Below are positions 1 through 64,000 of a DNA stretch of 64,000 nucleotides, piece after piece; the stretch's first letter is position 1; the number at the start of each line of letters is the position of its first letter. The stretch covers positions 164,716,575 through 164,780,574 of the forward strand of contig NC_134455.1 in the NCBI RefSeq assembly GCF_047948215.1, given 5' to 3'. The stretch comes from Lycorma delicatula (taxonomy: Eukaryota; Arthropoda; Insecta; Hemiptera; Fulgoridae). The translations under genes and the position numbers were made by a program. The notes under the pieces are model-generated. The model saw nothing but the letters and a program-made list of their open reading frames with translations. It did not search any database and was not told where the DNA came from.

Positions 1-3000
1 GCTAAATTATCATCAATAAAACAACGATGAAGGTTAAAACATTCGGTGAATGAGATCGTATCAAGTCTATAGTAGATCTACCCACATATAACTTTTTGTT
101 TTAAATCCCTGAACTTCAATACCTTGAATTAATAATTCTATGACCAAGGTTTTGTTGTGTTTTTCCTTTTTATTCAATTTATTTATTTAATGTTGACGTT
201 TAATTTATTTTTTGTTGTGATTAATCTAGTCCATCACTTTTAATTACTTGTCTAATTTTATAATTAATTGTTTATAAGAGCTTTCCATAAATATTTATTT
301 TGCAAAATCCAAAGTTTCTGAACACTTAAACGACAACTTACTGTCAACTTACATCAATTGATAAGGTGGTCCAGTGCACATCACATTAAAAAGAAAAAAA
401 AATTAAATTTAATGAAATAATTTCTATTCTTTGAAAAATTTAATGGATGAATCAATTTACAATATTAATCTTTTTATAAGGACTGAAAACTACTAGGTTT
501 CATCCATGAACAGTTTTTTCCATAATGTAGTAGTACTTTTACAAAGATGTACGATTTTTTAGACGCACAATAGTTTATAAGTTTTACAGCTATAAAGTAG
601 AAGATATATGAATTTCATACATGAGAGCCTGTGTACTTGGAGGATAATAAATGGGCAAAATTCAGAATGGTTTTTTTAGAATTTGATTCTTGTACCTGAA
701 ACAGTATTGTTTTCATCGTTCTAGTTATTCATCACAGTAGAATAAATTATTTTCTGAAAATACACAACGAAAAATTATGAAATTTCATATAAAATAAATA
801 TGTGATTGAGGCATAGAAGAATATAAAATTTTTCAAAAACGATTAGGAAGTTATTGTGCTAAAAAGAGACAATTTTTAAAAAAAGATTCTAGTAATGTAG
901 ATATAATCTTTGAATCTTAGATTGCGCCACAATTTTTATGCTTTTACTGTTTAAAAACCTGACATGAAACGATGTATTTTTGTACTTGGACAAAAATCAA
1001 TATCATATCATTCTCTAATAAAAAAAAATATCCAAATCATTTGAGTTTAGAGTCTCAGGATTAAAAAAAATACCGAAAGAATGTATTGTTATGGTAGCGT
1101 AATAGTCTTATTATACGCATTAAACATAGTAGAAACAACATTTTGAAAACATATAATTTAACAGACTGTACGATTTACAACCTGAGGTCGGTAGTTGTGT
1201 TACAGATTTGCTTTAGAGAAAATTGAAAAAAGTTTATTTTGTTTTTTTTGAAAGGTCTGTTTTAAAACAAAGTCAAAATAAATGTCACCATAAATATATT
1301 CAGACCGTTAGATTAGAATATCCCTTCTGTTTTCGAAAAAGATGTTGTTATTTACTAACTCTTGTTCTGGTAGACTTAAATCGGAGAAATAACCTGAAAG
1401 AGGTATTCAGCAATCAAATTAATGGGAGTTTTTAATACTAGACTAGATTCAAATACGAACTTCGTAATAATTATAAAAATGTAATATTCTTTAATATATT
1501 GTTTTTGATCGGTAGCTGCTGTTTGCCCAACAACGCAGAGGAGAATAATGTGTTTAGTTGGAATGTTGGTTAGAATTCCTTTATCTCCAAAATTCCTGCA
1601 TCCATTTTCTTGAAATAGACATCAAACGATTTAATGAGACTGCTTGAGTCATTACCTGTACTACATAAAACTGAAAAAAAAGCAAAATAATCGAATATAC
1701 GTTTTTCCAAAAGAAAAATTAATTCTTTGAAACTTATAAAACAAAAAGAGTTTAGAGTTTTTAAATGTTTATAATCCAGGTTATTAAAAAATACCATGTA
1801 TAAAAAATTAAGAAATAATAAAATATACCTATAAAATATCGAATAACGATATTTTAAATTTCTGGTTCCTATCGAAGTGGGTTATCCAGACCGGAAGTTG
1901 ATTTTTTTACGGCTAACTAGCATATTTTGACCGTGCATTTGAATTTTACGTGATACTATTATTATTCTAACGAAAATATCGCTATTCGAAAGAACGATTT
2001 CAGTTTAAGGTTAGACATCATTCCTGTTTTTCCTAAAAATTGGTTTTTCAAAGTTGAACGAATTTTTATAGTGACTTCACACGAATTTCACTTCAAAGGT
2101 CATTTAAAGGTCAAAAATCGTATTTTGATAAAAATATGTTTAAAAGAAAACTTACGTATTTCCAACGTAGAATCCAAATCCATGTTCAGAATATGCATGT
2201 TCTATTTAAAAATATTAACTTCCGATCAAATTAATTCACTTATGGTGGGAATCGTAAGTTGATATTATCGGCAATCGATATAGCATACTATAACATTTTT
2301 TTAAAGTTTAGTTAATATGGAGAAATCAGTTTTTCGAAAAAAGAAATAGTTTTAAAAGGGTTTTTGACACCGGTGTATATATACACACGCACAAAAGTAA
2401 AAATAATTGTAATTTTTTTTCATATCTGAAATCTGTGCTGCTACACTTAAAACCAAATAAATAAGCTCAATAGGCATGGTTTTTAAAAATATCTTATACT
2501 TCAGTAAAGATATAGATTTGTCTTTCATAGCGATAAAAATAATCTTATTTTCATGTTTTTAAAAATAATAATTAACAGGTAAATAAATAAAAAACGTAAT
2601 CGTTCAGTTTGGTTTAAATATTTATAAAACAAAACAGTAGTATTTCGATCTGGTTTTTAGTTAGAAACTCTAGATAATTATTAAATGGGCTACTCATCAT
2701 GAGAAAATTGAGTAAAAAGAAACGTTTCTTAGCCTTTTCCACTCTTTAATTATGCTTATATTGTGATTAAAAAAAAATCATAGTAAAATTTTATGAATAC
2801 ATCGTAACCGAAAAATACTAATGCTTTTTAGTGATTTATAGCAGGTTTTTAATTTTATTTTTTGGTTAAATTTTCTGTTTCGTATTAAATTACAATACGC
2901 CCTTTATTAACTTAACATACTTCCTTTGAAAAACAGGGGAAAATCTAGAAAACATTCTTGGAAAAATAGGGGTTTCTCCAAATTTTTCGCAAAATGAACT

Positions 3001-4183
3001 TTGAGAAACCTTCTGATTGCATATTTCTCTAGAATAAAGAATGAAATTAGTTTAGTACTCTTGCTAAAGTTTTTCTGAAGTTTTTTTTTCTAATTTTAAT
3101 AATTTTATTTTACTATTAGATAATAAACGGGGTTGACTTCTCAAACATTAAAAGTATTTCTTACTTTTGAGTTTTTTATTTTATTCTTACTTCATAAAAA
3201 AAGAAAAAGTAACATTTTTATTACAGTTCTTGAGTTTAACGGTACCTATTTGTGTTAATAGGTCCTACTTCTTGGATTATTAGTATTACCCGGACCGAAT
3301 ATACAAATGTTTGCTAATGAGGTAATATTTATACCCGCTTCTTTAGATAATTATAAGAAATACCACCGGAGATTTTTTTAATCTTTTTCACTTTTCCCAC
3401 TTTTCTTATAATAGTTGTAATGTGATCAGAAGAATTAAAAGTAGGTTAAATAAACTTATTAACACAGATATTCTAGCAAATATGTTACCTCTGTTGTATG
3501 ACCTTATTAAAAATTTCATCGAAAATCTTATTGTAATAAAAACAATCAAATAGGTGTAATCTTTGGAAATAGTTATTCAAATAAATTAAAATCTTCTATT
3601 AATTAAAATAATTAATAAATAGTGATGTAGTGACAGTTTTTAAAAATCATACAAAAGCAATACTAATAAAAATGAAAAAGAAATGCAGAGAAACGAAGTT
3701 GTTTTCAACATAATAATAATCCGACAAAAAGTAATGTCAACAATAAAAAATACGTCTTTTAATTTTCTGCGAAAACCATATAATTTTTCATTTAAAATCT
3801 TCCTCTGATTTGGTAGAAACTTACTAAGAGTCCATTAGAATAACTATATTTAAAAAAAGAAAAACTTTAGTACATTTGGTCGTTAGTAAGGTCTGATCAT
3901 AAATTGAAAAGTACACATACGGAACGAATTGAGAACCTATTAATTTTAATAAAATCCGGTTAAAGAAATTGATTTATGAAACCGATAATTAATTATTTTT
4001 TAAGGATTATAAAGTAGTAGGATTATTCTGACTTCAAGCACGGGGTTAAAGAGAATGAAATATCAAATAGTCTGTCAGAGTAAGTATATCTTGCTTTTAA
4101 TTTATAAAGCACAATTATCAGTTCCTGTAATAAAGAAACATAAGAATTCAATGTTAATGTGATGAGAACAATTCTAATAATGT
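1..4183. other. AT-rich intergenic DNA, no gene seen
   Basis: Both strands were scanned. Open frames are short, AT-rich and without recognisable motifs, and no repeat family shared with the rest of the window was noticed. The only low-complexity note is a short TA/CA run near 2376-2393. Confidence 0.6.
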
Positions 4184-5274
4184 AACTAATCAGTGTTTCC
4201 CAACCTGTGGGGCACGTCCCCCTACGGGGCATAATAACTCAAAATCAAAAAGAAAATATTTTTTAAAAAGTTTATTAATTTACTGAAAGGAAAGTAAAAC
4301 AATATACATTCTGACATAATAAATAATAAAATACACATTTACCTTGATTTGACTTATAAATAGGATTGTATCAGTACTGCACAATATATATAATAATTAA
4401 CTTATCAATACTAAATTAAAAAACAAGTTTAATATTATTAGTGACTCTCTTGGGCCTGTCTTACACAGCAAAATTTAGGAAGTTTATTATTAGAAATAGA
4501 CACTCCGAGTTCTTTTTCTACATTTAGCTGAGATCTATATTTTTTCTTCAAAGTAGCCACCACAAAATTCGGTTTCGCAAAGGTAGGATGTTGAAAATGG
4601 TGATGGTATACGAAATCCTCTTGTTTTCAGTGCAGAATACTAATCATCCATTCTGCCTGAAATTCAAAGAGTGATTTATTACTAAATTATCTTTTGATTT
4701 CGCCACTTTCCGTGAAGTCTATGAAGATTTCTTCTTCAGGAGTTGAGAGCCCTTCGGGAGTATTTTGAAATAGATCCCTAACCCACACGTAACTTGCTAC
4801 GAAGTTGTCGCCAGCAAGAAAATATTTTTTTACATTTTTTGACAGCATAGCTAAATGATTTTCAATCGTTACAAAAACAACTTTCGCATATTATTCTTCA
4901 GTCTTGTAAGTTTTTACACATTCATCCGCATTTGCAAACGTTTCTAGGATTTTGCTTTAAATTTCTGCTTCACAATTCCAATTTTCTACAAAAAGCATTA
5001 ACTTTATCACTCACATCCAACATATGTGTATCTGCTCCTTGAAGTTGAAGATTCAAGGTATTTAATTTCTCGAATATGTTGACCAAGTTGCTCAATTCCA
5101 TAAAAAATAAACCATCTTGAAACTTCTCGGCTTTCGGTCGGTTTTCCACATCTAGAAAAATGGCAGTTTCATCTTTTAATTCATAAACACGTTGCAAAAA
5201 TTTCCCACGTAATAACCATCTTGCTTCGCAATAAAGTAGTAATGGTGATGGAGTAAATATCAAGTGGTTAATTT

Positions 5275-5870
5275 AGAGTAACAGTTGTTAAATTTGGGTG
5301 GCGGAACCGCTGTCGGCAGGGATTGACTGCGCTACCGAGGCCATGGCAGTCCATGCAGCCGTGAGGTGTGGCACTGCCTTGCCGTGGGCGGTCTTCAGAT
5401 ATGATGTTTATAGTGGATGAAGGGATTTAGGTCTGAATTTCGTTGTTACGTATATCACATTTTGAACGGTATGAGTTTGGCATTGTATTGACTCGCTACT
5501 TAGTCAATGGTTGAGGTATTTACAATCACAAGCGTTGGTATTGAAATTGGACTAGGCACGGGGTTCAAGCATCCGCGGACTCGGTAAGCTAGTTCAGAGG
5601 GTGATGTTGTACGAAAAGAAGAGTGAAGATGTCCAGAAAAAGTCTAAAGCAAAGGTGTTGCCGAGATAATAATTTTTACTGATATAAATTTCTGCCGAGG
5701 CATTTGCATAGGTGGCATCCGGACTGAGGCCTGGCTGATGACTGTAAGATGTAATCAGTTAGAGGGTCTAAAGACTATCTCCGGTAAAGTCTCTCAGGGC
5801 TCGGAACGGAGGGAGTATGTGGCGACAACCCACCATCGTCACAAGGTGGTCTTCCCTTACGGAATTAGGA
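5275..5870 (+). mobile_element. 3' end of an R1-like LINE inserted in the hAT element
   Basis: From about 5275 the sequence becomes GC-rich and leaves the hAT reading frame. It matches the 3' part of the second R1-like copy at 54890-55545. The strongest match covers a long block around gcctggctgatgactgt, then agggtctaaag, then the terminal cttcccttacggaatta. The open-frame part is absent, so this is a 5'-truncated untranslated tail. The insert is opposite in orientation to the transposase. Its 5' edge and target duplication could not be placed exactly. Confidence 0.75.
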
Positions 5871-6298
5871 TGTACCGCACACATGTTTTTACAAAGTGCA
5901 GAAAAGATTCTTGATTTGAGGGATCTCTTTTTTTATATAATTTACTACGGTTACAACCGTCGTTAGCACAGTATTCAGACCAGGACTCATTTCTTTGCAT
6001 TTCTTTGGGGAAGCCCGAGCTTCCCTGTGGATCACTGAATGTGTCCAGACACACTGTGGAGATTTTTGTTTTACAAGAGTTTGTATACTTTGGAATCTTC
6101 CATATATTGAACGACTCTCGAGCTGAGTGATGGGCTGGCTGTCCAGAAGAGGAAGTCGGCGTGTCCTGATGACGCTAGAGAGACCCCGGTGGGATGCCTC
6201 TACAGGGGCCTAGACAGGGAGGGCAGGCTGCTGCCACGACTCTCTGAGGTGACCAAGTGATGTTTGATTGCCGAACTGGTTGTTTTAGAAGTGTTTAA
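5871..6298. other. Remainder of the insert in the hAT element; GC-rich block shared with 18680-18790
   Basis: This stretch lies between the LINE tail and the point where the hAT frame resumes (about 6299). Its second half (about 6120-6250) is GC-rich and resembles 18710-18810: both have a gtcc-gaagagga-gtcgg block, then gaccccg-tggga, then a gggcag end. No frame with recognisable protein motifs is open. It may be another part of the same LINE or a separate small repeat. Confidence 0.45.
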
Positions 6299-6574
6299 AT
6301 CAGAAAAAAATACATTGAACGAGCACCATCATATTCTGACGCAATTCTGAGCATATTCTGACGCAATTTTTCCACTCTATGTTTGCCTCGTTTATAAAAT
6401 CATTTAAGATAGAAAATAATGCGAGTGCTGTTGGTTTTAGTTCTATAGGTTTGCAGAAAAGTAGTTCTTCTGCTGCTGACGTACCATTACAAAATCGAAC
6501 ATAGGCAATGAAATGAGCATGTTTATTGCTATTTGTTGCCTCATCAAGCTGAGTTGAAAACAATTTGTCACGCA

Positions 6575-6650
6575 ACTTCCCGAAAAGCTGATGCTATACG
6601 ACGAAAAGCTGATGCTTCCCGAAAAGCTGATAATTCGACGGGTATTAGTA
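6575..6650. repeat. Three tandem copies of a 12-bp gaaaagctgatg unit
   Basis: The unit gaaaagctgatg occurs at about 6581 and 6603, and as gaaaagctgata at about 6624, with a 22-bp period. It sits inside the hAT transposase pseudogene and explains the frameshift there. Confidence 0.75.
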
Positions 6651-7632
6651 TCATTTGGCAAAAGCAATTCTTTGGCAAAATTACCTCCAAACATAGTTTA
6701 TACAAATTTCTGCCGGAAAAATTGGTTCTTCACCAGTGGTGTGAGACTTTTTACATCAGGCTATTTCATATGAAACTTTGTAAGAGTCAAGTAAAGCGTT
6801 TTCATTCACAGACAAATTAAAAAAAAAAATGATTGCTTTTCATACGATTTTAATTTTAATTTGAAAAATTCTCGGGGTTTGTTAACGTGCTCACTATGAA
6901 GCATTTCCAAATATCGTTTAAGTTTGTTAGGTTTCATGCTATCTGCTGCGGAAATTTTTGAGTAAATGACACACGGGCCTTTCTTCTTCATTTACTTCAG
7001 TACCGGTAAACCCAAAATTTAAGTATTCTTGGAAATATTTTCTTGATTTTATTTTTGGAACCACGCTCGTCTGTGCACTTGTTGATGATTCACTATCGTC
7101 TAATGCTCATTTACTCCCACTTAAAATTTTATCCATGATTCTGTATAAATCTACTGCTATGAATATTTAATAACGTGAATTGCAATTAACACGCAAATTA
7201 TAACATACACATTCACGATAGATTCGATAGCGATAGAATGATCGACTCGACGGAGACTGGCTGGAATTGAACGAGGTACAGCATTTATACACGGTTGCGC
7301 AGACGTTCCAGAATGTTCGAAACAAATCATAACTTTTTGTGAAGCCGCGAGAATGACCTATATAGTGGACGTAAGACAGAGAGCAATAGAGAGGCATCGA
7401 TTCTAGTTTTGTCAATGCAGCGAATCGGTGTTCCCAAATATCAATAAATTTACTTGTTCTTGGTAATTTGTCATGTTTTTAATTAAGGTCGTAGTGCAGC
7501 TTTAGCGTTAAAATATTCAAAATACATTATTATTATTATATACATTTTTATTGCACGAGAGGGGAGCGCAATCAAAATTATGATTGAAAATTGGGTCGCA
7601 AATACTAAAAGATTGAGAAACGCTGGACTAAT

Positions 7633-9431
7633 GGTTCTTATATATTAAAAAAATGGGGCTCGGAACCTATTTTCAGTCCGTCTAGGCGTTATGCAGGAGG
7701 CTTCGGGCTGAGTTTCTTATTCTTCTCGGAATGACCCACAGATATGACATCAAGCATCATCAAACCCCAAACTTGAGTCTCCTCTGAAAGAAAAAGTAGT
7801 CATTTATTCCTTAATTGATAAACTTTCCGAGGATATTATTAACAGGAAAATCACTTTGAAGATCCGTCGATGCTTGATAATTTATCTGGGAGCATTCCGC
7901 ACAGAATAAAAAAAATCAGCCCAATCCGTTCAGTAAAACGTCTGGACGGAGTGGAAATAGGTATTGAGCACATGTTTTACTTTTGGTAGAAATGGAAAGA
8001 GAAAAACAAGGGGGTTGGGGGTGAGAGGTATTGTAAATGGAATAGGATTTTAGCCGATTTAAAAAAAATATATTATATAACATTACTTCGTATAACAAAG
8101 CTGCGAATCAGCAAGAGGCCACAAGTTACTCCTAATGCTTCTACAGTATTAATATCAACTAAACGTTGTTTGAGAAAATCAAATCTGAATTATTTTCATC
8201 AAACCAGTTTTTAAAATTATCTTATTAAGTAGGCTGATAAAAAATAATCATAATCTTAAATGGAAGGTACAGACATGATTATTATTAAGGAATTTATTAC
8301 TAATGATTTTTTTTTTTAATTTTCCTAAGCGTATTTTAACATATTTTGCGGTAATTATCAATTTCCGTTATCAGACGTACTTTAATAAAATCCAATCTCT
8401 GTAACAACATCGTAAAAAAAAAGAAGTTTATTATCTATTATAAATAAAACGTTAAAATTTCTATACTTTAAATTCACAGTAGTAGGAATACTACTGTTAT
8501 AACAGAACTCGGAAGTAAAGGAGACAAAACATTTAAATTAAATTAAGATATAAATTTTAAGTTTCGTAGCAACAAGTTCGAACGACCTAACATAACTATT
8601 TTCAGTAACTACTAGCTCGTAATTATTTCTAGTTAAATGTAGGAGAAATAGTTAAAGTTTCTTAGCAAAAAGAGATTTACTTTTTTCGTCGCTGTAAGAT
8701 TAATGCAAAAACCCATTTGGATTGCGACAAATATCATCCATCTTTTAATACATTTATGTTTTAAAATTGAAGATCGATTTAAATTGAAACTGACACCCTA
8801 CATTTTTTAGTTAATGAAAATTAGTTCTGTAGTTTTACATAATTATTTAGTATGACTGTGGATTTTGTAAGTCACAGATGTGAATAATTTTGTAGAGATA
8901 TACATACAGGTTAAGTATACAACAATTTTTCTCACGCTCAAAAATAATTTTTTGTCACTTAAAAAATTTTAATCAGAATTTATTTACTAAAATATGTGAA
9001 AAAATATTTGTTCTCGTTCAATCGATTTTATCTAGAAGAAAGGAGGAAAAACAAAATAGTATTTATTTTAAAAACTGTATAACAAATTTTACGTGAAATT
9101 AAAAAAAATTAAGGAAAGATGACTTCTCTAATCAGAACTAAAATAATATTTTCAGGAGACAAAGCTTTTATTTGTATTTAGTGAAAATAAATTGACTACT
9201 CTTTTTATGAAAATATACGCAAACAAATTTTGGCATCGGACTAAAAGCCATTTTGAAGAAGGTTAATTTTTCTTAGATTTCTGGCGAAGTACATATTGTA
9301 TGTATATTTAAAAAAATTATTTCTTTTATTTTAATCACAATAATTTATTTTAATATTGCTGTATTTACTGGCAACTGTCTAATAAAATGAAATAAATATA
9401 ATAAAAATAAATATACTATAAAATGTATATA
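7633..9431. other. Intergenic DNA, nothing recognised
   Basis: AT-rich sequence. The open frame at 7916-8098 on the - strand has no motif and looks like chance. No SINE, LINE or transposase match was seen. Confidence 0.5.
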
Positions 9432-10350
9432 CAGGTGATTGAAAACTATACGGCGATCTCTCGGAAGCTGATTCTATAGCTAAAAATAGGAAAAAAGTTC
9501 ATTTAAGCGTAGGCCCGAAAACGCTTCGTTAGTGAGTTACGGCTAGCAAAAGATTTCGCCCGAATTTCGGTTCTCCAGGGGAAATGAAAACTTTGCGACA
9601 TTCTGGGATGGTGAATTTAGCTATTTATTATTGTTTTTAACCTGAAAATATTTTAAAAAATGGGTCCCAGAACCGTACCTAGTTTTAGATGTCTAACGTA
9701 AAACACAAAAATCGTAGATAAAAAATAACACGTTTTTGGGTTTAACTTATAAAACTTTGTTAAATAGTTAAGTTAATTTTTTTTCAATTATAAATCTAGA
9801 AAATTTAATTCTGAAATGATTCATGCAATTACTTAAGAGAAAATTGAATACAGGATATTGAAATTTAACTTTATTAAAGAACAAAACAGACTGAATTGTG
9901 AAAAAAAAATTAAGAGCATGAAATAACTAATTTTTTCCATTGGTTGGAAACAGATTTGGAAACACATGTTAACAAAAAATTTAATTTAGCTTTGAAAACA
10001 ATGAAAAAATTTATTAAAAATTAGTGAAGGCGTTATTAATTACCTTCAAATTTGCTCGAAGTGGCCCCCCGTTTTGTTCAATACATGATGTCGCTCGACG
10101 AATCCATTCTTTTCTAGCGCGTCTCACAACGTTAGGAATATTGTTAATAGTATTTGCAGCTTCTATTATGCGACTCCTTAGTTCCCCTTGTGTGTTAATT
10201 CGTTTTGAATAAACAATTGATTTCATCCAAACCCATAGACACAAGTCTGATGGCATGAGGGGGTTGGGAGATCGTGGTGGCCATTTCACTGGTCCGTTTC
10301 GACCAATCCATTGTGTTGTCTTTCTAACTAAACAGAACTGCTTTATCTGA
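9432..10350 (-). mobile_element. Tc1/mariner-type transposon, end with transposase C-terminus
   Basis: About 520 bp from 9432 (gtgattgaaaactatacgg) match 62736-63265 almost base for base in blocks, including ctaaaaataggaaaaa, aaaacgcttcgt and tttcggttctcc. That marks a dispersed element end. On the - strand, 10350-10014 encodes the end of a transposase with WIGRNGPVKWPPRSPNPLM, the hallmark just upstream of the third catalytic position in insect Tc1/mariner-like proteins. The C-terminus CIEQNGGPLRANL fits the family's CI..NGG end. The rest of the transposase, expected beyond 10350, was not found, so the element is truncated. Confidence 0.8.
10014..10350 (-). pseudogene. C-terminal fragment of Tc1/mariner-like transposase
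   Basis: The frame from 10350 down to a stop at 10014 has no internal stop and about 110 residues. It contains WPPRSPN (family WPPRSPDL; the D is changed to N here) followed by MPSDLCLWVWMKSIVYS, matching the P.DFFLWG.LK..VY segment of the family. Full-length proteins of this type have roughly 340-350 residues, so about two thirds is gone, including the first two catalytic acids. It cannot act by itself. Confidence 0.8.
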
Positions 10351-12322
10351 AATTAATGATATTTAATATACAATCAGTCTACGTAGCGAAATGAGTGAAG
10401 ATATCCCATGTAGGGCTGAATGTCAACTACAATTTCAACTTACATTTTTGACTTAACAAGTTGATATGTACAAATACATTCGGCTCAGTGAGAAATATAA
10501 TCCGAAACCACTATAAAGCCTGCTTTCATAGACTTTTTCGGCATAGAAAGCATGTTATTCGTAAGAATGGCTATGATATTTTCGGAAGTGATCTGTAAGA
10601 TTCACTTTCGGCAGTAAACAACAGTTTGATACACCTGATACGCATGCGTGACATTATAATATTCCATATTATACTACATGATATATTACAAAGAATCTAA
10701 CACCGTTATATTAGTTATACATAGCCGAATAAAATATCTGCGATTGAATTCATTTACTAGGAATAATATTGTCTTGGAATTATTATTCAACCAGGTTTAT
10801 GGCCGGAAAAAACAAGGATAAATATTTAGTTCTTACTTCTTCTGTGCATCCTGGAGTTTCTTTTATTTATCTCAGTAAATTTACAAGAATAATGATCAGT
10901 TACGTTCTTATCAAATGTAAGTTATATATATATATATATATATATATAATACAACGATTATTATTTTTTTATGCAGACTAAAATTGCTGACGGATATTTT
11001 CTTTATTGGCCACCGTAAGAAATGCACAACATAGTAAAAGTACAAATAATCGGTTCCTCACAGTTTTGTATTTCTGATCGCAAAAAAAATTTCTATTTCT
11101 GATCAACGCAGAAGCGTTGATAAAATCAAAACAAAGTAAAAAAAAATAAAGTCGAAACAGTTGTTTTGAGTATCTTAAAAGTAGATTCGTTAAATAGAAG
11201 GAATTTAGTAATTTTTTTGTATAAATTCCATTTGTGCAGTTTGTTAATTCTTTGAGGGGGAAGTATTGACTAATTAAACGTACTATATTATTTAATATAT
11301 TTTAATGAAGGCTAATTTTTTAATAAAAATTTCATAAAAAAGTTAATCGTTTCCTTTGTTAAAAGTTCATTCCCCGAATTAGAGTTTTAAAAATTAATTT
11401 ATACCAATATTTACCTCAAGGTAGCCGTAAAATTCAGTGAGAGCTAATAACAGCAGTTAAGAACTCCAATCATATACAATCAAAACTGGTTGGTAATCGT
11501 TGTTGTTAAATGTGTATCGATATTCTTATGAAAAAGTTAATCTATCGTCAAAAATTCGTGTATTTTCTTTTTTATTTCTAATCGTTTGATCTTTCATAGT
11601 TTATCGACAGAACGGCTTCTTAAATCGGAGAATAATCGGGTTATCCGATCATTTCAACAGGATGGTATCAAATATAATAGATCATTTAAACGAGCAAAGC
11701 ACACACACAAGATTCCGTTAGCCAGAAGGTGGTCGCGACCACTTCAGAAGAGGAGAGGTGCAGTGATCACACGGGCCATTCCAGTGCAATGCCCCCGCGG
11801 AACAGGCTTTTAATTTCAGGGAATCTTTAAGACTAGGCTCTTGATTTTAATTTCTGTTTCTTCTAGTCGTCACATATATAATAGTTTAACATAATAACGG
11901 TACGATAAATCGATCTAATTTTGAGAATTACTCATCTACTGAATTATGTAAACAGAAAATTCAATGAAATGTAAAGGTATGAATTTTGATTAAATAATTT
12001 ACGATCTATTTAGGAAAGTGTGTAAAAGTAATTTATGTGTGTAGTTAATCTATTTGTTCTTCAAAAACTAGATTGCAATTCGTGCAAGTTAATCGCATTT
12101 ATTTAAATATATGCTTAAACGTACGGTGTAATTTTGTATCTCTTTTGCTGTAGAGTAATTATTATTCATTAGAAATATTATCATTAAAACAAAATTATTT
12201 TAGGCTGTAAATTTCCATTGTACGTATTTTCCATTGTACGATTGTCGTTAAGACACAAAAGGCTGTGAACAATAATTTTTATTTTGAAATAGTTTACCGT
12301 AGCTAAATGTACCATTGTTGGC
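10351..12322. other. Intergenic DNA with a TA microsatellite
   Basis: No gene was recognised. A (TA)n run lies at about 10924-10949. A perfect 8-bp hairpin, atcaacgc / gcgttgat with loop agaa, lies at 11102-11121. A short GC-richer patch at 11690-11815 has an open frame on the + strand without recognisable motifs. Confidence 0.5.
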
Positions 12323-12390
12323 GGCCTCCGTAGCGCGAGTGGTAGCATCTCGGCCTTTCATCCGGAGGTCCCGGGTTCGAATCAAAACAA
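12323..12390 (+). mobile_element. tRNA-derived SINE, family 1, truncated copy
   Basis: It begins ggcctccgtagcgcgagtgg, which includes an A-box-like tRNA promoter, passes the loop cctttcat and reaches the B box ggttcgaatc. It then stops in an A-rich run (aaaacaaaaaaag). The tail seen in the copies at 21273 and 33833 is missing. The head resembles tRNA-Glu, as the CTTTCA loop suggests. Confidence 0.85.
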
Positions 12391-15300
12391 AAAAAGTACT
12401 ATTGTTAAGTAATTAAACCTTAATTGTTAAAGTTTACTAAATAATTATTTTCGTAATTTATCCTGTTATTATTTATTATTATTATTATTATATCAAGTAT
12501 AATAATGATAATACGAGTTTTGGTATTTTTATATTTTCAGCTATCGTAAAAAGATCATAAGGTAATTATATTTCATTTATTTGATGAAGTATTAAGAAAA
12601 CCTATCTAAGTACGATACTTATTTTAATGTTAAAACAATACGTTTTTTATAAAAGAAAAAAAAATTGAAAAAGGTGAAAAGAGGAATTAAGAAAGCTATA
12701 TCTCATATAAACGTTTTGTATGACTGATGCAACGTATTGAAATCAAATACGTCGAGGGATAATTTTTTATAAGGAGTTTTAATGAAAATAATTTCTGAAT
12801 GACTTTCAATACATTCTATGCTATCAGTCATGTGTGAATTATAATTATGATTTTACATATTTTTTTATGGAAATTTGAATTTAATGTCAATATTGCCTAA
12901 ACACTACTAATGTTTATTTAAGTTATCTTTTAAAGTATTCTGTACTCAGAAAAAAAATTATCAAAAAAGATTAAGAAAAAAAATAATTTTCAACAAGATA
13001 TAATTTTTGTCTATTATCTACTGGTACTTTTCTCTATCCTTCAATTTCATTTAAATAGGTGGTTAAGATTATTACAGTTATGGACAGACAAGACCATCAA
13101 CTCGGGTAAAATTTCAACCGATTGAGATTAAACATATTTTTTCCTTGATTACTTCTGTTATCCCTTTTATTACTTCATAACTCTCTCATTTGTCATTCTG
13201 TACTCATGTACATTTTGGCCTATTGTCAAGATACGCTTCTGATGAGATAATAGTTATTATTTTTCCTATTATTGTTTTGAGTTTGAATTCTGTTACCTTA
13301 AGTTTTACTCAAGCTCTTATTTTAAAAGTTTCAAATCGGCTGTTTTGACTTACAATTATTAATCTGATTTTTTCACTCCCATACTTCATTTTAAAGGTTT
13401 ATCTGGGAAATAAATATTTGGTGGTATTTTACAGATGGATGATCTCCTGACTTAAACCGATATATTGTAGCAGTAACATGATGAATGTTTCATTCAGGTC
13501 AATACGCATTTAATTATAATACGTCTCACATCAGAAATTGATAGGTATGCTAAACTATGGTTAATGAAAAAAATTGTCTTTTAAAATTAATTAAATAGTA
13601 TCACAGTTTATAAAATTAATAACTGAAAAAGAGACATAATTAGTATTGATGCTAATTAAAGAAGAAAATAATGTGGTTACGTGCTTTACATAAAGATATC
13701 ATGTAATATAAGTGACAAGTAAATGAAGATATTAAATGAAATCAGTGTAGAATAACATAATAATTTGAAGTTGCTAATTAGAAAATATTTCTGCATATTG
13801 TTCTTAAAATGAAAGTACAGAAAAATCAGATTTATTAAATTATTCCTTTCTATTAACTTAAGAAGAGATTAATTTCATAAAATAAAGTTATTTAATATCA
13901 TTTTAGACAAATTGGTTGGAAAAGTTTTTAAATAAATAATTCATTAAACATGAAATTTGAAGCAAAAAGCCCTCTTCTCCTTCATCAAAGTATTCAGCTT
14001 TGTTATATGAAAATTGTTACTTTTGAGGAATAAATTACTTCTTTTTATAAAAAAAAATGTAGTTCATGTTAAATATATAAATGATGCATAGAAATGTTAT
14101 AATTTACTTTTTCATCTACAGGAACTTAAACCTTAGGCCAATGCCATTTAATTCTTACTCCACACCATTTTATTTCAAACATGATATTGCAAGAGTTATT
14201 CCAGACGTTGAAAAAGTGCTGTGATTATTTAATTTATAATTTTAACATTCATTAAGGAAACATTAAATGTATTAGAGGGCATAAGTTGAAAAAACATTTG
14301 ACTAAAGAGTTCAATTTAAAAAAAAAGATTAACTATAAAATACTTTTTTCAGTTTTATTAATGAAGTACCTGTGAAAAGAAAATAATCTTCTTTATTCTT
14401 GTTGTTTAAGGCAAGACTAGTTGGCTGCCTGTCTGGTATAACTAAAATGATAGAGAATTGCTATGTACGGTGAAGCATAGGCAAGGGTCAGAATCCTTAT
14501 AGTACTTAGAGTATAGACTCACTTCTAGCAGACAACTTGTAGAACCAGTCTTGTCGGCTGACTTTCATGCAAACAAAACACAAAACGACACTATTCAAAT
14601 ACATATTGGCTTTTTTCTTTTTTCTTTCTTCCTTTCTGTTATTTTCTATCTCTCTCCTAACAAATACACTCCCATACATGAACACTTATTTTCATCTACA
14701 GATATGCATAAATCAGATTGAAATTACTGGAACTTATCTTAAATCAGTTATTGTGCAAGCTATAAACATCAAGGGCAAGCAAAATTTTACATATATTTTT
14801 TCATTCATATTGATTGTGTAATGACTGCTAATTATTTATTTTCTTTTGTATGTAGCCTTGGCAATTACTTCTAAACAGCTTGCATAAAGTTGTATTCAAA
14901 GTACAATAATTGAGTGCCAAATATAGTATAGTTGTTTAAGATGAGTTTTAGGTCTATTTTACCATTATGAAGACAAAAAGTGTTGTTTCAACGATTTATA
15001 AAATTTTCAGTCAGATAATTAATTCTTATAGATAATTCACTATTCATTTTTGGTTTGGATGATTTTCTTCTGTGAGGTTAACTGATCAGCACTATTGTGA
15101 AATGGTACATTTGATTAATTCATACTATGTATGATATTGTTGAAGTCTTTGGGTATTCTATGTAATTTTATTGAATTAGGATTAATATTCAGTTAGATTT
15201 TTCTTTTTAGTTATTAATGTACATGTAGCTTTTTGTATTTCTGGGTTTTCATGGGTAACTTGGACTCCAATACAAGGTTATCTTGGAAATAGTAACTACT

Positions 15301-15714
15301 AGACGGCAACAACAATAATATTATTCAAATTCTATGGAAAAAGGAATACAAAACAGTCCATCAACTGAATGAAGCTTCTTTACTAAATAGAATTTTCTCA
15401 TATGATTTTTTTAAAGATTTGAAACTGCATTTTATTTATGATAAGAAATATTTCTGATATTTGGATATTTTAACTTACATTGATTTTGCTATTGACTTGC
15501 ATTTGACTTGCTATTGATTTTCTTGAGATGAACTTTATATTATCCTGCTTTATACAAATGGAGTGAAACAGGACAAAGCATGCAGTCTAGTAGAGTTAAA
15601 ATGGTTATTTACTATATTGTTACATAACATTTGTCTTTAAAATTGGACTTTTTATTATAATTTTATCAAGTTTTACTTTTTTTTTTGGTCTTCAGTTTTT
15701 GTTTTATTACATAG
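12391..15714. other. Intergenic DNA, nothing recognised
   Basis: AT-rich to about 14400, then somewhat less biased. An ATT trinucleotide run lies at about 12470-12492. The open frame at 14567-14821 is hydrophobic but has no supporting gene structure. Confidence 0.5.
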
Positions 15715-16060
15715 AGTGATCCATGAAGAATGTAACAAAATTTCAGGACATCAGATTCTACTGACGAAAATAAAGAAGAAATTTCATGTAAGAAGAAAGT
15801 TCAAAATAAAGAAGAAAGTCCATAGGCAGAACCTACAAGTAGGTTCAAAAATGCTTTATTAGTGAGTGGCGACCAATGAAAGATTTTACCCTGATTTCTG
15901 GACCTTTGGTAAAAAAGTCATACTGTAATTTTTGGGGACCCAAATTAAGGGGTAAATCTAATGATTGTGAATGAAATCTGACCTGAAAAAATCCAGAACT
16001 GTATTTTTAGTAATTTTCAAGAAATCTGGGATAAAAAAAATATTGGAGTCGAAAAACACA
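15715..16060. mobile_element. Diverged end of a Tc1/mariner-type element
   Basis: The order of short blocks matches the ends at 9432 and 62736. These are a gtgat start, tctac/tctat, then aaaatgcttt.tt.gtgagt, gaaagatttta.cc..atttc, gggaccc, and tgacctgaaaa before a run of a/t. Identity is much lower than between the other two copies. No transposase frame remains. Confidence 0.5.
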
Positions 16061-16214
16061 CTACTTTATGTTTGGCATAAAATTACTTTGTTCAATGAGT
16101 AATAAACACATAAAGATCTTAAACAGAACGTAGAGAATTTGATTCTGAGTAAAGTGATATGAATAAAGTCTACAGAAACTAAACACAAATGTAAGAAATT
16201 TAATTATTACCAAT

Positions 16215-16345
16215 CTTTGTTGCGGTTTGGTAGTGTTTGGCCTTTCATCTGGAGGTCCTGAGTTCAAATTCCAGTCAGGCATGGTATTTTTCATACGCTA
16301 TAAATTTCCATTTTCAGATTCCCACAAGCTTCTATGGTGAATTAA
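16215..16345 (+). mobile_element. tRNA-derived SINE, family 1, diverged copy
   Basis: It carries ggcctttcatctggaggtcc, the B-box region gagttcaaattcc and the downstream gtcaggcatggtattttt, as in the fuller copies. The A-box half is degraded and the shared tail is weak (ttcccacaagcttc). Confidence 0.75.
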
Positions 16346-16552
16346 TTTATTAGTCAATCATTCATTTGCTTTTTTTAAAAATTCCTGTCAAGCAGAAAGG
16401 TAGGGAACAATCTATGGCCATGCACGTAACTAAAATTGTGTTTTTGTTCTATGATTCTAACCTTAAATCTGAACACTGTATACATAAGCCAAAAGCTATT
16501 ATAGCAGATTAAAACCCTGATATTTTTGCTGTACACTCATATCAGGTATATG

Positions 16553-16555
<3 letters not shown>

Positions 16556-16592
<37 letters not shown>
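16556..16592. repeat. (TA)n microsatellite
   Basis: An uninterrupted alternating TA run. A second one lies at about 16958-16985. Confidence 0.95.
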
Positions 16593-16596
<4 letters not shown>

Positions 16597-16954
16597 ATTG
16601 TTGTTTAGTGAACTAATAATTCTTTTTCTAATTATTAGAAAAGAAACTGGAGAGATACCTGCAATGATCTATCACAAACCCTCTTCTTCATATATAACGT
16701 GTTGATTTATATTTTTCTTTCCCCATTTAGAAGCATACATTACTTGTTGTTAGTATTAACAGGATAATAAGTCTTTCACCATAAGTAATATACATCTCTA
16801 CTACTTTCCGATTAAGTCATTCAGTTTGTTTAACAATTCTGATGATGTATCTAGCAAACAAATTCAATTAGCCAGATCATAGATAAAGGGAAGATAGTAT
16901 CAAAATCTATATTACATTGGGCTCCTGGCTAAATTGAGAAAAGTTAGGCTAATT

Positions 16955-16988
<34 letters not shown>

Positions 16989-18481
16989 AAATGTAATGGT
17001 AGACAATGTTGATGGTGGGAAATTTTAAGGGAGACTGAGATTAAAATATTTAAAAGTTATTAAAGATATGGGCTATGGAACTCTAAAGAATTGAAGGAAA
17101 AATCATGAGAAAGAGCTATATGGAGATCTGTTCTTAGCTTGATCACTGCAGAAGAAGATGCTAGACTGTTAAAGGTTATAATCTAGTGATTGTAGACCAC
17201 TTAATACAACCAACCGCTCCTAATGATCTAATTTTATGCAAAAATAACAAGTATCCTATGTACACTTACAAGGAACATGAGAGATGAAGTGGTTTTCTGT
17301 TGCGTTCTTCAGTAAGCTGAGTATACTGTTGCATATCAGTATGCCGAACCTACCAAAAATATTGCATAAAGGCGCTGAATGCACTTTTAGGATTAATATT
17401 CATGTGGATTCATAATACTAAAAGCAACTTTTTTCTCTGTGCCCACTGCAGGGAATGGCTATATAATGAACATCTGACTAGTTCCTCCACTAAGAAGGGC
17501 TAGAGCAAGGTTAATTTATGGTGAGCTGAATTTTTTAATTATGTCAGGCTAACTAGGTTAAAATTAGGTAGGAGGTGCGGCAGTACAATATTAAATGACA
17601 CAAGATGAAATATGGATAAAGTGATGATTGCCTTAACCTCAACTGACTATTTTGATAAAATTAAATTAAGAGGAATACCAATTTACTATGAATAATAATT
17701 TCATAAAATGAGGATTGAATCATAAATCTTAGATATGCAATAATGTTGATTAACTGGGGATTAGTTGTTATAATTATTAAATTTTTCATTTTTATTATAT
17801 CTGCTAGGATAAGGTGAAAAAGCTTCTTTTGAATGGAGGTTACCAGGCGTCCCTAGTCACCTTAGTATTAGGTAGAAACTTCTCTGCCACAATTCCAGCT
17901 AATAAATAATTCTTTGTGATTGCATACAGGAAATTTGGTTACTTTTATCCTTAATATTAAAATAATTTAGTTCAGTAATTATTATTATCATCTAGTAATG
18001 TCTATTTTTAAAGAATTACCCATTTAGTCATAGTAATTGATCTCATGAACCTGTTACAATTGAATTTACCATTGTCACAGTACATATTTTTAAAAGTAAC
18101 ATGGTTTGAATTAACATTTATTCTGATCATTATTATAAATGTACGTTGATGATAGCTAATGTAGGACAAAAGAAGTTGACTAAGTTAAAAGTGTCTTCTC
18201 AACTTTTTCAAAGTTGCAAGCCCATTGGAGTTTGCAGTGAGAAACTATTGGGCGCATGCACAGTTCAAGATCTCACACGACACTAGTACAATATATTGGA
18301 TATGGTTTATTAGGCTTACATTCACAAGTACATAACTGTTTTCTTTCTCCCACTATTATGCATTCTTAAACTAAGTATTTTATAAAACTGAGAGCCTCGT
18401 AAACTGTCCCAAAAAAAATAAATAATCTACTACAGGTTTGCGTTTATAAAAATCGGACTTTCCGTTTTCAATAAAGTACAA
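16593..18481. other. Intergenic DNA, nothing firm
   Basis: No supported gene. The stretch 17010-17170 has a faint resemblance to the C-terminal end of LINE ORF2 proteins but is broken by stops. A TA run lies at about 16958-16985. Confidence 0.45.
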
Positions 18482-18524
18482 CACAGTTATCTTAGCACAA
18501 CCACTTAGCATGGTCATGGAATGC

Positions 18525-18885
18525 TAGACGGGTGGGAGTAAGATTGGGTCTGTGGTGACACATACGAACGCCTGTGCTCTTACGTACGTACGTACGCATT
18601 CCATCTGTGCATTCAATAAACAAAGGTGATGAAAGGCAGGGGGCATGCGTGGAGTGCGTACCCGGACCCCAAATAAGCTAGGAACAGAAAGGGTAGCCCT
18701 CCTTGGAAGGGTACCTCGGCCGTCCGGAAGAGGAGGTCGGGATACTCTCATGAGTAGTAGGGGGACCCCGATGGGAGGTCCAGATGGAACTAGAAACATG
18801 GTGGGCAGTACGCCGCGACACACGGGTGCGATCGAGGCAACGTCTTCTAGTCGGTTACCGGTCGCCCCTTGTTGCGTTTAAAATA
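18525..18885. other. GC-rich block between left end and transposase
   Basis: Much richer in G+C than its surroundings. It contains acgtacgtacgtacg near 18580-18596 and a segment (about 18710-18810) resembling 6120-6250. Overlapping open frames exist on both strands, as expected in GC-rich DNA, but none has a recognised motif. It may be a LINE fragment. Confidence 0.5.
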
Positions 18886-19096
18886 GTACGTAAAACAAAG
18901 ATGATGAATCGAAACTAGGCGCGCTGCTGTTTCTTATTTTCACGACATTTACTTTTTGCATATATTATTTATTCTTTTATTTTTAAATTCTCAATTTTAT
19001 TTTTCAAAAAGGAGAAGTAGATTAGTATTGATTGGGTACATTATAAATAATGATACTCTATTATTTTGTTTTTTAACAAACCATGTTTTATTTTAG

Positions 19097-20538
19097 TTAG
19101 CCAAGTGGCTCAATGCCATATACATCGTCAGTTACATTATCTGTATCTTCGCTATCTGATATTTCAGTCTTATCGGTACTACTAGCGCTATCATGAGTCA
19201 CTATAATAAAATTTTCATTTTGCATATCTGCAACTATATCTGTGAATACGCTTTTTCAAATCTTAAAGTATGATCACAAGATAATTTCTAGTCATCAGCC
19301 ACTATAATTCAGAACATTTTTGTTCTGACATTTGCTTAACTTCACCAAATTTTACCTGGATAAAACATTTTCTTCAGCTAACTGATTCTTTATTCTAGCA
19401 CACATTAGCTGGATCGGGTTAAGTTGAAGATGGTTTGTGGCTGTCTTAAAACACTATGATCGTAATATTCCAATATTTTGTCAAAATAGAATTGTTCGTA
19501 GCGCACTTTATTTAACTTTACCAATTGATAAAGTTGGACTTTTCACATTTGAGATGAGCATGGAATATTTATAGTTTGCAACCATTCTAATTGCATTTGC
19601 TTTCTACCATTTGAGTTCGGAACCTGGTGTAATTTTTTATTATGGTAAGATGCATTGTCGAAAACTAAAACTGAACGAGGTGGAAGATTTGGAATCAATT
19701 TTGTTTTCAGCCACTTTTCAGAGTTATCGGCATTCATGTCGTCATGGCAATCACCTTGTTTCTGACCCTTGTTTCAAACCTTGCAATCACAAGGTTTCTG
19801 AACCTTGTTTCTAACAGGTTCATCTTGTTACTATTAAGAGATTAGTCTCTTTTAATATTTTCAATATTAAAAGAACATTAGGAACTTCTCCAGTTTCACC
19901 TCCAGCGTGCATCATTATCAATCTATGTCCTTTCGATATAGATTTCTTGTAACCATGAACAGAATCATTAGGCCAACTAAAACATTATGTGTGAATTGAA
20001 AAAATGTAGGACTCGTCAGAAAATATAATTACTCAGCCAATAATTTACGCGTTTTAATCGAATGTCGTGTTTTTTCACTAACAACTTTCTGTTATCAGCA
20101 GTCTTTTTCCACCTAAAATCCATATTCCGTAAAATGAAAGCACGCATTAATTTGAAATCCAAATCTTTATGTACTGTTTTCAAAACCGCAAACAATTTAT
20201 TTAACGTCGGTAATTTTTTATGGCGTATATGAAAATTATACACGATTTTCCTTAATGCACATCTTTGAAAATCATCGATACTAACTTTTTTTATTTTTCG
20301 AGATTTTCCTGTTGTAGTGAAACTTTCATTTTCATCTAGTATATTTTTTTCAGTTACATTTTTTCGCACCAAGTGAGCTTATATGCCACATAAATCAGCA
20401 ACGCGAGCTTGTGTTTTGAACATAACATATCGGGTTTTTCTTCTGAAGTTTTTCATAGAAGTTCATTATAATATATTTAGTCTGGTTTCTTATTACCACT
20501 CCCCGTTCTAATCTACAATTAGATTTTTGTTGAGGCAT
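19097..20538 (-). pseudogene. DDE transposase pseudogene (insect Tc1-related, DNASYH motif)
   Basis: The start at 20538 gives MPQQKSN. After an early frame break, 20372-20016 encodes about 118 residues (RCALRKIVYNFHIRHKKLPT...RWKKTADNRKLL), a DNA-binding region. It runs on into SNYIFSDESYIF, a first DDE acid, and HRLIMMHAGGE. The second catalytic region VFDNASYHNKK lies at about 19737-19600 with LIPNLPPRSVL before it. A possible original C-terminus ends in an acidic tail and a stop at 19097-19099. The 19740-19860 part is disrupted by repeats and stops. Families with DNASYH and an LLP.LPP lead are common in insects. No intact product is possible. Confidence 0.75.
19745..19815. repeat. Short repeats and hairpin breaking the transposase
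   Basis: The word ccttgtttc recurs and aaaccttg / caaggttt form an 8-bp inverted repeat around caatca. The block is not part of the transposase reading frame. Confidence 0.6.
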
Positions 20539-21272
20539 TACACACCGTAATTCTAACCGAAAATACACCAACTGAGGAAGTAGTATTGAAAATGCTGTAT
20601 TTCACACTGTGAAAGGAGTATTGATAAGTACTGTTTTAACAAAAGGCAATACTATTTTATTTCAACCAAGCAAAGCATTAAACAGGATTGCACTAGACAG
20701 CACTGGGCAGGAATGCTACCGATTCTTGCCTTCCCCCTAGACAAACACACAAGATGTTCTACTGCGCATCGTTGTGTTTACGCTAAGATAACTTTGACGT
20801 CCTCTACTAAGTTACTGAAATAGCATAGTCAGGAATAGATGTATAATCGGATTTGTCACGAATTTGATTGAACTTTTCTGATGTTATATAGTCAGAACTT
20901 CATTTAATTTAACAATTAAAGAATATTAATATCTTTTTATTTTCTTTCTTCCGGGTAAATACGATGAATTTCAATATTTTTTCCTTTCTACATCAAGAAA
21001 ATTTACTCTACTGAATTTCTTGTTTTGAAATTTCGTTACATTTCTGTTTATTAATAACCATTTAACAAGTTATCATCGGCAAAAAATCAGCTGTTACTTA
21101 TAATAGTGGATTATAAACATTATTTCTGATTAAAAGTTATATTCGTTCTTTAATGAGTGTTTATTCGTGGACAATTCTGTTATGCTTGGAATGGTATTAT
21201 ATTATTAAAATTAACTTTTGTTAAATATTAGGATTTTATTATTTATTTTGTAGGTTACACCCATAACCTGCT

Positions 21273-21429
21273 GGCCTCCGTGTCGCCAGTGGTAGCGTCT
21301 CGGCCTTTCATCCGAAAATCCCGGGTTTGAATGTCGGTCAGGCATGGCATTTTCAAACAGTAAAAAATTGCCATGTTATCTTATCCTATGAAGTAACACC
21401 TAACGGTGGTCCCAGAGGCTAAAAAGAAA
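21273..21429 (+). mobile_element. tRNA-derived SINE, family 1, with 15-bp target duplication
   Basis: The body runs from ggcctccgtgtcgccagtgg through the B box gggtttgaatg and gtcaggcatggcattttc to the tail taacggtggtcccagaggct and a short A-rich end. It is flanked by perfect direct repeats gttacacccataacc at 21254-21268 and 21430-21444. This proves insertion by target-primed retrotransposition and fixes both edges. Confidence 0.95.
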
Positions 21430-21689
21430 GTTACACCCATAACCAAGTGTAACATAAGTATTCATCAACGTCAACTGATCAATTTGGCACACATATATTA
21501 CGACTGGAACTAACTTTGGAACGCTGGTTGAAAACTTGGATCTTTGCCAACGTCTTATCGAGATCCTGGGAAGTTACGGCGGCATAAGCTCATTCGAGAC
21601 AAATTTGTGAGCGACCTAGATGGCTCGATCAATGAAGGTACCCTTGAGGACTTAGATTCTCATTCAGTGTCTCCGTCATCGGCAAACGG

Positions 21690-22516
21690 CTTCGGTAATG
21701 CGTAAGCCGAGGACGACGCAGGTTACCAGTGACGTGAAAAACTACTTAACTTTGTCGAACAGGTATGAAGAGTTACCGATGAAAGAAAGTAACACTGAAA
21801 CAAACCGGAAAGAGGCCATCACATCACCTCCGATTATCCTCTATGTGATCACGGATGTGTTGCGCCTTTACGAACTAAAAGTCACTACTATGTTAAAATT
21901 GTCAGTGCTAAACAATTACATGATATGTCGAAAAGCGTAGATGTATAAAAAAATAATAGAGTTGTTCCGTGAACACAAGCTACTCGAAGACATATTCACG
22001 AAAAAGATGAGAGTGTCTTTCGGGTGGTTCTGAGGAACCTACATTATTCAATCCCGACTGATGTCATCAAAAGTGAATTTAAAAAAAGGACATAAAATAT
22101 GAAGTATTATATACGGTCTTCATTGTGTGATAAAAGAACCATTGTCGACGTAATTCATAAACCTTTAGCCTGTTAAGAAAAACAAGAAGATACACAAAAT
22201 AAGAGAAATCCTATGTAGCGACACATTTGAGTCATCCAGAAGAGCTTCAGGTCTGGTTCAATGCATGAGATGTCAACAATATGGACATAAAAAGAATATG
22301 CGACCCTTCCGGCGTGTCAAGTGTGCAGAGGGAAACAGAAATGCGGACTGTCCTAGAAAGGATCGAAATACTCCTGTTGTTTGTGCACTTTGTCACTCAG
22401 ACCATCCAGTTAATAGAGATTATAGAGTTTATAAGGAGATTCTGAAAAGGAAACAGAAGCAGAAAGTGCTACTCCACAAGAGCTTAGGAGCACATAGTCG
22501 ATTTTATTTAATCTAG
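21690..22516 (+). pseudogene. Jockey ORF1 (Gag-like, CCHC zinc knuckles) remnant
   Basis: TSPPIILYVITDV (about 21822-21862) matches the proline-rich entry to the family's Pre-C2HC domain. FRVVLRNLHYSIPTDVIKSE (about 22018-22075) is the core of that domain. LVQCMRCQQYGHKKN...RCQ-type knuckles follow (22255-22420), with CALCHSDHPVN as the last one. Proteins of this kind bind element RNA. Several frameshifts separate the blocks, so this is a relic. Confidence 0.8.
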
Positions 22517-23837
22517 GCAACGCCAATTCCTCTTCTCTAGGCACAGAGCGTTCTAGAGATTCAAGCTCCCAATCAAATAATAATTTCGTATTTTATGTCG
22601 CGGTTATAGGGTGCTATACCGTGAAGACACCGAGGACAGATTACAGAAATTAACTTCCGACATAGAGTAAGAGCCTGATTTCTTAGAATCTACCTGCAAC
22701 ATCAATAGTATTGCTGTCCGCAGGCAAGGATAAGAGACATTTAACTCCACAAAATCGTTAGATGATATCCTATCAATATAGGATAGCATTTATCCATTGC
22801 ATGCATCTATATCTAGGATATAGATGAGATATCTATCAATATATATGACTAATCATCCGGACGGTAGGGCGCATGGAGGCAGTGCGCTGATTATCAGGAG
22901 TACGATAAGATATCATCAATTGCCGAATTTTTGTATTTCAGAATTGATCATATCCAAGCGATCTTGACTGAAGTTTTAGACTGGCTCGGGACTCTCGTGC
23001 TATCAACAGTCTATTATCCTCCTAGTTAGCCATATGATCTTGAGTAAATTATTTCTCAGTATTTTGCAACATTGTGCCCTCGCTTCATTGCGGTTGGGGA
23101 CTAGAATGCAAAACATGTTCATTGGGACTCACAACGAGGTTTAATTGAGGTTTAACCTCGAGAAGAGGTTTAATTGCATTACGAACGTGGACCTCAATGC
23201 GATCTCCGGATTACAGCCGACGACATACTGGCCGTCGGATCTAAGGTTTCGAACCTACTTATGTAACATCCGACATATCGTCTGTATACACTCCTGTAAA
23301 GATTAGGTACTATTCAACGTCTGATCATTCGCCTATCCTACTCACTATAAGAACGGTGGTAATTAGAAAGAAGAGATCTGCTGTCCTACATAACAACAGG
23401 ACAGCTTCTTATAGTAGCTGTTCGAGGATGAACTGGTCGTACCCACTGAGTTGAAATGCTCGCCTGATATGCGAACGGATACCTGACCTTGGTGTTACAG
23501 GAACAACCTGGCGCTCATCGCCTGGTGACAAGAACGAAGGACAAAGTGAAGCGGCCTATCCATGAGAAGCAATGGATCTCATTTCAACCAAGAGACGGCT
23601 CAGGAAGAGATGGCAATGTAACAGGAGACTACAATAGATAAGCTCTGGCTGCCTGGTCTGCTATACAAACTAAAAACAAATCTATCTCAACCTTTTTATT
23701 TATATTTAATATATTGCGTAGTTATTTGGACGAACGCTTCTCCCAAATTAAGTACAAGGAGGAGTTACCTGAATTCTTTGATATTTCCTCGGGTGTTTCT
23801 CAGGACTCCGGACTTCCTATCTAACAAGCTCTCTCTT

Positions 23838-24145
23838 TCTGTTTAGTCTCCGGAACCACCGTAAGAAATTACTTCAGAGGATGAATGAGGATGAAATGTA
23901 TGAACGTAAATGAAGTGCAGTCTTGAACAGTCTACGGTTGAACATTCCTGAGATATCTGGTTAATTAAAACTCAACCACCAAATAACACCGGTATCCAGG
24001 ATCTAGTATACAAATCCGTATAAAAGAGTTACTTTTATACGCAGTTGTCTTTACCAGGATTTGAATCTTAGAACTCTCGACTTTGAAATCAGCTGATTTG
24101 CGATGACGAGTTAGTTCTCCACTAGACCATTCCGGTGAGTTATCT
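23838..24145 (-). mobile_element. tRNA-derived SINE, family 2
   Basis: Read on the - strand from 24145: ggaatggtctagtgg (A box), tcgtcatcgcaaatcagctg, then gattcaaatcc (B box), a central region with taccggtgttatttggtgg, and a tail ending catcctctgaagtaattt and acggtggttccgga near 23850. Copies on other strands lie at 55811 and 62495. The tail is the same as that of SINE family 1. It sits between the endonuclease and C-terminal parts of the jockey relic. Confidence 0.85.
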
Positions 24146-24318
24146 AATAAGCTACTTTTTACAAAATGAATCTAAAACCGTTTTGGCATATGGAATCCAT
24201 CTCTTGGACTCGGCGAGTACCAGAAAAATAGAGATTATTCAGCGTTTCCAGAATAAATTTGCGAAATGCATTACGCTGGCGCCATGGTTCGTACAACAAA
24301 ATTCACCAGTATTTAGAA

Positions 24319-24920
24319 CAGCTATGTCCAACCCGCGGCCCAGTTGTTCCTTTTGTGTGGCCCTTATAGATTTTACATAGATACCTTTTATGCATTAAAA
24401 AGGTAACAAACATTATAATATATTCTATACAAGTAATTTGAATATCTTTGTATATTGGCTATGACTTCTTAACAGCGTAATAAAGTTTTCATGGATATTT
24501 TTTATATTAACCAATTTACAACATTCATAGATGGTTCTTACAGTCTTAAGTTTTTTTAACTTACGGCGCTGAAGATACACACTGTAAGATTTTTATTTTT
24601 AAAATAATATGATTAAAAATAAAATACATATGTTTTAAATAAAAATTTACAAAAATTATGTTAGAAACAAAATAAAAATAAGTCAAATTTGGAGAATTTG
24701 ATAAAAAACATCATTATAAAAATATATATTAAAAAAATAAAAACTTTTTGATTCTTTTTAGAATATTGTTTTATTACACTAAAAACTATATTATAAAATT
24801 ATAAGTAAGTTAAACAATTTATTTATAACAGACACCCGGTCCTTTTTTATTCTATTGCGGCTTACTTCACAATCCTAGTATTTTATTGACCCGGTAACGA
24901 TTTTGGGTCGGACATAGCTA
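24319..24920. mobile_element. 602-bp non-autonomous hAT element (MITE)
   Basis: The left end is cagctatgtccaaccc and the right end, reverse-complemented, is tagctatgtccgaccc. The direct flanks atttagaa (24311-24318) and atttagag (24921-24928) match at 7 of 8 positions, an 8-bp duplication as expected for hAT. Beyond the right duplication the interrupted jockey protein resumes (VREEVDQF...NYLAVNLLDNGEDVRRLKR), which independently confirms both edges. The interior is AT-rich and non-coding, so it must have moved with a transposase made elsewhere. Confidence 0.9.
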
Positions 24921-25129
24921 ATTTAGAGTTACTATCAGTTCGAGAAGAAGTCGATCAATTCGCAACTATGTAAAGAATAAGACTTAACAATTACGTAAAC
25001 TATCTGGCTGTAAACCTCTTAGACAATGGGGAAGATGTAAGGCGATTAAAGCGAGTATATGAACTGGATCTAGGAACCTAAAAATGATACTAAGGACGAG
25101 GCCTCTCTTCTTAAGTTGTTTCGGTGTGA

Positions 25130-25665
25130 CGTCTGTACGTACGTACGGATGTATCTAGTAACTCAAAAACGATTAGCCGTAATATGTTGAAATTTTGGAT
25201 TTAGGACTGTTTGAACATCTAGTTTTGCACCTCCCTTTTTTATTGCAGTCGAATGGACCAAAAGTGTCCAAAAAAGTCCAAATTCCAAACAAAATTTAGA
25301 TTTTAAACTTTTTTTAACTCAGTAATAAGCCCTCATTGAGAGATTTTCAACGATATATGTATAGTGGTATTTATTTTCATTGGTTCCAGATTTATAGCCA
25401 AATGAAATATTTAGATGTTACAAGGCAAAACACATCGGTTCGAATCAAACTTCACTCCTTTTTTATTTTTTAACTTCTTTTAAATTTATTTTTTTTAACG
25501 TTTTTTTTAAAATAATTATATTGATTTATTAATAATTATTAACTCATGATTGTAAAAAAGTTTTACAATAAATAATTATTCAATAATAACAATAAAAGAT
25601 TATGAAAAAAAAGAAGTTATTGAATGTGAAATAAATTGTTTGATAGTAAAACAAAACTTTAGGTA
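25130..25665 (-). repeat. Dispersed repeat F, copy 1
   Basis: In reverse complement it matches the copies at 31480, 36440 and 58255. Shared words include aactcaaaaacgattagccg, gttgaaattttgga, ggaccaaaagtgtcc, atagccaaat and ggttcgaat. It also shares the A/T-rich part with gatttattaataattatta and the small hairpin tgtaaaaaagttttaca. It carries no open frame of its own. Its 3' side abuts acgtacgtacg. Confidence 0.85.
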
Positions 25666-26554
25666 CTTTAAAAAATGGGTGTATGTAATTTAATTGGCAA
25701 TATTATATAGGTATATATGAAATAGAGTTGATGAAACATCTGATTATTTAATATTAATTGAAAATTATAATTCAGAATCGTATTATTTTTGGATCTTCAA
25801 GTTTCATTTCTGTTTAATTTTATTTAATTATTCTAGAATTTCTGTTTAATTTTATCTACATTAAAGTTAATTACAGAGTGACTGAAAAGTAGACCCTCAC
25901 AAGAACAACGTATACACTGAGGGATACATGCCCGATCTTTAATAAATTGCAAAATTTCTAATCTTATACTTCATTATTCCTCTGATATTGTGGGACATTA
26001 TTTTAAGTTGGAGTTGATCATTTCCTTTATTTGATTTTTTTGCCAATTATTTAATCGCTCTTTGGTTTGATATAATTTTTTTGGTCTTATTTTGTGTACA
26101 CGTTCTCAAGTTTTCAAATTTTCTTTCGTTTTCTCTTCATTTTTTTATTGTTCCCTTGTTCTTAACATTTTTTTCTTCTTCATATTCATCTTCTTGACAT
26201 TTTTTTTTTGAGATATATTTCTTCATGTTATAATTTTTTCCTGTATGATTGTTTCTTTTTCATTTTTGATTATTCACCAAATAATCCAGTAATAAAAACT
26301 GAATATTTTACACTTTAAGTTCGAAATTAACATTTGTAACCGGTATACAGGAGTTCACTAAACGGAATAGTTTAATTATTATTAGCTTTTATTTATACCA
26401 CACACCAGAGATCTGAAACGTTTGTTAATCAACAAGTCACGAAGATACGAGTAATACTGATCTAGTAACACAAGCAATAAAGGGACTTGTACTCTATCCT
26501 AATATTTTATGTAATATTGTTGAATTAATAATTGTATAGATATTTGATGTTAAT

Positions 26555-26765
26555 AAAAACTTATATTTCAATAATTGTGCTAATGTACACTTTATTAAAG
26601 AATTGGAGGATTGTTCTCACTTCAAATGAAATAAGTTTAAATGAAGTGCAGCAAAAATGTGTAAATGTATATGCAATACACATATAATATAATATACAAT
26701 AAATATATATATATATAATATACAACAGGCGTACAAGGAAGCCATGTGGTGTCCTTATCAATTTT
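26555..26765 (-). repeat. Fragment related to the left end of repeat F
   Basis: Read on the - strand: ggacaccacatggcttcctt, then gtacgcctgttg, a TA-rich stretch, ttgctgcacttcatttaaac and tcctccaattctttaataa. The same words in the same order occur on the + strand at 31078-31215. Confidence 0.75.
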
Positions 26766-29700
26766 TTTTAAATTGTTAAAAATAATATTGCTTCATTTTT
26801 CGTTCAAATCTGTAAATTTATATAGACGTTAATAATTTAAGATCTTTTCTTTTACTGATTTCAAAAAAAAAAATAAAAATAAATGTTTTCTAATGTATTT
26901 ATCCCCAATCATTGCATTTTATAATATTTAGGAGTTAGGCTGAACAAAACGTTTAACTAATTTCCTTTTGTTTATCATTTATTTATTTATTTTTTTTTTC
27001 TAATAGTATTTAAAAAATAAATTGACCGAATTTATTTTAAAAATAAATTTAATAAACAAATTGGTCAGTCCATTACAAATCTCAGGCCCCTATTATTAAT
27101 TGTGGATTTCTTTACTCTTTTTATATTGCTATTTTATCGTAAAAAAATTTCTTTTAAATAGGAATATATTTGTAGTTGTTTTCTGATATTATCGTTTAAA
27201 AAAAAAATGACGTGAGAAGTTACCTATGGAAAATAAAAGGTGCGACCATGTGTTGCGTACAAAATAATCTTAAGACTCGTCCCAAGCGAAAGATACATGG
27301 ATTTAACGAATGTGAATATTTCAATGGATGGATGAACAAATTTATAAAATATGAGTGAGAATAACTTTCTGTAGTGATTATTATGATTACAGTCAACATA
27401 CATTATGTATCTATGAAAATAGATTCTGATCAACTGATGAAACTTCAGTAAATTAGTGTTGAGATTTTAAATATAAAAGTGCTTAGCAAAAATATTTAGC
27501 TTAAATAAAATGACTTTTTTTGAAATTTTGCAATTTAAAAACATTCTCATTACGTAACTGGTTAAGTACTGTTACTTATTAATTTTTAATATTATAAAAT
27601 CCATCGATTTATTAATTTTGTAATATTCTATTTCAATATTAAAATATCCTTTAACAATATAACTTTTTAAATATACAATCTGAATCTACTGTTAAATAGA
27701 AATAGGTTGTTTCTGGTTTAAGGTCTTCCAACATGATTTGCCAATTTATTGTTCCGTGAGTCCGGAAATTTAACTAGAAATAAAGAAATGCAAATTCATT
27801 CAAACAGCAAGCAGACTGCCAAGTCAGATAAATATAATAATGTGGAACCTCATCCAGTGTTTTATTTCACACTATATTCCTCGTCACATACGTAATAAAC
27901 TTCCTTTTTTTAAATGATAATGAGTTACTAAGGATTGTCCTAAGCCGTAAAGCCATGACCTCGGTAACGGTGCGTTAACCCACATTGTGACAGATGTCGC
28001 ATTGCTATGCTAAATGATTACATATTAACTAAATCATATTCTTACAAATAAAATATGCATTGTTAAGTTCAATTATAAATTATTACTGAAAAGTCATAAA
28101 AAAGTAAGTGTATTTTTTTCTAATATTCTCTTTGCGTTTTTCATTCACGAAACAATGTGAATATGATGTAGGACATTTCAAGCTGGACATTTTTTATCGT
28201 AATAAAGCAAATAAGTTCTTGTGTGTGAGCATGCATAAATTTAACCGGTCCACTGGCTCGAACTGCCTATACAACTCGGTTTTAGAAAATTCGTTTGTCC
28301 ATTCTGATAGATATATTATGTTAGACATTAGTGATAATCAAGTCACTTCATTCAGTGATTACGAAGTCGTCTACTATTAATAAAAAATTACAGGATTAAA
28401 GATACAGTAAAAGTAAAAAAAGTATGCTTTCAGAGGCTCTTGACTTTTAAGAGTACGGAAAATAGTGAACAGGGAGGTCCAAAGCTGATAGTAATCTTTC
28501 TTCTAACATTAAACAACTACTTTTCGTGCAGATGATTTGAACATTACAAAAAAAAATAAACCAATACACACACATGCACGCACACACACACGCTATAGAA
28601 AAAAATATATATACTTTTTTTGCAAGAAAATCATACCCATACGAAGTTATTCAAACGGCAACCGTAGCACAAACATCGTCTAAATGGGATGAATAGCTCC
28701 ATTAGTGAATCTCAAACAAGTCCTCTAGGCACCAGGATAAATCTAGTTTTCTAATGTTCCTAGCTACTGGTACGATTCCTAGTTTCAGACCATCTGCACC
28801 GTGCAGGAGTGTACATTGCATGATTAGTTTTCGTGGGAACACGATTCAAATTCAGAATAGATTTTCAGTATTTGATGGTTGATTCACAATTGAAAAAGAA
28901 ATTGCCAGCAGATTCCATTCAGACTTGTTTGATAGTGGCGGTGAGATAGGGCACAGAGAGAGATTTAGATACGATGTATGTTTTTATGTGACATAAATTT
29001 TTTAAAACAACTAAAAAAAGGATAGAGTTCTAGTAAATACTTTTAAAAATTTTAAAGTATATGTACTGGAACTCCATCCAGTGTTTAATTTCTCACTATA
29101 TTCCTCGTCATATTCATAATAAACATTTATGTGAGGATGAAAAGTATTAAGTAAAGCAAACGCACCTACTTCTATACAGAAATATTCAAGCAACAGTCCT
29201 AATAAATAGAAATAAAATCAAAATTTTCTCATTAATATTACTAAATTAAGGCAACTTTCTAATCTACTGTATGTAAATACTCCACAGATTGAATAAACTG
29301 AGGATGTAACATAACAGTTGTTTACTAATAGGTATTTTTTATTAAGCGATGTACTAGATGGCGTTGAAACACCACTTTTATATGTCGTCCTATGTGAATG
29401 TATAAGTTTTATTAGAAATGAGTTTGTAATTATAAGTTGTTTTTTGTCTTTAGCGATTTAATTCAATTTCTCTGTTTAACTGTACTACGATAAATTCAAA
29501 ACTTAAAATTCTCCACGTTTATTATTTTTTTCTTTAACTACAATGTTTTGTTTTGTAGTTAGAATTACAATGTTTTAATTAAAGCCGTGTTACAAAAAAT
29601 TCTCTTCGGAGACAATGTTGAAGTGTTAATAAATGCAACACTCAGACCTCAAGCTGTTAAATGTTTCTTCTTCACCCTATGCAATTATATATTTCAATCT

Positions 29701-31077
29701 ATCCCGTTATCACTTTTTTCTAAATCGTATATAGTCTGTATTGTTTCATCTTCCTTAAAATTCAAGTCTAAGTTGGCAATTGTCTTTCATTTTTTTATAA
29801 ATGACTAGTTTCTGTATCAACCAACTGCTATGATAACACCCCTGAATCTCATTTATGCTTGAAATTTGCAGTTCATTATAGTTATCTTCATTTGTTAGCT
29901 TATCTGTCCTCAAACCTAATACTAGTTCAACCTCTAACCTCACTTAAATATGCACAAAAACCTCATTTCTGTAGTCTCTACCCAGGGCTCATGTTGAAAA
30001 CCATCAATAACATGAATTCATGCAATAGCGTGATTCACTACCATACAGAGCAATTATTTCATACTGTGTCATATTTGAATTGAATTTCCCTTGATACTTT
30101 AGATTTCAAACTTATTCTAATTCTTCTACATGTAGTGCTAAACTTGATGATTTTATTTACATAAAGTTCCATATCTAACCAAATTTCGTAAACTGATTAG
30201 TTAGTTAAACTGTTTGACTTGTCGTTTGCCAGAATCATTTGACTAATTAAATGTTCCCCTAGTTATGAAAGTTACAACTTTTCTTTTCTTTAAAGGTATT
30301 TTCAAATTATACTTTCATTTTGATTTTTGTGAAGTAACTAAGTCTTTGACACAAGCAAATTAGTGTTCATCGAAATCGATAAGCCATCTTCTAAATCTGT
30401 GGCGTTACAAGCTGAGTTAGATGTTGTCCACTGATCGTTTTCTAGATGTAAATTGAATAAGACTGGAAAACGACTGCAACCTTGTCTATTGTAATCGCCT
30501 TATTCAAAAAAATTATATTATGAATATAAGACTTTTCATTTATCAATCCCTAGATTCGTTGATTTCAGAAATTTTTCCACGTTAATTAATGCGAAGCTAT
30601 AAAATCCCTATTAGAAGCTGTTTACCATAAAATCCCTACTACTCATCCTATTGAAAGTGTCCGTAAAAAGGTAAGTTTCATTATTATATTTCCCAGGTTT
30701 TATAGTAAATTGTTCAAAAGGAACACAAAAACTACGCATCTATCCTAAAATTAATATTCTTCAAGAAATATGGCATCTAAAACTTGTTTCAACTCACTTT
30801 AACGAATCTACACCTACGGTATACTTTACAATTACTATTCAATAACCTATTCTGCCTGCAGTACAGTTTATAAAATTTCTAATATAACAAAACATTATAA
30901 ATAAAGATAGACACTTTAATTTTTTATTAACGAAATAGGAATAAAAATTTATGATTAACATGTTTTTTGTCATAATTTCCTATTTTTTAATCTTCGAATA
31001 ATTTATGATCATTATAAATCAATTTTGATGGCCTCTGTGTATTTTTTCTATAAATAGTCTGTTTGAAAAAAATTTGG
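26766..31077. other. AT-rich intergenic DNA, no gene supported
   Basis: No coding frame with motifs. A 60-bp near-repeat occurs at 27846-27905 and 29069-29128 (both with ccatccagtg or catccagtg, then cactatattcctcgtca). A CA-rich run lies at about 28563-28592. Frames such as 28108-28380 lack splice context or recognised motifs. Confidence 0.5.
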
Positions 31078-31215
31078 TGTGGATACCACATGACTTCCTT
31101 GTTCGCCTATTAAATTACATATACACATTTTTTGCTACACTTCATTTAAATTTATTTCATTTGAAAGTGAGATGTGATCCTCCAATTCTTTAATAAGTGG
31201 ACAGTTACACAATTA
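31078..31215 (+). repeat. Left-end fragment of repeat F type
   Basis: Contains ataccacatgacttccttgt, cgcctattaaattacatata, tgctacacttcatttaaatt and tcctccaattctttaataag. It matches the fragment at 26555-26765 in the other orientation. Confidence 0.75.
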
Positions 31216-31354
31216 CATTGTCGTGAACACCACATTGCATCACTTTTTTTATGGTGTCCGTAGCAGCATTTTATATTAGTTTATATATTAATTTTGTTTT
31301 ACGTAGTTGATGTAATTATGTGGTGTAAGTGAGAACGTATTGGACCATGGACCA

Positions 31355-32115
31355 CTGGTTGGAATCGGACTTCATATATATAAATATATATATATATATT
31401 TTTAATTTATTATATTTTTTTAACTTTTTTTAAATTTAAATATATTGATTTATTAATAATTATTAACGTCTGCAAAAATCTTCGAATTAAAATGAAAGTA
31501 CATAAAATTTTATTTCACTAATAACTCCTAATTTTTTTCATATTTTTTTTTTAATTGTTAAATTATTATTTGCTGTAAATTTTTTTACATTCAATGGTTA
31601 ATAAATCATTAATAAATCAATATATTTAAATCACAAAAAAAAGTTTAAAAAAATATATGTGTATGAAGTCGGATTCGAACCGATGTGCCTTCCCGTTGTA
31701 AGATCCAAATATTTCATTAATTAAAATTTTATTTTGCGATAACTCTGGAATCAATAAGTACCACTTATGATACATTGTTGAAAAGCTTTCAATAAAGGCT
31801 TTTGTCACTGCAGTTAAGAAAAAGTCCAAAATCCATTTTTTATTTTTATTTTGGGCTGTTTTGGACACTTTTGGTCCAGTCGATTGCAATCAAAAAGGAA
31901 GGTGCACAACTAGATGTTACAGCAGTCCTAAATTCAAAATTTCAACATTCTACGGCTAATCGTTTTTGAGTTATGCGAGATAAATCCGTACGTACATACA
32001 GAAACTCGTCAAAGTGGATTTGGAGATGATCAAAATGAATATTTCCGTTGAAATCCGAAAACCGAAATTTTACGCGATTACAATACTTTCTTTACTTTAT
32101 ACAAAGAAGTAAGAA
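31355..32115 (+). repeat. Dispersed repeat F, copy 2 with an inverted partial copy
   Basis: From 31480 the + strand carries the full series: acataaaattttatttc, gatttattaat variants, tcggattcgaaccgatgtgc, tttggtccagtcgattgc, gcacaactagatgttac, acggctaatcgtttttgagt and the end caatactttctttactt. Just before it, 31355-31470 is a short inverted copy (ggaatcggacttcat ... gatttattaataattattaa). The frame at 31626-31889 on the - strand is a by-product of the repeat, since it recurs with different residues in copy 3. Confidence 0.8.
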
Positions 32116-33028
32116 AGAAGTATTTGAATTATAATTATTATTTTTTATTTGTTTCTATCACTGATTTTTTAGAACGTTAATGTTTAAAAAATCAGTTTTA
32201 AAGTATTTAAATTTTTAATAGTTAATTGCCTCAATGATTGCACCTTTTAGTTAGTGATCAGTCAAATGTAATACTGAATAAATGCTTCTTACTTTTCATT
32301 TATAAATAGATTTTATTTAAGATTGGATGGAAACCCAGAAGATAACAATCCTTTCTTAATTATTATATCGTTTAGGAAATATTTCCTTTTAACGGACGCA
32401 TTTTTCATTTAAGTCGATATTGCATTAATTGTGTCTTAATTTTGTTTTTTAAAAAAAAAATATTAAAACGAATGGTATATTGTTAAAAACAACGAGTTCA
32501 TCAATATAAGTTTAAAATTTGGCTAATCTTTAAGGAAATGACAAAAAAGTTAAAAACATTACTGTTGAATCTTATCATCTCATTTGTATATTTTATGTCG
32601 AAATGCACTTTAATAATGATTTGAGGTTAATTAAAATAGTTTATAAACACAAATATTCAATTAACTTTCTTTTCTACGGTAAATAATAATAACATTATAC
32701 TGTAGTAAAGATTTCAACATTATGCTCATAAGTTAGTCTCTTTTTATAAATACGTATTGATGTTAAGCATAGTAAAAAAATTACGAAAGTATGCTTCTCA
32801 TTGACTGTCTCTGGTTTAAGGTTAAACGAAGAGTGCATTTTTACGATTTTCTACTGGGTACAACGAAACAGGTACAACAAAACCATACCTATTTCTTACG
32901 GGATTATCAGATTATGAGCCCTTGTAACTTTCAGAGGAAATTAAAATCTAGTTTTAATATCATTACCGCCTTCCTACAACCAATAACATTTACCTACCAC
33001 TAGGTGTATCAAACCGGATATAAGTAAC

Positions 33029-33145
33029 GTTACTAGTATTTAATAGTATATTAAATACTAGTAACCTATTAGTATTCCTATTATTTAATAGTATATTAAA
33101 TAAGGTAGTATTTAATATAGTATTAAATACTACCCTGTTAACAGG
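33029..33145. repeat. Cluster of three perfect hairpins and a palindrome
   Basis: 33029-33065 is a perfect 17-bp stem with loop gta. 33081-33103 is a perfect 10-bp stem, also with loop gta. 33104-33134 is a perfect 14-bp stem with loop tag. 33134-33145 is the 12-bp palindrome cctgttaacagg. The three stems share the core tatttaata or atttaata. No gene or known element end was linked to it. Confidence 0.9.
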
Positions 33146-33406
33146 CTGCCCTATTTTGTCGTGAACGTGAACAAATAATTATTAAATGTTGTTCTTCCTT
33201 CAACATTACAGCTGTCTGTTTTACGACTTCGATCGGAGAATACTCGAATAAATCCTTATTCGTATGATATATATGGTTTTTCTCACAATTTCCGTCTTCA
33301 TTTTCTATATTATTTACTAGATCTCAGTTACGTCCTTACCGTTTGAAATCCCATCATGGGGTTTATCGACTAAGAGTAGACCCTTATGAAAGTCTCAGGA
33401 AGTGAT

Positions 33407-33410
<4 letters not shown>

Positions 33411-33443
<33 letters not shown>
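33411..33443. repeat. (TA)n microsatellite
   Basis: Alternating TA run flanked by ttta and taaaa. Confidence 0.95.
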
Positions 33444-33448
<5 letters not shown>

Positions 33449-33832
33449 TTTTTTAAATATAAAACATTGAATTGCTAGTTTTTGAAACTTAAAATTAATT
33501 TTTATGATAACATCGTAAATGAAAATGATAAGAAAAGACCGTAGAAAATATCATAACTAAAAATATTTTTAAATTAATAAAATTAGATAAGAAAAACCTT
33601 TCTAGTATAATATCAGAATACCTTTTTTCAAGTGACTTAAATAAAACCGATGACTAACATTTACTTACTTTTGCAATAAACAGAATTTAAATAGAGATAT
33701 GTTTATAAATTATGTTATTTGTAAACAATCTATAAGTTATACAGTAAATAAAAATATCAAATAATATGATTTATAACGAGCAAACGAAATGGGAGAATAG
33801 AATAACATAACATTTTTAATAATTCCTGTGCC

Positions 33833-33994
33833 GGCCTCCGTGGCGCGAGTGGTAGCGTCTCGGCCTTTTGTCCGGAGGTCCCGGGTTCGAATCCCGGTCA
33901 GGCATGGCATTTTCACACACGCTATAACAATCATTCATCTCATCCTCTGAAGAATGCCTAACGGTGGATCCGGAAGTTAAAAAAAAAAAAAAAA
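33833..33994 (+). mobile_element. tRNA-derived SINE, family 1, best-preserved copy
   Basis: The head ggcctccgtggcgcgagtgg has an intact A box. The anticodon-like loop is followed by ccggaggtcccgggttcgaa with an intact B box and a paired T-arm (cccgg / ccggt region). Then come gtcaggcatggcattttc, a variable part, and the tail catcctctgaagaatgccta, acggtggatccggaagtt, ending in about 16 A. The tRNA part is closest in layout to tRNA-Glu, but its anticodon stem is mispaired and the downstream body continues, so it is a SINE and not a tRNA gene. Frames on the - strand here (PDRDSNPGPPDKRP) are typical spurious SINE translations. RNA polymerase III could start it from its internal boxes. Confidence 0.92.
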
Positions 33995-35580
33995 CATTCA
34001 AAAAGACAGTTTTAGGGTAGTTAAATATGTTTATTTCTCTATTTAAAACATTAGTCACACTTGATTAATGTCGTCTCTAATTCTTTAGAGCCACTAGGTA
34101 ACCTCTGATTTTTTTTCTTTTGCTAGCGGTCTAACTGAGTGTTCTTACAGTAATAATCAGTTATTTAATATGCATGTAATATTTATCTGTTTTTACTTTA
34201 TCAATAATTACTATTTCCTATTTTAATTATGTATTTTTCGAGAACTGATCAAACACTTATTTCGTCGATAAACATAGCCCCTATTCTGACAAACGTAGCC
34301 TATTACTGAAATTTAACTGCAAAAATTTTAAAGAAAATTAGCTTTTTCTTCATTTTTTTTTTTTAATGATTTTAAGCTCCAACTGAAATGCCGAAAATTC
34401 TAAAAACGTTTCTTGTTTATTAGCTAATTTTAAACCTCTTTTCTTCAGTTTGTGCATTTTTGACCAAATTTTTTTCGGTTAATAAGTATTTTTTAGGTTA
34501 CAGATATTTCAGCCAAGAACCACCAATTAATTATGTAGTTGTAAGATGAAATGAAAGACACACTAGTCACATTAATACATTGTCAATTTGATATATTAAA
34601 TATCCAGACGAATGGTCTCTGTTAATCTACATTTATTAATCGTACTTTGATCGAAATCAACTAATAACTAATTCGGTCATACATTTAAGCAAATCGACTA
34701 CACGGACTGGACTTATGTATAGTAGTTTCTATGTGTAATTTATTTTGAAAGTTATTTTTTTGTTTAGGTTTCATGATAAAAGTACTTATAACTTCTTTTT
34801 TTTATTTTTAAAAACTGTTACTTAAAAATAAAACTTATTCTATTTGCCATTTGTAGATGATCACTTCTAAGTGTAAATCCTTTCTTAATTAAATAAATAG
34901 TTGGTTCATTTCCAACTAATCGCCTATCGTAAACTTAAAGAATTGAAATGAATTTAAAATGTATCTTTTTTACTGATTTTGTGGTACACGATTCAATTTT
35001 TTGGATTCCTTTAAAAGAATTTAGAGTTACCAAGAAGAAATTAAGCTTTCTAGGTACATAGAGTACATTATTTTATACTTATTTTTAACATGTAAAATAT
35101 TCACGTTGAATATTTACATATACATGAGTATATATATATATATATATGACATTATTATTTTATTACTGATATTTGTACTGGACCAGTTTCGGGTTGACAG
35201 CCGCTCATGATCAGTTTTTTTATAATTCCTTTTATCGCTTGATGTAATCTATTTAATAAGTTTTTATACCGTACAGACTACCTCTTGAGATTTGAATTCA
35301 ATGAAAATATCATAAATTTAGTATTTGATGATATTCTTTAGGTAGAGTTCATACTATGATTGAAGAGTAATGTGATACATTTTTTAGTTCATAAATTTAC
35401 TCGTACATTCTTATTTGAGTTGTGTAGAAGGTTCTTGAATTATATGAATGAAAAAAACTGTATGGCGTAAAAGTAAACGAAGTTACACTTTTAACAGCAA
35501 CTAAAAGCTGGAATATTGTGTCAACCTTTTCTTTTTAAAGGACTATCGAACTAAAGAAAATCTTAAAAGTATTTAAAATA
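33995..35580. other. Intergenic DNA, nothing recognised
   Basis: AT-rich. A short (TA)n lies at about 35128-35147. No gene or repeat was noticed. Confidence 0.5.
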
Positions 35581-35619
35581 TTACGCTTTGTCTGAATGGA
35601 TACGCTGTGTATGGGAATG

Positions 35620-35831
35620 CTGGCCGGACAGCATATTTTATGTTTAGTGGCGTATTTAAATTCTTCTCCGAGCATGATCTGTTTGATGTTGGCGCTGAGG
35701 GTGCCTCAGAAACTCGCTGTGGGAGGCGCTAAGTTTAAAATTATGAAGGGAGTTCGAAGTGGTTGAACTCCGCTTCTAGAGGGGAGTGACCTGCCTAGTG
35801 TATATAAGAACAAGCTTTGCTGACCATCTTG
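35620..35831 (+). promoter_or_regulatory. Candidate core promoter with TATA box
   Basis: A patch clearly richer in G+C than its surroundings ends in tatataag at 35801-35808. About 25-30 bases later a pyrimidine-rich start region begins. Upstream, ggagttc and gaactcc form a 7-bp inverted repeat with a 9-bp spacer (about 35748-35771). Inference: this is the promoter of the lipocalin gene, whose first coding exon opens directly at a splice acceptor 6 kb downstream. Alternative: a solo LTR, since LTRs also carry TATA boxes. No matching second LTR was seen. Confidence 0.45.
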
Positions 35832-35882
35832 CCACAAACTGCTGCTCTTTGTCTTGCTGCTATTAACTTCATTAAGAATAAG
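35832..35882 (+). other. Candidate non-coding first exon (5' UTR) with donor site
   Basis: The stretch after the TATA box has no ATG and ends aataag followed by the donor gtatgt at 35883. Joined to the acceptor at 41859-41860, it would place A at -3 before the lipocalin start codon, a favourable context. No transcript evidence is available, so this is a prediction from position and splice signals. Confidence 0.4.
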
Positions 35883-36028
35883 GTATGTAAAAATGCAAAC
35901 AAATCTTTTTGAAGTAAACATAGTAAAATCTTGAAAATTGTTTTATTACAATCAGTAATGAAATAAATATAACATACAAAAAATATTGTAATATTGTAAT
36001 TAATATGCCTTAACAGATAGTTAACAAT

Positions 36029-36057
36029 AATGTACATATATATATATATATATGTAC

Positions 36058-36126
<69 letters not shown>
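36029..36126. repeat. 32-bp perfect palindrome followed by (AT)33
   Basis: 36029-36060 reads the same on both strands (outer arms aatgtacatat / atatgtacatt). 36061-36126 is uninterrupted AT. Together they can form a cruciform or slip. Confidence 0.95.
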
Positions 36127-36129
<3 letters not shown>

Positions 36130-36439
36130 TTAGTTTTCCGAAAAATGAAATAAAATAAATACTAACAAATAAATAACAAAAGAAATATGAGAAATGTTTG
36201 TGAGCGTAAAATAACCTATTCTTTTAATTTTACTTTTTGTAATTGTGCTTATTTTTAGAAGGTATAATTCTATTTTTAAAACTTAGTTTTTAAAATCAAT
36301 TAGATCCGAATAAAAATTGAATTTATTTAGTTATCTATAATAAGGACTAAACGATAAAAAATTAATTATTAAAGTAAAGGGCAGAAAAACTGTCATCTTA
36401 GGATGTTATCTTTATCTTTATCTTCCAAAATTGTTAATA

Positions 36440-37125
36440 AAAATTCTGATATGGACACTACATAACTTCCTTGTACGCCTATTAAATTACATATAATATT
36501 TTTTTTTTTAATGAAAAGTACGTAAAATTTTATTTCATTAATAACTTGTGATTTTTATTTTGTTATTGTTATTGTTGAATTATTATTTACTGTAAAGATT
36601 TTTTACAATCAGAGGTTAATAGTTATTAATAAATCAATATATTTAATTTAAAACAAAAAAAGGAGATGAGTTCGGACTTGAACAGATGTGCCTTCCTTTT
36701 GTAAGATCAAATATTTTATTAATTCAAATTTTATTTGGCTATAACTCTGAAACCAATGAAAGTAAGTGTCAGTTATGACGTATCGTTGAAAAATTCTCGA
36801 TGAGTGCTTATTACTGTAGTTAAGAAAAAGTCCAAATTCCAAACTTTGAGGATTTTGGGGTTTTTTGGACCCTTTTGGTCCAGTCGATTGCAATCAAAAG
36901 GGGAGGTGCACAACTAGACGTTACAACAGTCCTAAATCCAAAATTTCAACATCCTACGGCTAATCGTTTTTGAGTTATGCGAGATACATAGTACGTACGT
37001 AAGATGTCACGCCGGAACTAGTCAAAATGGATTCAGGGATGGTCAAAATTAATATTTCCGTTTAAATTTGAAAACTGCAATTTTTCGTCATCACAATACT
37101 TTCTTTACGTCGTACAAGGAATTAA
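36440..37125 (+). repeat. Dispersed repeat F, copy 3
   Basis: It starts gatatggacactacataact, tccttgtacgcctattaaat and ends near cgtacaaggaattaaaaag. The ends share cttgtacg / cgtacaag as a short inverted repeat. The interior matches copies 1, 2 and 4 (tttggtccagtcgattgc, aggtgcacaactag, acggctaatcgtttttgag). Confidence 0.88.
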
Positions 37126-40100
37126 AAAGACTCAATTAATTAAAATAGTTAATTTACTTAACAACCGATTTATTTTTTTTTTTTCAATATTTATAATTGG
37201 AAATTTTTTTTGGAAAATTTCCAATTTATATATATATACATGGTGATTTTTGTTTGTGGCTCACACAAAACCCAAAGATACTAAATAAGTCAAACTAAAG
37301 CGTTTTTTAAAAAATATTTTTATTTTGCTGTAATTAAGAAGAAAATGAGAACATATTTCGTACTGGAGCATTTTTTTTGTATTTGAGTCTGAAATATGAA
37401 CTGTAGCATATAGCTCAGTATAACCAATATTACAATCAGTTAACAACATGAGATTAAAAATAATTTCAGATACCATCTTGTATAGTTTTGCCTTACTAAA
37501 TTCGTTAAATAGCATGACGTTTTGAATGCAAATGAATAATTTTAATGTATACAGTTTGTTCGTATTAAAAATGGTAAAATCAGTAAACTTTTAGTTAATA
37601 AGTTTATTAGTTAATAAGTTAACTTTTATTTTAATTAAAAATATAAAGAAATATTTTAATTTCAAATAGACCTATTAATTTTTCATTAAGACTATTATTA
37701 AATCATTAAAAATTGCTTGTATCTGAAAATATGTTGAAAAATTATTCCTAAGTTTTTTTTAGTTTTAATATAATAAAAATAAAATTTTATTATCCTCCTC
37801 CCTAAGATACTTCTTATTTTTTGTAAAATCACTAAGAAGTACATGCAATATTTTTTATAAAGCATATAGAATTAAACTTCTTGTAGAAATGTATTAATTA
37901 TATTTAAATGTTTAAAAGCATTAGTTATTCATTCTACCGAATTGCCTATTTTACACAGTTCGATTTTTATATTAAAATAAGTTAATTGACAGAAATTATT
38001 AATGGATTCAAATTTAAAATTAATAAAAAAACGTGGTGGCTATCATACTTGTATATATAAAAATAGGTATGTATTATAATTTTACATTGTTTGAAATTAA
38101 TCTTTAAGTCTGTAAGTCAAGAAGGTAGGTTATTATCAATTATATTTAGTTTTTGAAATTTTCATAAAAGTAGAATTAAAAAAATGTTATATTTCAGATT
38201 TTTTCTTATAATAATAAAGATTTGTATTTTACATAAAATTAGCCAATACATCACTTAAATTATTATTTTTCGCTGAAAAATCAAACATTATTCAAAGTAT
38301 TTACACACAGGTACTAAATTTTACTTGGTCCATACATAGTCTGCAATGAATTATATATAAATAATTCTGTGGTTGATTAAATATATCATAATTTTTATAT
38401 GTAATAATATTTTTTTATTCTAAATGTAATAAACTTTAATTTATTAAATTTGTTTGTTTGTCCATGTTCAAATCTAAACTATGATGCATATTTTAAATTA
38501 TATAGGTAGAATTAAAGGATAAATGAGCATAACTGTTAAGCTTAGCTTTCTTTGGAAATTGAACCCATGATTCAAATTATTATAACAAATATGTCTATTA
38601 AATATATAATATTATTAACATTTTAATAATATAATATGATTTATAGAATTTTTTTCTTCAAAACATCATTATGACTCAGTATTTGGTCATTATCAGGTCA
38701 TTAGTCAGTATTTGTTATAAGCTCATTAATTTTGTATGTAGAATTTTGTCTGGTTAATGCAGCTGTCATTTTGTTAATCCTTACAATCTAGACCTACGTA
38801 TTACATTAGTGCTGTTTTGACTCTGTTTACCAGCTGGTGGTAACAGTGATAATCATGGCAATCAATAAACTTGTGGGTTCGAAACTTGTTTACTTACATA
38901 GGTACCAGATTTTACTTATAAATCTATATAATAATTATCTAACTTGACAATTTTTGTATTTTATCATTTCACCTACAAAGTATCTGGAATAGTAATATTA
39001 TTTATTTAATATAAAACTGAATTTCTTTTTCCAGAATGATTTTAGGTAGTTCAAATATAAATGGATACTGTTAATATCTTAATTTATTTACTTGTTAATG
39101 GAATATTATACTCTAAATACAGTTATGTAATGAATAAATTAAATACAGGTACCAAAATAAACACGATAATGAATTTTATATGGCGCTATGATGAAAGTGA
39201 TGCAAGTAGATATGTAAACTTGAATCTTCACACCAGAACTGGTTTGGCCTTGACCCTTGATTATAAAATATTTTCATCAGTCTACTGGATTTATTATCAT
39301 TATTATTTTTTTTTAATTTTATATTATTAATATATAAAACATTGTTAGTGGATTATTTATTACTACTTAAATATTTAAAGTCAATTCAAAAAAAAGAAGT
39401 ATCTGTTGAATTGCGACTTTTTCCAATGGACAAAGATGTGTTTGTTTTTAATTATAAAAATTTATATCGGTTGAATTTCAAAAGAATAATTTTCTTAAAA
39501 CAAATTTACATAATTAGATACATTTCAAATTTCAGAAAAAATATCTCTCTAACACTATAAATCAATAATAAACCAAGCCGACTAAATATAAAATAAAAAA
39601 TGTTACTTTTCTCAGACCTTTCTGTAGAGTGACTGATAATCTTACAAAGAGGAGATAAAGTAATTTTTTATATACTAATTTTTTGGGTATTATTTAAATT
39701 ACTATTCTGTTGAGTATCTTCTAAAGGGAAATGGAAAGAGCCTTCTTTCTGGTAGTAACTCTTGGGTAACTAAGGTTCATCACACCAACATTATCTATTT
39801 ACCTGTAGAATAGTTGATGGTAACAATGATGAGGATTAAACATTGTTAGATGTTTAAATATTATATATTAATATTAAACTAGATTTTACTAAATTAGCTT
39901 TAGTATTAGACTGTATGCTGGTTCATTTCAGTATTTAATGATTAAATAATAATGTTTTGTTAAAACCACTAGCAAAATTAATGAAAAAAAAATTACAAAA
40001 AAATTTGTGTTAAAAAAACTAATTTAATGAAAGTGGCTGATTGATTTGGTTTTGATCCTAATTTAACTTTTAGCCTGTGGTAGATTTAAAAAGATGTGCT

Positions 40101-41860
40101 GAGGAGCACTGTTCCCTATTTTACTAAAAATCTTTTTAATATCATTTTCTAGCTTGATCTTATTTCATTAAAAAAATGAATAAAAAATAATTTAATCTTA
40201 CTAAAATATTGAACAACTTTCTTTAAATCATTTTACATTTATCTACTTATTAGTCTTCTGTTGATGGTAGAGCGGGAGAAGCCTACAACACTGGCTGTTA
40301 TAGATATATAAAAAAATCTATGGAGGTAATAGTAATCAGAACATTAACTATGAAATAAAAGGAAATAGATAATTGTATAATTTTGATGGTAGGATTTTGT
40401 ATGGTGACAATGGTGGTAATATTGATAACAAATACTAGATAATATTTTTGAAGCTTTGAATGGTAGGAAACGGAGACACTTGCAGGATTAAAAGAAATTC
40501 CAATACCAAATTCAAGATAATAAAATTTTTCTCTAATTTCATCAAATCAGTATTTTTCAGACCACATTTATTTATTTTTCCCCAGCGGTTCACCAGAGCA
40601 GGTATATCTGTTTCACTTGGCTTATTTGTACATTTTTCTGTTTCCTTAACAGGTGGATCAATTATAAGTGGTTTTTACATGATAATTTGTCTTCTTTTAG
40701 AGAAGGGTCTTTAAAAAAAAAAAAAAATGTTCTCTAAATGTTTTTATATAGTTTGAGTATTAAAACATTTTTTGATTATTAAATTTTTTTATTTAAATAT
40801 TCAAAATATTCACATTAACTTGATGAGATTATTCTTTATTAATGCACCTGCTCTAATAAATTGGCTCTTCTTTATTCCAGCCAGTGGTTTTTTGTTTTTT
40901 CTATGGTTCTTTGTTTCTGAACCACTAGAAATTTTTTATGGTAAGCTTATTTTGATGACCATTGCTTCATACATAGATCTGTGTGCATCATGTGCATCAA
41001 ACATTTTTATATTTATTGTTAAGAGTTCATTTTGTTTCTGAACCATTAGAGATTTTTTATGGTAAGATTATTTTCTTAATTCCTAGTTAGAATCTACATA
41101 CAGTCTCCAATTTTCTCAAATTTTTATCAATATTCTAATACACCTTTAAAAATTAAATATAAAAAAGTAAAAATTAGCTTCTGGCTAATTTAACTTAATA
41201 TAATTAACTTAACTTTTATAACTTAATATTATTAAGTTATGCTACTGGTTAGCATAAAAATAATATATAACATATATAATATATAATAAAATAACAAAAT
41301 AATATATAATATATATATAAAAATAATATTATTATTAACTGCTACTGGTTTCCACATACTTGAGTACAATAAGAAGTTAAATGCTAAGATATCTCAAAGC
41401 ATTTATGTAAATAATAAATAGTAATAAGTACTATGCATTATTTATATGATCCATAAATTGACTCTGTTTTACCTGTATTTCATCAAAATGTATTGACACC
41501 GTATTTTTTATCTAGAAAATTCCAGGTTCAAATCCAATTAAGCTAAGCATTTCTTCTTGCAATTTTCCTTGAAAAACCTTTCTGAGATGATTGATGAATT
41601 AAAATCATATAAGAAAGATAAGTGACTTCTAAACATTGGCATCCTAAAGATTAGAGGTATTGATATTTCATAAGCTTATTAATTACGATTAAGAATTTGT
41701 GAAAGACATACCAAAAAAAATTTGCTTCCTTTAGTGTAAATATCTTAACACCTACCATACCGAGCAGTGGTGTATACAGGAGATAATAATTAGACATCTA
41801 ACAATATTAACAAAATGCTGATTTCACAATCTTTTTAATATTTGTTTCATATGTTTTCAG
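37126..41860 (+). other. AT-rich DNA, probable first intron of the lipocalin gene
   Basis: No coding exon was recognised. Open frames at 39061-39330, 39342-39560, 40460-40714 and 40772-41041 are AT-rich and lack motifs. AT-rich simple sequence lies at 41220-41340. A possible worn SINE B box (ggttcaaatcc) lies at 41524. The acceptor ttttcag ends at 41860, directly before the start codon. Confidence 0.5.
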
Positions 41861-41974
41861 ATGTATCAATTTCTACTTGTAATGGTGATGGGACTAGCTT
41901 TGGTGGGAGGACAAATTCCTAATTTGGGATGGTGTCCTGACTATGTTCCAATGGCAGATTTTGAAATGGATAAG
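41861..41974 (+). other. Lipocalin coding exon 1
   Basis: It encodes 38 whole codons: the signal peptide and N-terminal strand (GWCPDYVPMADFEMDK). The acceptor tttcag lies directly before ATG and the donor gtatgt follows at 41975. The 2458-nt intron after it holds a mariner relic (43170-44100). Confidence 0.95.
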
Positions 41975-44900
41975 GTATGTAAAATTAAAAAAACAGTAGT
42001 TATTACTGAATATTTACCTCTGATTATGATAAATAAAAAAAATTAGCTAATTTTTATGAAAGAAATGGTAGAAAAATGAGAACATTGATAAGATATATGG
42101 TGTAAAAGAAGAGAATATTAAGTTCAAAAAATTAAAACATGTTTTTTAAATAAAATTTTTTATAAAACATTCTGACTTCAAGTTTGTCTAATTATAGGGG
42201 GCAGACTGGAAATAATTTTTGAGGAGTAATGTGCTACTGGTTAAGTAACAGCACTTGACCATATTTTTATTACTACATCTCATTGTCTAAGATATATAAG
42301 GAGCATTTTTTTTTAAACTGTAATCTTTCTTTAAAAAATTAAAATCATAGTTTGGGATGGAATTAAATGAGTTCCAAATTAACTTCATAATATGTTTTTT
42401 ATGAATTAGAAAAATGCATTGTGTATTTGTGTGCCAACTATTACCTACCAACTTATTACATAACGCAAAAAACGTATTGTACAACTAAGTTTTAGTGTAA
42501 ACTGTAATTCACCATACTGCAGAAGTTTTCTTCTGAATTGAAAATTAAAATTTAAATATCTGTAAATTCATACTTATGGTCCAATCATAACCAAGTCTGT
42601 AATTTTAATCATTATCATTTACACCCTTCTAATTGAGTTAATTTTTTAGATTGTATGTCGACAAGAACATTTCCTGTAAAATTGACTGGCTGTGACAAAT
42701 TTATCTCTTCTTTTTATTTGTTCTGTGGTCAATAAATACTCTATAAAATAGGTACTACAAAATTTTATCAAAATGATAAAGAAAAATATGTTTGCACCAT
42801 TGGTATACGAAAATATTCCAAACTTATATGATTACTGCATGGCTATATCTATAGTGTTGCTCAACAAGCTAAATAGCTTAGTAAGTATGGATGGATATGA
42901 AATTGTATTACTTTGTGTGCTGGTCCAGGTGAATCAGTAATATTGGACTGCGGTAATAGTTTCTTCATATTTTCCCAGTAGATGGCTTTAGGATCAAGTA
43001 ACTCTGATAATATTAATCAATGTGTCAAAACTGTACACTTTTGAAAGGTGACATATTACTGAATATTTTTAGAAAGGTTATGATTACATTAACCTATTTA
43101 TTTAAAAATTATTGGGTCTTGAAATGAGAGAAAATAAAGAAGAAATTCAATATGTTTTGAGATTTTATTACTAAAAAACAGGAGAAGAATGCTGTTTAAA
43201 AATCTGTGATGTTTGTGAACATGATGCGGTATCAGTATGTGTGGCACAAAGCTGATTTAAGCTGTTTCCAATCTGGAAATTTTAATGTCAATAATGCACT
43301 TTGCTTTAGTTGGTCAATGACTGAAAAAGCTGATGAAATCATGGAAAAAACTGAGCAAAACTGGCACATTAGCGGTCAAGATATTAGTAGCAAACTACTA
43401 TCACTACTGTTTTTATCCACTATAAAACAGTATTAAATCATTTGAAGAAAGTTAGAAAAAACCTCAATTTTTTCTTTTACAACTTCTTTTTGTTTTCTTT
43501 CGTAAGCTTCACAAACAGTGAGAAAGCCAGGATTGACCCCAAAGAAAACTGATGCTGTGTGTGTGTGTGTGTGTGTGTGTGGGGGGGGGAGATTGGAAAG
43601 AAATTATTCACTATGAGCTGCAGGCACTCGGTCAAATGATTGATTTTGACCTCTACTGTCAATGACTGGAAAGATTACAACGAGCGATTGAGATAAAGCA
43701 ACCAGAATTGATTGATGAGAAAGATATTGTCTTCTATCATGACAACGCCAGGACCTCACACATTTTTGGTGACCTGTTTAAAATTCAGAGAGCTTGACTG
43801 GCTTGTTTTGATGCATTCACCATATAGTCCTGATCTTAAACATACAGACTACTGCAGAACTTTCACAGAACTTTAATACAAAACTTTCTATGAATAACAT
43901 AGAAAGTTAACTTTATAATGAAGTAAAATGTACTATATTTATAAGTAAATTTTTATACCATGTTAATGGTATATAAAGTTGGCTCAAAAGAGGCCTGTGA
44001 AAATCAATTATTCAAATTTTTTGTCCAGAAAACACAGAAGTTCTGTACAGTGATGGGATTATGATTTCACCTAAAAAATGGCAAAATCAAAAATAGGTGT
44101 TCAACTAGTAATCCAGCTAATTGCTTAAATAAACTTAATTTGAAATATAAAAAAAATTGTTTTACTTTTGCTTTAAAATATGAAGAAACGTTTTCCTCAA
44201 ACCCTTTATTTTAAAGATTACAGGTGCTGAATACTATCCCTAGCTGAAAAAATATTTTGTTATTTGAGTTCTCCTTAATAACAAATCCTTTCTTAAAAAT
44301 CTATAACTGTAACAAGCTGTAACTCATTATATAAATAAGGGATTCAAGTGCCTATGAGCCTTGAATCAACATAAACTGGTCAATCATATAAATACATGTA
44401 TATATAAAATAACAATTTACTTTTGTTAACAGTACCTTGGAACATGGTATGAACAAGAAAGATACTTTAGAGTAATGGAAGCTGGTAGCCGCTGTGTAAG
44501 AACAAATTATACCAAGGCAGTTGATGGAAGGATTTTAGTTGCTAGTGAAATAACAGGAAGATTGTAAGTGAGCTTATTTTTTTATGAACTAAAAATAAAT
44601 AAACATACTAAAATTTTAATATCATTTAGATGAATTGAAATTATATTTTGTCATAATATTTTAAATCATTCTTTGCAGAGGACATTCTTTGAAAAAACAT
44701 TCTTTTTATGTTGAAAGTAAAAAAGTGACGGATATACAATAATTTACCTTATTATCATAACCTGTTTTCTATTAAGACAGCTAACTCACTGATATAGAAT
44801 ATCTCTGCTAGATTCTTTTTTTTAATTATTTTTTTAATGATTTTATTCTCGACTTAATTTCACATCTGTCAATTCTAACCTTAGATGTTTTCTCCATCTT

Positions 44901-47900
44901 TTATTAACTTATGATGTATTGGTAGAGCTTGCTTTTAATTAATCTTCTTTTGTATATAACATGAATGGTACATGAATTACATGTTTGATTGTATAAAATG
45001 ATTGTCTTTTAATTTACTCTTCCGAAACTGTTTCATTTATTACTTTTATCTCCCCAGATGGGTTTTTCTACAGCTTATTTTAAATTTCTTAATTGTTACT
45101 TTTCTGTCTTTGGTTACACCTACTTTTTACACACATACTTCATAAAAACCAATTTGAGGTAATTATGAGACATTTCTTCAGGTTTAATTCCATTTTACTA
45201 CATGGCTAGTTTTTTAAAATATGTTTGTCTTTTTCCAACATTCAGTTGAAGTGCTTTTCAGAGACATCCATTGTTTTCTTGCTCTCTTCATTTCTGCATT
45301 TTAATGATGTTTTTATCAGCTTTTGTTATCATAATCTTTCCATAATTTTTCATTCCATAAAAAACCTGAGTAATTTTTGAGTAAGTTTTAAAAAAAAACA
45401 GTTTTTAAAAATAAGATTTTTAGAATTACAGGATCTCTGGATTTTTTTTCAACTACTATGGTCATTATTTAAAAAAAATCCAATAGCATGAACTAAAATT
45501 GCACCCTGTGTTATTAACTAAGGGAACCAGTTTGTTAAACATGGCTTTGGCCATTGTCATTACCTTTACAGCCTTCAATTTTTAGGATCTATTTTTTTAA
45601 ACATTCTATATATAATTCAGTTTAATGGAGAATACCCATTTAAAAATAATACTTTTGTCTCCATTTAATACATCTGAAACCAAAGATGGTAGCATCTCTA
45701 TTTCTTTTCATTCTAAATTTTCTCAATCTATTTCCAAATTTTTAATCTTCTTAGATTAAATTCCTTGAGTTTCTACTTCATATGTAAACATCTAATGAAT
45801 ACTCTATCCTTTTTCTTTTGACCTAATTTACTTTCAGCATTTCTTTAAACTTTGCTCTGCCACCTACTTTCAATCAAGTTTCTTGTTCATGTCAATGAAT
45901 TCTCATTTTCCTTTCTTTCCCTCTTTTTTTTAATAACCTTCAGTTGTTCACCATCATGTCCTGGATCACAGGGGTATCTTTGATAAGATTTATCTTTCCT
46001 AAACAGTATTTCTGAAATATTTTCTTCCATTTCGCTTATTTATTAATACAGTATGGAGGTGTAGACTTTCATTGCATGTTTAATCAGATTGATTTACTCA
46101 CAGATTGTTACTGAAAACAATAAATGCTGATTTACCACACAAACAAGTTTTTTTGAACTGGCTTGTAATTTTTTTTTTACAAATCCTTTCATAATTTCTA
46201 CTTTTAGTGTTGTAAAATGATTTGATTTTACAGTGCTTTGTTGAAGTCCTGTTTTTGTGTGTTTGTTCATTGTTGAAGATGAAAATATGCTTCTACTAAC
46301 ATAAAAATATGAATTTACTTATGCACTACTATTTTTATTCCATTTATTTTATAATTTTGTTTGAAAATATATTTGCTTTTATTATTATTTCTGCAGGCTT
46401 AATTTGTTATTATTTAAAAAAAAGTGTAATTAAAGAAATTTATGTCAAATTGTTAAAATTTAATCTTATCTTCACATTTGTAATATACATACTGTTATCT
46501 ATAGCATACATTTGTTTACTATATTGCATTTCATAGTTCTAGAACTTGATAGAATTTTTTTTAAAGAAAATGAAAGGAGTGTATATATTAAAAGTCAATT
46601 TTAAAGATATTAAAAACTACGCACTATTAAAAAATTTTGCTATTACTTTATGCAATCTTAAAAATATTTTTAAATTTATTGAGTTTAAAATATTTAACAC
46701 AATCTCAATATTTAATATCTTTTGCACATTTACAATAAAATTTTGTATTAATATTTACTTAAAAATACTCATACTAATATTACTTTTGCTAACTAATAAT
46801 AATAACAGATGAAACGGTTGTAATAATTAGTTATAAAAACCTTTAAATGTCTGTTTTTTGTACTTAATTGAAAATATTTCTTCAATTCCAGTTTATTTAG
46901 TTATTTTGTAGAAGTGAGCGTTTTGTGGTTAAGCTAAAGATATAAATCTTTTTCATATTCTTTAGATTCTATATATGATTCTATATATATTCTATATATG
47001 TTTTAGATTCTATATATGATTCTATATATGATTCTATATCATATTCTTATTATTATGTTTATTCTGCAGATTAAATTAACTTCAGACTGCTGAGCATGCA
47101 CAGATCCATTAACTCATGATCCACGGACAGTTTGAATTCTTAACCACAAAAATAACTAAAAATTTAACAATTAATCTTACTGGACAAAAAATTGAAACAT
47201 CCATAAATTGGATTAAATTTTTCAAACTGCTGGTAACCAGTAAATTCATGGTAAAAGATATTCATTGTATAAATCATTCTGAATTTTAATCAGTTCTATG
47301 TAGTTTTTTGTTTCTTTACTTATAAATAGATGTACTTTTTAAACTTTACTCTTTAAACATGTATGTTCAATAAGTTATCTTTCTTCCTCAAAATATTTTT
47401 AATAATAACAATACTATTATAATAAATAACATTAATGTTTTTATAATGTTAATGACGTGGAAAATTAAACAGTTTAAAAACAATAGTAATAGCTTTTCAA
47501 GTTAACATTTTCTTCTTGATTATTCATTATTTATTAAGAAAAATTGGTTATTAAATATATAAAAATATAGAAATTAAAATGAAATTAATACATCTAAGAA
47601 GATTATGAGTTATTTAACTTTCATTTCATGTTAACTCCAGCAATTAGCAAAATAACTGTTTTAGCAACAGCTGATTTTTATTGTTATCAGCTGTCAGAGT
47701 AATGAAAATAAAGTAATGTTATAATGCGAAAAATGGATTTATGTATTTATTTCACAAAGTATGTCAGATGTGTTTTGTGTGAGGGGTCAGTAGACTGTAG
47801 GGGGGCTGTTTGTTTGCAGGACGGGATTGAAGCGAGTCATTGAAGGAGAAATGTTGAAGGGGTCAGAACCAAGAATCAGCATCAAGTACCAGGTTCTCCC

Positions 47901-50900
47901 CTGTAAGTATCCAACAAAGTGAATTGTATTGTTTTTTTTCCAGGTCAGGCGTGAAACGAATTTTGGAAGGAGAGATTCGCCACCTGATCAAGGGAGCTGA
48001 GTCTCATATCAGCGTTAAGTATTCTACACTAACTTGTACGTGCTTTTCTTTCACAGATAATAACTAGCCATTCAGTATTTCAGTTTAACTTAGAACATTT
48101 TAAATTTTCTGCAAAAGAAATTTAACCACTGAAATGATAATGCTAAAAAAGTCATTCAGTGTTTTCCAGATGGTATTTAACCAAGGTTATAAGATGGAAA
48201 AATAGTTTTTATGAAGTTTAAGTACTTTAATTTTATTATCATGTTGGAATGTAGATTATGTAACTTCTTCAAAACAGCCTCTCTTAGCCTTTCTTAAGCA
48301 AGTTATTTATTAGACAGAATTCTTAATAAAAAAGGAAAAAGTTAATTATTATAAGTAAATGATCTTATTTTCTCAGTAACTGGAATAAAGTTTTCTAGAA
48401 AAATAAATTTGAAACATTTTTAAGGCTTCTAATTCAGTTATCTCCTTATCTAACTTAACAATTCTCAAAAATAATTATTTTTTCACTGAAAAGAGCTTAC
48501 TGTAATATTTTATTAAATAAATAATTCTCTTTATGAAAGGTTATCCTTGAATTCACTCTTTTCCTTTAATAACTCAAAATTCATACATGACTTTTCTATC
48601 AAATAACTCCATAAAAAGAGGAATTTAAAAACCAGCTGACTAAGTAGTTGACAGAAGTTCAATTATCAGCATTTGTTCTTTAGCAAAAATATCAATGTAT
48701 TTAAATAAATGTTAAAATGATATTTTGTTTTAATTTATCTTTTGCACAAGATATCTTGTTAAAAAAACATACTATGAAAAAATAATGGAAAATTTCCATA
48801 AATAAAGTCAACTGAATTTGTATGAAATTCTGGAGGGCTAAATCTCTTGTTCAACTTTTCTGAATTGGATAAATAGATACCAGCAATCCTTTTTGTACAG
48901 TAAATGTACTGTAGCTTATAGTATTCCTGAGTACCTTGATCAGTATATGTTAATTAGAACACAATAAAAGAATGATGGCTGGGATACATTACTGAGGAGC
49001 TAAAAAAAAGCATGAAAATTTAACTAGTCCAGCATAATTTGACTCGCCATGTGGAAAGGTCAAATACTAACTCTCATACAATGCCAACTTATATGAATTA
49101 ATCTAATACTATCAAAATAATAGAATTAAAAATTATTATACATCTACATCAGACTTTAGTCTCAATTGTCTAAAGAAGCAGTATAAGATTATGATTTGAA
49201 AATAATACTTCTTATGAACTAATTATATGAGCCACATATGACCCATACATCAAAATTTATTTAGCTTTGAAAATTATATAAACTTGCATTTTTTATACTT
49301 CTTTATTTGGTCATATGTTGTTGAGGTTGAGTTCCAAATACTGAAAATTATAATGTCTCAACTACAATAATTTCGGAGGTGACAATATCTTTTCATCACG
49401 AGGTAAATCCACTGTGATTGCGTGGATTATGCATGGACATCATATTTATCTGATTTAACATCGGATAAATATGATGTTTACATAGACAAGTTATAAAGTT
49501 GTCTATATAGAACTACATTAAAATGAAAGTTTTGTGAGTCTACCTCCTGTTGTTAGTTTTTTTTTTAATCTCCAGAACCATCATTAGGGATTACTTCTGA
49601 TGATGAGATGAATGATGATTTTTGTAGGGTGTGAAAATGCCATGCCTGACTGGGATTTGAACTTGGGACTTTCAGATGAAAGGCTGAGATACTACCACTC
49701 GCACCATGGAGGCCTGTTGTTTAAATTAATTATTATAGATAACAGAAGTTATTGCTACCATAAACGCTGACAAAATTCGTAGGATTTGGGTTCATATCAG
49801 TCGCAGATAGAATATATATGCTACAGTGTGTTCAGAAAGTTGCTGTGTAGTAAGCTTTAGAATTATGAATTGCATTCTGTTCTTTCAGCATTAGGTTGGT
49901 TACCCTGTGGGTTCATTTGGCGTTGCTCAGTAATAAACCAAGACATCAATTGTTGAGTTGTGATTGAACATGCTTCGATTTGTTTATCGGAATCAATAGT
50001 TGTGAGAAATGTAACGGTTTTTTTATTAGAGGAATGCATTCTTCTTGTTGAACATGTCTTTTGTGAAGGTAACAATTGTACTGATTTAGTGAAGCACAAG
50101 TTTTCTTAAAAGTTTCCAAATTCTCCTGTTCCTCCCGCAATGCACTTCAAACTTTTATCAAAGAATTTCAGGCAACAGGCTCTGTTGAAGATACTGATCG
50201 AAGTGGAAGACCAGCTAAACTAAAGAAACAGAAGCTGCTTGATTTTTTTTGGATGCTATGGCCGAAAATCCATCAAAGCCAATGCAAAATTTAGCAAAGC
50301 AGGAAGATATCGGACCAACTATTGCGCATAAAGTTGAAAGAAAAGAACTGAAACTTTTCCTCTACAAAGTAATGTGTGTTCAAGAACTGAAACCTACAGT
50401 TCATGCTAAAAAGTCAAAAGAGTAAATTATTGTCAATGATTTAAACGTTTTATTGACCAAAATTCCATAGGTATTCTTGACATTATGTTTTTTACAGATG
50501 AAGCATAGTTTCATCTGGGAGGATATATTAATTCACAAAATCCTTGATTGTGGTCGACAACTAACCCCTATGAATTACAAGAAAAATCTTTACATGAAGT
50601 AAAAATTGGAGTCTGTGTTGGTGTGAGTAGAATGCCCACTGTGGGTACAATCTTTTTTGAGAATACATTTAATAGTGATTGTTATTGTGCTGTTTTTACA
50701 AACTTCATTAATCAGTTAACTGAAGTGGAAATTAATTATGATTGGTTTCAACAATGTGAAGCCACAGCACTCACAACCAATAAATAGGTCAATGACTTTT
50801 TTATGAAATGTCTTTGGTGAATGAATCATTTCAATGTGTTTGTGGCTTGCACGATCACCTGATCTGACTTCCCCAGATTACTTTCTATGGGAGGCAACAA

Positions 50901-53900
50901 AACAAGCAGTGTATTGCAACAGATCATGCATGATTGAGGAACTAAAAACCTCAACAATGGCAAACAAGACATTTCAGTACATCAGTACTGTGTTTGAAAA
51001 CTAATTGAAACATGTGCAGTGTTGAACTGATGTTGGATGTCATTTTCAACACCTCTTATAAACTATTCCATTTATTGCAATATCTATTTCTATAAAATAT
51101 TGAAATAGAAATACAAAGTAAGTATATTTTTATCATTCAAATGTATATTAAAAATTTTTATTTTAAATGAAAAAACATTCATGAAGCTAAAAAATTATGT
51201 TATCAAATTATGTCAATTATGTTATGAAAAAAGTCGATCCACAGTTCTAACAACACTAAAAGGATTAAAGATATTTTATGCCATTGTCAGCAAGATTAAT
51301 AATTGTTTTGTATGTATAACATCTGCTTTGCAAAGAAAGAAGACTTACAAAAATAAGAATCTAATCCCATTATTCTGGATAAGAATATTAGCTAAATACT
51401 AGATTATGAAGGATAAATAAAGGAAGAGAAATACAAGTGTTATTAGGATAATTACAGTAAAAACAGGATGCAGAATACAGGACGCTAAGCAGTTGCAGTA
51501 ATGTGTAAATAGGTCAGAACTCTAAAATTATATTTTATGGTTGTGATGAAGAACTTGAAACTTAAGGAGTTAATTATAATTTGGATGACTGTAATTTAAA
51601 TGTCTGTGACAGTGTAATTAATTAACTTAATCAATTTTACTTTTATTTTTAAAAAAATATTTATTTTTATGTTTTCATTTTGTTGCAGTCCCAGTTGAAA
51701 TGTCCTATACTGTTCTTGATACTGACTATGATACATATTCTGTAGTATGGTCGTGTTCTGGTCTGGGTCCTGTTAATACACGTAAGTGTTAAGTAATTTT
51801 TTGAACTTATTTAATTTTCATCAACATGCAATACTGCTTTCCATAATAACTACAGTTTATTCTGGAAATTCATTATAGTTCCATTTATTCATTATTGGAC
51901 AGAACAAAATATCTTTCAGTGTATTACTTAGTTGATCAGCATGATAAAACACGAATATTTAAAAAAAATATATTTACTCCTCATTTGTTTTTTCGTCACT
52001 TCCCATACAACAATAGTAATTTGTGAAATCCTACTAATGTTCCTATATTTTGTTAAACGTTAAAAGTAATGGTTCCCATCCTCCACTCTCACAGAAATGG
52101 TTGTCTGCAGCATGTTTTGGAATCAAAGAAATATTTTTAAAGTGTGTTTTACCTTTGTTTTAATTTCTAACTATTTTTCATCATTACCTTCATTTTGTTC
52201 ATTTCAACATCAAAGCATTATTTCTCAAACCAAACACAATTTTTTATCTAATTCTCAGAGTTAGTCAATCTGAATATATTTATCTTTGACAAATCTTGAA
52301 AAAATTACAAAACTTCTTTTCTTTTGTCTCTATCAATCTCATTGTCTTGGAGATACTATGAAACGATTGTTCCAAGTTGGGGACATATGTTTGCATTCAT
52401 CCATTCCCAGTTCTTATCATTACTCATAAATCTGCACATCGCATACTTGGTTAGAGTAATTTTCCCTTCTACTTTCATTAATTTTCTTTATTTTTTAATG
52501 CTTTGTGAATTATTTCTTACAGTTAGAATAATATTATTTTTTTATTTCTTATTAAGTTTTATTTCTAAATTAATGCTAATTTTATTGCACTGCACACTAG
52601 CTCTTAAGCTGATATTTACTGAAATTGGGTTACCTGTTGTAAATTATTATTTTAAATAAATAGATTATTATGAAAACTAAAGTAAAAAAGTTAATGTTAA
52701 TGGAACTCTGAACTCTCTGTTACAATCTATACTATTAAGACTCTACTGCTTAACTTTGTAGCACTTCTTTGTTAAGAACAAGTTATTCTTTTTTTTAGAA
52801 AAAAAAATGATCTGTATTATAGGAAAACAGATTTTTAATGCTTTATTTTATGATATGAAAATGTTGAAATGTAGTTTTTTCTTTGTTGAGTATTAAAACT
52901 AGTAAGCAAATGTAGATCCATATCTTAATCTAAGTAAACATTGAATAATAATAAAAATAAAAAGGAGAAATTGTCTCTTCAGACATGTACTGTATCTCAG
53001 ACAATAAAAAATTTTGCTTTTAATTATTCCGTAAACCTTTTGAAGATGAACTGAAACAGAAACATTAAAGAAGACAAGTAAGATCAACATAATAAAAAAT
53101 AAGTCTTAATGTAGAACATAGAGATAAAATGGGAACTGGAAAAAGTTTAAAAGAAACGATTTTGGTAATATGTATAATGGTAATATAAAATAAAAATAAT
53201 AATAATGAGAAAAAACTGAAAATTGTTTGGTTCTAAATAGTCTAAACAGATAACGTTTTGCATAAGATGTAGATAATAATGATTGGATAATGTTATAAAA
53301 TGAAGAACATATCAGGTTATATGTGTTATTGTTTGTGTCTAATAGAAACCAGAAAATATTTGGTGATGAAATTTAAGTAAGGGTGAAAAAAATAAAATAG
53401 ATGGAAAGATGTGTAATGAGTAACCATTACAATGGTAATGTAAAGAGAATGTAATTTCATCTGCAGGGTTACCTGAACTTAAATCATGATACTGGTTCAA
53501 AAGATAAAAAACATTGGCGATTTCTTCAAATCATGGGAGAATAACATCAAATTCACATCTGGTGAATGTTAAATTTCAGATAACCAGTCATCATCAACAC
53601 AAAACTGATTTATTTCTATATGGAGCTCTGATGTACAGAACTACCTAAAAGTACATATTGAAATCTTATTTTCTGCATAAAAGTAACTTTTATATATTTT
53701 TTAACATTAAGTTAATATTTATTTATTGGCTGAATTATGGAAATATTTTTATGAATATGTTGGCTTTTTTTTATATAATTACACCATGCAAGAACTATCG
53801 CATGAAAATAAACAAGAACAAAACAAAAGTAATGAAATGTAGTAGAAATAACAAAGATGGACCACTGAATGTGAAAATAGGAGGAGAAAAGATTATGGAG

Positions 53901-56693
53901 GTAGAAGAATTTTGTTATTTGGGAAGTAAAATTACTAAAGATGGACGAAGCAGGAGCGATATAAAATGCCGAATAGCACAAGCTAAACGAGCCTTCAGTA
54001 AGAAATATAATTTGTTTACATCAAAAATTAATTTAAATCTCAGGAAAAGATTTTTGAAAGTGTATTATGTTTGGAGTGTCGCTTTATATGGAAGTGAAAC
54101 TTGGACAATCGGAGTATCTGAGAAGAAAAGATTAGAAGCTTTTGAAATGTGGTGCTATAGGAGAATGTTAAAAATCAGATGGGTGGATAAAGTGACAAAT
54201 GAAGAGGTATTGCGGCAAATAGATGAAGAAAGAAGCATTTGGAAGAATATAGTTAAAAGAAGAGACAGACTTATAGGCCACATACTAAGGCATCCTGGAA
54301 TAGTCGCTTTAATATTGGAAGGACAGGTAGAAGGGAAAAATTGTGTAGGCAGGCCACGTTTGGAGTATGTAAAACAAATTGTTGGGGATGTAGGATGTAG
54401 AGGGTATACTGAAATGAAACGACTAGCACTAGATAGGGAATCTTGGAGAGCTGCATCAAACCAGTCAAATGACTGAAGACAAAAAAAAAAAAATTACACC
54501 ATAAATACTGCTACAACAGTCAGTTGTCAGTGCCAGTAAAAGGTTTCATTTGGTGGATTCGAGTCAATGCCCGGATTGCGGGATTGATGATGCAGTGGAC
54601 CATGTCCTTTACGTCTGTCCCCAATATGAGGTCGAACGTTCATAAGCTGTTAGGGAACTTGAGAGAATACATTCCTTTCTGGATCTCCATACCAACTGGA
54701 TGATCTGCGAGGAATGGTCTATAGTGGCTGGTTTACTTGGTGCCCTTGCGGTGTGTAGGTCTGCAGAGGGAGTTTGATAGAGGTACTCGATCATGGTAGG
54801 ATCCCGGGTGGCTAGGGTTCCAGCTTAGGCATTGGATTGGTTGGAGGTAGGCGCATTGGCATCGTGCCATGGTTATATTGGTATTGTTTGTGATTCGATT
54901 TGGGATTCCCGCTGGTGGGGGTGGCTGCGCTGCCGAGGACCAGGGGAGTGGCTTCCCTCTGCTGGTGGTGGTCCTGATTATGTCTTGGTAATGCCATGCA
55001 AGACACCATGATGGGACCAGGTGGGGTGTGGGGTTTGTCCCCGCTCCTGCGCGGATCGGAATGAGGTTGCCTTGTTAGGTGATCTAAACTGGTAGACTTA
55101 TTTGGGTGTAGGTCTGAATTTCTATGTTGCATAAAACACAATTTTGATTGGTCTGAGTCTGATTAAACTTTAAACTCGTTTGATTTCTGAGGCATTCACA
55201 GTCACGAACAGTGTTGTCAAATCTGTACTAGGCGTGGGGTTCGCGCTTCTGCTGTGTCAGTTACTTAGTTTGAGGGAATCATGTTAGGTTGGATATGAAG
55301 TTGTCTGTTTGAGGCCTACGTGAAGGTGAAATTTGATATCTGTTTACTGATACAAATGTCTGCTGAGGCATTTACATCGGTGGCATCCCGACCAAGGCCT
55401 GGCTGATGACTGTGAGATGTAATCAGTTAGAGGGTCTAAAGATGACCTCCAGTAAAGTCCCTCAGGGTTTGGAACGAATGGGTGATGTGGTGACTGGTAA
55501 AGTCACAATGTGGCTGTCTTCCCCCTACGGGGTTGGGATGGCAGTAAATAACAGTTGCTTGTCAGTAATATGTCTATGTATAAGATGGATACTTTCAAAA
55601 TCAAGGTAACATTTTCATGTAAAAATTCTACCAGTGCCTTTTCAATGGTAGAATTCTCACTGTGTGTATTGGTTCCTGTAGTTCAACAAAGTAAACAAAC
55701 ATCATGTTGAGTTTCTATTTGGGTGGGTGATTTCTTGTATTTTCAAAGTACTTGTAATTACTATAGAAGTTATTACTGCTTTTAAAATTTACTGAAATAA
55801 GATAATAACCTGCCGAATTAGTCTAGTGATTAAGCTTGTCATCACAAAATCAGCTGATTTTCGAAGTTGAGAATTCAAAGATTCGATCCGTTTAAAGTCA
55901 GTTGCTTTTACATGGATTTCAATGCTAGACTGTGGATGTTGGTGTTCTTTGTTGGTTGGGTTTCAGTCAACCACACACCTCAGGAATGGTCGACCTGAGT
56001 CTGTACCAGATTACATGTTACTAGTATATTTACATCTACTTGCACTATATCTGGAGCTACGTCAGGCCTGGCCAGCCGGTAGTGGTAAATGCAATTGCTA
56101 ATCTACACACACACACACACATCCTGACCTGGCAGTAGCTGGAAAACTGGTTCGAGAAAACAAAAAACTGAAATAAGATAATATGTTAATAATTTAGTGA
56201 ATGTTTGCTATTGTTAATGTGTTTATAGTTAATGTGTTTTAATTTAGTTTGTTAAATACTTTCATATCACCTGATTTATTTTTCAGAGAGTGCTTGGGTG
56301 ATGACCAGAGAACGTCTTGCACCAGGAACTGTTCTTCAAAAGGCTTATGGTGTACTTGATAAATACAAAATAAGTCGTACATTCTTTGTGAAAACTGATC
56401 AAGCGGACTGCGCCATTGCAGAAGCTGCTGCAGCTAACAAAGAACAAGAAAATAAAGTAACTACAACAGGAAAATCAGCAGAACATATTGAAGAACCAGA
56501 TGATAAAAAGCATCCAGAGGCAAATATTCACTCAGAAGTAGTAAAACCAGAAGTTGAAAAGCCAAGTTCTTCAGTTTCATCTGATGATGTTCATATTCCA
56601 GTTGTGGTAGATAGTAAACCACATCATGAACATCACATAAAACCACATGTAGCAGAAACAACAGCCAAACACTCCTCTCCTAAAGTTCACTAA
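41861..56693 (+). CDS. Secreted lipocalin, apolipoprotein D / Lazarillo type, with mutually exclusive exon 3
   Basis: Spliced coding exons: 41861-41974, 44433-44563, either 47820-47902 (3A) or 47944-48035 (3B), 51689-51781, and 56287-56693 including the stop. The product has 275 (3A) or 278 (3B) residues. Every junction is GT-AG with phases 0, 2, 1, 1. Residues 1-18 form a signal peptide (MYQFLLVMVMGLALVGG). Family marks: GWCP (Cys25), the GxW motif YLGTWYE (Trp43), Cys59, a glycosylation site NYT at 63, DTDYDTYSVVWSC (the TDY motif, Cys132) and an Arg-containing third motif, MTRERLAPGT (residues 146-155). Cys182 lies in TDQADC. In apolipoprotein D four such cysteines form two disulfides. The family binds small hydrophobic ligands outside the cell or in haemolymph. 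An unusual tail of about 90 residues, acidic and rich in His, follows Cys182. The start is set by the acceptor directly before ATG and by the signal peptide. Confidence 0.95.
43170..44100 (+). pseudogene. Mariner transposase relic in lipocalin intron 1
   Basis: The + strand shows FNVNNALCFSWSMTEKADEI, MEKTEQNWHISGQDISSKL and TVLNHLKK, the helix-turn-helix part of a mariner transposase. Farther on come EIIHYELQALGQMIDFDLYC, ELIDEKDIVFYHDNARTSH (with one catalytic Asp) and KEACENQLFKFFVQK from the C-terminus. The region around the first catalytic acid is lost or replaced by a GT microsatellite. Many frameshifts and stops are present. Confidence 0.85.
43557..43589. repeat. (GT)n run followed by a G run
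   Basis: About twelve GT units and then nine G. It lies inside the mariner relic where the WDWKGI-type segment would be. Confidence 0.9.
44433..44563 (+). other. Lipocalin coding exon 2
   Basis: It opens YLGTWYEQERYF, the lipocalin signature, and ends inside a Leu codon (phase 2). The acceptor is ttttgttaacag and the donor gtaagtg. Its partner exon must supply one base; both 3A and 3B supply G. Confidence 0.95.
46965..47045. repeat. Short tandem repeat of gattctatatat
   Basis: The words tagattctatatatgattc and tctatatat recur about six times with small length changes. It lies in the intron before exon 3A. Confidence 0.85.
47820..47902 (+). other. Lipocalin alternative exon 3A
   Basis: 83 nt between acceptor tgtttgcag and donor gtaagtat, a strong match to consensus. 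It completes Leu82 and adds 27 residues (TGLKRVIEGEML, KGSEPRISIKYQVLP) before leaving one base, T, that exon 4 completes to Phe. By position in the fold it forms barrel strands B-C and the turn leading to strand D. Confidence 0.92.
47903..47943 (+). promoter_or_regulatory. 41-nt spacer between exons 3A and 3B
   Basis: The spacer starts gtaagt and ends ccag. At 41 nt it is shorter than introns normally removed in insects, so splicing 3A directly to 3B should be sterically blocked. This is a known way to make exons mutually exclusive. Confidence 0.8.
47944..48035 (+). other. Lipocalin alternative exon 3B
   Basis: 92 nt between a strong polypyrimidine acceptor (ttttttttccag) and donor gtacgtg, which is weaker than that of 3A. 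It has the same phases as 3A and adds 30 residues (SGVKRILEGEIRH, LIKGAESHISVKYSTLT), three more than 3A, all in the turn. The two are clearly homologous (xGhKRhhEGE..., ISxKY) but well diverged, so the duplication is old and both copies have been kept open. Confidence 0.92.
49437..49477. repeat. 41-nt intronic hairpin
   Basis: The arms acatcatatttatc and gataaatatgatgt pair perfectly (14 bp) and pairing continues inward with one G-T pair to a 7-base loop. It lies in the intron between exons 3B and 4. Confidence 0.85.
49555..49712 (-). mobile_element. tRNA-derived SINE, family 1, in lipocalin intron
   Basis: Reverse complement: ggcctccatggtgcgagtgg, cctttcatctgaaagtccc, gtcaggcatggcattttc and the tail ttctggag with a T run on the + strand. 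Direct repeats cctgttgtt at 49546-49554 and 49713-49721 mark the insertion. It lies antisense to the gene. Confidence 0.9.
49812..51060 (+). pseudogene. Tc1/mariner-like transposase relic in lipocalin intron
   Basis: The + strand shows FIKEFQATGSVEDTDRSGRP, then LDIMFFTDEA with one catalytic Asp. After one stop come FHLGGYINSQNP and LWSTTNPYELQEKSLHEVKI, then GVCVGVSRM...GTIFFENTFN. DWFQQCEATALTTN follows where the family has WFQQDGATAHT, so the second catalytic Asp is Cys. The end RSPDLTSPDYFLWEATKQ is shifted in frame. The family is the same kind as the fragment at 10014-10350. It is inactive. Confidence 0.85.
51689..51781 (+). other. Lipocalin coding exon 4
   Basis: After completing a Phe codon it encodes PVEMSYTVLDTDYDTYSVVW and SCSGLGPVNT, with the TDY motif and the third cysteine. 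The acceptor is tgttgcag and the donor gtaagtg. Confidence 0.95.
53777..54502 (+). mobile_element. 5'-truncated LINE in last lipocalin intron, with target duplication
   Basis: The body 53788-54491 ends in an A run and is flanked by aattacaccat at 53777-53787 and 54492-54502. It encodes the C-terminal end of an endonuclease/reverse transcriptase protein: MKINKNKTKVMKCSRNN, EEFCYLGSKITKDGRSRSDI, LYGSETWT, LEAFEMWCYRRMLKI, GHILRHPG, GRPRLEYVKQI, then TGA at 54474-54476. No internal stop breaks this part, so it is young. The longer open frame that starts at 53658 includes about 43 residues of flanking intron and should not be read as protein. The catalytic domain is absent. Confidence 0.92.
54510..55545 (+). 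mobile_element. R1-like LINE 3' part
   Basis: From 54544 the + strand encodes SSQCPDCGIDDAVDHVLYVC, PQYEVERS, then a stop, and AVRELERIHSFLD. The CCHC knuckle C-x2-C-x8-H-x4-C is typical of the ORF2 C-terminus in R1-type LINEs. A GC-rich untranslated tail follows, which matches 5275-5870 down to cttccccctacggggttggg. It lies directly after the truncated LINE at 53777, in the same orientation. Confidence 0.75.
55811..56010 (+). mobile_element. tRNA-derived SINE, family 2, in last lipocalin intron
   Basis: It begins gccgaattagtctagtgatt (A box), then tcgaagttgagaattcaaag with the B box agattcgatcc, and the central part ttgttggttgggtttcagtc and acctcaggaatggtcgacct. The shared tail is missing or worn. 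An AC run follows at 56101-56120. Confidence 0.82.
56287..56693 (+). other. Lipocalin last coding exon with His-rich tail
   Basis: It begins within a Gln codon and encodes the last strands, the helix and Cys182, then about 90 residues of low complexity with 11 His, many Glu, Lys, Ser and a PHHEHH cluster. It ends TAA at 56691-56693. Confidence 0.95.
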
Positions 56694-57012
56694 CAATGAT
56701 AATAATGTTAAGAGGAAATGCTAATGTGCCATAATTTTATAAACTCTTTTTTTTTAAGTCTTTTAGATCAAAATTTTTGTGATCAAAACATTTTTCTCAT
56801 AGTTGGAATTTCATCTTATGATAAGAATTATTATAGTGAGCTTGAAAAAAGCCATCCTTCTGCTACATTTTGTAAGAAAAATGTTCATTTTCCAGGGAAT
56901 ATTTCACAGATAAGTTGATTTTTCCTTAGGAAATTGCTAACATTTGTTAAAATAATTTATTTTTAATGTAAATTCAATCATTCTATTACTGTAATTTTTG
57001 TTTAATTCATCT

Positions 57013-57022
57013 AATAAATAAA
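57013..57022 (+). terminator. Candidate poly(A) signals of the lipocalin gene
   Basis: Two overlapping AATAAA hexamers (57013-57018 and 57017-57022) lie about 320 bases past the stop codon, ahead of a T/G-rich stretch. Confidence 0.6.
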
Positions 57023-57275
57023 ATTATGAATTTATTCCTCTGCTGTTTAAAATGGATTCCATGACAGAAATTAGATATTAGATATTTACTTGCTTTTTAT
57101 TAAACATTCATTTATTTATTTAAAATGACAAAATATAAAAATAAGAAACCAGAATTTTAGAATTTCACATCAAAATGTTTATTTTAAACAATACTACTAT
57201 ACAGTAATATCATTTTATTATAATAGAATCATTTAAATTAAATCATTATCTCTGATACTTTTTAATCTTTACATA

Positions 57276-58130
57276 GAACTAGCAATTAAAGATGTTAAAG
57301 AACAATTTAGATTCGGAGTAACAGTACAAGGTGAAAAGATAAAGATGCTACGATTTGCTGATGATATAGTAATTCTAGCTGAGAGTAAAAAGGATTTAGA
57401 AGAAGCAATGAACGGCATGGATGAAGTCCTACGCATGAACTACCACATGAAAATAAACAAGAACAAAACGAAAGTAATGAAATGTAGTAGAAATAACGAA
57501 GATGGACCACTGAATGTGAAGATAAGAGGAGAAAAGATTATGGAGGTAGAAGAATTTTGTTATTTGGGAAGTAGAATTACTAAAGATGGACGAAGCAGGA
57601 GCGACATAAAATGCTGAATAGCACATGCGAAATGAGCCTTCAGTCAGAAATATAATTTGTTTACATCAAAAATTAATTTAAATGTCAGGAAAAGATTTTT
57701 GAAAATATACATTTGGAGTGTTGCTTTATATGGAAGTGAAACTTGGACAATCAGAGTATCTGAGAAGAAAATATTAGAAGCTTTTGAAATGTGGTGCTAT
57801 AGGAGAATGTTAAAAATCAAATGGGTGGATAAAGTGACAAATGAAGAGATGTTGCGGCAAATAGATGAAGAAAGAAGCATTTGGAAAAATATAGCTAAAA
57901 GAAGAGACAGACTTATAGGCTACATATTAAGGCATCCTGGAATAGTCGCTTTAATATTGGAGGGTCAGGTAGAAGGAAAAAATTGTGTAGGCAGGCAACG
58001 TTTGGAATATGTAAAACAAATTGTTAGGGATGTAGGATGTAGGGGGTATACCGAAATGAAAAGACTAGCACTAAATAGGGAATCTTGGAGAACTGCATCA
58101 AAGCAGTCAAATGACTGAAGACAAAAAAAA
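57276..58130 (+). mobile_element. Second copy of the 5'-truncated LINE, downstream of the lipocalin
   Basis: It extends farther 5' than the copy at 53788 and includes MLRFADDIVILAES, the FADD catalytic motif of the reverse transcriptase (about 57345-57385). After it the frame runs parallel to the first copy, with two TGA stops at 57615 and 57633, and ends at TGA 58116 and an A run. The two copies are near-identical at many stretches and on the same strand. Target duplications could not be identified. Confidence 0.9.
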
Positions 58131-58254
58131 TCATAAAAAACTTTTTTTCTTGATGTATTGTGTAACAATCATATAAGATCTGCAAGACTGGCAATATCAG
58201 ACAATAAAATGAACATTCTTTTGCTGCTTACAAAAATTTACATGGGGAAGTTAT

Positions 58255-58930
58255 AAAATCTGATATGGACACTATATGACTTCCTTGTATGCCTATTAAA
58301 TTATATACACATATTTTTTTAAAATGAAAAGTACATAAAATTTTATTTCATTAATAACTTATATTTTTTCATATTTTTTTTTTAATTGTTTTTGAATTAT
58401 TATTTATTGTAAAGATTTTTTTACAATCAGAGGTTAATAATTATTAATAAATCAATATATATAAATTAAACAAAAAGGAGATGAAATCCGATTTATACCA
58501 ATGTGCCCTCCCCTTGTAAGATCCAAATATTTCATTAATTAAATTTTTATTTGGCTATAACTCTGGAACCAATGAATAGTCATGAACCAATGATATATCA
58601 TTGAAAAGCTCTCATTGAGGTCTTATTACTGCAGTTAAGAAAAAGTTCAAAATCTAATTTTGTTTTTTGGATTTTGGACTTTTTTGGAACTTTTGGTTCA
58701 TTCGATTGTAATCAAAAGGGCAGGTGCACAACTAGATGTTACAACAATCCTAAATCCAAAATTTCAACATCCTACGGATAACCATTTTTGAGTTATGTGA
58801 GATACATCATATGTACATACGTCGAAAATGGATTCAGGGATGGTCAAAATGGATATTTCCGTTGAAATCTGAAAACTGCAATTTTTTGCAATCAAAATAC
58901 TTCCTTTACTTCGAATAAGGATGTAAAAAA
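58255..58930 (+). repeat. Dispersed repeat F, copy 4
   Basis: It starts gatatggacactatatgact, tccttgtatgcctattaaat and runs through aatcaatatat, aggtgcacaactagatg and acggataaccatttttgag to the end caaaatacttcctttacttc. It lies just downstream of the second LINE copy. Confidence 0.88.
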
Positions 58931-59939
58931 TATAAAAAGGGAAATTATTCTTTTTCTTCTACAGGGATTAGGTTAATACCTATTATGATTCAACTAAATC
59001 TGACAGAAATATTTTTCCTTTCATTAAACAACTTGAAAAACATGATAAGATTTAAAATTATAAAATTACTTACCTTCAAATACTGAAGTATTACCTTTTA
59101 AAAGACCTTTTGAAGTTAATTACCAGCATTTTATTCTATGAAGTTACCATTAATGCATTGTACTCATCTTAAAAAAGATTAGGTGTAAATTAATCTTTCT
59201 AATTTTTGAATACATTCTTCAGTGGCGACTCCCCAAAAGGATTTACTGCTGTTTAGCGATGAAATGTTTATGAAGAAAAGTTCATATTTTGAAAGTGAGT
59301 AATTTGTTATTTAATAATTCTTTTCATTTTAATTCTCACAGTATTACTTTTTTCATTTGTTCAGCTTAGAATATCCAACTACATTTAATTTCTCATTGAG
59401 AATTAAATAGACTATGAGAACATCTTTTACATTTTTCTGATATGTCATTTCAGCTATTACATGAATTGATTTTCATATAATAGCTATTGCAGCATATAAT
59501 ATGCATATAAAACTATTACATGAACAAGTAATATGTCATTTCAACTATTATGTTCCTGGTTGATTAGCCTATAGTATGAAGTGAGGTAGAACATAAAGAG
59601 TACCAAAATTCATTATTACAGATGCATATAGATGGTTAACTTTAGTAAAGTATGTGTTGTGGAGATTTACCTGTGTATTAGATTTTTAAGCATAGCACAC
59701 ATCTTTAGAAAGAAAAGAGAACTAAAAATATTGAATAGTGTAATATATCTACTGACATACTTCATGCTGTAAACAACTTTATACTATTTTCTTAATATTT
59801 GACAAATATACTGTGACTAAGGATTTAAATCATAAGATCATTTAAGTTGAGTTTTAAAAAGTATTGACTGCATACACACACACATATATAGATTAAGCCA
59901 AACTTCTCACAATTTTTTAAGAAAAGTTCTATAAATTAT
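58931..59939. other. Intergenic DNA, nothing recognised
   Basis: No open frame with motifs; AT-rich. A short CA/TA run lies at about 59873-59889. Confidence 0.5.
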
Positions 59940-62464
59940 AAATAATTTATAGAACTAAGAAAAGGCGCTGAGCTCTGATTCTTAGTGGAACAATAGATAA
60001 AGGCCGTTCCTCGTATCAATTAGCATGCAGATTGAACACTATCAAAGGTAGGATGACATGGTTGCACTTTAATGCAAGTTACATAGGAGTAAACCATTTG
60101 GTTTCGTCCATTCCAAAGAGATGGTTCACCACTTTCCACTAATAGACTTACGATGGGACTTGAACGAAACGCATATATACCAATACAAATAAAGAATGAT
60201 TGAATAAATCGAGCATCTTTAGAGCGGTGGCCCGTGCGGATGAATAAGCCACGCAGTAGTAGTTTAAGCGAGAACGGACCAGAGCTCGGTAGAAGAGCAA
60301 CATGCATATACGATCGCTTCCCCAACGAGTGTAGATAAAACTCTCAGATGTCTAAAATTTTTAGACATTTTGCCTTCAGCTCCTTCAAATGTGTTATCCA
60401 CGTTAGTCGTTTGTCAAACCAGAACCGTAGAAATCTAACCCGCGTGCATAGTTCAATTGTTTCACCATATAAAAACACTTGAGAATCAACATAATCCTCA
60501 ACCGGGAAAATCAAATGTATTTGGTTTTTTTCCGGAGAAAACCTGAATTCAATCAATTTACACCACGACTCTAAACGGGTTATTGTGTTTTGAAGCATTA
60601 TCTCACCAGAAATAGAAAATAGAAAAATCATCAACAAAAAAGAATACATAACAAATTTTCACACGCACTTTATTGTAGTATTTATGGATACGACAAACAA
60701 AGCAACACTTAGGATACTTCCCTGTGGTATTCCGTTTTCTAGTGTGAAATTTTCGGATATCGTCTTTCCAACTCGAACTCGAAAGGACCAATTATTTGTT
60801 GAAGAAACTCCTTATGAATGCAAGGAGATTCTCTTGTATAGCCCATGTATGCACTGTATTTAGAATTCCTACCCTCTACGCCTTGTCGTATGTCTTCTAC
60901 AAATCGAAAAATACAACAACGTACGGTAACTTGAGGGGCATGATTAGTTTTTACCGGATTTCAGTATAGCAATCCCCAGTGCTTCTGACCAAGAATCTGG
61001 GAACACCTGGTCAGACAATAGTTTATTATAGATACACAAGAGATGTCGTAATGTATCTGAGAGGTGTGATAACATACTAAGCGTGATACTATCATTTCCA
61101 GGGGAAATGTCACGAGAATTATTTAAGGCATACCTTTGCTTATTCAAATAAAAGAATATGTTTAATTCATTTTTCGAGCCTCTAATCATGGGGTGTTTTC
61201 TACCTGCAAAACTCAGGACAATACGATGATGTAAATGAAACTTGCCTGAACGACCTTTCAAAGGTTTTCTCCATATCAATTGGCGCGGTAATTAGGAACC
61301 CGCTGCTTTCTAATCCAATCGGCTGCAGTAACTGTACCGATCCACACGTGGCCCGAACCTTTCTCCAAACAACCGATGTTGGAGTTATCCGAGAAATGAT
61401 ATCGACATAATTTATCCATGATTTCCGTTTAGCACACCAATACACTCGACGCCAAACAGCCCTCGCGTTGAATAAGATGCAGAGCGCAATTCAGTAGTCC
61501 GTCTTCGATTGAAATTTCTAAAAGCTCGGTGCCGATCCCTTAGTGCATTCCTGCAGTCTTCATCTTACCAAGGAACATCAGACCGCCTTGGTTTTCCAAG
61601 TGTTAAAGGGATAAAGCATCTGCACTATCGAGTATCAGATGTTTAAACTTGGCAAGTTGGTGGATCAAGCCAGCACTGTTGTCATATTGGCCAAAGGAAT
61701 CCTTGTATCCGATCCATTCCGAATCGTCCATATGCGTGGCTGAGTCTGAAGCAAATCATTATTACCGACGGAGATAACAACCGGTCTATGATCGCTTCCA
61801 AAGAGGTTTATGCAAATGCGCCAGGTAAGACGTGGGAATGGGTTGCTGAACACAATGACAGATCGATGTACAAAAATGTACCTGATGAAGGTATAAACGT
61901 GTACAACCCATCGTTTAATAAGCAGAGATCTATGTTCAGTCTCAATCGACCAGCTATAGTATGTTCTGGAAGAACATGATGATGATGAGCTTCATGAAAA
62001 TTGATGGGCGTTTAAATCGCCAATTATTAGGCAGGGTAAGGGATCTGCGAAAACACACTAGACAGATCATCCTTAGTGATATTGGAATTTATTGGAACAT
62101 ATATATTGCAGATATTCATTTTAAATGGCGCCAATATGTTCACTCAGACTGCAGGAATGTTTGTCACTAGCGAAATACGTGCGGCTGATACGGTTTCCTT
62201 CCGGAAAACATGCACACCTTCACGTCTTCTGCGCTCAGTTTGATAGTCGCATCTTTCACAGACATAACCGCGAAAGTGTATATCATCCTGCGGATGGAGG
62301 TTAATCTCCTGCAGCCACAGTATTACAGGATTTTCTTCCTTTAGTAGGATTTCAATATCCTCACGGCGGAAACGGAAAACCCAGACATTCCACTGGATAA
62401 TATTTGTGGTCATAGGAAATACATTTTTCCTTTTATATACTATTTTTCTCCTGTTTAGACTCAA
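59940..62464 (-). mobile_element. Decayed I-like LINE, ORF2 on the - strand
   Basis: In - strand order: an endonuclease start NIIQWNVWVFRFRREDIEIL (from about 62410), ENPVILWLQEINLHPQDD, and an endonuclease end segment LFGSDHRPVVISV (about 61810). Next come linker pieces at 61445-61200 and reverse transcriptase RDISPGNDSITLSMLSHLSD (about 61110-61050), FPDSWSEA, and the catalytic FVDDF (about 60630). Post-catalytic SPEKNQIHLIF and LTWITHLKEL follow, then a C-terminal part AFRSSPIVSLLVESGEPSL (about 60160-60100). These blocks are characteristic of the I clade. Frameshifts and stops separate them, so it is inactive. Confidence 0.82.
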
Positions 62465-62494
62465 TCACCGTCAGGTATTATTTATGATATGTAT

Positions 62495-62725
62495 GAGTGT
62501 AAGTGAAGTGTAGTCTTGTACAGTCTCAGGTCGACCATTTCTGAGATGTGTGATTAATTGAAACCCAACCAACAAAGAACACCGGTATCCACGGTCTAAT
62601 ATTCAAATCCGTATTAAAGTAACTAACTGCCTTTACTAGTATTTGAACTTAGACACTCGACTTCGAAATCAGCTGATTTGTGAAGACGCGTTCACCACTA
62701 GACCAAATCTGTGGGTTAAATACCG
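62495..62725 (-). mobile_element. tRNA-derived SINE, family 2
   Basis: Reverse complement carries tttggtctagtggtgaacgc (A box), atcagctgatttcgaagtcg, a worn B-box region and taccggtgttctttgttggt, agreeing with the copies at 23838 and 55811. The end toward 62470 keeps a trace of the shared tail (caccgtcaggtatta). Confidence 0.82.
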
Positions 62726-62735
62726 TTATATATCG

Positions 62736-63265
62736 GTGATTCAAAACTATACGGTAATCTCTCGATAGTTGATTCTATAGCTAAAAATAGGAAAAACGTT
62801 CATATAAACATAGGTCTGAAAACGCTTCGTCAGCGAGTAACGGCTAGCGAAAGATTTACCCCGAATTTCGGTTCTCCCGGGTAAATGAAGTCTTCCTGAA
62901 ATTCTGGAAAGGTAAGTTAAGGGACGAATTTAGTTGTTTCTAATGGTTTTTGATCTGAAAATATTTTAAAAAATAGTTCCCGTAACTGTACCTCTATCAG
63001 TTTTAAAGATATCTGACTTAAAACACAAAAAATGAGGGTAAAAAATAACACGTTTTTGGATTTAACGTAAAAAACTTTGTTAAATGGTTAATTAGTAGCA
63101 TTTTTTTTTCAACTAGAAATGTAGAAAATTTAATTCTGAAAAGATTCATGTAAATTACTTAAGAAAATATTGAATACAGGAAATCGAAATTTAACTTTAT
63201 TAAAAAAACAAAATAGACTGAATTGTGAAAAAAAATTTAATAGAATGAAATAACTAATTTTCTTC
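62736..63265. mobile_element. Solo end of the Tc1/mariner-type element seen at 9432
   Basis: It matches 9432-9960 from gtgattcaaaactatacgg to agaatgaaataactaatttt, including ttgattctatagctaaaaat and gaaatttaactttatt. No transposase sequence follows, so this is a truncated or non-autonomous copy. Confidence 0.82.
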
Positions 63266-63559
63266 ATAGGTTGAACGACTGAAGTGGATAAATCGCCATC
63301 AGTTTTTCTAGCAAAAGTTACCTTCTTGCCAGTACTCAATGCTGTAATAGTAGCCATAAGGAACTTTTATTCCAATTTGGTTAGTTCTTTACATGATACA
63401 GATTCCTTCTCTTTTGTATGTTGTGTGTTATATGTCATAATTTGTGTAGTGTTTCTGGTGTGGTATGTGTGTATTGTGTAAAATGTTCAGCAGCTCAGTG
63501 AGTAGTATGAAGGAAAGCTGCATAAGATAGGGCCGTGGGGACACCAACCACTTCTTTTC

Positions 63560-63614
63560 TGTTTCTTGCTTGAGAAACAAAGCACTAGCAAGGCAAACTT
63601 TGTCTTGCTAGTGC
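63560..63614. repeat. Two adjacent hairpins
   Basis: 63560-63579 has 7-bp arms tgtttct / agaaaca. 63582-63614 is a 33-nt inverted repeat whose 16-base arms (gcactagcaaggcaaa and its partner) agree at 15 of 16 positions around one central base. Confidence 0.85.
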
Positions 63615-64000
63615 ATCCAAAAATTAAAATTTTCTTTACAGTTCTACTGATCAATGTGAAAAAATAAAAGCTAAACTGTTATTATTTTTTTTTTTTAATT
63701 ATACAAATGTTTTTTTTTTTACTTAAAAATTTGCAGTCATAGTCTTAAATTACTTATCGAAATACGAGTATGTTTTTGATGTATTCTGCTTAAAGTTCTT
63801 AATTATTTGTAGTTTTATATAATGAGCTGGATAATTATTGGATCCAACAGCATTATTCATCTTTATAATTCTGTTTGTTCCTGTTAGTATATTTGTAAAC
63901 ATTACCTAATGTAAGATTGATATTATGAATAGGTTTTATTTTCATTTTTTCACTTAAAGCACTTTATAGCTCAGTTATGTAGAACACCTGAAAGTCTAAC
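63615..64000. other. Intergenic DNA, nothing recognised
   Basis: AT-rich, with T runs at 63685-63720. No gene was seen. Confidence 0.5.

Follow-up and report, generated by a model that had tools for sequence, protein, structure and literature searches.

Does the lipocalin gene of Lycorma delicatula carry two interchangeable versions of one exon, and which part of the protein would such an exchange alter? Lipocalin repertoires commonly expand via gene duplication, and mutually exclusive exons are a well-known kind of arrangement. In the window (the whole stretch of 64,000 nucleotides that was analysed), the original prediction had placed tandem alternative exons, designated 3A and 3B, swapping part of the barrel of an apolipoprotein D (ApoD)-type lipocalin. 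The gene model, an NCBI 'isoform X2' that represents the 3A form, and an A/B split in delphacid planthoppers support this proposal. We consider it highly probable that 3A and 3B are a mutually exclusive pair which arose by tandem duplication of one exon in the gene of a secreted ApoD/Lazarillo-type lipocalin. One exon, instead of the gene, would be duplicated in Lycorma, giving proteins that have the signal peptide, the tail and most of the barrel in common and are distinguished by strands D and E.

The gene product is an apolipoprotein D-like lipocalin, and all exons lie on the plus strand. In the gene model of the 3A isoform, exon 1 (41861..41974, 114 nt, residues 1–38) carries the start codon, a signal-peptide-like N-terminus (recognized by eye) and GWCPDY. 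Exon 2 (44433..44563, 131 nt) encodes the GTWYE motif and strands A–C of the AlphaFold model. It is followed by exon 3A (47820..47902, 83 nt, 28 residues), an intron of 41 bases (47903..47943) and exon 3B (47944..48035, 92 nt, 31 residues). Both copies encode strands D and E, with a short D–E turn in 3A and a longer one in 3B, the latter assigned from the model of a B-type relative. Strands F, G and the start of H are encoded by exon 4 (51689..51781, 93 nt), and the rest of strand H, the C-terminal helix, a low-complexity tail and the stop by exon 5 (56287..56693, 407 nt including the stop codon). The predicted end of exon 2 (44563), borders of the two copies (47820, 47902, 47944, and 48035) and start of exon 4 (51689) were all correct. 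Since the start codon directly follows the exon 1 acceptor, an upstream non-coding exon is expected; a candidate promoter (gtatataag) and a candidate 5' non-coding exon ending in aag before gtatgt were located by eye at 35800..35882.

Spliced as 1-2-3A-4-5, the gene yields a complete protein of 275 aa, and with 3B in place of 3A, a protein of 278 aa, also complete. All 275 aa of the 3A form agree with the NCBI entry 'apolipoprotein D-like isoform X2 [Lycorma delicatula]' (P0001); the number X2 implies a further isoform, and X1 would be the 3B form. Both isoforms pass the cut-offs of Pfam's two lipocalin profiles, and the gene product has the lipocalin fold as well as the profile. The top match of the 3A form among solved structures was human apolipoprotein D (2hzq). 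Four cysteines are present, as would be needed for the two disulphide bonds of ApoD/Lazarillo lipocalins; C59, C132, and C182 were invariant and C25 was conserved in at least 90% of cases (79 proteins aligned out of the 133 listed). Compared with insect ApoD/Lazarillo-type lipocalins, to which NLaz and GLaz belong, and with human ApoD, the Lycorma gene is distinguished by two versions of the D/E-strand exon and its protein by the long low-complexity C-terminal tail.

The two copies were examined with criteria for mutually exclusive exon pairs taken from an excerpt of PMC3228551. They are neighboring internal exons of like length (83 and 92 nt, 41 nt apart), both are entered in phase 2 and left in phase 1, both have AG and GT borders, and both are open. 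The peptides are LTGLKRVIEGE---MLKGSEPRISIKYQVLP for exon 3A and LSGVKRILEGEIRHLIKGAESHISVKYSTLT for exon 3B (the first split codon is included and the last one is not). Their global alignment (BLOSUM62) scored 82 with the codon at the exon 4 junction included, as compared to a mean of −16 (s.d. 8, maximum 13) for 2000 shuffles; the copies differ at about half of the residues. The description of 3A and 3B as homologous, adjacent, open exons of the same phase with good splice sites was thus borne out, as was the greater length of 3B by three residues (31 vs. 28); these lie in the D–E turn. Random stretches of 83 and 92 bases were open in a fixed frame in 16% and 13% of cases, respectively (20000 draws each from the first 41 kb of the window). 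Openness alone is therefore weak, and the case rests on homology, splice phase and the database match. The GC content was 48% in 3A and 45% in 3B vs. 24% in the flanking 500 bases on each side.

The original prediction had also proposed comparing synonymous with replacement changes between the copies. In a small sample of 29 codons, for which one gap position was chosen, we obtained pS 0.73 and dS 2.8 (near saturation) vs. pN 0.29 and dN 0.36; the contrast between pS and pN had a p value of 0.0004 with rounded site counts. Because dS is near saturation and dN is lower, the duplication seems to be an old one, and the two copies as a whole seem to be constrained. An assembly error or an artefactual tandem copy has a negligible probability, given the divergence at about half of the residues and a counterpart of each copy, of its own length, in the protein of another planthopper. 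No third copy of exon 3 was found by tblastn of 3A and 3B against the window, where nothing else scored better than E 0.2. A repeat scan of the window did not list the 3A/3B pair, its ungapped seeds being probably unsuited to such divergence.

The splice sites are tttgcag (acceptor) and gtaagt (donor) in 3A, and ttttccag and gtacgt in 3B. By eye, the pyrimidine stretch of the 3A acceptor is short and follows several consecutive Gs, whereas the 3B acceptor has a long T-tract. Against the donor consensus, the 3A donor is strong and the 3B donor weaker, which would fit a relic exon that still looks intact, one copy alone being used in Lycorma. We regard this as very improbable since the NCBI isoform that contains 3A is numbered X2, so that at least one other should exist, 3B shares 25 of 31 residues with Laodelphax, and per-site synonymous changes between the copies far exceed replacement changes.

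With both exons in use, each transcript would take one of 3A or 3B. Their lengths are both 2 mod 3, and joint inclusion causes loss of the frame and a stop at codon 113; skipping of both exons gives a stop at codon 85. These stops precede the last junction by 174 and 83 nt, respectively, the usual setting for nonsense-mediated decay, by which such splicing slips, with both exons or neither, would be removed. Crowding by a short intron is what keeps alpha-tropomyosin exons exclusive, and it may act here as well. A spacing of about 50 nt between donor and branch point has been proposed as the minimum for joint use of the two splice sites (excerpt of PMC7969005). The intron between 3A and 3B has 41 nt, so a branch point inside it cannot reach the required distance from the 3A donor, and joining of 3A to 3B would be prevented. 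No yUnAy-like consensus branch point was found in these 41 bases with a simple motif score. OGDH exons 4a and 4b are likewise separated by a short intron, and there the branch point lies so close to the upstream donor that the two exons cannot be joined; however, the avian and mammalian OGDH intron is 118–131 nt long and its distant branch points have been mapped (excerpt of PMC7969005), whereas the Lycorma intron has 41 nt in all.

AlphaFold models of an A type (Lycorma isoform X2, P0001) and of a B type (L. striatellus P0008, standing in for the Lycorma 3B isoform) have the same eight barrel strands. Over exon 3, pLDDT in 10-residue blocks was 87–91 for P0001 and 90–95 for P0008. Exon 3 spans the end of the C–D loop, strand D (residues 86–94 in A and 86–93 in B), the D–E turn (95–99 and 94–102), strand E (100–105 and 103–108) and the start of the E–F loop. 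The original prediction had assigned strands B–C and the turn to strand D to this exon; the models give D, the D–E turn, and E instead. It had also expected a different pocket edge, which does not follow, as the three-residue difference lies in the D–E turn, at the closed end of the lipocalin barrel. From the models, a length change there should not reshape the barrel mouth; a difference at the mouth could come from the C–D and E–F ends of exon 3, where A has YQVLPF and Lycorma B has YSTLTF. Met93, an antioxidant residue of human ApoD, belongs to a hydrophobic patch at the pocket entrance (excerpt of PMC8530192). Its position, read from the alignment of the 3A form with human ApoD, falls just past the exon 3–4 junction. 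The products would be two lipocalins alike in the C-terminal helix, the tail, and the greater part of the barrel but different in strands D and E, a natural pair for probing the role of these strands in ligand choice or partner binding. Such a pair would probably serve to provide, from one gene, a second carrier whose barrel wall is altered and which is specific to a tissue or sex.

Lycorma belongs to Fulgoridae; proteins of two Delphacidae, N. lugens (P0006, A-type) and L. striatellus (P0008, B-type), show the same division. These two proteins were identical at 37/38 positions in exon 1, 42/43 in exon 2, 31/31 in exon 4 and 46/47 in the exon-5 core (156/159 together); the tail agreed at 64/81 positions, and exon 3 at no more than 15/28. 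The contrast between exon 3 and the core was significant (Fisher p 5e-10, tail left out), and this concentration of the divergence in exon 3 fits alternative use of two exons of one gene. The original prediction had suggested looking for the same pair in related insects: at the protein level, one delphacid has an A type and the other a B type, and in DNA the pair has been read in Lycorma alone. The N. lugens A-type record is an nr entry, 'apolipoprotein D-like protein 2', with no contig listed, which would fit a transcript-derived entry.

More distant relatives were taken from the best 120 of 202 and the best 120 of 228 matches, comprising 133 distinct proteins including Lycorma X2. The protein database was clustered at 90% identity, at which isoforms differing in exon 3 alone are merged; the clusters of isoform X2 and N. 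lugens P0006 have 2 and 5 members, respectively. An exon-3 segment was obtained from all 133 listed proteins and was 31 residues long in 94, 32 in 33, 33 in three, 30 in one and 28 in two, namely Lycorma X2 and N. lugens P0006. Scored against the Lycorma exons, 86 of the listed proteins were nearer 3B, 17 tied, and 30 were nearer 3A. The best match to 3B among them was L. striatellus P0008, and among the matches listed all 17 named non-planthopper hemipterans, the named thrips and three lice were nearer 3B by at least 12. The 30 proteins nearer 3A include, besides P0001 and P0006, 28 others, many of them from bees, wasps, moths, and beetles; because of these, the A/B split is blurred outside Hemiptera. 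A region search with P0001 residues 70–120 returned only P0001, of 2 candidates, with low sensitivity (N. lugens P0006 was also missed).

Within Hemiptera, 3B looks ancestral and 3A derived as judged from the sequences, because a length of 31 residues is the usual one and hemipterans show the pattern of 3B. Exon 3B would have retained this length and pattern, and 3A would be the shorter, fast-changing form, present among the listed proteins in two planthoppers. Some residues of 3A are shared with more distant insects, which makes the order beyond Hemiptera less certain. Lycorma and N. lugens have A exons of equal length, both with GLKRV.EG.M (some moths have GLKRV as well). The identity of these A exons, 13/28, does not exceed the 14/28 between N. 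lugens A and Lycorma B. A tree of exon 3 was built from 20 segments (Lycorma 3A and 3B and 18 other proteins) over 31 columns with gaps placed by hand; one of 17 branches was starred, and one bee row was out of register and had a very long branch. In the best tree, 3B grouped with Laodelphax B (94/93, unstarred), N. lugens A came out among rows from lacewings, beetles, and lice, and Lycorma 3A was placed elsewhere. Branch lengths were 0.70 and 0.81 for the A exons of Lycorma and N. lugens vs. 0.18 and 0.04 for the planthopper B exons. Neither a forced common A clade of Lycorma and N. lugens nor a forced Lycorma-only clade of 3A and 3B (duplication in the Lycorma line alone) was rejected (p-AU 0.20 for each).

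With a Lycorma-only origin not rejected by this test and the two delphacid sequences belonging to two species, the A-type and B-type delphacid proteins could come from two separate genes or separate duplications, the Lycorma pair being a local event. This is unlikely in our judgement. The delphacid divergence is mostly confined to exon 3, whereas old paralogues would differ throughout, and an uncommon length of 28 residues is shared by the two A forms. It is this shared length for which we prefer, on the present alignments, one origin of the A form before the planthopper families split.

The existence of more than one isoform of the Lycorma gene is already implied in databases by the NCBI isoform name. 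What appears to be new is the recognition of an either-or pair and of the matching A/B split in delphacid planthoppers. Among the titles and abstract beginnings listed from the open-licence literature, none dealt with mutually exclusive exons of a secreted lipocalin, whether ApoD-type or other, and there was no paper joining lipocalin, exon duplication, alternative splicing, and insect. A 2026 ApoD survey kept the longest transcript per gene only (excerpt of PMC13373240), and surveys of this design would miss a pair such as 3A/3B. The nearest case found among lipid-binding barrels is the intracellular lipid-binding protein CgiLBP5 from the Pacific oyster, whose third exon is duplicated (excerpt of PMC5399370). 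It differs from the Lycorma gene in belonging to the intracellular iLBP family of a mollusc, whereas the Lycorma lipocalin is secreted and ApoD-type, and the origins are presumed independent.

A reproductive function of the A form is a tentative idea, which we think is rather doubtful: the 3A cassette could be a reproductive isoform, in which a conserved ApoD gene would lend its frame to a male accessory-gland product and only the two swapped strands would be free to change rapidly. Two ApoD proteins of N. lugens are reported among its secreted seminal-fluid proteins and among those expressed at extremely high levels in the accessory gland (RPKM over 1000; excerpt of PMC4990865). We would guess that the N. 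lugens A-type record is one of these two.

The pair could also be spliced as described with the choice being unregulated and both proteins equivalent in function; we consider this possible, at less than even odds. The predicted A-type and B-type folds are alike, with strands D and E kept, and RNA pairing of the Dscam type, which could steer the choice, was not found in the introns of this one species (six of six duplex scans in coarse windows were within the range of 20 shuffled queries each). Against equivalence, the A exons of Lycorma and N. lugens are identical at only 13/28 positions vs. 118/121 in the rest of the core (p 2e-10). The A exons are also less alike than the B exons of Lycorma and Laodelphax (25/31; p 0.008), two comparisons that use different delphacid species. 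The 13/28 divergence could also come from relaxed constraint on a redundant copy. The B exon has likewise changed faster than the core (25/31 vs. 116/121, p 0.01).

Immediately 5' of the acceptor of exon 3A, one of the two proposed mutually exclusive exons of the lipocalin gene, two G-runs (gtgaggggtc and taggggggct) were found at 47780-47806. The intron around them was AT-rich elsewhere. These G-runs are possible sites for splicing regulators.

Several stretches resembling mobile elements were recognized in and around the gene. A mariner-like transposase with broken reading frames was seen by eye at 49850-51050, within the intron that separates exon 3B from exon 4; Pfam scanning of two fragments from it gave no match. 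Open stretches of a retrotransposon were located by eye within intron 4 (53800-54476) and downstream of the gene (57240-58118), and by eye they resembled each other and belonged to the same retrotransposon. Part of the second was covered by a match to Pfam RVT_1 (57237-57614, E 4.8e-14), and the remaining scanned pieces gave no Pfam match. A long stretch resembling a non-LTR retrotransposon was noted on the reverse strand at 60000-62420, by eye only. The tRNA-like stretch at 33833-33910 (gtggcgcgagtggtagcg...ggttcgaatccc) and its diverged reverse copy, found by eye at 49625-49715 in the intron upstream of exon 4, resemble a SINE head; ARAGORN called no tRNA.

Among the protein relatives from the database search, P0002, P0003, P0005, and P0010 contained, by eye, two tandem ApoD-type lipocalin domains. 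These four belong to moths, one bee, and one beetle, and their lengths are 400-456 aa. Such proteins may represent read-through transcripts or fused models of adjacent genes, since in Plodia the N-terminal half of the 416-aa form recurs in the 304-aa single-domain isoform P0073. Relatives P0004 and P0007 were similar in length to these four, in which the domain layout was read.
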